Origin: Balamuthia mandrillaris
Taxonomy: Eukaryota > Discosea > Longamoebia > Balamuthiidae
Assembly: GCA_031835245.1 (NCBI GenBank)
Contig: JAVKOQ010000012.1
Span: 198,501-262,500 of the forward strand
Reading direction: 5' to 3'
DNA: 64,000 nt
The notes below the pieces were generated by a model. That model had not been told where the DNA came from and did no database searches. It saw nothing but the letters and a program-made list of their open reading frames with translations. The position numbers and the translations under genes were made by a program. Below are positions 1 to 64,000 of the stretch, one piece after another (the first letter of the stretch is position 1; each line of letters opens with the position of its first letter).

Positions 1-82
1 CAAGGTTCTGCTTCACAACTCCACGGTCCCCTCCAGAGCTCTTCCTCCACTTACTACCTCTTACCTCGCCTCGCTTTGACAG

Positions 83-2062
83 GATAATCTGGGGTACAGC
101 GACGACCTTGGCTACCACCAACTGCTCTACCCAAGTGAAAACGAGACACGAAAGCTTCTCCGTTTCCTGGTTGGAGAATTACCAGAGGAAGGAGGAGACT
201 ACGTCGATAGCGAGTCTTTGGGCTTTGAGGCCCAACTAAATCGCTCTATACAGGCCGAGCTAGAGTTAGCCCTCCAAGCCTCCCATGAGCCTCCGCAAGA
301 AGCGTGTGCGTCTGCATGTTCTTGGGTCGCGACCTCCCTCTATTTTGCAACGCTACCTTCTCATGCCCCCTATGACGGCAGTACGTACGCCCTCTCTCTC
401 ACCCTCTCACCCTCTCACCCTCTCACCCTCTCACCCTCTCACCCTCTCACCTCTCCTCACCCTCACCCTCTCCTCTCTCCTCCCTCCTCCTCCTCCTCTG
501 CCTTTTGACTGCCATCCATTACTGGTAACGCAATAACATTCGCTTCAGGTTTTGCCAAATATGTGAGAGAATATGCATACTATGCCACCGATCAAGTAAA
601 GCAAGGACAAGATAACCCTGCTTCTATCATGGAACACAACCTTTTAAGCTTCATACAGGAGAGAGAAAGACAAAGGGAGCAAGATGAGTTTGGAGTGGTG
701 AACCCTGTTTCCTTCCGAGAGAAGAAATTGGAAGGCATCCAAGAGAGTATATCCGAGGCCCTACGAACCGCCATGTCACAACACCAACAGCTTAAGGCTG
801 GTGGCCGAGTTGAGAAACTGGATGACTTGCTGTTGGCCATGCAGGCCTCCCAACGAAGAGTGGGAGGTAAATTTGGACATGAAGTATCCTTCAAAGATAA
901 AGCAGAGGAGGTGCACCACGAAACTAACGAGGTATGCATGTCCTGGTAGATGTGCCACCTATCTCCCTGCTCAGTCACTAACTCCTCCTGCTCTTGTTGT
1001 ATTATTTTGGATGGTGATTGCGCCTAAAGGAGTTACAAGCAAGAAGGAAACGAGAGACTCAAGAGCTGGACGACACTCTTAGCCGAATCAGAGAGGAAAT
1101 GGAAGCTTTGGAAAAGGCGATGCTCAGCATGCATCCTAATATTCATCAGGTAGGTGCACCCTTGTAAATTGATGACGGATACCTGTGACTGATTTATGCT
1201 ATCGAATTTTTGTTATTTTTAGATAGAAGCCAAATTACTGGCTGAAGCTGAGCGCAACAAAGAGCTCAAAAAGAAATACTTGGTGATGAAAAAGACGTTT
1301 GATTTGCTTCCAGATGCAGAGAACAACATTAAGCTTTTGCAAGGACTCAGCTCAAAAAGTGCGGCTCGTTTGGTGGAGCTGGCCAAGGAATGGGAGAAGC
1401 ACCGAGTGCCCCTTATTGAAGAGTACCGCAAGCACAAAGACCTGCTGCAACAACGCAAGGCTGCCAGTGAGAAACTATTAGAGGAGCTCAAGAAAATGAA
1501 AACACAAATGAAGGAAATAGAAGTGGATGTCAAAAAGAAGAACCAGTTGCTCAAGGCTTTGGCAGAGGAGTACCAATCCTTGCCTAAAGAACGAAACCGA
1601 AACATCTACACCCTGCGTATCTTAGATATTCTGAAGAATGTGAAAAAGCAAAAGATTGAAATCGACAAGATCCTGATAGACAAGCGCAACCTCATGAAGG
1701 ACATCAGCCTCATCTCAGACACCTTGAACCGAACCTTTGCTGTTATAGATGAACTTATCTACAATGACACCAAGGATAAGAAGAAAGATACCTTTGAACT
1801 CAGCAAGCGGGCCTATCAAAACCTGGTTCACATGAATGAATGCTTCCAAGAGCTGAAACAGTTAACTGAGGACATTAGTGGTGCTAGAAATGCTGTCATG
1901 GAATATGAGACCCAAATTGAAGAAATTCAAGGCCGAGTCAACAATCTCAACATAAAACGTTTGGAGGAGGATCACCAAGCCATTTGCCAAGAAAATGCCA
2001 AGCTTGTAGAACAAATCAAGGCTCTTAAAATGGACACACTTAAGAATAAACTTTTTGAATAA
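83..2062 (+). CDS. CCDC22: CCDC22-like protein, 5' end outside window
   Basis: CCDC22 is a subunit of the COMMD/CCDC22/CCDC93 (CCC) complex, which works with Retriever and WASH in endosome-to-surface recycling. Visible exons are about 83-380, 550-931, 1030-1149 and 1223-2062, joined in frame by GT-AG sites. The first exon carries the family segment LGYHQLLYPSENETRKLLRF, the end of the N-terminal CH-like domain. The last exon is one long coiled coil with the conserved LVELAKEWEKHRVPLIEEYR. The protein ends at TAA 2060-2062, and the first exon or exons lie upstream of the window. Intron 381-549 is filled with a CTCTCACC minisatellite. Identification rests on recalled family motifs. A different CCC/IFT-type coiled-coil protein is less likely because the two motifs occur in the expected order. 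Confidence 0.82.
381..549 (+). repeat. CTCTCACC minisatellite within CCDC22 intron
   Basis: About seven head-to-tail copies of the 8-mer CTCTCACC lie at roughly 397-455, followed by CT/CCT-rich sequence. The whole tract sits between a GTACGT donor and a TTCAG acceptor, so it makes up most of the intron. Confidence 0.8.
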
Positions 2063-2085
2063 TGGCGTTTTGCTCCACTTGAAAC

Positions 2086-2540
2086 CCTAGTTTTCATAGG
2101 ACAGGTTCCCCTTTGTCTCTGTCAGGATGATCTGATGCCTCACGATTTTCTCATCAGATTGGACATTTTGGAAGTATAATGACACTGGCTGCTTTTTCCT
2201 TAGAGCAAACAAATGAAAGGTTCATCTGGTGACTCTGATATGACTGAGTGTACACCTCAGTCACAAAGGAGAGGAGGAAGTGTTCTTCCTCAGCATTGCA
2301 TGCAGGGCACTTACTGTCCTCTTCAGACTGCTGAATGGCTCCCCACTTTTTTCCAATGAGCAATATACCACAACAAATAGCATTCATTTATCGTTCTTTC
2401 CTTGGGTTGGTAATCACTAAGCTTTGTTGTTGTCCAACCAAATATCTGCCATTTATTTCAAAGTTTTGCCATTGACATGTTCTTGTTCCTCTTTCTCCTT
2501 CAGCAGCCTACTTTACCTTGGCTACTTGAACAAAGGCCTT
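2086..2540. mobile_element. Nested retroelement debris (Ty3 fragment plus reversed LINE 3' fragment)
   Basis: Bases 2124-2210 closely match 11118-11204, the end of the Ty3 protease-like segment, in the same orientation. Bases about 2260-2540 match the reverse complement of about 10480-10750, the zinc-knuckle-like 3' part of a non-LTR element (CPACNAEEE motif on the minus strand). Both copies carry substitutions and no full-length frame. The debris lies between CCDC22 and the truncated ankyrin fragment and probably destroyed the 5' part of that gene. Confidence 0.75.
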
Positions 2541-2544
2541 CATC

Positions 2545-3115
2545 CTCTTGGCTTTCTTTACCTGCACATCTCCCCTTTATTTTGGGCCATCATGAACAAG
2601 GACATAGCGGTCATGGCCCTTTTGTTAGCGGCAGGAGCAGACCCCACCAACATGAAGGACCTGGAGGGTCGCATTGCTTGGGAGCTTGCCAGAGATCACA
2701 AATGGGAAGACCTGCTGAACCTCCTCAAAAAGCAGCAGAAGAAAGCCAAGAAGCTTCACTCCAAAAGAAGGAGCAAATTCAAAATGGTTTACTCACCAAG
2801 GCGAACCACTTTCCCTTGATTTTACACCAAGTTCACCAGGTTACCATCAGTCACCTTAGCCTTCAACTGTGTAAGTTGACACACTTTTGTGACAGCGAGC
2901 CTATTCTCAAAAAATTGAAAGCAGTGCTGGTTGCTACTGCCACAAGACAAAACATCACCACAAATGAAGACACAGAAGGAATGAAGTGCCCTGTAAAGAC
3001 CTGCAACAAAAAAACAGGAATGAGAATACACGTTAAACATGGAACAGACGAATTTTGTTTTTGCTGCATTGATCATCTTATGGAGTACTTGGGGACTAGC
3101 AGAAAAAGAAAGTGA
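2545..3115 (+). pseudogene. Truncated ankyrin / zinc-finger-like gene fragment
   Basis: One frame (about 2570-2815) encodes an ankyrin-type repeat with MALLLAAGADPTNMKDLEG, followed by a Lys-rich tail. A second frame (about 2780-3115) ends in a Cys/His cluster, CPVKTCNKKTG then CFCCIDHLMEY, resembling the spacing of AN1-type zinc fingers but not matching it fully. The two parts are in different frames, and I could not define a clean intron between them. Retroelement debris abuts the 5' side, and no upstream exons are visible. It is best read as the 3' remnant of a host gene. A short expressed gene with an unseen intron remains possible. Confidence 0.45.
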
Positions 3116-3177
3116 GAACAAGACCAACAACCACTACCACAAACACAATCAGAACAACCAATCACAGCAGCAGGTAC

Positions 3178-3425
3178 CCAACCTTCCTCAACTTCTTCTT
3201 CTTCTTCTTCTTCTTGTTCTCGTTCTCATTCTTGTTCTTGTTCGTGTTCTTGTTCTTCTTGTTCTTGTTCTTGTTCTTGTTTTTGTTCTTGTTCTTGTTC
3301 TTCTTCTTGTACTGGTTTTTCTTCTTCTTCTTCTTTCTTCTTCTTCTTCTTCTTGTTCTTGTTCTTGTTCTTCTTCTTCTTCTACTTCTTGTTCTTCTTC
3401 TTCTTCTTCTTCTTCTTCTACTTGT
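3178..3425. repeat. TTC/TTG microsatellite
   Basis: About 245 bases are built almost only from CTT/TTC and TTGTTC units. They create long meaningless frames (poly-Leu/Phe/Ser on plus, Arg/Lys/Asn on minus). It follows the stop of the zinc-finger fragment. Confidence 0.9.
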
Positions 3426-3578
3426 TGATGCCTGTAATAGCAAGCCTATCATTGTTTATTTATATTTTTGAAAGAAAAGAAAGTAAGTTAACTTGCTTTT
3501 TCATTATTTTATGGTTCTTCGTCTTTGTTTTTGTCTTTGTCTTTGTTTTTTTCTATTGTTTGCTCTTGACTTTCTGAA

Positions 3579-4230
3579 GTGTTTTGCTCTTTTTCTGGGT
3601 TGAAGAGAAAAGACTTTAGAGACTTATTGGCATGCATCAACAAAACAGGGCTGTTACCAAAGCAACACTTACCTGTAGAAAAGCGACTGCTTATGCTCCT
3701 TTATTACTGCCGTGGCTATCCACCTTTTCTGCGTTTGGCTTGGTTCTTCGGTGTGAGCAAGAAAACTGCGATTGGTATTGTGAACGTTGTCTTGGCAGTA
3801 CTGATGGTAGTGCTTCAACCTCATGTTTCTTGGAGGACGTTGGAATGGCGTTCCAAGCATGGAATGTGGTTGGGCGAGCATCATATCACTGCAACACAAC
3901 AAAAGATGATGTTTTCGTCACAGACAAAGGCTTTCCCAATCTTGGCCATCATTCCCACTGGACGGTCTTCCTTCCTAATAACCCAGACCCTACATCAGAA
4001 TACAACAAAAACGTGAGTCGAATCCGTTCAGTTGTGGAGAACTGTTTCGGCTCTTTGGAAAGGTTCAGGATTATAAGTGACTTATTTCGATTACATCTTA
4101 AAAAAGGACCTACCAGAAAGCAAAAAGCATAACGATCAATATTGGCATGTGCTTGGCGGTATCCATAACCTCTACTTTGCTCCTCTTCGTGACGCTGACA
4201 ATCGCGTCGGAGGCACACCAATGGTTATCT
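3579..4230 (+). pseudogene. PIF/Harbinger-type (DDE_4) transposase relic
   Basis: The first frame begins with a helix-turn-helix-like segment (RLLMLLYYCRGYPPFLRLAW then FGVSKKTAIGIVNVVL), as in Harbinger transposases. The C-terminal part (3632-4132, shifted frame) has the family signature IRSVVENCFGSLERFRIISD, preceded by DKGFPNLG. The central region that should carry the first catalytic Asp is missing or out of frame, and the two parts are separated by a frameshift, so this copy is dead. Terminal inverted repeats were not identified. Confidence 0.7.
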
Positions 4231-4600
4231 ATAGTATTTTTTCTTATTGATAATTCGCGCTATTGTGGGTTCCTTTTGGAAAACAAGATGAATTTTCATT
4301 TAAGGTGATTCCCATGTCGTCCTCAAACTTTCCATGTCGTCATTGACCCACGAAAGCGCGAAAAAAAATCCGCGGTGCTAGCGAAAAAAAATACACAGCC
4401 AAGCAAAAGTTACGGTCTTGCTTTTACAAGCCCCGTCTTGGTTGGGAAGTGAACCCTTGCCGGGTTTCAAACCGTAGTTTGCATGGGTTTGCTATTGTAA
4501 AGGGTCTGGGAAGTACCTGGATAGTGTAGCAATTGAGGATTTTTTGGAGGGCATCTAGTGCTGTGCAAGGTGTAGAAGGCGTAGACGGCGTAGACGGCGT
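4231..4600. other. Intergenic, no gene seen
   Basis: Between the transposase relic and the Alba gene. It contains a short GTAGACGGC tandem (about 4580-4600). No convincing coding region was seen. Confidence 0.5.
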
Positions 4601-4606
4601 TCTTTC

Positions 4607-5340
4607 CCTTGCCTAAGCAGTTTGATCGACAATGGGAGTCACTGGCCCAACATCTTGCAACCGAGTTGGACAAGAGGGAAGGCCACCTAATCGTACTCCG
4701 TTGTTTGGATCACGAGAGCAGCTCTCTTGAGGCGATGTCCCGCCTGGCAGATGTCTTGAGTTCTCTTTATGGCAGGACACCACCCCCACAGCGAATGGCT
4801 AGTGCTGGACAAAAGCAGAGCGTGCAGTACAGCCACTGGCCTTCCAAGTGCAGAAGAGGGCAAGTTCTATCCCTTGCAGCAGTTGGACCTAGTGCAGCAC
4901 GACGAAGTGGAGCCTACTAACGAGTACTCAGTAAGTGTGGCTACGCTTGGCCGAGACTTGCACTATGTCAACTTGGCACTGAAGATCTTCCAACGCCGAG
5001 ACTGGTACACACTCATCGAGTTTTCTGGTCTAGGAAAGGGTACTTTTGCTTCTGTTTTCGCAATATTACATTCATCAGTCGTTCTCTAACACAACTATCG
5101 TTTTAGCAATCCCCTCTATAGTATCTATTGCAGAAATATTAAAAAGGTATCAAGTCGCTGAGCTTCAAAGTACGTTTTCTCTTTTGCGATTCTTTTTAGC
5201 GGTATGTTTGCTAATTTCTTCTCTTCAAATACTTTACCAGGTATAAAAACATCAATGGTGGAGCTGAAGGACACCAGTTTATATTCCTCACAAAAGGCTG
5301 CATGGTCGACGCTTCACACACCAACCTACCTCCTGGTTGT
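4607..5340 (+). CDS. Alba-domain nucleic-acid-binding protein
   Basis: Alba proteins bind RNA and DNA; eukaryotic ones are RNase P/MRP subunits (Rpp20/Rpp25) or translational regulators. Exons that join in phase are about 4770-5038, 5107-5170 and 5240-5340. They give NEYSVSVATLGRDLHYVNLA, then FSGLGKAIPSIVSIAEILKR, then RYKNINGGAEGHQF. These match the Alba order of first strand, basic loop plus helix, conserved GxGKA-type loop, VxxAEILKR helix and terminal strand. Upstream, 4609-4760 codes in another frame for a plausible N-terminal stretch (FDRQWESLAQHLATELDK), so either a small intron or a frameshift near 4755 was missed. The start codon is therefore uncertain (ATG 4609 or 4769), and the 3' end may continue into 5860-6300. 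The Alba call is firm, but the gene limits are not. Confidence 0.62.
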
Positions 5341-5856
5341 TTCTTTTACCTTTTTGTTGTAGCAGGTTTTGCTCTTTTGACGGAGATACCACTGCCGCTG
5401 CTTAATCCGATTGTTTTGACGTTTTTGTTTGTTACGATGTCGTTCTCGCTTCTCCAAACACACCGTTGGTCTTCATCTTCCTTTTGCGTCTTTTTCTACA
5501 AACCGTTTTTGTTGTTCGTTTGAAAGCGCTTGCGTTGACCAAAAAGATTGAAGGGATCACGCGATTTTTGTGACATTTAGCAGGGAAACTCTTGACCTTA
5601 CCGCCAGCATAAGATCTGAGTCAGGAACTTCTCCGTCATCCGTCATTCTGCCAAAGTTCTAAGTTCGAGGTCTTCGCATTGCCTCGCGAACAGCCAGAGC
5701 CATGCTCACCTGGTCCCACTATCGTATCAGGCAGAGGCTCCTGAAAAATGCCTAAGAAAGCCTTTCTGGTTTTTCTCCTCTTCTTCCTTCTCCTCCTCCT
5801 CCTCCTCCTTCCTTCTTCTCCTCTTCCTCCTCCAACACCTTTTCTCCGTTAGGAAT

Positions 5857-6285
5857 GTGCTTGTAGGTGGTGAACCTCCTGAACCACAGGCAAAGGTTTC
5901 TTCCAGGGCAAATCCTTTGGGCTTCAACGCTGACCCGTACTCAGCTCTTCGAAGGTTGGAACGAGAACAATTGCAGGCCCGGATTCTGGACCCTTCCATC
6001 AACATCGACACCCTTCAGCAAGAATCGGACGACCTTACCGCGCGTTTTGCTCTTGTAGAGAGAACTTCTGCACTGCGCGACCTCTTCTGACGATTCTCCC
6101 GCTGTGCCTCAACTCTGACGACATACCCTTCCTGTCTCTGAAGTAGCTGCAACGTTGTCCACCTCGATGGTGCTTCCCCGCTCGTTCTGTGGGACGGCAT
6201 GGAAGAAGCCGAACCACCTACACCTGAGGCAGCTGAAGATGACGAAGGAGGAGCCGGCGCTGAAGAAGCAAGAGATTGTTGTTGA
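5857..6285 (+). CDS. Possible downstream exons, unrecognised
   Basis: After a TTAG acceptor near 5850, the plus strand reads a helical stretch (DPYSALRRLEREQLQARILD) to a TGA at 6088. A second stretch at about 6145-6275 is acidic (EEAEPPTPEAAEDDEGGAGA). Neither has its own clear start. They could be C-terminal exons of the Alba gene or a separate small gene. Pyrimidine-rich sequence at 5765-5850 looks intronic. No function is assigned. Confidence 0.3.
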
Positions 6286-6570
6286 AGGAGGGATTGTAGT
6301 TGTAGGTGCTGCTGTAGAAGTGCCAAGATTTGTTGTGCGGTTTTTGAGGTTTGCCTGATACGGCTTATGTCAGCTATTGCCTAAGGCAGAGCAAATAACC
6401 TAAGGACCTACTTCCAAAAGCTACATTCACAAGTGACAAAGTTATCCAATGCTCATCACTTTGCTTCCTCTATATATCATATGGATTGACCATATTTTGT
6501 TTTAAGGCAATTAAACATGAAAGGCAATACAATTTATTCCAAAGACCATCTTGGTGTTGCAACCACAGTA

Positions 6571-7719
6571 CTAAAATGAGTCAGGAAGATCCACATGTGG
6601 ATATACAAAGCGAAATATTTTTTTAAATTCCTTTTGTTGAGGGTGGCGGCACACAGTTTCCCACAGCTCCACTGGCTTAGCATAATGGGCTGCCACATTG
6701 CCAGCTGAAATTGCATTGGAATTTAACAAGTGCAAAACAGTTAGACCAAAGGGTTCTAAATGGTTTTCAATCCAAGATTGTATTGGCCCTTCGCGACTTC
6801 GGAGAAGCTCCCTGGTAGCATTTATTTCAGGATATTCTTGACCTTGAACTGCAAGTTAGAAATACAAGCCAGAGAATTACTCAATGAAAGAAAGAATTTA
6901 AAAAACCTTTAGCTTGAATAAATGCCTCCAATAATTGCTTCCTTGCTTTTTCTAAAAGCTTGCGTATGTTAAGGCGATCCAAGGTGCTGAGGTGTTGCTG
7001 GATCTGTACCAATGATTTTTGCAATTGTGCGTCGAGTCCTTGGCGATCCTTCTCCGCTTTCTCCAAGGCTGCCTTGAATTCTTCCAAGGCTGTCCTGAAT
7101 ACTTGGCGATCCTCCTCCGCTTTCTGGCGATCCTCCTCCGCTTTCTGGCGATCCTCTCTCGCTCTGCTCATTTCAGAAACAAAATAGTTGCGCAACTCCT
7201 CCACAGAAAGGCTGGTAATGTCCTTTTCGCCTTCCTGTGGTGGCGCTGATTTTTTCGATTGAAGTTGTTTTTTCTGCATTTCAATAACATTTTTTGCAAC
7301 CTTCAGAGCGGCAGCATCCTTGGTGGCTGAAGAAAAGGTAGTGAGAAGAATGTTAATCGAATGCATAGAGCAAGCCATTATTACTCACTTTGCTCCTGAA
7401 GTTGCAAGTAGTGGATGGCTTGCGGGTTTGGTTTTACTACATAAAATCCCCCCGCTGTCAAATGTTCTTTGATTGTAGCGTTCTTTATGTATTCTCCCCG
7501 ACGCACACCGTTGTGATGACTGCTCGCAGGAACCGCTGGGGGAAACTGAACATCAAAGCCCTCATCAGGGCCAAGAGCCATGCCTTCGTAGCCCTTGCAC
7601 AGCAGATCAAACATTTCCTTGCAATAAACTTCTTTTCCAAGAAGGTCTTTTGGAACGTTTATGATGGCATACGCCCCTTCCGCCACCAACAACGCCAGCT
7701 TTGGTTGCCCTTCTTCCAT
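6571..7719 (-). CDS. Unrecognised coiled-coil protein
   Basis: Three minus-strand exons join in phase: 7719-7396, about 7330-6907 and about 6848-6571 (stop TAG). The first exon (MEEGQPKLALLVAEGAYAII) is globular and contains Pro/Gly-rich loops. The second is a long coiled coil with three near-identical copies of a seven-residue EDRQKAE unit. The last exon holds a compact C-terminal domain with WIENHLEPFGLTVLHLL, SAGNVAAHY and IFRFVYPHVDLPDSF. The GNxxAH-type motif recalls C-terminal segments of several uncharacterised amoebal proteins, but I cannot name the family. An alternative upstream ATG in the same frame lies at 7827. The intron sites are canonical. Confidence 0.6.
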
Positions 7720-7827
7720 GGTTATGTTTGTGAAGTGTAGCGACGAAGGCCTTTGGTTCTCTTTTTGTTGTGAAAAGGCGGCCCAAACACTCACTTCAAG
7801 TAGTGTTGGATGGTTGTGACTCCTCAA

Positions 7828-8640
7828 GCTAATTTAGGGCCTGAGGAGCCTTTGTTGTTTTACGTGTTTTAGACACGAAATTTCAAACAGAAAAAAAGGG
7901 GAGTGACGTAGGGTCAGTGCTAAGATGGCGCCAAGATCAAGCCGATCAATGGGACAACGAAAATAAAGCAAAATTAGTTGACGGGGGAAAAAAACAGAGA
8001 AACAAGAAATAACCCACCTCCGGCGTGCCTAATCACGGCTTGTCTTACGACTCGCTATAAGCAACGGTGCCTAAAAAAAGTAGGGACCGTGAGGTTGGAC
8101 GAGTGAGTGTAAGACTGCCACGTTCGTTGAGTTCCAGGATCCCATTCCTTTACCGGCGAGTGCGAGTGCGAGTGCGAGCAGCAGTCCTCCACAATACGGT
8201 GGCGGCAGTCCTCCTCAGCAGCAGTCCTCCGTGATATGGAAAGCAGCAGTACTCCATAATACGGGACACAATCGCACCTGTCCAAACCAAGACGGTCCAA
8301 ACTGTGGGGATGATCACACGTGGGACCATTGTCCTCACCCATGCAAGAAGAAGCGAAAATGGTGGACATGTTCTTCCAGTTAATGAAGATGATCAGAGGA
8401 GAGCACTGCGTCACATTTGGCAGATCCTTCTGGAGGAGCACAACCTGCCCCTGGAGCAATTTGGCTTACCAATGGACGGCCTTGACAACCCTGAGGAAGC
8501 AGCATCTGAGTGTCACAACCCAGCCTTGGGTCGTGCCAATCCCTCTCTCTCACACAACGCTCACAAAGGAGAGATAAGATTGGGGTGGTTCTTGGCTTGC
8601 CCAAGTACCTAACCAGCCAATCAACAGAATCTCTAAGGCA
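7828..8640. other. Mostly non-coding, possible gag-like scrap
   Basis: Contains a short GAGTGC repeat (about 8156-8180) and a Cys/His-rich stretch on plus (about 8270-8375: TCPNQDGPNCGDDHTWDHCP) that could be a worn zinc knuckle of a retroelement. No complete gene was seen. Confidence 0.35.
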
Positions 8641-8654
8641 TAGTGCGTTACCCA

Positions 8655-8728
8655 AGGAGAAGGGAAAAGAGGAGAATAAGAGAGGGAAAAAGGAGAGATC
8701 TCTGCTCTTGCTGTTTGCAGATGATTAA
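8655..8728 (+). mobile_element. Reverse-transcriptase fragment (FADD box)
   Basis: The stretch ends in LLLLFADD followed at once by TAA. Its nucleotide sequence resembles 9961-10015, where the same RT region occurs in another fragment. It is a remnant of a non-LTR element of the same family. Confidence 0.45.
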
Positions 8729-8748
8729 TAAATATTTTTCTATTGAAT

Positions 8749-8788
8749 ATTATTACTGTACACAATTAAGTTTTTCTGAATTTCTTCA
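8749..8788 (+). repeat. Dispersed 40-bp repeat, copy 1
   Basis: ATTATTACTGTACACAATTA and the following 20 bases match 15188-15227 with two differences. It is probably part of a terminal or 3' region of one transposon family. Confidence 0.65.
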
Positions 8789-9905
8789 ATACTTTTTTAT
8801 TGTAGACAACCTTAAAAAAAACAAAAAAAAATAAAACAGACACAACACAACCCAGAGTTGAACTGGTACTGCTTCCAAGCAAGTTGAGCAGCAGAGGTTG
8901 TCCTCCAATTGGCAAGGAAAGAAGAATGATTATCAGCAGAAAGTGGTGCCAATGGTACTGCCTGGTGGCAAGTAGAACCATTGGTTCTTATTGACATCAA
9001 ATAGCATCTAAGCCTGTGGAACGTTGCCATTAGCATAGACTCTGTATCTTTGCCTGGCTCTGCACCAGTTCACAGTGTACAAAGTGCAGCTGCTTGTGTA
9101 GGCGATGAGTCTCACTTTGCTCACAGCAGAGCGCTCTTCCATCTGATGTGAGGTCTTTCTCTTCCTCTTCTTGTCCTTTTGCTTTCTCCTTGTCTTCTTT
9201 CCTCTTTCACTTCTTGTTGTTGTTCTTCTTCTTTCACTCCCTCCTCCGTTTCCTCTTCTGTTGTCTTTCTTTTATTCTTCTGAATACACTTCTTTTTAAT
9301 CATTTGTCCCTTTCTTTTGTTAAGTTGGACTTAATTAACAGGGAGAAGATATGAACTGTTGAAGGTGAAAGAGAAAGAAGATGTGGTGCTTGAAGAAGTG
9401 CTTCTTCCTGAGTTAGGAGCTTGATAATGCTTGAGGACAAGACACTGAGAAGTATCACAGCCTCTATAGAGTACAGAACTTCACTTTGCCAGAAGAGGAT
9501 GAAGAAGCTGGAACAGAAAAAGTTTTCTCTTGTGATGGTCAGCGAAAGTTGAAGAAGCCAAGCAAAGCTTGGAAAGCTCACCTTCAGAGTCTTTCTCAAA
9601 GTCACTCTTGGAGTTGTCAGAGTCATCCTCAAGGTCATCAGAGTCATTCTTGAGTTGTATTCAGAATCATCAGAGTTCTTATTATTAGAGACAAAAAGTT
9701 CCTTGTAAAAGCTATGAAGAGCAGAAGATCTCTTGCAGGAAGAATGCAGCTTCTTGTTATCAACCAAAAGAAGCAGTTGTTGGGGAAGTTAATATTTTGG
9801 GTACCTGTGGAACTCTCATAGTAGAAGTTGCAGCTTGAGAAAGAGGTAAGTTTGTTTCTGAAAAGAAGTCCTCAGTGAAGTCAGGAACCCCTTCCTTAGT
9901 AATGA
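8789..9905. other. AT-rich transposon-derived sequence without a gene
   Basis: Contains A-rich and CTT-rich tracts. The frames here lack any recognisable domain and look like chance frames in low-complexity DNA. Confidence 0.45.
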
Positions 9906-10760
9906 GATAGCAGTTTTGTTCAATGTGTATATCGATGTGGTGGCAAGAAAGCTACAGGTGGCAGAGGAGAAGGAAAGAGGAGATAAAGCAAGGAATGTTT
10001 GCTTGTTGTTTGCAGATAGTTTGGCAGTGGTGGCCAGTGATCCTTTTGAGCTTCATAGAAGACTGAATGTGACAGTGGATGCAGTGAATGCTCTGGGACT
10101 TCAGTTCAATGCAAAGAAATGTGGTGCTAGTACAAGGAAAGAAGGCGCTTTTAAGAGTGGAGACTTTCATCAGCACAGCCTCCCCCTTATGGTGAAGCTG
10201 TGTGGAATGAGATAGCAAGAAGAGTTTTGCAAGTTTATCAAAGGACATGGCAGGAGTTTGTAGAGCAGAATTGGGCTGGTTGACCATCAAGGCCTACTGT
10301 GAGTTGGAAAGGCAAGCAGTTATTTGCCATGCTAAGAGGCAAAAAGGACACTTGAGCTGTTGGAAGTGATAAGCCAAGCAAGGGAAGAGGAAGAGAAGAA
10401 GAGAGAAGGTGAAGGAAGTGATGGAATGAGTGACATTGAAAAGAAAGCCAAGAGGATGAGGACCCTACCCTAACTTGAGTAGCCAAGGCAGAGTATGCAG
10501 TTGAAGGAGAAAGAGGAACAAGAGCATGGCTTTGGCATAACTTCTTGACAAATGGAAGATGTTTGGTTGGACAACAATGGAGCGTAGTGATTACCAACCC
10601 AAGGAAGGAACAATTGATGAATGCTATTCACTATGGTGGACTGCCCATTGGAAAAAAGTGGGGAGCCATTCAACAGTCTGAAAAGGACAATAAGTGCCCT
10701 GCATGCAATGCTGAGGAAGAAACAGCAGAACACTTCCTATTAAGATGACCAAATCTTTGA
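9906..10760 (+). mobile_element. Non-LTR retrotransposon fragment (RT palm to zinc-binding tail)
   Basis: The frame at 9916-10215 contains CLLFADSLAVVASDPFELHR, the RT catalytic box with the second Asp replaced by Ser, then GLQFNAKKCG as in LINE reverse transcriptases. After frame breaks, 10545-10748 carries MNAIHYGGLPIGKKWGAIQQ and CPACNAEEETAEHFLLR, the zinc-binding RT tail. The fragment is truncated at the 5' end and frameshifted, hence inactive. Sequence just downstream (10830-10910) recurs inverted at about 20040-20130. Confidence 0.72.
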
Positions 10761-10914
10761 GAAGATCGTTTAGAATCTGGAATGTGAACAATGGAGATAA
10801 GGAACAAGTCAGAAAGCTAATCAGAGAAGATTGTACTGTTATACCACTCTTCCATAATACCTATCCCTATCTCTCCTTGTATATATATCTCTTTCTTTCA
10901 TTTCATTAAACACA

Positions 10915-13900
10915 GCTCCTCAACTGCTTCTGGCATTGTGACCAAGCGACTGCTAAGATCATGAAGCTTGGTAACCTCTGGATGAACGTTGATGAGTCTG
11001 TAGACGCCTTGTGGAGAAGTGCAACTGGCCATGAAGTGAAGCCAAAGGGTTACGTCACTCTTTGTTTTCGGATGCCTACTTGCGAGAACGTCAAGGCAAC
11101 CGTTGCTGTCTTGGTGGAGGATGATCCGATGCCTCACGATTTTCTCATCAGCTGGGACATTTTGGAAGCACGATGACACTGGTTGCTTCTTGCTGAGAGC
11201 AAACCTGTGGTACCCCCATCCATGTGAAGCCTCACAAGGTCAGCGCCAAGGTTCAAGATGTTGGTAAAATCACCAACACTTATCTCAAGACTCCTCATGT
11301 TGGATCCGTCCCGGACCCTCAGCTCTCCTTTCTTTTGTATCCTCCATCCTTTCCTTCTCCCTTTTCCCTTTTCTCTCGGTGTACTTTGAAGCAATGTCGG
11401 AGATTCACTCCCGTTGTCCTTCCTCTATTCTCTTGAATACACTTCTTGTCTCGTCACCAACTCTTTTATTCTTGAGGTTGGATTCAACCAACAAAGAGAC
11501 CATTGACGCTGCCATGGATGACATGCTACTCATGGACGTCATTCACAAATCTGTCAGCAAATGGGCACACCCAGTAATCATCATCAAGAAGGACAGAAAA
11601 CCACATTTCTGTATTGATTACAGAGAGCTAAACAAACAGACAGTGAAGGACTCCTATCCTATGCCAAACATTGAGGACGGACTGAATTGCCTCCATGGCT
11701 CCAAGTTCCAGTCCAAGTTTGACCTAGCATGTGGTTATTGGCACTTCCTAATGGAGGAGTGTACCACAAATATGTGTGCCTTTGTTACAAAATCCGGCCA
11801 GTTTGAGCCTGTGGTTATGCCCTTCAGACCTACCAACGGTCCAGCTACGTTCCAACAAGGAATGGACAAGATCTTCAGCAAATTCAAGAAGTTTTCTTGG
11901 TGTCACATCGACAACCTCATCATTTTTTCCAAGACATTTGAGGACCACCTCGTTCACTTACACAAGGTCTTTGAGCATCTCCGTGAGTATCGACTCTACG
12001 TGAAGGTCAACAAATGCGCCTTTGTAAAGGAGACGATGGAGTACCTTGGACACATGGTGTCTAGCAACAGAATTAGTCCCATGCAGAGCAAGGTCAAGGC
12101 AGTGCAAGATTGCCCTTGCCCTACCACCAGGAAGCAACTACAAAGCTTCCTTGGACTTGCAAACTACTATCACAAGTTCATCCATCATCTCACCGAGATG
12201 GTGAAGCCCCTCACCGACCTCATGAGCCCCAAAACGAAGTTCATATGAAGTGACAAGCAGGAAAAGGCTTTCAAAGGGATAAAAGAGGCTCTCATTAGTT
12301 CTCCTGTCCTTGCCTATCCTGATGCTGAAAAAGACTTTCGGATCTGCTGTAATGCCAGCGATTACGCCATCAGGGGAACTCTGGAGCAGAAAGGAGAGGA
12401 TGGGCTATATCATGTTGTAACCTACGGTAGCAAGAAGCTTTCCGGTCTGCAGCTCAATTGGAGCACTATGGAGAAGGAGGCTTACGCCATTGTCTTCTTC
12501 TTGCAGCATTGGAGACATTACGTTCTTCAGCAGCTAGAATGTGTCATCACGGACCACTCAGCACTGCAATGGCTGTTCTCCCAGAAAAACCCTTCAGGCA
12601 AGTTGGCAAGGTGGATTGCCAAGCTGCAGGAATTCAGCTACATCCAAGTTACCCACCGACCAGGGAAAGAACATTTAAATGCCGATAGTCTCAGCCGTGA
12701 ACTGTTTGCTCTTGGTGCAGTCAACACTGTTACTTGTCCAAAGAACCATAAACAGGTTACTTTTGCAGATGGAGGGGAAGGCAGCCAGTCAGATGACGAA
12801 GACGACTGTGGGATACAGTCACAAGAGAATGGCTCCCCGCAGGCTTTACCGGATATGGAGTTGGATTCCGACTCATGGCTTGAGCTGCTGCGTAATGACG
12901 ATGAATTTTCATGGATCATCAAGGGCTGTGTGGAATGCCAGGAGGCGAAGGCTCTGTGGAAGAAAGCTGATGGGCCGTTGGGTCACATCATTGCAAACGA
13001 GCCAGGCGAGTTGGTCTGCATGGACCTGATTGGTGAGTTGCCCTTGACGGCTGAAGGGTACCGATACGCCTTGGTCACCATCGATGCCTTCACATGTTGG
13101 CCGGACATTTGTCCATTGAAGATGAAACAAGCAAAGGAAGTGGTGAAGGTCTTACTTGAGATCTTTGTGAGCACGGACCTCCTGAAGGAGCTTCTGTCTG
13201 ATCAAGGAAGAGAGTTTGTTAACAAACTCAACACTGAGCTTTCGACTCTTCTGGGCATCAAGTGTAAATACGCCACAGCAGAGCATCCCCAAGGAAATGG
13301 CATGGTTGAACGATACAACCGCACCCTTAAGGAGCAGCTCCACAAATTCGTGGATGGCAGGCAACAAGCCTGGAGTGTGTACCTTCCTATGCTACTTTAT
13401 TCTTATCACCATGCACCGCTGCCAGGACGATGATTTACCCCTTACAAGCTGATGTTTGGGAGGAAGTCCAACGGTACCAATTTGGTGGACACTACTCATC
13501 TGTCTGACGATTCGTGGGTGAGGCAACTGCAGGAGACACAGCGTGAACTTGCAGAAGAAGCCTGCAGAGTAGACAGCGTTCAAAAGAAGAAGACGGAGAA
13601 ACGGCATGGCAAGCCAGAGGATGAGTTTAAGGTTGGCAACCTGGTTCTCATTCACTCCAAAGCCACATCAGTAGGTGAGTCAAGGAAACTTCAACGTAGT
13701 TGGAAAGGAGGACCCTACAAGATTATCGAAATCTGTTCTCCGCAGACAATCAAGGTGCGGAATACTGCTGGTCCTGAAACGGATAAAGTGGTAAATCTCA
13801 ACCGCATCAAATGATTCATCCTGTGTAACGATGAAGATAGAGAGCTCGCTGATGATGAATATGAGGTTGAGAAAGTTTTAGATCACTGCTACACCAGTCG

Positions 13901-13988
13901 AGGACTTGAATATAGGTTGAAGTGGAAAGGTTTCTCCAACTGCCACAACTCTTGGGAGCCTGAGCGTTATCATAATACAACTACTTAA
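10915..13988 (+). mobile_element. Ty3/gypsy chromovirus-type retrotransposon, decayed
   Basis: Domains appear in the Ty3 order: a C-terminal piece of a retropepsin-like protease (about 10961-11176), reverse transcriptase, RNase H, integrase and a chromodomain. No gag gene or long terminal repeats could be identified around it. The region upstream is LINE debris and the region downstream is AT-rich, so the element is 5' truncated or its ends have decayed. Parts of it are duplicated at 2124-2210. Confidence 0.82.
11379..13988 (+). pseudogene. Ty3/gypsy pol (RT-RNaseH-integrase-chromodomain), three in-frame stops
   Basis: One reading frame runs from 11379 to TAA 13986-13988, interrupted only by TGA at 12246, 13431 and 13812. 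RT motifs are visible (FCIDYRELNKQTVKDSYPMP, FDLACGYW, LGLANYYHKF), but the catalytic box reads HIDNL where the family has YxDD. In RNase H the first catalytic Asp position reads CNASDYAI instead of DAS. The integrase keeps its D, D and E (VCMDLIGELP; LSDQGREF; HPQGNGMVERYNR). The chromodomain is EYEVEKVLDHC to WKGFSNCHNSWEPERY, which in relatives targets insertion to heterochromatin. With both RT and RNase H Asp residues lost, this copy should be inactive. Confidence 0.85.
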
Positions 13989-15700
13989 CAAATTAAAATA
14001 ACCATATAAACAAAAAATGAATTCAAAAAAAAAACAATAGAAACATGTATTTAAAATGACTATAAAGAGGCTCATAAGAAAACAACCTAACTAACACCAA
14101 CTTGAAGAATGTAGCAAAAGACCTTTAATGAAATGAAAGCAAGCATAATAAAAAAAGGGGAATCTCTTAATCAAAATACTGCTTTTCTATGCATTGATTT
14201 AGAACAGATTATAATAATCTTATAAGGTCCTCCTTTTCAACTACATCAACGTTTCTTAGACTCACCAATTGACATTATCTTGGAGTAAATGAGTACCAAG
14301 TTGCTAACCTTAAACTCTTCCTTTAGTTCTCTATGTTACTTCTGAATCTTTTTTTGCATTGCAGGAAGCAGCATTAAATGTATCCTTCTTTCTTGCTTCC
14401 ATCAACACATTTCTTACTCTCTTGTTCTTGACTTGCTGTTAAAATGGACACTGAACAGGTAGCAAACTGCCAATCTTTATTTCTTTATAATGGTATTCAT
14501 CAGTGAGCTTCATGACTATGACGCTGATGGTAGTGCTAGCACTCCTCATTCTTCTCATAGTTTGTGTTCTTTTCTCTTTCTTCCCTGTTTCTCTTTCTCA
14601 TTTTTTCTTTCTCTTTTTTCTTTTTCTCTCTCTCTTGTTTTCTTGCTCATGCCACATTCTCTCCCATATCTCAAGCATTTACTATGCTTTCCCTGCCCAT
14701 GATCAGGAGGAGCTCAGCAGTGGTAAGAGAGCATGAGCACACTCTAGTACAAGGACTTGAACGATCAACACATTTCATTTCTAAGTACTCTCTTGTCCAG
14801 TGCTATTGCCTGGCAGTTAAAGTGTTTGTGAAGTGTGACTTTGTTGATGGGGAATAAACTCTGTGAATCAAGAAAGGGACAGCATGTAAGTGACTCTGGG
14901 TTTATTCACAAGAAAAGAGGTGTGGACCAAAGTGTGTGTTTTGAATGTGTTATGAGGAAAAAGGGAAAATAAAAAGGGGTGAGGAAAAAAAATGAACCTT
15001 ACTTTTTTTCTATTCCCTCAACTCTATTTTTACTAGTTAATTCCCCAAGGAGTGGAAACAGGGGGTGGTTATTCCTTTTATTACTACTACTATTACTATT
15101 ACTATTTTTACTAGTTAATAAGTTTCTTTTTTCTTTTTTTAAAAAAATAAAAATCATTAACTAATTTTATTTTTTATTTTTATTAACATTATTACTGTGC
15201 ACAATCAAGTTTTTCTGAATTTCTTCATAAGTCTTAGGTCAAGGTGACATTAAAGTGGCGAGGACAAAAGAACAGCCGCTATGTGAAACAATCCTGGTAG
15301 AACTGGATTATCTGGTGTGGCAAGATGGTGCTTAAAGGATTTCCAACCAAAACAGGAGGCACCACGGTGATGAAAACATGGCTTTGCTGCTGTTTTCTCT
15401 TTTTTCATTTTTTCTCATGCTAACATTGTCCAAAGGCAGTAGTTGCTGTACAGCAATAGCAAAGACAAATAATGGTTGAATGGAATTTTCTCATTGGTTG
15501 AAGTTTGGTAATGTGATGATTGGATGGAAGTAAACTCTACAAATCTTATCTTTCCTTTTTTATTGTTGTTTGTCCTAGTTACTGACCGTTTTTCTGCAAG
15601 AAATAGCAACACAGTATGGACTTGTCGCTTTATAAAAAAGAAAGAGACAACCTAAGTAAAGAGTTAAGTGAGAAGGAAGAAAATGAAGGAAGTGAAAAAG
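13989..15700. other. AT-rich repeat-derived region, no recognised gene
   Basis: Bases 14100-14150 resemble the inverted LINE-tail repeat seen near 20020-20060 (GACCTTTAATGAAATGAAAG). Pyrimidine-rich and A/T-rich tracts dominate. No coding region was supported. Confidence 0.45.
15188..15227 (+). repeat. Dispersed 40-bp repeat, copy 2
   Basis: Matches 8749-8788 with two differences, in the same orientation and 6.4 kb apart. The pair may mark ends of one insertion or two insertions of one family. Confidence 0.65.
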
Positions 15701-15907
15701 AGAAAGAAAAAGAAAATGAGGTCACCATAATCCAAGCTTTGAAAGTTATTTGCAAAGCCTTGGAGTAAACCCTGATGAGCAATTTCAAGGTCCAAAGGCA
15801 CTTCAACAACTCCTGCAATACATGTATGCCTATATTCAAATTGTGGAGGTGTCAAAAGTCAATGCTGCTGCTGCAGGCAAAATGAAAAACAAAGGTAATT
15901 TTTTCTA

Positions 15908-15943
<36 letters not shown>

Positions 15944-16700
15944 TTCTCTTCCTTCTTCTTCTCCTCCTCCTCCTCCTTTGTTGCTTAGATCGTTTCTTAC
16001 TTTTTTTGCTAGTGTGATAAAATTCGCAGTGCTATAGTGAAGCTCCTTTTTGCTCTGTGCCTTCTTCCTCATCTTTTGTTTTGCTATCTTCAACTGCCAC
16101 TGCCCCTGCCCCCTCTCCCACAACTACAACATTTCGAGTGCTGTTCTCCAATCCTGAGAAGGGAGTAGGTTGTGTGTAAAGGAAAAGAGTAGGTGAAGCT
16201 GACGTGATGGGAGAAAGTTGTGAGGTTGGAAGAGGAGATGTGTTGAAGGTAGAGGTGGGGTCAGCTGACTGTGGTAGGGTGGAAACTAGCTTCTAACTTC
16301 TTCAACTGTTCTCAAAAGCATGTAAGGACCTCATCAACTTTTGTTATCCGAATTTCTAGAGTGTTAGTCTGACATAGTGAACTCAATGTCATGACTCATG
16401 TCAGCTGTCATGTCATTGATACTGCTACATTCTGAAGATCTTTTTTCTGTCTTCTCTGGAACTTTCCTTATCCTAGAACTTGATACAGAGAAACCAAGAA
16501 GTCACTCCTCAACTTTGATCCTCTTTCTTGGTTGCCTTCTCAACTATTTATACTTTTCTACAGGAAGATAGAAATGTGGAAAAATAGGGCATTGACATGC
16601 AAGAGCACTGAAGTGACTGACAGTCAGGGACCAGGGCATCAATATGTGGATTTAGCAATAAAGGAATCTATCAGGCTGGGGACCTTAAACTGTTATCATT
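15701..16700. other. Repeat-derived region with CT tract
   Basis: A frame at 15750-15895 (NPDEQFQGPKALQQLLQYMY) could be a gag-like scrap. It is followed by a CT/TCC tract at 15908-15980. No complete gene. Confidence 0.3.
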
Positions 16701-16714
16701 CATGAAAGCCTGCT

Positions 16715-18333
16715 TTGCAAGCTATGCAAAAAGAGACAAAGATCTCCAAGTGTTTTGTCAAAGGGGACCAATCATTTTTTGGAGGAAGTATTCAAGTTGG
16801 TGATGGAAAAGTATGGACACCAGAATATTACCACAGTCAAGTTTCCTCTGTTAAGAAGGGAACCAACAGTAAAGTAACTCTGCTGTTCGAGTGTTTCAGC
16901 AGTTTCTTGTGAGTGTGGTAAGCTCTCCAAGGCAGGCTTATAGATCTCCTGGTTGAGAGATTCAATCAGGTCCCTGAATCATACAATCACTGCAAGTGAA
17001 AGTAAAGGCATTCCTGCTCTGGGTTCCATAAGCAACATTCATATGTAGAGGTGGTTGGATTTACTCCATGGTGTGACCAGATTACTGTGGAAAGGAATTT
17101 AACAATGGCAACAAAGAAAACACAAAAGAAGCAGTGACATGGAAACAACATGCTCACCTTGGCTGAGATAGAAGCTATGGAGAAAATGAGGCAGTACAAA
17201 AAAGAGAAACGATGAACGAGATGAGCAAAAGCAAGTTGGGAAGATATAGACCCAAAACGAAATTTTGGATTGCCAAGAAGTCAAATGCTACCTCTGGTAG
17301 TGCTCACTTAGTTGGATTTAGTAGAAATGCTACAATTGCTGATGTCTTCTTGTAATTGCTTCCCTCAAAAGTCCTTGTTGCTTTTTGAAAAGAGCTTAGC
17401 AAAGAAAGATAGTCAACAACAAATTGCTTGAGTTGAAAAACATATACATGGCCTTTGCTCTCAACAACTACTTAAGTGCAGAGATGTTTGCCGTTGAGCC
17501 TGGAACAAAACATTTATGCTGTGTTTCCTCACTTGTCTTCAACACAATAGCAGGGTGGATAACTAACTTCACAAGGGACAGAAACTTGGTAAAAGAGTTC
17601 TTGATTCAACTCAGTGAAGAACTCTTTGAGAGCACGCCGTCAAAAAACAAAGGATTATTCTTATTGCTGACATTCATGTCATGGGAGTGACATGCCATCT
17701 ATCATAAACTGTGGAAGAGGACGTGCTCAAGGCTTTCAAGCTATACCACTTCCAGCAATAAGTCCTCTTCCACGAGCTCTTCCTCCAAAGGCATTGAGAT
17801 GGAGGAGAATAGCACCTAAAACCTTTAGTTATCTTGGCCCAGCCAAAAAACAAATGTATTCAACCATAAAATAGCATCAGTGAGGGATTCTTTATAAAAT
17901 AATTGAAAAAATTTGTCTGCAAAATCAAGGGAGGAAATTTATTATTTTGATTGGGAAATCAGTAAGGAAGGATGATAGAGAAGACACTGCAAGGAAGAAA
18001 TGGCAAAAGATCAAGAGATTTGTTGACAGGATAAAATGGACCAATGATATGGTAACTAACCCAAACTATTGGTTTACAGTAAAACCCAAGTATGGCTTTG
18101 CCAGTCTCTACTCCAAGGAAGGGGCTGTGGAGGGCAGATCGATTGTGATGAGTGGTAAGGACCTTAAGAAGGAAATGGTGTGCAGAAGGATCTTTGAGTT
18201 GGCTCAAGCATGTTGCAGTGTAAAAAGTAGGAGAGAAGAATGGCATGTGGCATTGAAGAGTTACTTTGGAGACGACCCAGGTTGCCTAGACAGTATTGTG
18301 GAATTAGCCAGACTATATGCTTTCATCTGCTGA
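16715..18333 (+). pseudogene. Unrecognised transposon-derived frames
   Basis: Separate frames at 16715-16912, 17424-17690 and 17947-18333 read like protein. The last one, 128 residues, has KKWQKIKRFVDRIKWTND and ELAQACCSVKSRREEWHVAL. They are not linked by visible splice sites, and none has a domain I recognise. Their place among retroelement debris suggests gag or accessory regions of mobile elements. A host gene is less likely. Confidence 0.3.
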
Positions 18334-20010
18334 TGGGTGGGCAAAGCCTGAATTGAAGAAGCCAAGAATGAACGCAAACTGCTGTGGAAGCCTACAGAAC
18401 AAAGAAATAAAGAGAAAAGGAAAAGGAGGAGAATATTAGAACAGTGGCTTTGAACAGCTTGTTGGAACTCTTTAGCATTGTGCTGGCTGAGGAGGAGCAT
18501 CATGGCTGCCAACTGGTCAATTGTGGATGAAGAAGGATAGAAGACTCAATAACTTCTTAAAGCATCTATCAACTCTAGGGGCTGGGGACAAGAGTCAGCT
18601 GTTGGGCGAAGTGTAAGCAATTTTACATTGTTGAAGTGTGCCAATGTAGGAGGATAGTTGCCTCAAGGTTGACAGGCAGGAAAGCGAGGTCAACATGAAG
18701 AGAAGAAGAGCTATTATGTTGGAGTTTTCCAACATAATATAACAATTGGGAAGGCATTGAGAATAAGGAAGTAAGAAGTAAGAGTACTCTATGTATATAC
18801 GATGCTTACTTTTTATGTATTGGTTGGTGTGAGGAACAAAGGAAAACAAAAAGGGGTAAGAGAATTTGGTGTATCCAGGGAGAGTTTTGACAGGAAGTCA
18901 TAATGACGCCAATTGTTGTCTTCCAACACTTGCCAAAGCAAGCTAATTCTTTCACTTATACAAAGTACTCCTTGAGTGTGATTTGTTATTGATGGAAGGA
19001 CACAAGAAGAGCTTCTTGTTCCTATTTTGTTTTGTTGGAGTTCCTTAAGGAATGTGCTGCAGGCAAAGCATGATACAAGTGTTGTGGATTCGAGGAAGTC
19101 AAGCTCATCTTCATGGTCAAAAGCATGAGGGGAACCATAGTGTGAAGATTTCTTGTTTTTAACATCAGAGTCAAAGAAAGAGAAAAGAGAAGATAAAGAA
19201 AGAGAGACAAAATGAATGAGAAAAAGAACCTATCAAAAGAAGCCACATGTCTAAAAGAAGGAAGGAAAGTTCCTAAGGTCCACAAGAAATCTACAGGAAA
19301 TCAAAAGAAGCTGACATGGGCTGACGTAGGCTGAGGAAGAATGAAGAAAGAAGCATTGTGTTGGTTATATTGGCAGTTACCAACACTTTTTATGGAATAC
19401 TTTTGTACATCTTCATTTGAACAATGGTGAAGAAGTTAGTCATTTGTTCTATAGTTGGGATATCAAACAGCATGATCATGTTGTGTTGAACATATATGAT
19501 AGTTGTGTGTAGGTACCTCCTAGACCCCTAACCTTTTGAGTACAAGGTTCTCAACCTTGCCTGTTGCATGACCATCAACAAGTCCTTAAGAAAGGTGGGC
19601 ATCTTACATCCAACAAGTTCTTCCTCAACACTCCTTTGCAAGGAAGCACTGTTTTCACCAATGCCACCTTTACAACATATACTTGCCCACATTTCACCTC
19701 TATCTTTCATTTCTGTACAACAACCATTTACTTCTCAACGACTGTTCCACTATGCACCCTGACTATTTCACCATCATTTGCCACAGCTTGAGACAGGTTT
19801 TCTAGTAGGAATTATTAAAGAGTAGTATAACTCAACAAACAACAGCTTTAGCTTGAAACAAAGTCTAGTCTTTGTAATAAAAGATGCTTAAGGGAGGAGT
19901 TCATAAAGTAAGTTTTGGAACTTAAGTAGAATCAAGAAAAAACTAAAGAGAAAAAAGGACCTAAATGTCTTAAATGAAAGGAAACTAGTGTTGTGATAAG
20001 GCCAGTAGAG
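18334..20010. other. AT-rich region, nothing recognised
   Basis: No domain, RNA gene or intact repeat end was seen. Short frames on both strands lack protein-like composition. Confidence 0.4.
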
Positions 20011-20175
20011 GAATAACCTAATAGACACTAACTCCATGGGGTAGGGAAAAGACCTTTAATAGAATGAAAGAAAGAGATATATATACAAGGAGAGATAGGG
20101 ATAGGTATTATGGGAGAGTAGTATAACAGTGTGTTTGTGTGTTCTTGTCCAAGTTCTTTTTTTTTTTTTTTTTGT
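20011..20175 (-). mobile_element. Inverted retroelement 3' tail and T tract
   Basis: Bases 20040-20130 are close to the reverse complement of 10830-10910 (GATATATATACAAGGAGAGA motif). They are followed at 20155-20172 by a long T run. This looks like the tail of a minus-strand copy of the LINE-like family. Confidence 0.55.
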
Positions 20176-20487
20176 GAAGAGAGAGGATAGAAGTATTTAT
20201 AGTGGAGAAGCAAACCAAGGAAGGAAAGAGGCTTGGAGTTGAATAGTGGCTTAAGGTTAAAAGTTCTAGGCTCAGGAAAGTTCCAAGTATTGTCCCCTAA
20301 ATTTTTCTCCATATCTCGTTTTATGGTGGTAGCGTCACGTGGTTTTGCCCTTCCTTCACAAGTACAAGGCCTAGAACACTCCACGTCTGCTTGGCTCTGG
20401 AGGTCGTCCAAATGGTAACAGAGGCGATAGATGGGTCCTTTGTTGTAGCGACCCTACTCACGAGTGGACGCATAACACGTCCCAAAG

Positions 20488-20565
20488 GTTCACAACCCTA
20501 TCGTCTTTACTTTGGGTTTAATTAAAGTTCACAACCCTAGCGTCTTTACTTTGGGTTTAATTTTA
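20488..20565 (+). repeat. 39-bp tandem duplication upstream of the RhoGEF gene
   Basis: Two adjacent 39-bp units, each GTTCACAACCCTA[T/G]CGTC followed by TTTACTTTGGGTTTAATT, lie about 65 bp before the start codon. They are nearly identical and may be promoter elements. Confidence 0.8.
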
Positions 20566-20629
20566 ACAGCGGTGCTCCGCAAAACTCTTTTTGCGGTTGC
20601 AACACCTTCAAGCGTAACAACCGTGTTCT

Positions 20630-23600
20630 ATGAGTGGTGACTCGTTCAGTGGAGACAGGGTGGAAACCCTGTCGGAGAGCATTCGCATAAAGTCCGAGGC
20701 CAAATATGATCCCTCCCTGGATCAATCTTTGCGGCAATGGGTAAGCCAAGTCCTGGGGGAACCCATCGACCCTTCTCCGAATGTCAGTTTTGCCTCAATA
20801 TTTAAAGATGGGGTACTGTTATGCCGACTGATAAATACTCTGCGTCCCGGCACGGTCCGCACTATACACACTAGTAGGCTTGCCTTTAAGCAAATGGTGA
20901 GTAACGCTCTTTTGTGCTTTGTCTTTGTCGTTCTCACACTTGAATCACAATTGTTATGAAAGGAAAACATTCAGCACTACTTGGAAGGGTGTGCAGAGCT
21001 GGGCTTAACCAAAGCCAACCTCTTTGACACAATAGACCTCTTTGAAGAAAAAGACATTAATAACGTACGTCCTCACGCCCTCGCTCGTTCACATAAGCTG
21101 AGACGTACACCACAAAAAAAAAAACAAACAAACAAACAAACCTGCCCTCGCTGTAGGTTCTGATGAACTTGCACAACCTTTCGCAAACCCCAGCAGCCAA
21201 GCTCTTGTCCTCGTCGGGCCAGAGCAGCAAAACCCCTCCTCTGAAAGCAGCCCATAGTCATAGAGGAGGCTCTCCCTACTCCTCTCCCCCTCGTTCCCCA
21301 TATAATTCGGCGAGGGCGCCCTCTCCCAATTCAGCGGCACCTCCAGCAACGCAGCCACTCACATTCCAAACTGCCCAACCACCACCACAATCCCAACCCA
21401 AACCGCCGCAACACCAACGGACCACGTGGTCCCCAATAGCAACCACTACGATTCATAAGGACGACGTAGAGCTGGCTTCCTCCCCACAAGAGCGCACCTC
21501 TCCTCCCCATGCTTTGCGCTCACAGGCCTCCGTAAGCACAACCATCCCGAGGGGCAGAGGAAGAGCCACAGAGAGTGGGCCTGCCTTCAGAGGCTGTGGC
21601 ACCCGTGGGACGGCTAGCGTGGCACGAGGTGATACATCCGGAAGAGGGGCAGGCAGAGGCGGGGTGGCGGCTGCCACAGGCGAAGGAGGAAGGAGAGGTG
21701 GAAGAGGAGGGGGAGCACCAGCAGTACCTGCCAGAGGAGCCACATCCATTGCCAGAGGGTCTGCATCTCGGAGTACAGCATTGAAGATTGGTGCTGGTAG
21801 AGTGGGAGCTCGTGCAATAATCGAAGCACAAAACCCATTAGCAACAAATTCAGCATCGTCATCCTCACCAGCAGAAGCCGCTGGTAGCCCGAGAGCAACT
21901 GGATCGTCTTGGCGCAGCTCCACACTCCAGAAAACAAGCTCTCAACCGGACGTATCTAGCCTTACGGACGACGTAAACGCCAAACAAGCGTTCAAGTACA
22001 ATCCCATCTTGGAAGAGCAAGCAATACGGTGGATAGAAGCATGTTTGGGTGAGGCTTCGCGACCTACCGCCACCCTTCACGAGGTACTCAAGGATGGCGT
22101 ATGGCTTTGTCGACTGATAAACAAGATAAAACCAGGCTTTATTCCCGAGAACAGCATTCACACGTCGGCCATACCATACAAGCAGATGGAAAACATCGGG
22201 TCCTATTTGCGAGCCTGCAAAGCTTTAGGCATTGCGGAAACAGACCTATTCAACACCCCAGACCTTTTTGAAGCCAAGAACGTCAATTTGGTTTGTTTAT
22301 AGCCCTTGACTCTTTCTTTCCCTTCTCCTTCTTCTCCCTGTTCGGCCTCCAATAGCATAATGACATTAACTCTGCTCCCTTTCTCTGCTATAGGTCATCA
22401 ACAACATTCATGTGTTAGCTAAACACGTGGAAATTAAAGGTTTAGCTCCAAACCTTCCGCCCATAGAAGATAGCTCCAAGGCACGCCGTGCCTATTCACT
22501 ATTTTTCACGGAAGTCGCCGGCCTCAAAGATGTCCAAGCCGCCCTAGCGCAGTTGGAACTGGTGTGCTTTCCTTTTTTCACAAGCGAGAGAACGAGAGAT
22601 ACAGACAAATTTCTAACTAACTCTACATTAGGAAGAGCAAAGCAAGGAAGAGCAAGAACTGATTAACTGGATGAACTCCCATCTTTTTCCTAATGGCCCG
22701 ACCCACGAAGAAGAACCTATTGTCAGTATTAAGTTGAACCTCAGTGATGGTGTGCACATTATTCGCCTTTTGGAATTGTTGACTGAGCAGGGGGTCGGTT
22801 TTTATGAGCAAAATCCAAAGCAACCTTGGCACAAAATGCAGAACGCTACTCTGATTCTGCGGTTTATTGCTGAACAAACTTTTTTTACTGTGAGGGGATG
22901 CACCACACATGGTACGTTCGTTTCGTCACGTGCTCTTATTCAGTACAGTTCCTTCAGTTCTTACCGCCCTCTTCCCGTGAAATAGATATTGTATTAGGTA
23001 ATGTACAGTCCATTATCGTGCTGCTAAAGTACATACGAGAAAAATTTGACCACGAATACCAATTCCGCGGAAGTATGTGCTAGTTATCTCTTTACTTTAC
23101 TTCTCTCCTTCAATAATGTGTAACATCTTTGCTACAGTGAAAGAAGATACGAGGCGGATGAAAATTGCTGAGGAGGTTTTGACTACCGAGCGTACCTATG
23201 TACAGAGTTTAAACGCCGTTATAGAGGTAGAATTTCACGTTCGTTCCTGGTCAATTTCATGCCTAAACTTTACTTTCCTGTACGCCTAGTGGATTGTAAA
23301 ACCCCTACGAGAAGCCCTAACAGCCTCAGCGCCCATACTAACGGAAACAGAAATAGAGGAGGTATTTGCCAATATTGAAGACATTGTGACATTTCATTCA
23401 AGCTTGTTAAATATCTTGGAGGAGCGTATGCGCAATTTCGGACCAGATACGCTCCTTGGGGATGTGTTTGTAGAAAAGGTACCTCATAGCTTCATTATTT
23501 TTTCTACAACTAACATAACCTTTCTTCTCAGTTTGATAGTTATTTTGTTGAAATGAACAAACGGTACGTGAGGGATTTTGACAACACCCATCTTGTCATC

Positions 23601-24613
23601 CCATTCCTCAAGAACGAGAAACCACAGTTTGAAGCTTTGATAGAGGTATGTCCTTAACCTTCCATCCCTTCAAGATACACCATCACCCTCAGCGCAAGTG
23701 CTCATCTTTACATTATTTGTTTTAAGACTTTTGAAAAAGAGCAAAAAAAGACAAGCGGCTTGCCTCTCAACTCCTTTTTGATACTGCCTGTACAGCGTGT
23801 TCCTAGATATATGTTGCTAATTCAGGTAAAGGCAACCGTCCTTCATGGCTTAAGCAGACTATTGACAGAAAATCCTTTGCATTTTCATTCATTACCTAGG
23901 AGCTAGCAAAGCATACACCCGCTGACCATCCAGATATGCCCCATGTTGAGCATGCCAAAGAAAAGTTGGGTTTCATCCTTGACGACATTAATCGCAGGTA
24001 AGTGAAATTTTGTTTGTTCCTCTCGCCACCAGCCCTTATTAACATTCAATGTGCGAACTTTCTCACACTTGTGAATTTGTATCCATCAAGCAAATCCAAA
24101 TCAGACAACGTGGAGAAACTGGGGCGGATAGAGGCCATGATAATTGGCTTGGATGAGCTCCCTATGGAAGTATGTTATCTCTTGTGCCTTTAGCTGCCTC
24201 AACCGAGATTTAACTCACGTTTTTCCAATACTCTTCACCTTGTTACGTAGACACTGGCTCACCCTAAACGACGATACATCAAAGAGGGTCCACTCATTTG
24301 GGAAGGAGAAACAGAGGAAGGGCAGGATGCCTATTTCTTCTTATTCAACGATTTTCTCATGTATACACGCCACCGTTCTGAGGAGGAACTGGAAGAGCAA
24401 GAGCCGGACAAGGAGTTTGAGTACATCACCCTGTTGCCCTTAAACTTCATTGAGGACATCCGACCTTGCCAGGATAACGCCCAGGCTTTTGAGGCTGTGC
24501 TAGAAGAGGATGTGGCCACCTTCATCGCACCTTCCTCCCAAGACCGAGACGCATGGCTCAAGGACCTTCGCCACTGTGTCCAAAGCAAAGTCGTCATTCA
24601 ATTCTTTTCGTGA
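20630..24613 (+). CDS. RhoGEF with three CH-type segments, DH and PH domains
   Basis: A predicted guanine-nucleotide exchange factor for Rho/Rac GTPases at the actin cortex. Early exons join in phase: 20630-20896, 20963-21064, 21157-22290, 22394-22561, 22632-22911, 22986-23072, 23138-23226 and 23290-23478, followed by several more to TGA 24611. The first CH segment has LRQWVSQVLGE, FKDGVLLCRLINTLRPG and FKQMENIQHYLEGC. After a 250-residue Pro/Ser/Gly-rich linker with RGRG motifs, a second CH repeats the pattern (LKDGVWLCRLINKIKPGFIP). A third, more divergent one reads LINWMNSHLFPNG and LSDGVHIIRLLELL. The DH domain follows (VLTTERTYVQSLNAVIE, LPLNSFLILPVQRVPRYMLL). The PH domain is GPLIWEGETEEGQDAYFFLF to DRDAWLKDLRHCV. 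Amoebozoan RhoGEFs with CH domains are known; three CH-like segments are unusual. Confidence 0.85.
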
Positions 24614-24635
24614 TGACCATGATCACTAACCACCC

Positions 24636-24641
24636 AATAAA
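24636..24641 (+). terminator. AATAAA polyadenylation signal
   Basis: Lies 22 bases after the RhoGEF stop, in the 69-bp gap to the convergent PPR-like gene. Confidence 0.6.
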
Positions 24642-24682
24642 AAAGTGAGGCCAAAAACTCCAGCAGAAATAGATTTAAAATA

Positions 24683-26629
24683 TTAGGCCTTATTATTACT
24701 CATCCAATTAATGGCCACGAAAACATTGCGATCTATTATGGTCTGATAAGCAATAGAGGGGTGACTCGAATCCTTAGCGTGCAGAGCGAGGCGTTCAAAT
24801 GGTAGGCTGCCCGGAGAGAATTCTTCCTTGGCATGATTTATAATTTCATCAGCCATGTCCCTGTCTGCAGAATTTGTACAAACGGAAACTAGCTGTTGAA
24901 AGGCTGAAGGTGGAAGTTTGATGCCAAGCTTTTTGGTTTTGTCGTATAACTTTATGGCCTGTTCTGTTGATTGTCCACATATGAGAGAAAAAAGGACCTC
25001 CAAAAATTGGGCATTTGGTTGCAGTCCAGCCGCAATAATCTCATCAAAGATTCTTTCTGCTGAATAGTAGTTCAATTACATCCGTTTCCTACAACCACAA
25101 AGAAGAGAAAACGAAAGAAAAGGCAGAAAAGAAAAACAAAACTACGAGAAAAAACAGGGTGAACCAAACGTTCAAAATTAATACCTGTTATGCCATCTAG
25201 TTGCTGCGTAGATATGGAGAGCAAAAGCTCAAAGGTGGAATGATCTGGTGACACCCCTATCGCTTTAAGGTCATCATAAATAGCAAAGGCTTGCTCAAAC
25301 AGTCCGTTTTGAATAACCATTTCTAAAAGCATATTATAGGATTTAATATCCCGATTATCGTTTTGGTGAAAGTATGTTTGCAGGAGAGAAGGCAAAGAGT
25401 CATCCAACTGAAATAAATAATAAAGTGTTAGCACAATATCTATTAAGAATAATTCTGCATTTGGCAGGACTTACTTGCAGCAAGGCCGAGCAGGCTTGTG
25501 AACTTGATGGTAGCTTGTTTGCAAAAAGTAATTGCAACAGCTTCAACGCGTTCGTTTTGTCATGCTCTTTTTGTAGACGGACTGACGTTGGATAACGATG
25601 ACAGATAAAGAGAAGAGTGTATATGGTGGAGGTGAGCATTAGTGGATCGATAATAAAGAGGAAAAAATATGAGCACATACCCGCAATCTTCTCAACAAGC
25701 CATGAAGGACAATGGTAGCCTGCCTCAACGGCAGCGACAATGAGGTCAAGCAGGTGGTTGATGTCTGTGTGTGGAGCAGAAGAATGTTTGTTAAACATCA
25801 TTCCACAAGTGACCAAATCCTGGGTGTTAAGCGGGGACACGCGGAGAAGGCCTTGTAGCATTTCTACAGCATGCTCCAGCCTGCCGGACAGTAAAAGCTC
25901 GTTTAGGGCAAACCGATAGCAAGCCTCTGCAATGTTGGCAGGGAGGCGCTCTGTTGTTTGTAGCAAACGCAGAGCGGTTTGCTCTTTGTGCGCTCGTATA
26001 TAAAATTTGACAAGATCGAAAATCATGGGGCTGGTAGGCAGCATGTTAAACCGTTGTTCGCAGATGAGGAGAAGTTTATCCACTTCCTCAGGGCCAGCCT
26101 GCCCTGCCACGCAATGTTGAAGGAGGGCGGCCATGACCGGAATGGAAGGGCTGGATGGAAGCGCTTCCAACTGCGAAAACAGTGCAGCCCACTTGGCATG
26201 TGAAGCAAGTTGCACAAGCTGAGAGCTCTCAGCTTGGTCCTGCTTTTTTTGTTGAGGATGGTAGTGATGTTGCTGTTGTTGCTGCTGCTGGGTCTGGTGC
26301 TGCGGCTGGTGATTGTGTTGCTTCTGCTTATGTTTCTGGTGGTGGTGGCGTTGAGGGGTGTGGTTGTTGGCGGAGGGAGGAGTGGACTGCGGTGTGTGTC
26401 TGGAGGGAGCCTCGAGCTCAGTTCCTGAGGAGGATGGCTTTCGTGGCCGCTTGTGTGGAGAATTCTTCGAGGAAAAGGGTCGCTGAAATGCTCCTATGGC
26501 AGTGCCAGCGCAACAACGAGGAGGAGAGGAAGAATAAGCTGAGAGCCACGCCCCCAAAAGTACAATTGGAAGAAGCACGTACCACCAACACCGCCGCCCA
26601 CGAAAGGGCGAAGGCCAAAAACGAGGCAA
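24683..26629 (-). CDS. Pentatricopeptide-repeat-like protein
   Basis: PPR proteins bind organellar RNA through 35-residue helical hairpins. The minus-strand exons are about 26629-25680, 25575-25475, 25410-25185 and 25065-24683, with short canonical introns. Recognisable PPR-type units include SYNMLLEMVIQNGLFEQAFA then IYDDLKAIGVSPDHSTFELL, and AERIFDEIIAAGLQPNAQFL; earlier helices are more worn. The N terminus (MPRFWPSPFRGRRCWWYVLL) has Arg and hydrophobic residues compatible with a mitochondrial presequence or one membrane segment. A long His/Gln/Ser-rich low-complexity stretch precedes the repeats. It is convergent with the RhoGEF gene. The family call is reasonably firm; an RNA target cannot be guessed. 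Confidence 0.72.
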
Positions 26630-27196
26630 TGCGGCCGTCGTGTTAAAGGAGACAGAGGAAGGAGGGGCAGCCTTCTGGTTTTCTTAACAAAGCAAGACAT
26701 GTGAGGAGCTGCTTTTACTCTCCGCGTGTCGTTTTATGCAGTGTTTCTTCTTTTTTGTTGCGGTTCCCTCCGCTGTTGCTCTGTGGCAGGCTGGTGTGCG
26801 GGCGTGCGGGAAAGAAAAAAACCAAACAACCCGAATTCTCGCCGCTAATAAAAAATAGCTTTGTGTTCTCTCCACCCCCCCTAAAGCGGCGCCACGCAGC
26901 AAAATTTGGGGGGAAAAAAAAGGACAACACTTTGCCTCTGCTATTTTAGCTGGTGGCAATTTCTGTCGACTGCCCCCCCCCCCCCTCTGCAAAACTACAG
27001 CAGTAGCGCTGCTCAGGCGGGGTATTGATGGGGCGCATCGAAATTGGCCAATTGGGTAAATAGCGCGGATCTTATGATCTTGGCGCCATGGAGTGTACCT
27101 GTTCATTATTATGGGGGAGAAAGTAGCGGCCAAGCACTCAACCAGGAAACTGTTGCTAGGGGCCCTTAGTCAGGGCTTCTCTTCCACACCTGTAAG
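26630..27196. other. Divergent intergenic region
   Basis: Shared upstream region of the PPR-like gene (-) and the 27197 gene (+). It contains a run of about 14 C at 26972-26985. No gene was seen. Confidence 0.6.
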
Positions 27197-28507
27197 ATGC
27201 TGATGGAGGAAGAGACTTGGTTGGACTCTGAGGACGAATGGATCGTGCCTTCTCCCTTACGGGCACTGCGTGGTAGCGGAGAGTGGATCCTGCCCGCCAA
27301 TTCAGGGAGGAGGAAAAGCCTTCCCGATGACAAGGAGTCCTACTTGGTGGTGCACGAGCTGGCCCAACATGCCGCCAGGGCACGGAGGCGGCCTCTCAGC
27401 TGTGACCTCAGCCACCACATGAAGGTGCAGTCTCTAGCGGCTGAAACCAAACACCCCAACCACCAGCACCACAATAAGCAACAAAAAACAGAGGCAAAGA
27501 CTCCAGATGAACTGCCTCCTTTGGAGTGTACAGCGACGGGGTTTACGCGACCGAGATCTCGTTCCCTTCACGCCAGCTTTTCTCCACGGGACAACACCAT
27601 CACCGACACCATCGACGCAGGCTCAAAGCCAAATGCAGCTGAGCACTCCCGTCCAAAGCTAAGCTTCAGCGACAGCAGCGATATGGGAATGGATCTCAAA
27701 ACGTTGGAAGAGAAAACCCGGAAACGGTACTACAAGCAGCTGAAGAAACAGAAGAATAAGGGCAACTTCGTTGTGGGGCGTGCTCTCTGGCACAACATCT
27801 TGCATTTGCCACGAAAAGGCATGGTCGTCCTGGCCAGCAGCAACAGCAGTCCTGCCATTGACCTCGACTTTTACGGCAAGGACAAAGCGCACACAAAGCA
27901 CAAAACGAAAACAGGTGTCCTCAAGCCTAAAAGGAACAACACACCAGACAAGATCATACGAGAGCGGCGTACCAATTTGCCGCCGCTAAAGGACGGAGAA
28001 GGCTCAGACGAGTCAACAGAAGGAGAAGCAGGAGGCGGTTACGATAGCGACTCTGGCGTGGTGATTAGACCAAAGAGGGACAGGGCCAGACAGCGAACTA
28101 TCTCTCAACCAAAGGAAGCGACAAAGAGGCGACCACGTGCTACCCTATGGGAACTGGAGGAAATAGAGGAGGAAGGCGAAGAGACTTGCGTACAAAAAGG
28201 CATGGCACTGGGTGGACGGAATAAGTGTCCTCCAGAGGAGGGAGCAGCTGTCTACCTCCCCAACAAGAAAGAACGCAAAATCAGTCGGCAGGAGCTTAGT
28301 CATGCTGTACCTACTTCCTGCCGCCGAGCATCCAGTGGGCATGCTTCTCCTATTTCAACAAGGAAACAGACCAAACCAGCAGACCAAGAAAATGACTCAG
28401 AGCCAATAACAGAGCGGAGGCGAGGGCGGCGGCATACCTACGCCGTTGGACAAGGAAGAGAGCCCAAGGTGTTGCCTCAGCTTGTGCTCCAAGGGTTCAG
28501 TGGCTAG
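27197..28507 (+). CDS. Unrecognised basic, mostly disordered protein
   Basis: A single uninterrupted frame of 436 residues from ATG 27197 to TAG 28507. The N terminus has two Trp-bearing acidic/hydrophobic stretches (MEEETWLDSEDEWIVPSPLR, GSGEWILPA). The rest is rich in Lys, Arg, Ser and His, with several KKxK and RRxR clusters suggestive of nuclear localisation, and a central helical basic patch (TRKRYYKQLKKQKNKGNF). No known domain is recognised. Intronless structure is unusual among its neighbours. AATAAA at 28527-28532 follows the stop. Confidence 0.62.
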   Translation: MLMEEETWLDSEDEWIVPSPLRALRGSGEWILPANSGRRKSLPDDKESYLVVHELAQHAARARRRPLSCDLSHHMKVQSLAAETKHPNHQHHNKQQKTEAKTPDELPPLECTATGFTRPRSRSLHASFSPRDNTITDTIDAGSKPNAAEHSRPKLSFSDSSDMGMDLKTLEEKTRKRYYKQLKKQKNKGNFVVGRALWHNILHLPRKGMVVLASSNSSPAIDLDFYGKDKAHTKHKTKTGVLKPKRNNTPDKIIRERRTNLPPLKDGEGSDESTEGEAGGGYDSDSGVVIRPKRDRARQRTISQPKEATKRRPRATLWELEEIEEEGEETCVQKGMALGGRNKCPPEEGAAVYLPNKKERKISRQELSHAVPTSCRRASSGHASPISTRKQTKPADQENDSEPITERRRGRRHTYAVGQGREPKVLPQLVLQGFSG

Positions 28508-28598
28508 TAAGGCTGTTTCTTTTTAAAATAAAATATATTTCTGTTGTATGTGAAAGGAAGAGCTTGCTATGAGGTCATATATCCATTCTGTCTGTGGT

Positions 28599-30171
28599 TT
28601 ACTCTTGTAACAAATAAGTTTCGTCGGGAAGAGAGAATAAATAAACGCTACCGTCTTCATTGCCACTGGCCACCATGTCTTCGTTAGGTGTTAACGCAAC
28701 ACTCGAGATAGGATGAGTTGTTTTGATGGCGGCAATTTGAGCGTCCCGCCCTCCTCTGTGGCAATCCCAAAAACGCAAGCATGCATCTTCGCCACCGCTC
28801 ACGATGAAGCCGGTCTTAGTCCACTGACAGCTTTGCACACCACTTTCCTTATGGGTTCCTGTTATTGTTTGGAGGTGATCAACATGAGGCAACAATTGTG
28901 TATGAAATATGAGTCGTTAGGGGTAGCCTACCTCCGTGAGCAAACAGGTGAAGGGGTTCCTCCAATTTGCGAATATCATAGACGAGTATTGTGTCCGCAG
29001 TATCAGAGGAAAGGAAAAACCTGCCACATGGGTCAAACGATATTGTGTTTATATCTTGTTGCCCAGTGTTGATAACAGCGGAGCGGGTATGGCCTCCGTC
29101 CCGCATATCATACTGCCGAATGAGACCTTCCTCCGAACCCACCAAAAACGTGCTTCCTGTTTGGTCAGCCTGCATCATGAAGTATGAGAAAAATACTGCA
29201 GCAGAGGGGGAGAGGAGAAGACCTAAAATTAGTCTTCTTTTCAAGTTAAAACAAAACATACCACTACACAACAAAAGTCTTGAGTTGTTTCCCGTATAGA
29301 TTGTATCTGCATCTGAGCTTCCACATTCCATACCTGGATCTAAACAGTGAGTGGCAAGGCACAGCACATTGGTAGCATATTAGATTGCAATATTCTGGAA
29401 TGGGCGATGCTTACAGAGAAGACATACCTCGGCCTTTCTGTAATATGACCGAGCAATGGCAAGGAGTACGTTGGTATAAGGTGGAGTAGCGAATGTAATA
29501 TCATGCAAGCCAATTGGTCTTGAGGAATACCCTGCCTGAGAATGTAGCTCACAAAGGCAATCACCAGTTTCCATGTTCCACAGGAGCAATGTGCCGTTAT
29601 CGGCACAGGATGCAATGACGGCCTCCCTTTCTGGGTGCAAGGCGACACGGTTCACCGGTGCTGCATGACCCACTTCAGATCCACCTGATAGAATGACAAT
29701 TCTTTAGCAGATAATACGCTTGAAAGCTACGCAAAATATGAAGAACAAGATAATAATAATAATAACCAAGATTGTGCAACAATGAATAGCTCTTTGGATC
29801 CCATACCTATGAACATTGATGAGTATATTACTGAATAGAGCGCATCGGCGGAATCCGAAGTTACAAACCCGAACTATGTGGTCATGGCAGGCCGTTATCA
29901 AAAATGAGCCGGAAAGGGAAAATTGTGTATCGGATATGATGGCAGGAGGGCTATGTCCCTCTAGGACATGTACTTTTTTGCACTTTAAATCATAAACAAG
30001 TGACTCGTTTGGAGGACCTCCAGTACCTACCGCCAGCTGTTTTCTGTTATTCATTCTAGGTTAATTCAAGGAAAAAGACATAAAGGCCAGCAACTACAAA
30101 ATTACAATGCTGAGACATACTGATCAGGATTGGGATTGAACTTTACATCTATAACGGCCAGTGTTGCATAT
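28599..30171 (-). CDS. WD40-repeat protein, C-terminal exons
   Basis: A WD40 beta-propeller scaffold. Exons (minus) are 30171-30121, 30055-29869, 29806-29767, 29684-29428, 29339-29262, 29169-28932 and 28858-28599, all joining in phase. They give blades such as FSLSGSFLITACHDHIVRVW, VNRVALHPEREAVIASCADN then GTLLLWNMETGDCL, DINTISFDPCGRFFLSSDTA, and FIVSGGEDACLRFWD. The stop is TAA 28599-28601. No start codon is available in the first listed exon. Its 5' splice acceptor at 30172 pairs in phase with a donor at 32532, so the gene continues upstream across a 2.36-kb intron filled by the IS607-type element (see 32533-34365). I could not name the orthologue; cilia-, ubiquitin- and transcription-related WD40 families are all possible. 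Confidence 0.75.
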
Positions 30172-30281
30172 CTGATGGATTAAAAATCACACAAGTGAGT
30201 AAACTCACAAATGAAAGTTCTTGCGAAGACGCGGTGATGGGGTGGGCTAGAGGGCTACAGAAGCGCCCATCCACTTTCCCA

Positions 30282-31937
30282 TCAGCACGCCCCCATATGG
30301 CTCCATCGGGCAACGCCGCAACAGAGGCTCCTAAGGAGTATGTTGCGAGCTCCATTTATATCTCGATCCAGTCGTATCCCACAGTCCCTGCGTCCGCACT
30401 CGAAGATTCGCTCACGCCGGTTGTGTTGCTTCTGTTCGTGAGTCACATGGAGGCACCAGGTGCAAGTCTTGCTGGTCCAGGCCTCCGAACGAATGTAGAC
30501 CTTGGTGCCCCATTCCCTCGCCTTGTGCAGCAACCACTGGCGGAATCGGTAATGTCCCCAGGAATAGAGCATCCTGGCGGTCTTTTTGCCGATCTTCCTC
30601 CGCCGCCTCCCTCGGGTGGCCGTAATGCCCTTCACACCAAAGGGAGGGATGATGATGTGGTCGTAGCGGCGGCACAGGAAGAGGGCCGTCTTGCGGTGAA
30701 AGTCATCGACCAGGTTGGTGACCCTCTTTCTCAGTTTGAGCAGAGCGCGAAGTTTTCTCTTGCGGCGGCTCGGTGGGGAGCGGTCGATTTTGGACTGCAG
30801 GGCGTCGGCATGCTTTCCGAGGCGCCAGATGCGACCAAAGTCGTTGCGTCCAAACTCCCTCACCGTTCTCTCGGTAGGACTATATCCACACAGAAAGGTG
30901 CGAACCCCTGGATCCAAGGCCACGATGCTCCCTTGGTTATCAGGAGCCCGTTCATGATGTTGGATCGGGATCGGCACGCAGAGCCAAAAATGTTGACGCT
31001 TGTCCTTGTGCAGTGTGCAGGTTCGTCTCAGTCGGCCCTTGTCGTCCAACTCCAGGCCTTCTAAAGCGTACGCTACAGGGTCGAACATGGGGTCTATGTG
31101 CTTAACGTGGGGATTCGGCAACCGCCGTCGTCTGGGTGTCCTCTTGCGGGTTTCATTGGCTTCTTTCCAACGCTCGTTCACGTGGAGCTCGTCGGGGTAG
31201 ACGAAGCCCTTCCACCAGTGGACGTAATGTCCGAGGATCTTGATGGACTCGGTGCGGTGGTCCTTTTTGCGCTTGTACTTGATGGAGAAGCGTCGGATAT
31301 GACCCTGCTTCTTGAGCGTCCAGCAGGTGAGGTAATTGCCGTGGAGCTGCTTTACCGCCTCGTGCTTGATGGAGTAGGGGACGTCTTCCAAGTAATCGAA
31401 TATGATTCTAGGTTTAACCACGCAGACGCCCTGCATCCGACTCAGCTTCCACGCCACTCTACTCCTCTTCTTTTCCTCCTCTTCTTCTTTCTCCGTTGTC
31501 TTGCAGTCTCGAAGAGTGGTGTTCCAGACTTTCCTCGCCCCTCCGAACCAGCGGTTGAGGATCCGGGCTTGTTCCTTGGTGGGCCTCAGACGTATCTTTC
31601 TCGTCTTGAACAGCGTCGGATCTTCCTCCTCCTCTTCGTCGTCGTTTGGATCCTCCTCTGTCGCCCTTTTCGGTTTGCCTCGGTCTCTTTGACGTGCTCG
31701 AGCTGCCTCCTTGGCCAGCTGTATATCGTCTTTGACCGTGGTGTCTACAGACAAAGACGGTAACGAGGGAGAGGAGGTCCTCGGCGAGGACGTTGCTTGG
31801 TTCGGCCTCGTCGTCGTCCTCGTCGTCCGGACGGTGCACCAGGAGACGGGTTCCGCACCTACGGAAGATGTGCTCGACGAGCTCGTAGGCGATCCGACAG
31901 AGGCGGTCTCGGTGGGCAACCACAACCTCCTCGACAT
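30282..31937 (-). CDS. tnpB: TnpB / Fanzor2-like RNA-guided nuclease
   Basis: TnpB-family nucleases use an RNA from the element's 3' end to cut DNA through a RuvC domain; Fanzors are the eukaryotic counterparts. The frame is open from 32267, but upstream codons shadow tnpA. ATG 31937 is the last Met before the conserved core, which begins near 31613 (FKTRKIRLRPTKEQARILNR). The core is about 440 residues. RuvC-I Asp lies in SIVALDPGVRTF, RuvC-II Glu in VYIRSEAWTSKTC, and RuvC-III Asp in RLDRDINGARNIL. A CxxC...CxxxxC zinc ribbon (TCTWC, ECGRRDC) lies between II and III. An acidic linker (DPNDDEEEEEDP) precedes the core. Because the frame is +1 relative to tnpA with no AUG near the core, expression may need frameshifting, splicing or a long leader. 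Stop TGA is 30282-30284. All catalytic residues are present. Confidence 0.88.
   Translation of the reverse strand: MSRRLWLPTETASVGSPTSSSSTSSVGAEPVSWCTVRTTRTTTRPNQATSSPRTSSPSLPSLSVDTTVKDDIQLAKEAARARQRDRGKPKRATEEDPNDDEEEEEDPTLFKTRKIRLRPTKEQARILNRWFGGARKVWNTTLRDCKTTEKEEEEEKKRSRVAWKLSRMQGVCVVKPRIIFDYLEDVPYSIKHEAVKQLHGNYLTCWTLKKQGHIRRFSIKYKRKKDHRTESIKILGHYVHWWKGFVYPDELHVNERWKEANETRKRTPRRRRLPNPHVKHIDPMFDPVAYALEGLELDDKGRLRRTCTLHKDKRQHFWLCVPIPIQHHERAPDNQGSIVALDPGVRTFLCGYSPTERTVREFGRNDFGRIWRLGKHADALQSKIDRSPPSRRKRKLRALLKLRKRVTNLVDDFHRKTALFLCRRYDHIIIPPFGVKGITATRGRRRRKIGKKTARMLYSWGHYRFRQWLLHKAREWGTKVYIRSEAWTSKTCTWCLHVTHEQKQHNRRERIFECGRRDCGIRLDRDINGARNILLRSLCCGVARWSHMGAC
30367..30389 (-). repeat. 23-bp inverted repeat, arm inside tnpB
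   Basis: TCCAGTCGTATCCCACAGTC plus CCT on the plus strand, exactly the reverse complement of 32376-32398. It lies in the codons for the RuvC-III region. Confidence 0.9.
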
Positions 31938-32373
31938 GTCCAGCAAGGACTCGCTCCAGAAGGGCGACAAAGTCCTTGCGCTTCCAGTTGATGCCCGAGC
32001 CGATGTCGCTGTAGACCTTGTGCCTCGGGTAGGCTTCTCGCATACGCTCAACTTGATGCTTGAGGTGCTCTCGTTGTCCGTGACTGGAGACTCGACAGTA
32101 GATGGCCTTGATCTTTTCGGTGGCCTCGGGTTCTGGGACCGCGGCGGGGAGGCCAAGAAGCTCTCTAACGTGCTCTGCCGCGTAGCGGCGGTGCCCGCTT
32201 GGGGTGCGGAGGGCCGCCACCTTGCCCTCCGTGTGCCACTTGGCCAGCCCGCTGAGGGAGACGCCATAGCGTTTGATCAGCTTCGTGGGGGCGACGTAGT
32301 GCAGATCTTCGGTGGGTTCTCTGAGTCGTGGGGTAATGGTAGTGGTAGCGTCAATGGTGGTGGTTTGTGACAT
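31459..32373 (-). CDS. tnpA: IS607-family serine recombinase TnpA
   Basis: Cuts and rejoins DNA through a phospho-serine intermediate to move the element. The frame has 304 codons from ATG 32373. Residues 24-75 form a MerR-like helix-turn-helix (RYGVSLSGLAKWHTEGKVAA, TPSGHRRYAAEHV). The resolvase domain starts at about 88 with IYCRVSSHGQREHLKHQVER, catalytic Ser at residue 96. It continues with SDIGSGINWKR, VVVAHRDRLCRIAYELVEHI and the family C-terminal AEDLLSLVTVF ending near residue 205. From about residue 212 on, the frame overlaps tnpB in another frame and is a low-complexity Arg/Gly/Glu tail that may not be real. All recognisable catalytic motifs are intact. The start directly follows a 23-bp sequence that is repeated, inverted, inside tnpB. 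Confidence 0.88.
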   Translation of the reverse strand: MSQTTTIDATTTITPRLREPTEDLHYVAPTKLIKRYGVSLSGLAKWHTEGKVAALRTPSGHRRYAAEHVRELLGLPAAVPEPEATEKIKAIYCRVSSHGQREHLKHQVERMREAYPRHKVYSDIGSGINWKRKDFVALLERVLAGHVEEVVVAHRDRLCRIAYELVEHIFRRCGTRLLVHRPDDEDDDEAEPSNVLAEDLLSLVTVFVCRHHGQRRYTAGQGGSSSTSKRPRQTEKGDRGGSKRRRRGGGRSDAVQDEKDTSEAHQGTSPDPQPLVRRGEESLEHHSSRLQDNGERRRGGKEEE

Positions 32374-32375
32374 GT

Positions 32376-32398
32376 AGGGACTGTGGGATACGACTGGA
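32376..32398 (+). repeat. 23-bp inverted repeat, arm in tnpA leader
   Basis: AGGGACTGTGGGATACGACT plus GGA, two bases upstream of the tnpA ATG. It is the perfect complement of the tnpB arm 2.0 kb away. Confidence 0.9.
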
Positions 32399-32532
32399 AA
32401 GAACGGAGCGGTCGCTTAAATAGTTTCCACACGGCCCCGACAACCAAGCATTTGGTGTCAAGGACCGTGAAAACTGCGAAGGAACCCACAGGGGTCGTGT
32501 TGTAATTCGGGAAATAAAACAGTGAAACTTAC

Positions 32533-34181
32533 CTGCTTGTTGAAACCGCCTGAAACTGCTTGAAATGGTTTCGCTGTAGCTGAGATTTTTGCTGTTCATC
32601 GATTAGCGCCTTCAGTAATGGACAGCGGAATGTAAAGAGAAACAAGTAAAACACACCCAAGAAGGATTCCGGCTCCAGTCGTAGCAAAAACGCCGTTTCT
32701 GAACCAAAGGATACCACTTATAACTGGCTGTCACCTCTATTGGAAGAACAGCAGGTCAGAAACGGAAACATAGAAACAAGCGAGATGAATATGGACTAAA
32801 AATAAGTACAGGATGACGTTTGTAATGGCTGCGAATGTATACTTTTTGAGGAGGGTTGGCCAAGGCGAGGAAACCTGTTATCGCTGTTACGATAACGCGC
32901 AACTTCTGGGTAGGAGTTCGGAGTGCCACTATGTGTGTGTTAGAAATAAAATAGGACAACAAAAACATGGAGAAACAACAATTGTTGCTAGGTCACCTTT
33001 CTAGATCCTCAAGATATCTTATGAGGTCCTCCATTGTCCGACCAGGTAATATTTTACAAAGGTGGAGGAGGTTAAGCCGTTCAGATCTGGCAGCTATTCC
33101 TGATGATTTCACGGTAGACTCCTCCTCTGGAGAAAATGGAACGTGCAGGATATCCCCTTCTGCTAGTTCCGGATTGTACACTTTCAGCAGGCGAACGAGG
33201 GCAGAAGCCTTCAGATAAGGGCGTTTAGTCAACTGCCCCGGCTCCAAAAAGTACTGTCGGTACTCCTCCTCACTGGTAGATAATGGGGAAAAAAAGCATA
33301 GGAGCTTAAATAAGGATGTACTGGCGTGTCTCTCTTAATAAATACCTCGTTGAAAAGAACGCCTCTTTCAGTTTTGTAGGCCACCACTCAAGTTCTGTCT
33401 TCAATTCGTCCTTCCGCTGTAACTGCAATTACGATGTAATGAGGACTATGTGTGTGTGAGAGAGAGAAAGTGAGAGGAGACGAACTTCCTCTTGTATCCG
33501 TTGTCTAATACAAGAAACCCGCGGAGAAGGAGCAGGACTAGAATTGGCAACAGCAAGAATTTGAAGCATTGCGTCCAGTTGTGTCAGCATAGAAGCGTAC
33601 GGTTGCTATCCAATAGTGACGGTAATGTGTCAGAAGAAGCACAGTTAAGAAATAGCGAAGTCTGGTACCTTGTCTTCCGGTAGAGACAGTGCAGCATTTT
33701 GAGATAACGTCCGTAATAGAGTGTCTTCTCCCATTTGAACAATCTGGCGTGGGTAAAGCTCGTTCAAGTTTCTTTGCAACGCCTCCAGTCTCTGCTTAAA
33801 GAGTTGCCATTCAGGAGTGAAGGTTTGTTTCTCCTCCTCCTCCTCCCCCTGTTGGTTCTTGTTATTGTTGTTGAGTGGGGTGGCGGTTGGAAGCTGCTGG
33901 TCTTGTTCGGGCCGTTTTCGTTTCTTTCCCTCAGGAGCTTTCTGAGCTGTGAAAGGCCTCGTTTGTGGTGTGGGTCCCGCAGCGCTACCGCTCGCGCAGG
34001 CAGCAGTGAGTGTTTGAAGTGATATTGGCGAGGGGAGTGAGCCCTCCGCGTGGTGGAACGTAGCGTAAGGCTGCTCTTTCAGTGAAGTCTCCGGCTTTTG
34101 CAGCAAGGCTTGCAACCGCGCCAGCTGCTTAACTTGTGCTTGTATTTCATAGAGTCTGCCAAAATAGATCAGAAGACGGCA

Positions 34182-34222
<41 letters not shown>

Positions 34223-34365
34223 GTGAGTGAGTGAGTGAGTGAGTGAGAGTGAAAGAGAGAGAAATACGTGGTCAACTGCAGGTTATAAAACGCAATCTGT
34301 GAACCAGGGGCGGCGGGGGCGGCAGCCCTGGGAGGAGTGGATTGCTTTCCCCACTCAGACGTCAT
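32533..34365 (-). CDS. Coiled-coil N-terminal exons of the WD40 gene (inferred join)
   Basis: Exons on minus start at ATG 34365 (MTSEWGKQSTPPRAAAPAAP). After a CT-repeat intron (34152-34266) a long exon (to about 33670) holds a Pro/Thr/Lys-rich linker and a helical segment FKQRLEALQRNLNELYPRQI. Later exons give MLTQLDAMLQILAVANSS, LKTELEWWPTKLKEAFFSTR, PYLKASALVRLLKVYNPELA and TMEDLIRYLEDLE. Taken alone the frame stops at TGA 32993. Using the donor at AAG|GTGACC and an acceptor ACATAG near 32920, the frame instead continues through SYPEVARYRNSDNRFPRLGQ, YKWYPLVQKRRFCYDWSRNP and QLQRNHFKQFQAVSTSR to the 32532 donor and the WD40 exons, always in phase. I therefore favour one gene spanning 28599-34365. 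Two adjacent genes remain possible. Confidence 0.55.
34185..34252 (-). repeat. CT/CTCA microsatellite in intron 1
   Basis: GA then GAGT units on plus (CT on the sense strand) fill the first intron of the coiled-coil gene. Confidence 0.9.
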
Positions 34366-34807
34366 GGCGATGAGTTGCTTGCTGGCTTCCCACCCTTTTC
34401 CCCTCCCCCTTTATCCCTCGCACCCCTTTTTGTTGCAGTTGTTTTTTTGGGTGTGTGTGATGCTTGATTTTTTGGCGGGAAGGCGTGGGTGGTCCTGGCA
34501 GCCTGCGCATTTTGGGAGGAAGTTGTGCAGGGCAGCCCAACAAAAAAAAAAACACATGAGGGGTATTTGGAAAATTCAGCTTCAGCGAAACTCCAACAGC
34601 AGCAGCAGCAAGAAGAAGTGCAAAAGCATGACCTGAGGAGTGCTTGCTACTGCCGCTGCTGCTAAAAACCAACCCAACCCAAACAACAACAGAAACCCTG
34701 AAAGACGAAAAGCACACCACCAACCGCCTTGACTGGGTAGTTGTTGTCAGGGGAGAAAAAAAAAGCAAAACAACAACAATAATAAGCAGCCTACCACCAC
34801 CACCAGC

Positions 34808-35977
34808 ATGCTGTGCTTGAAGGTTCGGTTGGAAGAGGAGGTGCGCAGGTTCTCCGTGCCTCAGGACATTGGCTTCTCGGAGCTTCGCAAGGCCGTTGCC
34901 AACATGTTCTCCGTGGCGCCTGAGCAGAGCCTGGTGCTGCGCTACCTCGACGACGAGCGGGAGGTCTGCACGCTGGGCTCCGACCTGGAGCTGGAGGAGG
35001 CCAAGCGTTTGCTGCCAGTGCTGGGCCTGCCTTTGCGGCTGGAGGTCAGCCTTCGCTCTGCTGCTTCTTCTCAAGTCAGCGCCCCTCAGCAGGAGGAGGA
35101 AGAGGAGGGGCAGGAGCAGCCTCAAGAGAACGAGGAGAGACTAAAAGCACAAGAGATTCCAGAGCCAAACAAGGCACTGGACTCCTCTTTTGTGAAAGGT
35201 TCCCCCCCCCCCCCGCCAGTTGGTTGCCCTTTAAACTAACAAGCGCTTTTCATTATAATAGATGTGACCATCGAGGATGGTGCTCAGGTCTCTGTCGGCT
35301 CCAAGTTCAAGAAAATATGGCGCATAAGAAACTCGGGAAGCCAAGCCTGGCCCGCTGATTGCGTGCTGAAGGTGGTCCACCCTGAGACCATGGACTTGTT
35401 GGGCGGTGGCTCGGGTCAGGTACGCCTTGCCAACGCCGTTCCTCCTGGTCAGGAAATGGACATTGCTGTGCAGCTGGTCGCTGCCTCCAAGCCTGGTTCG
35501 TCCATCCCCCTCCTCCTCACCTTCCCCCTAACAACAACAATTTCCTTGCTTACTCTCCCCCCCCTCCTCCTCTCTTGCGCAATAAAAAAAGGCCGCTATT
35601 GTTGCCATTGGCGGCTGTTCCATGGGGATGAGGCCTTTGGTGCACGCATCTGGTGTGACGTCAATGTAGTTCCTTTGCAAGGCTCCCCTGCTGGTTTGGA
35701 GGTCAGCCAACCCAAACAACAAAAGGAACAGCCCAAGGAACAACCCAAGAAAGAAGAAAAGGAAGTGGCGCAGCAACCGCAAACAGAGGATACCAAGCCC
35801 AGTGACCCCAAGCAACCAGAGCAGGCGCAGGCAGTGACAGCGCCGCCCGCCAAGTGGGCAAAGCAGCTGCAGGTGCTCGCTGAGATGGGCTTCCACCAAA
35901 GCGATACGGTGGTGCCCTTGCTTGATAACTATGACGGCGATGTGCAGCGCACTCTTGAGCACCTCTTGGGCCTTTAA
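34808..35977 (+). CDS. NBR1: NBR1-like PB1-FW-UBA protein
   Basis: NBR1-type proteins are selective autophagy receptors: PB1 oligomerises, the FW (Ig-like) domain binds cargo and UBA binds ubiquitin. Exons 34808-35198, 35262-35493 and 35592-35977 join in phase. Residues 1-85 form a PB1 domain (LKVRLEEEVRRFSVPQDIGF, YLDDEREVCTLGSDLELEEA). The FW domain follows: VGSKFKKIWRIRNSGSQAWP, GQEMDIAVQLVAASKPGRY, HWRLFHGDEAFGARIWCDV. A Gln/Lys/Pro-rich linker leads to a C-terminal UBA (VLAEMGFHQSDTVVPLLDNY). The ZZ zinc finger found between PB1 and FW in animal and plant NBR1 is absent, and the protein is short (about 340 residues). ILRUN is an alternative family, but it has no PB1. Confidence 0.85.
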
Positions 35978-36394
35978 CCGTTTTCAGAAAAGCTCCCAGG
36001 CGGAGGTCTCCCCCCACAGGGCTGGCGGAAGTAGCTGGCCTGCTGTACATATTGATGTATCTATTCTGGCAATGGAGATCACCGCCCTCGATAGGGCTGG
36101 GTTTACCACCATCTTAACCATAAAACCAGTCTTTTGTACCTAGCTGTGTCTGCCCCTTCCTGCATAATACCCCTAGGGGGATTTTTCTTTGCAGCAGCAG
36201 GTGGGGCACGGGGGCAAGGACGGGGTCGCCGCGACCTGACCCCCCACCACCTCCGAAGTTGCCCTCCCAAGCAAACACGGCACAGAAAATTATTTGTTTT
36301 TTTTTGTTTAGTTTATTTCTATAGTTCGAACAACAGCAACAAAGAAAAAACGGGAGAGCAGAGAGCAGCTGCCGACGAAAGCCACAGCAAGAAA

Positions 36395-37364
36395 ATGGAG
36401 GGTAACCATACCAATGCTTCTTCCTCGTGTAGGCGAGCTGCTGTCCTCGCCAACCACCTCGCCACTGGTGCACCCGCCGCCCCTGCCCCCGCATTGAGCA
36501 CCATGGGTGTTGCTGGCACCGCCCAAACCCGTCCGTTCGCCCCAATGAGTGAGTGCAACCTCTCTCTCTCTCTTTTGCTCTTCTCTCGCTCTCTCATCTC
36601 TTGAGTTTTTGATCATTAATTTTCGTTTTTGTAAAGAATCGGACTTCTTTCAGCTGGATGATTTGTTGACGGAGGAGCAACGCAGCATTCGCAAGCGTGT
36701 GAGAGAGTTCATGGAAGTGGAAATAGCTCCACATGTACGTAGTCATGGTTTTGATGAGGTGACGGTTGTTAATCTTCATTTAAATTGTGCACTTGGTTTA
36801 CTATCAGGTGAACGAGTACTATGATAAAGCTGAATTTCCCTACGAACTTGTGCCCAAGTTTAAGAACCTGAACTTGGCTGGCGCCCACATCAAAGGCTAC
36901 GGCTGTCCGGTCCGTGTTTTTATCGCTTTTATTAATTTTTCCTTCAACAAGCCTTGCTAGTGCCTAACAGTCATCATGCTTACATTTGCTGCGTACAGGG
37001 TCTTAGCCATATCGCCTCTGCTATGATGGTTGTGGAAATGTCTCGTGTTGATGCCAGCATGGCCACTTTCTTCATGGTCCATAACTGTTTGGGCATGCTC
37101 TCCATTGACCTCTGCGGCAATGAAGAACAAAAGCAAAGGTAATGAACAAACGCTTGGTTCTCCTCAAAAAAGTCTATCAGTTTACTGACACTTTGCAACA
37201 GGTTTTTGCCGCCTATGGCCCGTATGGAAAAGATAGGCGCCTTTGGTCTTACTGAACCCGACTTTGGAAGTGACGCTAGGTACCCACCAGAATCTTGTTT
37301 CGATGCAAATCGTTGTTTCTTCAGGACTGACAATCTCATCATGCTCTCTCTCTCATTCTCTCAT

Positions 37365-37405
<41 letters not shown>

Positions 37406-38631
37406 TCTCTCGACTCTCCTGTCTTTTTGTCGCAGCTCATTGCAGACAACTGCTAAGCGTGTCTCGGGCGGGTGGATCCTGAACGGAAAGAAGAGGTGGA
37501 TTGGTAACGCGACCTTTGCGGACGTGGTGATCATCTGGGCACGCAACACAGAAACCGATCAGGTCAACGGTTTTATCGTTGAAAAAGGCGCGAAGGGCTA
37601 TTCTGCCACGAAAATTGAGAACAAAATATCTTTGCGAATGGTCCACAAGTGCGTCATTGTGCCCATCATGTCTTCTTCTCTACTCACTTTATTATCACAA
37701 TGTTGACTCAAAACTCTTCTCTTAGCGCTGACATTACGCTGACTGATTGCTTTGTTCCCGACCACAACCGCTTGGGTAATGCTGAATCGTTTACTACAGG
37801 TGTGGCCAGGGTGTTGGCGGTGTCGAGAATCATGGTCGGTAAGTTTCAATTTTAGGGTTACAGTACGCCCCTTCTAGTCTCTTCTCTCCCTTGCATGCGC
37901 TCTTTCCTCTCCCCTCTTTCTCCCTCTCCTCCTCTCTTCTCCTACTCTCGATTTTTTTTTTGTGCGTTCCTTAAACGGACCTATACAGCTTGGCAGCCAG
38001 TGGGCATGGCTATGGGCATCTATGACAATTGCCTCAAGTACTTGAAAGAGAGAGAGCAGTTTGGTGTCCCATTAGCCAGTTTTCAGGTAACCGTTTTTAC
38101 CAACTCATTTGAGTATTGGCTTCTGATCCTCATCACCACACACCAGCTTATTCAAGAGAGGTTAGTTCGTATTCTTGGCAATATCCAGGCCATGGCCCTT
38201 TTAGCTTGGAGGTTAAGCTCTCTCTACGAAGCTGGTAAATTGACTCCAGGGAAAGCCAGTTTAGTAAAGGTTACTTTCCCTTCCGCCCGTACGTTGTTCA
38301 TGGCTCGCCGCTAACAATCATAAACCAAACCAGGCCTGGAATTCGCTGCGTGGAAGAGAATGTGCTCAACTGGGCAGAGAGATTCTTGGTGGTAATGGAA
38401 TTGTTACCGACTTCCATGTGGCGCGTGCCTTTGCTGATATGGAATCCATTTACTCTTATGAGGGCACTTACGATGTTAACACCTTGTACGTAATTTACCA
38501 TTCCACCATTTCCATGCTGTATGCTCCGTTCAGCTGACTAGGGACGCCCAAACAGGATTGCCGGAAGAGAAGCTACCGACATCCCTGCATTCAAAGTACC
38601 AAAGCAAAAGCAGAAAAAGCAGACTGCGTAA
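36395..38631 (+). CDS. ACX4: Short-chain acyl-CoA oxidase/dehydrogenase, ACX4-like
   Basis: FAD enzyme that oxidises short-chain acyl-CoA in peroxisomal beta-oxidation. About ten short exons join in phase from ATG 36395 to TAA 38629-38631. Family landmarks in order: [60 protein letters not shown], the flavin-binding [73 protein letters not shown], and [20 protein letters not shown] with catalytic Glu in [16 protein letters not shown]. This resembles plant ACX4 throughout. The C terminus KKQTA lacks a PTS1, whereas the N terminus contains RAAVLANHL, close to a PTS2. Mitochondrial glutaryl-CoA dehydrogenase is the nearest alternative. Confidence 0.88.
37367..37418 (+). repeat. CT microsatellite in ACX4 intron
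   Basis: A run of CT units on the sense strand, between a donor near 37278 and the acceptor CGCAG near 37436. Confidence 0.9.
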
Positions 38632-38752
38632 ACCCGCGAAGAAGAACTTAATCTGCCCCAAAAACTCTTCATAAATAATACTAAAAATAACACGAGCATC
38701 CATGAATTGGAGCTGTACAATGTAATCAAAAGCACTCGTTTGCAACCTTCTC

Positions 38753-41700
38753 TTACGTCACTGAAGAAGAAGAAACAGTAGAAGAAGGCGACGAAGAAGC
38801 TTTGGTAGAAGTGATAGGAGTGGAAGGTGGAGTAGGAGGAAGAGGACTTCGAGCCTTCAATAAAAATTTTTGGGTGCTGGCAAAATCGACTCGCTGTGGG
38901 ATGCCTCGTATCTTGGGCTTCATGTTTTTGAGATAGGCATTCAGCTTGAAATGCATCGGTTGCTTCTGTCCTTCTGACAAGTCTTTGGAGAGGGCCAACA
39001 GGAACTCATTTGTCAGCCGTTGCTGTGCAGCGCGGAGGGCAGGAGGAAGAGTAAGGGTTGATGAGTGGAGCCCTCCTCCTCTGGTGTGTTGGGCAGCAAT
39101 GTAGAGATGGACATTTAAGGCAAAGCTGTTCGAACGGCTGCGTCGGCGGGTGCTGTGCCTGGCGCTTCCACGCGACGAGCCACCAACGTGGTTTGGTGGT
39201 GGCGTATAGCAGAAACGCAACGCGGGAAGCAACAGGATCTCAGCTCCAACGTGCACACAGTTGTGAAAGAGACTTGGCGTAGGGTCGCTGTAGTGAGACA
39301 CCCGCAACAAAGGTACTGACTGCATTTCGGCAAGCTCCCGCTCCTGACATAACAAAAGCATACGCGGCTGCGCAAATGTTATGACCCGTTCCACTTGGAA
39401 GCCCTGCCGCTTCAGCGTTGCGGAGAGAAACATGGCAAGCACAGCGCCTAGTCCATGCCCTGCGACGTACAGCGAGTAATCCTTGCAAAGTTGGAGCTGG
39501 CACAACTCGCTGTTGGCTATGTCTTGCGTTCGTTGAGAGAGGCCGTAGTAGTCAGAAGGTAAGAAGGCAATTCCATCCTTAGCGATGGCTTCTTTGGTCT
39601 GTTGTATTGTTGGAATAGAGTGTGGCCATTCGCTGTGTGTAGAGGAAGAGGATGTATTTGAAGGTATCTCACCTGAGGAAGTTAGATTCGTGGATGAAGA
39701 GGAGGACAGTGTGCTGCCGTTGCTGTCAATATTCCACAAAGGTGCACAAATGATCAACTTTTGAGCTTTTCTGCGTGGATAACGTACAACAAAGCAACGT
39801 ACACCGTTGATTTGTTCCGTGAAAGTGTAATCTCCTCCATACGTTTCTTTGATGGCGCGGTCTGACCTGTAGCATGTGGCACACATGGTTGCTAAAGTGT
39901 GCAAAAGTCGCCAATCAAAGCAGAGCTCTGCCCCGTTTTTTGTGCTTTCACCAACAGCAATGGTGCTCTCCATATCCCTCCTGCTTGACGTGCTAGTAAT
40001 AAGAGTGTGAGTAATGCGGCTGCTCTTTCCTGGTAGTGATTCATCCAGATTGTCAACGGCATCCTCGCTGGTTGAGTCCTTCCCATCTTCGTAGGTTTGA
40101 CTCCGTTTCGTCTTGCTGTCTTTTTCCTTCTCCTTCTCTTTTTCCCGTGCTAAAGCGCCAGTACCTCGAAGCGATCCTGAGAGAATGGAGTGAATGGTTT
40201 GTCTTCGTGCTTGTTGCATTGCCTTCCGCTTGTTTATCATCTCATGGAAAGGAGACCTGAAGATATTAGCGCGTAGAGCCGAAATCCATTCTTCCATATC
40301 CTTTTCCGAGTCAGCTATCATAACGTAGGCATCGTGGTGGCCTTGAACCGTAACACCGCCAACCATTTTACATGCTGTAATTTGCTGTTTTCCAGGCAGG
40401 TACAATTCGAACTCGTTCTTCTTTTTGGCCTTTCGAACCAACAAGTTGTTCAGTGGAACTATTCCGCACGGACTCTCTGCTCCCCTTGGCGTCATTCCAG
40501 CGCTTGGCTGCAGTTTAATGCATGCATGACATTACGAGAGGCAACACCAAGAAAAAGAGGGGAGGAGGGGAGACGAAAGAGGGACGAACCTCCGAAGGCT
40601 GGTTCTTGTAATAATACAAGCAGTTGTCCGCAAGAACAAACCAGCGCCGCTTTACGGTTTTAATGCGACCACCTTCTTTCATCAGCCATCCACTTTTACC
40701 TGTGGTAGTCCACAAATTGGTGTCCTCTTTCTCCATCTTGATTTGGTTGGATACAATGCTATCATAGATTTGCCCGAGAAACTCTGCGGGTAGATCTCCT
40801 CCTTCACTGATACCGGTGTTGTTGCGAAGGAATTGCTCCTTGGTCATCTTGTTTTTGATGGCGTCATTATGTGCATCCGTATTGAGCATAATGATCGCAA
40901 ACGACAAAAGGTAGGCAGTATCTGGTACACAAAAATTCGGGAGAGGAAAAAAAGGCACAAATAAGCAAAAAAGTCAATTCAGCCTGCACCACAGTAATAC
41001 AGTACCAGTATTAGGGAATACACTATCTGGATTGTCAGCACAGTAGCGGATAGCAAATGCCTCCATAAGCCTGTCGATCTTTTGTGCTTCTCCAGGAAGG
41101 CGAAAGTCGCTTAGGAAGAGCCGAAGACCATCATCTATCCGTAGACCTCGGAAACTGATAGCATCCAGGTAATGTTTCAAAATATCCAAAGTTACAGGAT
41201 CGCTGTAATGTGTATGTGTACCATCAGTTCAGAATGAGTTGGCCTTGTGTTGTAGAATTAGGGAGGAAGAGGGTGTATACATACGGTTCTCCCAAGAAAA
41301 CGCCTATTTGTGTCTTATTGAGCCCTGAAGCGTTGCGAAGAAAGTGCGCAATTTCTTTAGGATCATTAGCACACAATTCCTCTACTATCAGGTATTCTAC
41401 TCCTTTTTTGGGATTTGCATTGAACTTTTCCACAACTTTGAGAAGTCGAGCTTGCTTTTCCTTGTCTTCGGCGTCTTTTCTGCTCATAGATATACATTCA
41501 GTAAGCAACTAAAAAGCAGAGAGGAAGGGGGGGCTTCGTACCTTCTTTTGAGGCCCTCTGCAATGACAGGCTGCATTTCCTCATCAGCAACATCAGAAGG
41601 AGAGACACCTGTCTTATCACATAAGTTGGGGTCAGCGCCTCGATCCATCAATAGTGCTGCCGAGTCTTTAAATCCGTTAAGCACAGCATAGTAGAGCGGG

Positions 41701-44700
41701 GTCTTGCCCTCAAAATCTTGGCAATCTACTTCTGCCTTCTCTTCAAGCAGAAGCTTCACACAAGAGACATGTTCAACGGCATGATGAAGCGGGGTCATGC
41801 CTTGATCATCTGCTGCTTCAACCAATGACCCTCTTTGGATGAGAAGCGATGCACAGCCGTAGTGTCCGTTTAGAACAGCCAAATGGAGGGGGCTGGCTCC
41901 TGTGTTATCGGCACTGTTCAGGTTGGCTTGTAATGCTAGTAGAGCTTTCACGCACTCTGTGTGGCCGTTGAATGCTGCAGATATGTTTGCGTGTTAACAC
42001 TTTCATTCACACACAGCGTCACATAACTTTTTTAGCTTTCATACCTGCGTTATGAAGTGGTGTACCGTCCTCACCGTCTTGACTTTCTACATCAGCGCCA
42101 GCTTGAAGGAGATAGTTAACACATGTCACTTTTCCGGAAAAAGCGGCCTTGTGCAATGGGGTTGCGCCTTCCTCGTCTTGTGTACTCACATCAGCTCCGC
42201 ATTTTATCAACAAATCAACCCTTTTCGCCAACAATTATTGGTATAAATAGAAGGTAAGGTTTAGAGAGGGAGGAAGAGGCCGAAAATGGAACACAAAAAC
42301 AAAGAAAGACACGTACAAAAGTAAATGGCCGAAAAAAGCAGCTTTGTGTAGCGGAGTGGCGCCCTCTTTGTCAGTGATGTTAACGTCCAGGCGTTTGTGC
42401 TTGGTTAAAATCAACGATAAGCACTCGGTGTGTCCATTAATGGCGCAGTAATGCAGTGTAGTTGTGGTATTAGGCTCCAAGGGATCCTGGTTAGCCCCTT
42501 TGTCCAAGAGCAAAGAAACGATTTCTGTATCACCACGGAAGCAAGCGTTGTGCAGAGGGGTATGGTCCGCTTTATCCTTGGCGCGAACGTTGGCTCCTTT
42601 GCTTATCAGGAAGCGAGTGAATTCCACGTTGCCCTTAAAGCAGGTATGGTGTAGAGGAGAAACCTTTCCATCGTCTTGCGCATTGATATTGGCACCAGCC
42701 TCCACCAACGCCATCCCTGCTTCGAGCTTGTTCTTGTAGGCAGCAATGTGAAGAGGGGTCACTCCTTTGTCGTCTTTGACATTCACTTTCGCACCTGTAG
42801 ATATCAAGAATCGTATGGCCTCCGCTTGTCCAGCGTAGGCCGCCATGAAAAGAGGGGTAGAGCCTTCCAGATCAGGACTCTCTAGCTCCGCTTTGTCGTG
42901 CTTCAAAATGCATTCCATAGAGGAGACGTGACCTCGCAGTGCAGCCAGGTGCAATGGGGATACACCCATGTAATCCCTCGTTATCTTGGCTCCATGTTCG
43001 AAGAGCCGCTGCATGGCTTGTGATTGTCCTTCCAGCGCAGCTCTATGCAGGGCCGTTCGCCCTTCTGCATCAACGTTATTTACATTGGCTCCTTCTTTCA
43101 ACAGAAATTCTATACATTGCAAAGCACCATGAGAGGCGGCATGGTGCAAAATAGATGAGCCCTCTTCATCAACACTATTTGGCCCCTCTGCCCGTTTCAG
43201 AGCAGCCTGTAGTTGTTCCAATGCGTCGCTTGAAGCCGCCGCGAACAGTCCCATCGGCGCTAGGTTGGTTGTTCGCGGGGTCCTACCTGCTGATTTTCCT
43301 GTTATGCAATAGTGGCCCAAATTAACGATCAGCCAGTAATAAATAAGAAGACAACATTTGAAAACAGTAGAAAGCAGAGCAACGGTAGGGAAGGAAGAGC
43401 AACAGCCAGAGTAGAGGAAGGTGAAGTAGTAGTACTTGGTGAGGCAAAAATTTGCAAGCTGAACAGCTGAGCAGCATCAGCTCTTCCAGCCCATTGTGTG
43501 TAATCCATGGAAGAGAAGCCCAGATGATCAGCGGCAGCAGGATCAGCCCCCTTCTCCAACAACAATTTGAGTGAGTCTATGCTGCAGCCTCCCCAAGCGG
43601 CGTAGTGGAGAGGCGTGGCTCCGTGCAGGTCCTGCGCGTGGAGCTGAGGTAATGCTATCTGCTCTCCTCCTTCCAATAGAAACCAAAGAGTCTTCTCGAA
43701 CCCTAAAAGGCTGGCAAAGTGGCAGAAGCTCATGCCATGACAATCTCGTAAGCTCCGCAAAGGAGTATCTTTGGTCCGTAGTAGTTGTTCCTGTTGTAGC
43801 AAGCCCAATAAGGCTACGTCCTTCTTATTCATGTCCGCCGGTGGCTCCTTTCGTCCTCGCTCAACATGCTTCTTCAACCTTTTGATTGTTTTTTTACATG
43901 GTTTGGGGGTGCTGCCATCTCCTTCCTTTATCATTACAGTTAACAACATGTCCACTAGCCACTCAAGTGTAGCATGTATATCTGCATGACGGTGCCATTG
44001 CAAGTTAGAACAAGACGACAAACAAGGCCAAAGGAAAAAGAAGGCTAATAAGACGAGAATGAATCGAATGGAGAGAATGGTGCAGGGAAAAAGAAAGGCG
44101 GAATAGAAAGAAACGGCAAGAAGAAATGAAGGCCAACGGAGGGATAGGGTGTACCCTTGTCCATAGGTTTGTCTTCTACGACAATACCCCAAGACATGGG
44201 CAATGGCAGCGGGTTGTTGACAAGCCGCAACCACAGTTGAAACGCGGTGCCATCAGCCATGCGGGAGCAGCTCTCCGTCAAGCGAACGTAGAACAGCAGC
44301 TCGTTGCTGCCAACCACACTGACAACCGGGTAGAGTTCCTCCATGGAAGGCGGAGGCTTGGCTAGTAGAGGCTCCGCCAGTCTCCTCGGGGTTTTGTCTC
44401 TAGTGCCTCGGTGAGGTTTTAAAAGTTTGACCACCGCGTTTTTGCCCTTCTTCTTTGCCAAAATGGCCAGCGCCATGTACAAGTGCAGCCGTTCTCCCGA
44501 GGAAGTGCCCAAGGAGAACAGAATGCCCTGATCCTTGTGATAACGCTCGAAGCGGGCGTCCTCAAGCCGAAGGGCGGAGCCGCTCTCCTCCTGCAGCTGC
44601 ACGCGAAAGCAGGCGCATTGGCCGCGTCGCAAGTAGGCCTGTGGCTGCACCACCCACTCCAAGTTCACCTTTCTTTTTGATTGGCGTTGATTTGTTGCTT

Positions 44701-44889
44701 GGTTAGTTAATAGCTACTGTTTACTACTTTCCTCCGGCCACGATGATTTAATCCATAGCCTTGCAACCAAAAACACAAGGACAACACCCAAACGGTAGTA
44801 GAGAGACGGCCTTACCTTTGTTTTTTCTTGTCCTTATCCACCAGCTCTGGCAAATAGGTCTTGTCAAACTCAGCGCCGCTGCCCTTCAT
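38753..44889 (-). CDS. secG: SecG-like ankyrin-Sec7-PH protein with lipase-like C terminus
   Basis: Predicted Arf GTPase exchange factor. It starts at ATG 44889 (MKGSGAEFDKTYLPELVDKD) and joins in phase to VNLEWVVQPQAYLRRG. A 400-residue N-terminal region precedes at least a dozen ankyrin repeats (about 43700-41550; e.g. GVTPLHIAAYKNKLEAGMAL). The Sec7 domain follows: EKFNANPKKGVEYLIVEELC, ASGLNKTQIGVFLGEP with the glutamic-finger Glu, FRLPGEAQKIDRLMEAFAIR, SFAIIMLNTDAHN. Then comes a cytohesin-type PH domain (KSGWLMKEGGRIKTVKRRWF, ADNCLYYYKN). This order matches Dictyostelium SecG and cytohesins. Unusually, about 400 more residues resemble a class-3 lipase: LYVAGHGLGAVLAMFLSATL at the nucleophile elbow, with Gly where the catalytic Ser belongs, then VSHYSDPTPSLFHNCVHVGA. 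The tail is Ser-rich. Confidence 0.85.
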
Positions 44890-45417
44890 TGCGGTGGTTC
44901 GCTCTGCCGGCCTCAGCCAAGCCTCTCCGCCGCGCCGGCTAAGAACGAGCAGCAAAGGCGCCTTGCTAGCGGCGACGTAGCGGCCCTCTTCTGGCTTTTA
45001 GTTATTTTTTTGCGTTACCGCCCACTACCAGCTGCTGCGCCACCCCCACTACACCAGCTCCTGCTGCTCGTGTCTCGTTTGTGCTGCTGCTGCTGCGCGC
45101 AAGTGTTCCTTTTTTTTTTTGTTTACTTTTATTTTTGTTCCAATTATTAATTTATGGGGTGGCGCAGCAGCTGGTCGGGCGAAAAGCCCATAAACTTCGA
45201 CCACGATGCAAAAAGCAGCAAGAGGAGATTTCGGCCGGCCATAACGGAGCACTTTGGTGGTTGGGTTTCTCTCTCTCGGCCGGACATGGTTCTTGTTTGG
45301 GTTTAAAATTAAGAAAAAAATGACCATCTCGTCCTCGTGTCGTTCAGTCCATCCATCCTTACAAACCATTTCCCTTTATTTATTTTTTGTTTCCTTTTTG
45401 TTTGCTGGGTAGATGCT
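44890..45417. other. Intergenic region upstream of the SecG-like gene
   Basis: Between the SecG-like start and the 3' end of PSMB3, both on minus. T-rich and CTG-rich tracts; no gene seen. Confidence 0.6.
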
Positions 45418-46399
45418 TTAGTCCTGTCTGCCTTGCAGCTCCTTCACAATAAACTCTGTGGGTGTCCTGTGGGTAACGGATAGGTCATCATCAACGCTTC
45501 AACAGAGAGAACTAAAAAAAAAAAGAGGAACGACGAAAGAGAAGCGAAAGAGAACGACGAGAGAGAGAGAGAGGGAGAGAGAAGAAGAAGAAAGAATAAA
45601 GAGAGGAAAAAGGAGAAAAAAGAGGCATACATGATGTAAACCACTGCTCCCCATCCACTGAATGCATCTCTGTTTACAGACGAGAGCAAGGCCTGAGAAA
45701 TAACCTCAAAGAGATCCTCAGGTTCCTGTAACGGAATACAAAGGTGATCAGTCTCCTCCAAAACAGTTGGCTACTTGGCGGGGAATGAAGAAGTTACCAG
45801 GTTTGGTTTGTAGAGAGATTCACAGGTTCCATAAAGAGCATCTGTACAGGTGCCAGAGATCACAAAGTCGGCAGCCTTCAGAGGAGCACCAATAAGGTCC
45901 ATTGCAGTGATGAAAGGTTTATGTTCAGGACCCTGCAGTCCAGCTATCACAGGCTCAACAAAGTAGGGACCAAATCTGAGCAACACAGTGAGTCCAGTGC
46001 AAATCCTCTTGACGACAACAAAAGGAACAGAGGAGACGCTTACCGCTTCTCGTAAAGCATGGTAGAGACAAGGTTGGCAAATACCTCAGGCTCCATCTCC
46101 CTGTTCTCCCGAAGTTTATACATATTCATGCGGAACTTGAAGCGGTTGTGACTAGCGCACAAAACAAAGAGAAACTACTGTGAGTCTACCCACGTACAAA
46201 AAGCAGCATCAAAACGGTATACGTACAGCGTCTGTGCATCGGTTGTGAGGCCAGCAAAGCCAATCATGGTCTTATCGTTCATTCTGTGGATCTTGGGCAT
46301 ATCAGTTGCCAGAGTTTGTCCTTGCACGCCAAAGCGAGTGTCACTGAGGGTTTTTTTGCATTCAGAAAGCCAGCCACAAAAAAGCAACAAGAGAGAGAG

Positions 46400-46476
<77 letters not shown>

Positions 46477-46569
46477 AGATGCAGAGAAAGATAAAAACCT
46501 GGCAATGGCCACGCAATCCTTTCCGACCATAGCAATGACAGCTCCTCCATTGTACTCCAAGATCGACAT
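45418..46569 (-). CDS. PSMB3: 20S proteasome subunit beta-3
   Basis: A structural, non-catalytic beta subunit of the 20S core. Minus-strand exons run from ATG 46569 to TAA 45418. The N-terminal exon [20 protein letters not shown] then [20 protein letters not shown] shows the family start without a propeptide or catalytic Thr1. Later exons: [96 protein letters not shown] and a final exon ending VKELQGRQD. Length is about 205 residues, normal for beta-3. Introns carry CT repeats on the sense strand (about 46400-46475 and 45555-45610 read as GA on plus). It is divergent to RPN7. Confidence 0.93.
46395..46475 (-). repeat. CT microsatellite in PSMB3 intron
   Basis: GA/CAGAGA units on plus, hence CT on the sense strand of PSMB3; they fill most of intron 1. 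Confidence 0.9.
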
Positions 46570-47027
46570 GGCGAGAGGGGGCAACACAACAACAAAAAAA
46601 AACCGTAGTAAAATGTGAAAACGTGGGAGCACCAACTTCCTCCTCCTTCTTTCCCAACCAAAAAAAAAAAACAGTTGCGCCTCGCACTTTTGCCAGCGCC
46701 CGCTGCTTTGGCACCACCAACACCACAAAGAAATGCCCCCTCGTGCATGATGCTTCTCCAGCAAAACTGCGCGTGGACCTACATCGCCCCTCAAGCGAGC
46801 AAAAAAAAAAAGCTGGAGGTCCTTGTGCTTCCACGAAGAGAAACCAAAGTCACTGCAGAACTGCTACTTACTTGGCTGACGGATAGGTTGGTTGATTGAT
46901 GCTTGGGTTGTGGGAACAACAGTGTGTCTGACTCTCTCTCGCACGCACACACACCAAACATAAAAGGGCATTTGCGTAGCTAGAGGGAATAGGCTTGGAC
47001 AATAGCGCACCAGTGAAACAAACAAAA
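46570..47027. promoter_or_regulatory. Shared upstream region of PSMB3 and RPN7
   Basis: 458 bases separate the two divergent start codons. No other gene is seen, so it should contain both promoters. Two A tracts (46665, 46801) and a TTTTGCCAGC at 46687 are visible; no motif is proven. Confidence 0.6.
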
Positions 47028-48522
47028 ATGAGCCTTTCCAACGCAATGGAGGAAGAGAGCATGGAGAAAATACCTGACCTGGACCTGGCCCAACAGAGAT
47101 TCCTTTTAACGTTGCCAGAGGACGTGGTCGGTGCAGAGGAGAAGGAAAAGGTGAAGCAAACGCTCTTGGCTGCAATCGAAAAAGACAGTACGTGAAAACT
47201 CTCTTACTGAAGAACTCTTTTGCTTTCGTATGCAAAACACGCTCATTGCTGGCACATTTATGAACAATAGACATGCTTCCTTTCTACCAAGCGCTCTGCG
47301 AACAGTTCAAGTGGAAGCAGGACGCTGCTCTGGTACAGAAAATGAGCGCTGAAATCGATGCTCACTTGAAGAAACTGGATGAAACAATCGCTGATGCAGT
47401 TGAAAACCTTGGAGAGAGCGAAGTTAGGGAGGGTCACTTGGCCAAATCAGACTACCTTTGCAGAATTGGTGACAAGGTAACACATTTCTTCTTTATTATG
47501 TTGGCAACTGCTCCCGGTTTTGTGCTAATCTCGCTTGTTTGTCTCGCGTAGGAAAAAGCCATTAGTTGCTTCAGGGAGACCACTGAAAAGACGGTGGGCT
47601 TGGGACAAAAGCTCGACATAGTGTTCACTCTGATTCGTATGGGTTTCTTCTGGAATGACAACGACCTCATCGTGAGGAATATTGAAAAAGCCAAAAGCAT
47701 GATCGAACAGGGAGGAGATTGGGACAGACGGAACAGACTGAAGGTATATGAGGCCCTCTACAACCTCACCATACGGAACTTCAAACAAGCGGCCACCTTG
47801 TTCTTGGAAGGTCTTGCCACTTTCACATCATACGAGCTGTTCGCCTACAAAGATTTCATTGTCTATACTGTCTTGGTCAGCGTGCTCTCTCTTAACCGCG
47901 TGGAACTGAAGAAAAAGGTACATAAACCTGAGGAATAGATGATATTGTTTGGCGTTGTAACCACTGACCCGTTGATTTTGCTTATCAGGTTATTGACACT
48001 CCTGAAATCCTCTCTGTAAAGAAAGAGATTGGCCGCGTCTATGACTTGCTGGATTCTCTCTACAATAGTCACTACAGCACCTTTTTCTTGTGCTTGGGTA
48101 TGTCTTATGTGTTCCATCTCTTTCAAATTTCGTATCGTAACACTTTTATTTATTCATGTGGGCCTGTGTTTTGTGCAGCGGACATCACCGACGCCATGAA
48201 GCGAGACAGATACATGGCGGCTCATGCACGCTATTTTTGCAGGGAAATGAGAATTGTGGCCTACGCACAGATGCTGGACTCCTACCGAAGCGTTCGCCTG
48301 GAGTCCATGGCCAACGACTTTGGCGTCAGCGCCGAGTTTCTGGACAAGGAGATTTCCCGCTTCGTAGCGGCTGGCAGGTTGCACTGCAAGATCGACAAAG
48401 TGGCCGGTATCATCGAGACCACTCGTCCCGATGCCAGGAACGCCCACTACCACGACGCTATCAAGCAGGGAGACCTCCTTCTCAACCGCGTCTCCAAGTT
48501 GTCCAGAATCATTAACCTGTAG
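47028..48522 (+). CDS. PSMD6: 26S proteasome lid subunit RPN7
   Basis: RPN7 is a PCI-domain subunit of the 19S regulatory particle lid. Five exons join in phase: ATG 47028 ([20 protein letters not shown]), then [100 protein letters not shown], the PCI domain ([60 protein letters not shown]) and stop TAG 48522. About 390 residues, as in yeast and animal RPN7. It is divergently transcribed from PSMB3 and followed by a ubiquitin protease gene, giving three ubiquitin-system genes in a row. Confidence 0.94.
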
Positions 48523-49006
48523 AACGTTTCCCCCCTTCCTTCAAAAACGAGGACAAATACACAACATCATAATGGTTGCGGTTCACCTGTCATGCTCATC
48601 TCCCTTGTGTGTTTATGCATTGCGCTGTTGCATGGAGGGGTAGGGAGGGTGCTGCTTTGCTTTCGTCCCCCCCAATGGAGTGTGATAAGAGGGTGGGACA
48701 GGTCGTTTTCCACACAGGAGCCACAAAGGGAGACAATGGCTGCTATTTACGTGGTGGTTGGTTCCATGAAAAAGACCATTTCACTAAAAATAATAACTGC
48801 AAAGGAATAATAATAAAAAAAAAAGAGGAAAGAAGTGAAAGGGGGTGCGTCCCGTGTGTGTTGTTCACCTCCCCCTCTTTACCCTCTTCTGTGTGCGCGT
48901 GGAGGCACGGTGGTGAGGTTATTGGTGTTGGAAGAAGTAGCGGCAGCCACGACAAAAAAGCAATCTTTTCGCTCTGCTTTGCTTTCCCCCCTGAAGAATA
49001 ATAATA
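48523..49006. other. Intergenic region
   Basis: Between the RPN7 stop and the USP start. Contains A/T-rich and AATAATAAT tracts near 48810 and 48998. No gene was recognised. Confidence 0.6.
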
Positions 49007-52000
49007 ATGACGGAGGAAGAAACAAGTGGAGGGGGCTTTGAAGAGGTTGACCTGTTGGACAACAAGGAGGATCGGTTGGGCAAGCACCAAGGGAAGGGAC
49101 AAGAGGAGAAGGAGGAGGATGAAGAGGAAAGTGGTTCGCAGAGCGAGGAGAGCACGGCTGGCGCTCAGGAGATGACAGAGTTTGCCAATGCCAGCAGCGC
49201 TGCGGAGTTGGGCCAACCAGGAGAGGAAGAAGAGGGCGAGGAAGAGGAATCCTCTTCCTCCTATTATTCCTCTTCCTCTTCTTCGAGTGACTCGGAGGAA
49301 GACGACGATGAGGAGGAGGAGGACGAAGAGGAATTGTTGGAAGAGGAGGAGACCTGGCACCTGGTGATAGGGCAACCACCAGAGGGGGGCGCTGAGGAAG
49401 AAAAGCGGTTGATTCAGAACCTTGACATTGACAACATTGAGATCAAGCCTGGACAAAAGTGGTACCTCATCTGTTACCGCTGGTTACAGTCTTGGAAGGA
49501 TTACGTTCGTTTCGACGACGACGAAGAAACAGACGACGACGACGACGAGGAGGACGATGAGGACGGGGAAGTCAAAGCAGCAAAGAAGGCAAAAGGCAAA
49601 GAGGTGGTGGAGGGGGAGAGTGGACCACGACCAGGACCCATCACCAACCACACTCTGCTGGAGGAGGGAACGGGCTGGTTCAAACCGCACAACGAGGAAG
49701 GGCAGGACTTTGACATAATCCCCAGCGAGGCCTGGCACCTCTTCCACAGCTGGTACGGTGGAGGTCCTCCGCTGCGAAGGAGGGTGGTGGCCGCCGGCTG
49801 GCGCAACGAGTACCGGGTAGAGGTCAGGCTGCTACGCCTCAAGGCCGCCAAGTCCTCGGCCAAGGAGCAGGAGGTCGCCTACTCTTGCAGCAAATACACC
49901 AGCGTGGGCACTCTGCTGCGCAGGCTTGCCAAGAAGCTTGAGGTGGACCCCAAGGAGGTCCGCTTCTGGGACTGGCATAACCACAACAAGATAAAGGTGT
50001 TGGAGGACATGGATGAGACATTGGAGGTGGCACAGATAGTGGACCAGCAGTACCTCCTCTTGGAGGAGAAGAACAGCCAGGGCAAGTTCCCTCCCATTGT
50101 CAACCGCTCCAGCCGCCCCTCTACAAGACTATACGGCAACACCTATTCCACCTCTTCCTACAATTATTACAATTCCTCTTCCAACTACTACAATCGCTAT
50201 GAAGACGAAAGCGTGGAACCCGGCACCGTTGGCCTCAACAACCTCGGCAACACCTGCTTCATGAATTCTGCCCTCCAGTGCCTTAGCAACACCACTCCCC
50301 TCACCAACTTCTTCCTCACCAAGGAATTTTACAAAGATCTCAATCGTGCTAACCCCTTGGGCATGAAAGGTTTGTTGTTTCCTCTATCTTTTTGCTCCTA
50401 GCAGAGCACACTCTCCAATAAATCGACCGTTCTCACCCATGAATAGGTGCTCTGGCTGAAGAATATGCTCAGTTGCTGTCCGAGCTTTGGTCTGGGAAGT
50501 GCAGAGCAACAGCCCCGCGCAAGTTCAAGTACACTTTGGAGCATTTTGCTCCCCAATTTTCTGGCTACCAGCAGCACGACTCACAGGAGCTACTTGGCTT
50601 TCTGCTGGACGGCTTGCATGAAGACCTTAACAGAGTACGAGACAAACCCTACGTGGAAACCAAGGAAGCAGATGGCAGGGAGGATGCAATAGTGGCCCAA
50701 GAAGCTTGGGCTGGACACAAGGCAAGGAACAACTCGGTTATAGTGGATTGGTTCCAAGGCCAGTTGAAATCTACTCTCGTCTGTCCGGAATGTGCCAAGA
50801 TTAGCGTCACCTTTGATCCCTTTATGTATCTAAGTCTTCCACTGCCGATGAAGATGGACAGAGACGTCACTATCACGGTCGTCTTCAATGAGGGCAATGT
50901 TGGATCAATAGACGATGCTGGCGACACCTCCTCAGGCGACTCCCACTCACGATTGCCTCTGAAGTGCAAAGTTTCAGTACCCAAGTTTGGGACCATGGCA
51001 GACTTGAAGCAGGAACTAGCGAGTCTTACCGGCCTGCCAACTACAGCACTTTCACTTGTGGACATCTACAATTGTAGATTCTTTAGAACATTTAAGGACA
51101 GCGATAACCTTAACATGATTCAAGATAGGGATCATGTTTGTGCCTTTGAAATCCCACTGCCACCCTCTTTGAAAGCCGAAGCTGAAGTAGAACCGCCCAA
51201 AGAGGAGCGTGATACCGGCAAGCAAAAGGCGCGAATTTACGATGATGACTCTGATTGGGACGATTCCGATGATGATGGCTATGGAAGTTACCGTGCGCTG
51301 ACTTCGTATCGTGACGAAAAGAGAAACGAAGCCCCAACTGAAGAAAATGGACTCATCTATCTGAATGTGCTGCATCGCAAAGACGAGGTCGTTCGGTATT
51401 CCACCTATTACAGTGGATATACCTCCTACACACGCAAAACGCTCTTTGGTATGCCTAATATCATTGGTGTCCAACGAGGCCTTACCTACAAAGAACTCTA
51501 TCGTCTCCTTCTACAAAAGCTTGCCCGTTTTGTACGAGTCCCCGAACCAGAGCCCGAACCAGAGCAACTCAATGAAGAACAGCAACAGGAAGGAGAAGCG
51601 AAAGCAGAGGAAGGAAACGAAGAAAAAGAAGTAAACGAAAAGGAAGAGACAGAAAAAGAAGAGGAATCACCACAACTACGACAAGAGAATGAGGACGGCC
51701 AGGAAGTAGAGGCGAAGCCACAAGGAGAAGAGGTGGCTGATGGTGAAGAAAGCAACAAGGAAGAGCAAACGGCAACAAAAGTAGAAGGACCTAGCGACCG
51801 GGATGTCAACAACGCTTCTGATGATGATAGCGATGCTGATGATGATGATGGCTATTCCTCCTCTTCGTCTTCCTTCGATGACGAAATTGATAGGTTCGCT
51901 AAATGGCGCTCACCTCTACACCAACAACAACAGCAACAACAACCACCAGCCAGCACTGCCCCTGTGGACTCGCGACTGGAACTGATCGATGGCAGAAAGC

Positions 52001-53220
52001 CATTGTTTGTGATCCGCTTGGTTGACAGCTTTGGTTCCTCTGAGATTACTGTTTTGGAGAACAATGACCTTCCTATTACTCTCAGAAACAACCAGACACT
52101 GGCCCTGTGCTGGACCAAGGAAGCCCTTGACTCTGGAGCTTACCTTGCCGAGGAGGAAGTCAATGTGGAACTTCACCCATCTGCTGCCAAACCTACGGAC
52201 GAAGGGGAGGAAGAATCCCAAGAATCAGTTACCCTAGCAGAATGTATAGAGCTATTTACCACGGAAGAAAAGCTAGGCCCCGATGATCCTTGGTAATCCG
52301 TCTTATCTCAACCATTGGTAGATGTCAATAGTGTACTTAAGTAGAAGAATTTCTGCTATCTCTTTGTCATTCAGGTATTGTAATCGCTGCAGAGAGCACA
52401 GGCAGGCTTCAAAGAAGTTCGACCTTTGGAATCTTCCCAAAATTTTGGTCATTCACTTGAAGCGTTTTTCTTATCGTAACCGGTACTGGCGTGAAAAATT
52501 GGACACGTTTGTTGATTATCCTCTGGAAGGTCTTGATCTTTCGCAGCATGTATTGGGAGACCTCTCTGTTCCTCCTATATATGACCTTTATGCTGTCTCT
52601 GTACGTTGATTTCGTTTTCTCTCAAGGTTGTCTTGCTTATCTCATGTTGATCCGCTTTAAAACAAATGCAAAAAAAGAACCACTATGGGTCCCTTGGTGG
52701 CGGCCATTATACTGCATACGGCAAGAATCATCGAAACAACAAGTGGTACAAGTTTGACGACAGTTCTGTGAGCGAGGTCGCACCCGATCGAGTCCGTTCC
52801 TCATCAGCCTATGTCCTCTTCTACAGAAGACGAGACATGGACCCCACTCAGTGGACCCAATTCTCGACGGATGAGGGCGCGGAGAAAGCAAGGGAACTGG
52901 GCAATGAATCCATTGCTGAGACCACCACTACCACGACTACTATCCCAGCGGCTGCTTCGAGCTCTCGCTCCTACTATATCTCTTCAAGCAGCAGTAGTAG
53001 CAGCGAGGGAGAGGTTGGCGTTGGCTCTGATGGTGATGATGACGATGATGGCGATGAAGTATTTGACGACCTTGAAGGCGGAAGTGAGCGTTATGCAACC
53101 GTACATGTTATAACAGAACTGGATGAACAGGAAGACGAGGAATACGAAGATATAGAGGACAGCGTTCGGAAAGATGCTACTGCTGTTGACGACGAGAGTG
53201 ATCCCTCTTCTCTTCAGTAA
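49007..53220 (+). CDS. Ubiquitin-specific protease with DUSP and UBL domains (USP4/15-like)
   Basis: Cysteine protease removing ubiquitin. Exons 49007-50371, 50446-52291, about 52375-52600 and 52680-53220 join in phase. A Glu/Asp/Ser-rich leader is followed by a DUSP domain ([52 protein letters not shown]) that is split by an acidic insertion. A UBL-like segment follows (STVGTLL-type region, [20 protein letters not shown]). The Cys box is [20 protein letters not shown]. The [20 protein letters not shown] motif and two Cys pairs (VCPEC and YCNRC) are present. The His box is [20 protein letters not shown] then [13 protein letters not shown]. An insert of about 450 residues separates the halves of the catalytic domain, as in USP4/11/15. 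The C-terminal tail is acidic. The catalytic triad looks complete. Confidence 0.9.
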
Positions 53221-53591
53221 AATAATTGCGGCTTGGTGTGACGAAGACGAACGAGCTTGGAGCCGCTCCTTGTCCCCCTCTCTTCCTCCCTTCGTCACCT
53301 TTGTTGGTTGTTGTATCGTCATAGTCTTTGCACGGAAGTTGAAAAAAAAACAAATACTTTCATGACATTGTCGCCCTTTTCTCTCCTTTATACACCCTTC
53401 GCTGAACTCACCTCCAGACAACACCACCACAAAGAGCTCTGTTTGTGTGTTCCTGTGTTCCTGTGTTCCTGTGTTCCTGTGTGGTGGGGTGGCTGCCTCG
53501 CTAGCTTTTATAATCGCATCACACCACCATTCGGCCTTCGAGCCAACTGGTCCAGAGAGAGACAACTGCAACGACGACAACAACAACCAAC
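53221..53591. other. Intergenic region with short tandem repeat
   Basis: GTGTTCCT repeats at about 53445-53482, upstream of the macrodomain gene. No gene was seen. Confidence 0.6.
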
Positions 53592-54326
53592 ATGATGGCA
53601 ACTAGAGGAAGAGGAGGAGGAAGAGGAAGAGGGAGAGGAAGAAGCACCAACGGAAAGGAGTTAGCGAAATCGGTAACGGCAGCGGTGCCCCACATAGACC
53701 GAGCGGTGGTGGAGGAAGCCCTCAAAGCCAATGCAGGAGACAAGACGAAGGCCTGGCGGGAGGTCATCGCCATGGACGAGGAGGCCTTCGTGAGGGAGCA
53801 CCTTCCGGCTGCTCCCTCCGAGCACCCGCACCCAGCCTTTGAGCTGAAGGAGGTGGAAGGGGACCTCTTCCAAGCGCCCGAGGCGGCGGCCTTGGGCCAC
53901 TGCGTCTCGGAGGACCTCTCCATGTCCAAAGGCATCGCCGTGGGCTTCAAGGAGCGCTTCGCTGGCGTGCCGGAGCTCAAAGGGCAAGGGGTGAGGGCCG
54001 GCGGAGTGGCCTTCCTCCGCTTCCAAGATCGCCGCTACATCTACTACCTGGTGACCAAGCAGCGCTACTGGCATAAGCCCTCCTATCTCAACCTTTGGGG
54101 CTCGTTGCTGCGGCTGAGGGAGCTGTGCCTGGAGCATGGCGTCACCGAGTTGGCCCTCCCTGTGATCGGCTGCGGGCTGGACATGTTGCGGTGGCCTACC
54201 GTCCGCCTCATGCTCCACCGCGTCTTTGAGGAAACGCCGCTCTCCATCACTATTTATCATTGGCCTCCCTCCTCCCCCTCAACTCCTTCTTCTTCTTCTT
54301 CTTCTGCCCCTGTAAATACTCCCTAA
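53592..54326 (+). CDS. OARD1: TARG1/OARD1-type ADP-ribose glycohydrolase
   Basis: A macrodomain enzyme that removes ADP-ribose from acidic residues. Single exon, 244 residues; ATG 53592 is used, and 53595 is also ATG. It begins with an Arg/Gly-rich stretch (RGRGGGRGRGRGRS) and a small helical segment, then the macrodomain from about residue 80: GDLFQAPEAAALGHCVSEDL, SKGIAVGFKERF, RRYIYYLVTKQRYWHKPSYL, LALPVIGCGLDMLRWPTVRL. The Lys of LVTK and the Asp of GCGLD align with the two catalytic residues of human TARG1. The RG-rich N terminus and a Ser/Pro tail are extra relative to the human enzyme and may bind RNA or locate the protein (inference). No intron. Confidence 0.88.
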   Translation: MMATRGRGGGRGRGRGRSTNGKELAKSVTAAVPHIDRAVVEEALKANAGDKTKAWREVIAMDEEAFVREHLPAAPSEHPHPAFELKEVEGDLFQAPEAAALGHCVSEDLSMSKGIAVGFKERFAGVPELKGQGVRAGGVAFLRFQDRRYIYYLVTKQRYWHKPSYLNLWGSLLRLRELCLEHGVTELALPVIGCGLDMLRWPTVRLMLHRVFEETPLSITIYHWPPSSPSTPSSSSSSAPVNTP

Positions 54327-54344
54327 GACACTTCTTTTTATTTT

Positions 54345-54362
54345 GCTTCTGTTCTCTCTCGC

Positions 54363-54393
<31 letters not shown>

Positions 54394-54437
54394 CCCTCTC
54401 TCTCTCTCTCCCTCTCTCTCTCTCTCCCTCTCTCTTC
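54345..54437 (+). repeat. CT microsatellite
   Basis: CT/CCCT tract between the OARD1 stop and the start of the calmodulin-like gene, in the 5' leader of the latter. Confidence 0.9.
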
Positions 54438-54471
54438 GTTTCACTCCAGTAATAAAAAAGAAAGAAAAAAG

Positions 54472-55335
54472 ATGGCTTCAGGGCAGCAAGGACCAGGACA
54501 AGAGGAGCGGAGGAGGGTGCCAGCGCTAACACAGCTGCGAGGGCGGCACCATCGCGAAATAGAACGGACCATCCAAAAGGCCTTTGCACTGCTGGACGTG
54601 GAGCAGAAGGGCTGCCTTCCACGCGAGTCGCTGCGGGTTAGTGTTTGTTTTTTTTTTTTGCCGCACAACACACCCACACCCACCTGGTGATCCCTTGCTT
54701 CCTGCCTTGGGGATGCATCATCACACTAACGGCACGCCTTGCGAAAGGAAGGGCTGGCTATGACCGGGTGTGAACCTTCTCGAGCGGACAAAGTCATGCA
54801 GCTTGCCGCCACCACTGCTCCCCCTCTTATTGACTTCGAGGAGTTTAGGCAAATCGGTTTGCTCTGCTGTCTTCTTCCTTCTTGCTGCTTCCTGCTTCCT
54901 TCTTTCTTCTTCCTTCTTGCTGGCTTCCCTCTTCTTTCTAATGCGTGAAGTGGAGCACAGTGGTAGCAGAGCTATCAACACGCAGCGTTGAAACAGAGGT
55001 AGACCGGGCATTGGAACTGCTGCGCAGCGTGCGCCCCACGACAACATCAACCACGAGCACAGGGGAGCAGGTGCTACAGTGGCAGCACCTCGCCGCCCTG
55101 AGAGAAGAGCTTGGCATCAGCCCTCAGCAACTACGCGACCACGACCTCCAACAAATGATTTCTGAGTTTGCCTCCACCACACAACGTTTGTTCTTCTCTC
55201 TTCTCTTCTCTCTTCTCTCCCTGTTGCAGGGCATGCAACGTTACTAACAGGCATCGCATCACCCGCCACCGATGAGCAGCTGAGCTAACGGAAGAAGGGT
55301 TGCGGGAGATAGCATACAAGATATTGGCTGCATGA
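54472..55335 (+). CDS. Degenerate EF-hand (calmodulin/centrin-like) protein
   Basis: Start ATG 54472 (MASGQQGPGQEERRRVPALT). Four exons join in phase by the sites I chose: CGG|GTTAGT to AAAG|GAAGGG, ATCG|GTTTGC to CACAG|TGGTAG, and CAAC|GTTTGT to GATGAG|CAGCTG. The result has the helix-loop-helix rhythm of calmodulin: ERTIQKAFALLDVEQKGCLP, then RESLREGLAMTGCEP, LIDFEEFRQIVVAELS, a middle Thr/Ser-rich loop, DHDLQQMISEFASTTQ, and a last helix ELTEEGLREIAYKILAA. The loops lack the full set of acidic calcium ligands, so calcium binding is doubtful. If the last intron ends earlier (GCAG 55228) the protein would end at 55288. Family call moderate. Confidence 0.62.
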
Positions 55336-55461
55336 ATGTGTCGGGTGATTACTTTTCACCACCATGAGTAACTGGGCCATAGCAACAAAAGAGGCCTTTT
55401 GGTGAACGTACAGACAACTTCATGTTATATTGCAACATTAACAGCTACCGGCGGTGTAGCT

Positions 55462-56842
55462 TCACCGACGGCCGCGCGTGCTAAAAGTGAATGGTTTTGG
55501 CGGTGTTGTTGTCGTGGAAGTAGGAGCCCTGAGAGTGCCAAAAGGAGGAGGGGGAGCAGGTGCCACAGCAGCAGCGGTTCCCCAGCGGAAGGAAGAGGAA
55601 GAAGAGGCACCATTCGATCGGATCATCGACTCAGGATCCCATGCTGCTCCGCTGACCTCGATAGAAGGAGCATTGATGAAGAGCCGTCCAGAGGGTGCCG
55701 TTTGCGTTCCATCGGGCTCATTTGGGGGTGTCTTGTTGCATGCTCGCATCAACAGTTCGTAAAGAAGAGAAGAGTCCAAGCTCGCGAATTCCTCCGTTGC
55801 GTGAAGCTCGTCAAAGTTAGCCAAGATCGTTTCCATTGCTCTTTTCTACAAAGGAACAAAGAGAGAGAGAACACGCGGTCACGTTAAAGATAGTGGAAAG
55901 GAAAGCGGTAGAAAACGAACCTTGAGAAAGTGAGCACGGTAGTAGTCTCCTACTTGACAGAGCGTTACCGCAGTGTCGACCGTAACGTATTTGGTGGCCA
56001 ACTCCATTTCGCAGAGGTACTTTAGTTTGTCCAGCAGGAAGCCTTCCGCCGCTTGCAACAAGTCCAATACCTGTTGCACTTTGTCCGAGTCGTCGCTGCT
56101 CTCTGGATGCTCTTCCGCGTATTCGGCGATCTCTTTCTGATATTTGTCCATCTCTTTCTGGTAGTTGATCTTGCCTTGGGCGGCTTTCTCGATGTAGCTC
56201 TGAACAAAGGGCCACACAGCAAAGCAATTGTAGTGGTTGGTCATCGTCTTGTGAAAAACATCCGCAAGGAGGAGAGGGAGAGAAAAAAAACGAACCTGCT
56301 TTTCACTCTCAGGGAGATCCTTCCATGCTTGACCGAGGAGCTTTCCAAGCTCGCCAAATGGGACGTTGGGATTGGCGGCCTTGATGCTGTCTTGTTTCTC
56401 CTGGGAGAAAAGCAAGTAGGCCGTCAACGCTCGTTTGGGCTTCTGTACGCTGCCGCTACTGTGGTTGCTGTTGCTGCTGCTGTTGGTAGGGTTGGAAGGA
56501 GCTTCTGCCGTGGGAAGAGTAGCCGAGGGCAGCACAAACTTGCTGGTGTAACAGAACAACAAGAGAGCACGAAAAACGGGGTAGGAGAGCTCTTCGATGG
56601 GGATGACGGCGCTGTGTTGGCTCTCCAGCAGGCCGGAGGCGAACATGGCCTTGAACCGGTCGCAACGAGCGGAGAGGATGTGACGGTGGGCTCGCACCCT
56701 CTTGCCCTCCACCACAAAGGTCACGTCCGTGAACTCTTCCTCCTCAAAGAGCCGTTGCAGGTCCTATCATCAAGACAACGCGAAGAAGAAGAAAAAATAA
56801 ATGCAAGGCAAAGGATCTTTGTAACTAAGGCTGAGAGAGAGA

Positions 56843-56888
<46 letters not shown>

Positions 56889-56975
56889 CGATGTCAAGGG
56901 ACGACCTACCTGGATGTAATTAGGGTCCAACTTTTCTTCAGTGTAGAGGGAAGACTCGGGCATGATCGCAAACAT
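55462..56975 (-). CDS. BTB protein with an HMG box inserted in the BTB region
   Basis: Start ATG 56975 (MFAIMPESSLYTEEKLDPNY), stop TGA 55462, four exons on minus. The BTB core is FTDVTFVVEGKRVRAHRHIL, CDRFKAMFASGLLESQHSAV and YPVFRALLLFCYTSKF. After a Ser/Asn spacer comes a complete HMG box: KPKRALTAYLLFSQEKQDSI, NPNVPFGELGKLLGQAWKDL, PESEKQ, then after an intron SYIEKAAQGKINYQKEMDKY. After this the BTB continues: LDLLQAAEGFLLDKLKYLCE, then YVTVDTAVTLCQVGDYYRAH and a BACK-like helix (SLDSSLLYELLMRACNK). BTB domains recruit cullin-3 or dimerise; HMG boxes bend DNA. The insertion position, between the BTB outer helices, is the odd feature. The C-terminal tail is Pro/Thr-rich. Confidence 0.82.
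56836..56882 (-). repeat. CT microsatellite in intron 1 of the BTB-HMG gene
   Basis: GA run on plus, CT on the sense strand. Confidence 0.9.
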
Positions 56976-57029
56976 TTTCTGTGCTGGTTGCTGCTACTGA
57001 ACTCTGTCTTGGGTTGGTTGGCGCGGCTG

Positions 57030-57068
<39 letters not shown>
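57030..57068 (+). repeat. CT microsatellite between divergent genes
   Basis: A run of CT on plus, between the BTB-HMG start (56975, minus) and the next gene's ATG 57168. Confidence 0.9.
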
Positions 57069-57070
<2 letters not shown>

Positions 57071-57167
57071 GTTGGAGGTACCACTTCTCTCTTAAAAACT
57101 TTTCTTGGAAAGTTTTAGAGAGAACGTACAGAGAAAGAAAAAAGTAGTGGGCAGCCGAGTCAGAGAG

Positions 57168-58094
57168 ATGTTGCTAAGGGGGACGCTGGGCAGTAGTGGC
57201 AGCGGCGTGAGGAGGGTGGTGGTTGGGGCGAGGGTGGTTCTGCCCCGTGGTGCCTGTGGCTATGGATACGGTGCATGCTCTGTTGCAGCGCGGGCGCCTC
57301 GGATCCTGCAGCACCCTGCAGGGCTTTCCAACAACTGGCCGCGGTGGTAAGACTTAGTCACTCACTGGTTGGTTTGAAGCGGTGGAGGGCAGCGAAGTCT
57401 CAACCTCTCTCCCTTTCTCTCTTGTTGTGTTCCCAGGGCTTCCTCCTCCTCTTCATCGGGTTCAAGGGCGCCCTCCAAGAAGAAGCAGGGCAGCCCGGAG
57501 GAAGCACAGAAGCCAAAGCGACACTCCTCAATGACGGAAGAGCTGTTGGCCTTTTTGCTCTCCATCAAACCTGACGACCCTTCTCTCTACACTTCACTCA
57601 CCGAAGAGGTAAAATTCTTTTCCACATGTGTTTCTCCCAAAGAGCATCATGTTTTCTTCCATCGATTTGGGTGGCTGCTACCCTCTGTTTAACGACAACC
57701 ACAAAACACACACACACACACACACCACAGGACGGCAAGTTGAAGATAACCCACATAACGGAGGAGGAGTTCCAGAGGCAACAGCAAGAAGAGGAGCAGC
57801 CACAACAAGCCAAGAAGAAGACAAAGACGAAGAGCAGCAAGAAAGCGTCCAAAACAGAACCAGAAGAAGGTTTGCACTCCTTTTTTTTTTGGGTCCCTTT
57901 TCGAATGCCTCCAAGCGTCCGTTCTGCTCTAGTAGAGTAGAGATATGCAACTGACTCTCCCTATTCTGTTGTGGCACAACACAGCCAAGGCCAAGCAGCT
58001 AACGGCAGAGGAAAAGGAGGAAAAGAAGAGGCAGATGCGACTGAAGCGCGCCCTTATCAAGAAGAAGCAGCTCCAATCCAAGAGGCCCATCTAA
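57168..58094 (+). CDS. Small basic protein, possible mitochondrial leader
   Basis: Exon 1 (ATG 57168) encodes an Arg/Gly/Ala-rich N terminus without acidic residues (MLLRGTLGSSGSGVRRVVVG), typical of mitochondrial presequences. After introns come a Ser/Lys-rich part, a helical motif SSMTEELLAFLLSIKPDDPS then LYTSLTEE, a segment DGKLKITHITEEEFQRQQQ, a Lys/Ser-rich linker, and a basic C terminus (KRQMRLKRALIKKKQLQSKR) ending PI at TAA 58094. The exon joins are in phase at CCAG near 57437, CACAG near 57730 and ACACAG near 57983. Unrecognised; a small organellar ribosome-associated protein would fit, but that is a guess. Confidence 0.55.
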
Positions 58095-58637
58095 ATGCCG
58101 CTTGCCATGCGTTCGTCCCGCTCTAGAAGAGTGTTTGCCATGCAATGAATGAATTGTACCTTACCCACAAAGCAATACTCTCCGTTTGGTGCTACCGGCA
58201 GTAGCAAGCACCCCTACCTCCCCCTCCACCCGCTCTCTGTGGTGTGAGGAGTTGAGTGTTTTGGTTGTTGTTGCATGCAATTCCAAGGCAAATCCAGGGG
58301 AAGAACTGGAGGAGGAGCAGCAAGCAGCCTGCTGCCCCCCCCCCGCCGCTACTCCTTCCTTTGCCGCTTTCATGTGTGAGAGAGAGAGAGAGACGGCCAA
58401 GAGAGACGTTAACCACTGCTTGTTGCTCTGCGGGGTGGGCAGCAGGTGGTGTTTTTTTTGTTGTTTTTATCATTACTATGACTTTGGGGGAAACGTGGTG
58501 GTTGGTGGTGGCTGCTTGTCTGACCACTTAGTTTGTTTTCAAAGGAGCAAGTTTGTTTTGAGTAGTAGAGGGAAGGAAGGAGACGACGTTCACCACGCAA
58601 GGCATCTGAGATTAAGTGTAGCAGGCTTTTATAAAAG
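58095..58637. other. Intergenic region
   Basis: Contains a GA run at 58379-58396 and a C run at 58337-58346. Frames here lack protein-like features. Confidence 0.55.
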
Positions 58638-59217
58638 ATGAAAAGGGCGCGAGGAAGGAGCGGAATTGCCAAGCAGCAGCAGCAGAAGGGGAAGACGAAG
58701 GAAGAGGAGCACGCGGAGCAAGTCCACATAACGGAAGAAGAAGAAGAAGAAGAAGAGGAGCAGCAAAAGGAGGAAGGAACACCAGCAGAGCAGCAAGCAG
58801 AAGAAGAAGAGGAGGAGGAGAGGGAACAGAAGGAGACTGGCAGGGAGGAGGAAGAAGAGGAACCAAAGGAGGAGAAAGAAGAAGAGGAGGAGGAGAGCTC
58901 GGAGCCACAAAGACCGAAAAAGAGAAGGATCGCGAAACGCGCTCGCTCTCCGCTTTCCAAACAACTCTTTGCTTCCAACCACAATGGAGCCGTCGGTGGC
59001 ACCGCTACAGAGGAAGAAGAGGGCTCCTCCTCCACTTCTGTCTCTCCCTTTCCGCCAAGTTCACCGGTCGTTACTCGACTGCAGGTTGCTCCACGAAGCG
59101 GCAGGCGAGAAGCTCTCGCTCCCTTTATAGACTTGGAGAACCTGGTCCGTTGCTCTTTTTGCTCCCCCGCCTCTCTTCTCTCTTCTCTCTTCCCTCGCCC
59201 GCTCTCGCCCGCTCTCG

Positions 59218-59258
<41 letters not shown>

Positions 59259-59417
59259 AAACTGTACTGAATGTTAAATGAACAAAGGAGCCTATCTTGA
59301 GATGGAAGCCAGAGGAACGCATCAGCTTTGTTGAACGCGTTCCCTTCTACTACGAGGGTGAAGGGTTCCATGAAGCATTGCACCGTCTTTCCGAGCTCTA
59401 TTCTTCTCCTCATCCTC

Positions 59418-59460
<43 letters not shown>

Positions 59461-62400
59461 GCTGAGAACTGGTTTCATTTTTCTAACGCGTATCAAGGGG
59501 AGTGCTGTTGATGGGAGGACCAGGAATAGGCAAAACTTCGCTCATACAGCGGTCCGTTCAGGGATCTATTGTGGGCTACATGCGTATGCGAATGGGCCAA
59601 TGCACTTTCACCACATTGAGCTATCTCATGTCGCAACTATCAAAGACCAGAGAGCCTCTGCCTTGGGAGGCGCTGAGGCCGCAGCTTCTGGACCTTTCTT
59701 TTCGCGTACTATCAGAGGTCTTCTTACAAGCCGCTGCTTTGGTGCAGAGTAAAGGACTGGTAACGACTCCCTCGTAGCTTCATTAACGCATTTGGGTGTT
59801 TGGACTAAAGTTGATCTTCTTTTTGTTCACTGGCCCCTGTGTCGATAAACAGGTAAAATTAGGAGATCAGGACTTCACCAATGTTTATAAGCCACAAAAG
59901 GGTGAGCAATCATCACGAGAGGCAGCGATGGAGAGTTATTTAACATTGCGGCATGCCTTGGAGAAGGAAGCCGAAATAGCAAGAACCCCAGCGAGTGAAG
60001 AGGAAACGCAAATGGAAGAAGAACAAGAGGAAGAACAGGAAAAGGAGAAAGAGAAAGAGGCGGAGGAGAAGGTGAAGGAGAGAGAAAGCTCGAGCTTCAG
60101 TATTGGACGCAATGATGCGTTTGTGTTACATTTAGATGACGCAGAGGTTTGGCCTGCAGATGCAGCATTCGTAGAAGCTATGCGGCATCGCCAGCAGCAG
60201 CGCCGTGGCGATATGTTGACAACAGACGAAGATATCTCCGAAGAAGACCCAACGTTTGTTGCCAACGTTGCAGACTATCCTTTCTATTATATGGTAGGGT
60301 TAGCTTTGGCTTTAGAGGAAATCATGGTGGAGTATCCGACGCTGAAAGTCGTTATAAGCGGAGAGAATGAGTATACAGCCCAAACTATTTTAACGGCATG
60401 CACGCGCGTAAGTTCTCACTCTTTTTATTTTTCTATTGGTACCATTGGTCTATTAATATGCGGTTTAAAAGAATGACCAAACGTGGTGGCATCACATGAA
60501 CATGCCGATTTTTACTGCTGATGCTGCTCATGCTATCTGTGATCATTTTTACAACTTTTCTCCGCTACCGCTTCTCTCCTTGATGCAAATATACGAGCTC
60601 ATAGCATACAATGGGAGGACCATTCAGCTATTCCTACGGGAAGTCATGCTTGTCTTTCATCATAACGATAGCGTCGAACGATTGATGCTAAGCATTCTTC
60701 AAAAGGTTTCATTTTTCTCTCCTAAATTCCGCTTTGCCTCTTTTCTGACATTAATATTGGTATAGTGTGTGGATAGAGTGTACATTAACTGGAGTACTGC
60801 CTTGCAGAAGAAATATACCTCCCTTATGAGCAACTTCAAACAAAGGAGAGTATTGCCCCTTCAATTACTGATGACCTTTCGCTTTGCTTCTCTCTATCGG
60901 GCAAGGCAGCTGCCGGACGGCTCTCTCGAGATGCTGAACGTCCATTTCCCTGTTGAGTGGAAAAATATCGCCCAATGCGGTGTCTTTCACCTCCGAGAGG
61001 AATTACGGCACAGGGATGAGAGGAGTGGGTTTCAAACCACAGAAGGAAGAGCACATACAAAGGCCGGGTTAGTTCATTATGTCATCATATCTCCGCCACG
61101 TGGCCTACTACAACGCTTCTGGGTGAAGAATGCGGCATCGTGTCCCCGCAAAGACTTGCTGAGTCTTTTAAGATGGCATCTCATAGCAGAAGAGCGCTAC
61201 CTGAACGAAGATATAATAGCCAGAGGAACGCTATGGAAGAGAGCATTGGCCACTGAACTTGCGCTCCCCTCCCTCAGCATGAACCTTGGGTTTGCTCCAG
61301 ACGTTTCCTCCCCATCGTTTTCTCCTCTTCAAAGGACCGGATCGGCCACGCCCGTATCTCCTGGCTCCTTTGCCTCCCTCCTTCTCTGCATCTGGCAGAA
61401 ACTCGACCCTATGCAAGCTACCATAGCTCCAGATCCCGCCTCCTTTAATAGATCTCCTGTCTTCCTCGCCGATGAGCAAACCCTCCAATATACCGAGTCC
61501 TTTCATCATCGAATACAATGCGTGCTGAGCAATAAAGGACCTCTGCGTGGCGGCGTTCCTTCTCAGGTACCGTCACCTTTATTCTCTCTTTCCCTCTCTT
61601 TCGTGACTTTCGTAGTTTCATGTTTGAACTTTTGATAACGCTGCATCGTAATAGGTGGATCTAGGACTTCCATTTGTGGACAGCTCTGGGAAAGAGGTCA
61701 AGGTATGGGCCAGACTAGTTTTGGGAGGACTTACCGGCAATGACTACCAAAATCTATGCATCAACTTCTTTAGCAAGGGTCGTGCCTCCACCAGGACAGG
61801 CGATTTGACCTCACCTGATCAAGCTCATCCTCAACACTTTTTGCGGATCTTCATTTCGGGAGACAACTTCCTTCCAGTGATCCCTCTCAACAAGTTGAAG
61901 TTGGAGGTCCCTCTTCCCTCTAGTCCCTTCGCTCCAGCAACGAGAACCGAACAGGGACGCACCTCACCGCGGTCTCCTGTTGGAGAGGAGCTGAAATCAC
62001 CATCCTCGGAACCAATCCAAGAGCCAATTCGTGTCCTTGCAACTTTCCATCGTATGGTAGATCCCGACTTACGCCTGAGTTTGTTTTCGATCATGGAGGG
62101 GGCCATGGCTTTGCTCAGTCGCTGCTTAATGCCGTTGTTGCTATCCCCTGACGTGCTCTCTCCTGAGCAGGACCGATTTTCAAGACAAGCGGACCTGATG
62201 GGAGCTGACCTACGCGACATGGTCCAACAAGGTTGGGTTTTTTTTCCTAACCTCTTTGTTACGGTCTTTGCTCCTCGCTCACGTGTAACCGTGCTTTATT
62301 CAGTACTTCCACACCTTGTTGATGCCGGAGCAAAAGGTATACCATTCTCTCCTCACCCCAATGTGAAACGAACACTGTTCTCATTTATTTCGCCTTCAGA

Positions 62401-62794
62401 AATTCGTACAAGTACCTATGCTAGCCCACCGCCAACACGTACGTTGCTTATCATCCCTCTCACCATCAACCTTGTTCCATCGAACAAGTGTTTATTGAAT
62501 TTATGAACAACAGCAACACCGAAAGCAGAGAAAGTGTTGTTCGTGAGGCAGCCTCACGACACAAGAAACACAGCTATGAAAGAGATCATTGTGACAGAAT
62601 TCACAGTCGCCAACCTGAAAGAGGCTGCGGCAGAGGCCTGCGGACGAGCCGCCAGTGACGTGGTGGAGATAACACGGTCGGTGTCTGGCGCTGCTGGGAT
62701 GAAGGTGGCCATCACTTCGGACCGGCAGGTGGCCAAACTTATCAACGAAAGCATAATCACTGTAGAGTTCTCTAATCATGAACAAGTTGAATAA
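58638..62794 (+). CDS. Large P-loop NTPase, unclassified
   Basis: Start ATG 58638 (MKRARGRSGIAKQQQQKGKT). The first 170 residues are Glu/Lys-rich with a basic cluster (PKKRRIAKRARSP), likely nuclear. Next comes PILRWKPEERISFVERVPFY, then the Walker A loop LLMGGPGIGKTSLIQRSVQG. A Walker B-like strand is VLHLDDAEVW, separated from Walker A by a long acidic insertion (EEEQEEEQEKEKEKE). VISGENEYTAQTILTACTR is a plausible sensor strand. Later exons encode a large helical region with WHLIAEERYLNEDIIARGTL. A final exon (62510-62794) joins in phase and adds a small domain (MKEIIVTEFTVANLKEAAAE, RQVAKLINESIITVEFSNHE). The layout recalls NTPase modules of Crinkler/RHS-like proteins, but no family signature is conclusive. 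TAA lies inside AATAAA 62790-62795. Confidence 0.68.
59218..59256 (+). repeat. CT microsatellite in NTPase intron
   Basis: CT run on the sense strand, followed by the acceptor near 59287. Confidence 0.9.
59426..59458 (+). repeat. CT microsatellite in NTPase intron
   Basis: CT run right after a GTAAGT donor at 59420, on the sense strand. Confidence 0.9.
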
Positions 62795-62795
62795 A
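62790..62795 (+). terminator. AATAAA signal overlapping the NTPase stop codon
   Basis: The stop TAA (62792-62794) is embedded in AATAAA. The opposite gene's AATAAA (minus, 62804-62809) is only 8 bases away. Confidence 0.55.
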
Positions 62796-62838
62796 TCTAC
62801 GCCTTTATTAGATCGAGGGAGCAGGGAGGACGGAGGCT

Positions 62839-63987
62839 TCAAGCAAAGGAACGTTTGGCCCGTTTGGGCTTCCGTCCATTTTGAATAAGATCCTGCACTT
62901 CAGCGGGCAGCACCCCAAACAGGTCTCCCACCTCGCCATCGGACAAACAGAGCAATGCTTTGTTCTGGCTGATGAAACCCGCGCAGAGAAGCAGCAGGCT
63001 AGAGGGAGTGTAACGCCGATACTCGCCAAAGTGTTGCCCCAAAATGTTGTTCAAGAGATTGAATATGCGTTCCTTGTGGATGAGCTCTTGTTTCTTCGTC
63101 TGCAGAGAGGCTACCGCTGGCTTCTCCACCAAGACTTGCACCAGTGGCTCTTCTTCAGTTTTGTCGATTTCATTGTGATTACTGTCTTGATTGGTGTGGC
63201 TGGTTGAGACTGCAGAAGATGAAGATGAAGATGAAGATGAAGATGAAGATGAAGATGAAGATGAAGATGAAGATGAAGATGAAGATGAAGATGGCGATGA
63301 GTCTGATGGCAAGGACGAAGATGATGAAGTTGAGGAGACATTTGGCGGCGTATTAGTATGCCGCAAGTTGTCGTTCTCATTGCTTGCGTCATCGTTCTCT
63401 TCCATGTTTTCCAGCGCTACATTTTCTTCTTCTATTTCCAGTTCAAGTTGATCCCTCAACTGTAACATCTTTTCTAGGCCAGGACCTGATAATAGCTTCA
63501 TCATACACTGTCCTACTTCTTCGTCTGGCTTACCATCTCTATAGACTTTTGCCCGCTTGCTTGTGTGAATCTCCTCTTCTTGGCTTTCTTCCTTTGTATC
63601 TTGCGCTTCCTGAACGCTCTTATGTTTTTGTTCGCTTGTCTCTGTTTCCTTTTCCTTTGGTTGCACTTCCTTAGAGTTCTCATTCTTTTCTTCACTTTGT
63701 GCTTCTTCTGTGCTGCCGTCGCTGTGACTAACTGCGTTTTCCGTTGTTTGTTGTGCTGCGACGGGAGAGGAGGAGGAAACGACGGAGGAAGAAGCAGAAG
63801 AGGCAAAAGTGGCCAATGCATCAATTTCTGCGATCGCTTGTTCAACGACGTTGTGGTTTGCACTTTCTATCCGCGATTTTTCGGTATTCAAAATGTTTTC
63901 CAATGCTTCTAAGGCTAGTTGTCTCAACGGTGGTGAATCCAACGCTTCTACCATCAAATCCAGGATACCATTCTCTACCAAGAAACT
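62839..63987 (-). CDS. Armadillo-like protein, 3' exon only (gene runs off window)
   Basis: The last exon begins at an acceptor TATAG near 63988 and reads FLVENGILDLMVEALDSPPL, then RQLALEALENILNTEKSRIE. This pattern matches the final armadillo/HEAT helices of importin-alpha-like or related repeat proteins. The rest is a long tail: Glu/Lys/Ser-rich, a helical segment GLEKMLQLRDQLELEIEEEN, a run of about 28 Ser encoded by a GAAGAT hexamer repeat, and a conserved-looking C terminus (LLNNILGQHFGEYRRYTPSS, DGEVGDLFGVLPAEVQDLIQ, basic KPKRAKR). Upstream exons are beyond position 64000, so the identity is open. Confidence 0.6.
   Translation of the reverse strand, partial: SFLVENGILDLMVEALDSPPLRQLALEALENILNTEKSRIESANHNVVEQAIAEIDALATFASSASSSVVSSSSPVAAQQTTENAVSHSDGSTEEAQSEEKNENSKEVQPKEKETETSEQKHKSVQEAQDTKEESQEEEIHTSKRAKVYRDGKPDEEVGQCMMKLLSGPGLEKMLQLRDQLELEIEEENVALENMEENDDASNENDNLRHTNTPPNVSSTSSSSSLPSDSSPSSSSSSSSSSSSSSSSSSSSSSSSSSAVSTSHTNQDSNHNEIDKTEEEPLVQVLVEKPAVASLQTKKQELIHKERIFNLLNNILGQHFGEYRRYTPSSLLLLCAGFISQNKALLCLSDGEVGDLFGVLPAEVQDLIQNGRKPKRAKRSFA
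63213..63293 (-). repeat. Coding GAAGAT repeat (poly-Ser)
   Basis: About 13 copies of GATGAA on plus; on the coding strand they alternate TCA and TCT, both Ser, so length changes stay in frame. Confidence 0.9.
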
Positions 63988-64000
63988 ATAAAAAAGAAGA

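Follow-up and report, generated by a model that had tools for sequence, protein, structure and literature searches.

Host gene and structure of the element

The window, a 64,000-nt stretch of Balamuthia mandrillaris DNA, carries on its minus strand a WD40-like host gene, the exons of which were read from 28599 to 34115, N-terminus not included. Joining 14 exons, including one extra exon of the public model, gave 757 residues with a sole, terminal stop. One intron of the gene, occupied by transposase and nuclease reading frames, is 2361 nt long (32532–30172), and the 12 other introns measure 47–106 nt. The first-pass annotation had likewise described a 2361-nt intron between exons joining in frame, with other introns of 47–115 nt. 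The public model QOT17_002108 agrees with our reading up to the element and ends ...STSR at a TAA inside GTAAGT; annotation of the host gene was therefore cut short by the element.

The intron (30172..32532, minus strand, phase 2) starts with GTAAGT and ends with CATCAG. The sequence common to copies of the element runs up to both splice sites, and the joined exons are open. Its left end is the 5′ splice site GTAAGT (32527..32532, minus strand), found in 32 of 43 two-ended copies, with other GT forms in 11/43. The upstream exon ends in CAG (32533..32535, minus strand), the putative target and predicted TAM. Towards the right end, TACTCAC (30195..30201, minus strand) resembles a branch site and may act as one; ACTCAC lies within the last 40 nt of 37/43 copies. 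The right end is the 3′ splice site CAG (30172..30174, minus strand), as placed by the aligned copies and a 3′-end pattern search. The ends common to copies, GTAAGT after an exonic CAG on the left and TACTCAC...TTTTAATCCATCAG before any base on the right, correspond to a 5′ splice site, a branch-like motif and a 3′ splice site. Aligned copies follow CAG with GTAAGTGAAATTTCGTTTTTCTG and close with TTTACTCACTTGTGTGACTTTTAATCCATCAG before any base; the left end of the window copy is shorter (GTAAGTTTCACTG).

The left end of the consensus contains AAGTGA in the region of the 5′ splice site, and at the right end this motif returns as TCACTT next to the branch-like TACTCAC. The same letters may serve both as end repeats for the transposase and as splice signals, for instance at 32527–32532 and 30195–30201 of the window.

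Both ends of the element fall on splice sites, which leaves no host-intron sequence visible around it. The alignments indicate that it does not sit in a host intron; end to end, the element is the intron. Since it supplies both splice sites, it would have created the intron. For the window copy, this identity is suggested by its likeness to the rest of the family and by the joined frame.

TnpA and TnpB/Fanzor2 proteins

The TnpA frame (31459..32373, minus strand; homology over 31744–32373) encodes an IS607 serine transposase. The protein read from the ORF start at 32373 scored 143.6 bits against NCBIfam transpos_IS607 (NF033518, cut-off 110), which places it in the IS607 family. Against Pfam it matched Resolvase above and MerR below cut-off, and Ser96, noticed in the first pass together with HTH and resolvase motifs, lies in YCRVSS. 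PDB relatives of TnpA are serine recombinases, some of them labelled IS607. The element protein is publicly annotated as "Transposase [Balamuthia mandrillaris]".

The TnpB/Fanzor2 frame extends over 30282..32267 (minus strand), with the conserved protein at about 30285–31775 and an upstream part overlapping tnpA. It scored 145.5 against guided_TnpB (cut-off 100). The RuvC-I aspartate D293 (30912..30914), RuvC glutamate E436 (30483..30485) and RuvC-III aspartate D477 (30360..30362; all minus strand, P0001 numbering) were invariant in 16 aligned sequences together with four cysteines, in keeping with the apparently intact nuclease of the first-pass annotation. The best PDB match was TnpB-like protein L79 (entry 9b0l, E = 1.8e-26), which we take to be a giant-virus Fanzor2. 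According to the description in PMC10711439, Fanzor proteins are marked by DPG in RuvC-I and by a glutamate six residues before the zinc ribbon. Here D293 lies in DPG and E436 occupies the Fanzor-type position, six residues before the first cysteine; with the four cysteines, an RD motif and the IS607 context, this assigns the protein to Fanzor2, so that the Fanzor relationship proposed for checking was borne out. A search for a viral source gave 210 relatives in IMG/VR, with a best segment identity of at most 41% among 80 of the 210.

Between the window and C598 copies, the TnpB core differed at 40, 27 and 117 first, second and third codon positions, a concentration that points to past selection on TnpB. 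Four full-length copies matched TnpB without a stop (C11, which is the window copy, C718, C73 and C598), and the C39/C43 copy had a TAA near the end of TnpB.

The first ATG downstream of the TnpA start codon (element position 266) is in the TnpB frame (window 31710–32267, minus strand), and from it the frame is open to the end in full-length copies. The tnpA/TnpB overlap is the least diverged part relative to the C598 copy, with 13 differences in positions 451–750. Leaky scanning to this ATG, which is only a guess, and dual coding are possible. A later ATG was considered as the TnpB start and is not conserved. Likewise, the public model of a spliced TnpA-TnpB fusion (P0002) implies an 88-nt intron that is not conserved in all copies.

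A second Fanzor-like family (family B) was considered as another introner and not counted, as its 3′ ends vary (TAG in 5/8). The copies read represent an element of ~2.5 kb with inverted ends GGCGGCGC/GCGCCGCC and, by eye, a C2H2-like protein start; no TnpA was seen in them. Family B is numerous, with dozens of places (L051, L053–L060 and more), and is ~43% identical in the C-terminal half at the best place. L052 and a few others, with frames of ~730 aa, look like a third family.

Copies across the genome

The assembly of this amoebozoan comprises 64,792,369 bases (64.8 Mb) in 775 contigs. The element recurs in it as full-length copies and as shorter ones down to 59 nt. A genome search with the intron minus its outermost bases returned 66 matches, the longest of which start at query position 4; those of C718, C73 and C598 run to the last query base. 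When the query included flanks, similarity stopped at most 4 nt from the 3′ splice site in every other copy reaching there. A 30-base 3′-end pattern with up to 3 mismatches occurred at 83 places in the genome and its reversed control at none, so that the recurrence is beyond chance. A 31-base 5′-end pattern occurred at 30 places, again with none for the reversed control. Distinct sites are fewer than pattern places, because some places are near-duplicate contigs. A single genome thus holds closely similar introns at numerous non-homologous positions, with similarity ending at the splice sites, as in introners.

The two-ended set comprised 43 copies of 59–2371 nt from loci L001–L030 and L061–L116. 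Copies without a usable end were excluded, including 12 of the 22 loci at which the 3′ pattern occurred and the 5′ pattern did not. Among those excluded, L014 has the left end ATAAGT and joined flanks that are not open, the left ends of L002 and L007 are altered, and L004/L005 are without a right end. The uniformity of left ends is partly built in, because the 5′ search patterns contained CAGGTAAGT; the real test is provided by empty sites. Short copies retain the GT and AG ends and have lost nearly all else.

At L002 (G000:C718:12026-16576), a near-identical full-length copy is nested in an older copy of ~70–77% identity. The 5′-truncated copies at L095, L097 and L101/L103 have flanks with direct duplications of ~10–20 nt, unlike the clean insertions, and perhaps arose by another route, such as break repair.

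Empty sites and target

Joined flanks of 41 of the 43 copies (L081 and L088 left out) were searched against the genome in sets of 21 and 20. An uninterrupted counterpart was present in the same assembly for 26/41 insertions (15/21 and 11/20; for L105 only partly). At L071/L113, two copies of one sequence are interrupted 13 nt apart and provide reciprocal empty sites, which brings the total to 28/41. For the window copy, the joined-flank search found no second copy or empty allele in the assembly.

The empty sites are clean. In 27 aligned pairs of occupied and empty sequence (26 loci), mismatches numbered 120 over 4729 positions, and no gap lay closer than 22 nt to the joint. Besides the element, the occupied sequence has one additional AG or CAG, and excising GT to AG recovers the sequence of the empty site. 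The pre-insertion triplet was CAG at 23 of 28 loci (22/26 without the reciprocal pair). At the five other sites (L061, L083, L106, L109 and L113) it was CCG, CAA, CGG, CAA and CTG, each differing inside the AG core. Core mismatches amounted to 4/54 positions versus 120/4729 overall in the aligned pairs, although these are small numbers. The uninterrupted counterparts indicate that, as in introners, insertion goes into uninterrupted coding sequence, mostly at CAG.

A short common core without long target duplication is also what characterizes IS607 insertion; some 5′-truncated copies with flank duplications are the exception. According to PMC10711439, IS607 recombination takes place at GG dinucleotides, and the core here appears to be AG rather than GG.

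Movement by TnpA is not the only way in which such copies could spread. A genuine introner might instead be propagated through RNA, by reverse splicing and reverse transcription; ends coinciding with splice sites would be expected from reverse splicing, and the truncated copies with duplicated flanks at L095, L097 and L101/L103 would also fit. We regard this route as improbable, given that the element encodes a family-level IS607 TnpA and that its target triplet is nearly fixed. At L072, moreover, the copy with the element and the one without it both retain an apparent neighbouring intron, which argues against conversion of the whole gene through cDNA at this locus.

Reading frames across the joint

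After joining, the frame was kept in most copies: it was open across the joint (±60 nt) in 38/43 copies, compared to 27/43 on the other strand. With the joint shifted by 1–2 nt, 27–29/43 were open, and with a shift of 3 nt, 37/43; the test therefore shows the frame and not the exact base. When 10 joined peptides were compared with Pfam, an above-cut-off domain spanned the joint in five (Lyase_1, Myosin_head, PROPPIN, Guanylate_cyc and polyprenyl_synt) and a sub-cut-off kinase match in one. Two had matches beside the joint (Sua5 with Sua5_C; ABC_membrane), and two gave no Pfam match. The joined lyase peptide aligned with an adenylosuccinate lyase structure, ungapped at the joint. Relatives of the window host gene, besides the species' own model, are generic WD40 proteins, so that no orthologue tests the joint in the window.

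These frames bear on a second alternative, in which the ends are splice-like by chance or through TnpA-site selection, and occupied copies are unspliced, disabled alleles covered by intact ones. Many occupied genes do have an intact counterpart, and the case for splicing is drawn from sequence. However, open frames favour the sense strand and the exact frame, and short copies keep their GT and AG ends after losing nearly all else. For 13/41 joined flanks, the genome search with scoring of the best candidates found no empty counterpart; these include the myosin-like L111, the polyprenyl-synthase-like L102 and the cyclase-like L112. Disabled alleles are thus a very unlikely explanation.

The first-pass reading, in which the insertion struck an intron that the host gene already had, is barely credible. 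The element does lie exactly between exons joining in frame, and for the window copy the assembly holds no empty counterpart. However, the two splice sites are part of the repeat itself, no host-intron remnant is seen on either side, and 26 other insertions have counterparts with continuous exons and no intron. The other part of that reading, an element in sense to the gene and nearly harmless if spliced, fits the present results.

Conserved 3′-end fold and predicted guide

The right end of the element is predicted to form an omegaRNA-like fold closed by the helix GATGGA/TCCATC (30174..30307, minus strand). Fourteen copies (13 distinct) share this fold, in which the helix closes the last ~135 nt and ends two bases before the 3′ splice site. 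Five of its pairs are changed on both sides, three of them owing the change to two related copies. In 500 shuffles, none reached the covariation score or the number of double-changed cells, while 15 reached the number of double-changed pairs and 406 the number of pair types; on this last measure the fold does no better than the shuffles. Sliding the fold partners lowered every pairing measure. Folded alone, the window 3′ end gave a z of −2.1.

As described in PMC10711439, IS607 reRNA is ~150 nt long and runs past the right end, with a fixed right-flanking base in the scaffold; the Fanzor2 TAMs given in PMC10432273 are TAG and CCG. By analogy with these systems, a guide of ~20 nt is predicted at the start of the downstream exon (30152..30171, minus strand), beginning after CATCAG, with CAG as the TAM. 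Because the conserved fold ends at the 3′ splice site, the predicted guide is downstream exon and the predicted target is the intronless allele. Splicing would cut between scaffold and guide, and therefore mRNA and guide should compete. The earlier suggestion that the excised intron could supply guide RNA is unlikely: by the same analogy (PMC10711439) the guide is expected just 3′ of the element, and splicing would separate this downstream-exon guide from its scaffold.

Comparison with known systems

Introners, IStrons, Fanzor2 elements and shintrons, as described in the sources cited here, each share part of the features of this element. Introners (PMC9860276) are likewise repeated, exon-inserting elements that bring splice sites and restore the coding sequence. 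Most are described in the abstract of that paper as derived from nonautonomous DNA elements, in contrast to the full-length copies found here, which carry genes for a serine transposase and for an RNA-guided nuclease; its main text makes no mention of Balamuthia, amoebozoa or serine.

Group B IStrons (PMC4227781) are described as having an IS607-type ORF A, a TnpB-type ORF B, a similar size and splicing that makes the insertion harmless. Whereas their intron is a self-splicing one of group I and their targets are GG, the present element has spliceosomal signals and CAG, and its copies of 59–93 nt with GT and AG ends have little room for a group I ribozyme. The element is a spliceosomal analogue of bacterial IStrons, not a member.

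With the eukaryotic and viral IS607/Fanzor2 elements of PMC3627910 and PMC10711439 it shares, on their account, IS607 TnpA, Fanzor2 with DPG and displaced glutamate, and the lack of visible long terminal repeats. It differs in that the element itself is an intron and the core is apparently AG, not GG; the main texts of the two papers make no mention of an intron.

The mirusvirus shintrons of PMC12768974 also combine a nuclease gene with a spliceosomal intron and are proposed to home to intronless alleles. Their nucleases, in viral genes, are HNH, GIY-YIG and other homing enzymes, in contrast to the RNA-guided nuclease found here, which is accompanied by a transposase and occurs at many places in a cellular genome. 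A shintron is recognized by an HNH, GIY-YIG, VSR-like or PD-(D/E)XK nuclease in a spliceosomal intron; the present one is TnpB/Fanzor2 and bears a RuvC-type signature, and at most the element works like a shintron.

A literature search, outside which most subscription papers fell, tied no introner to Fanzor or IS607. Among the matches listed there was no introner with TnpB or a serine recombinase and no Balamuthia with Fanzor. The abstract of a 2025 introner survey reportedly lists TIR elements, retrotransposons, cryptons and helitrons.

Proposed mechanism and significance

Taken at the level of sequence, the element is with high probability an introner bringing along its own machinery, in the form of an IS607 serine transposase and a Fanzor2 that looks intact. 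TnpA, the presumed mover, would insert it into an exonic CAG with AG left on both sides, the crossover taking place at an AG core instead of the GG of bacterial IS607. In the transcript, the left GTAAGT and the right TACTCAC...CATCAG would act as 5′ splice site, branch region and 3′ splice site. Since the element ends would serve as splice signals, the spliceosome would remove the element exactly and leave the mRNA as before insertion.

More tentatively, and by analogy, RNA-guided homing may follow. The unspliced transcript could be processed to omegaRNA, at the expense of splicing, and the Fanzor2-omegaRNA complex could cut intronless alleles, recognized by CAG and the downstream exon. Repair of an allele cut beside CAG by copying the intron in would then aid intron spread.

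If this is true, the same end sequences would be transposase ends, splice signals and guide scaffold, and a programmable nuclease would be a present-day source of spliceosomal introns, the origin of which is a long-standing question. As transposase, nuclease, splice signals and polymorphic empty sites occur in one element and one genome, the birth of introns should be directly testable here. The finding also hints at what keeps an RNA-guided nuclease in a eukaryotic transposon: it may bring an intron that is otherwise silent to empty alleles.
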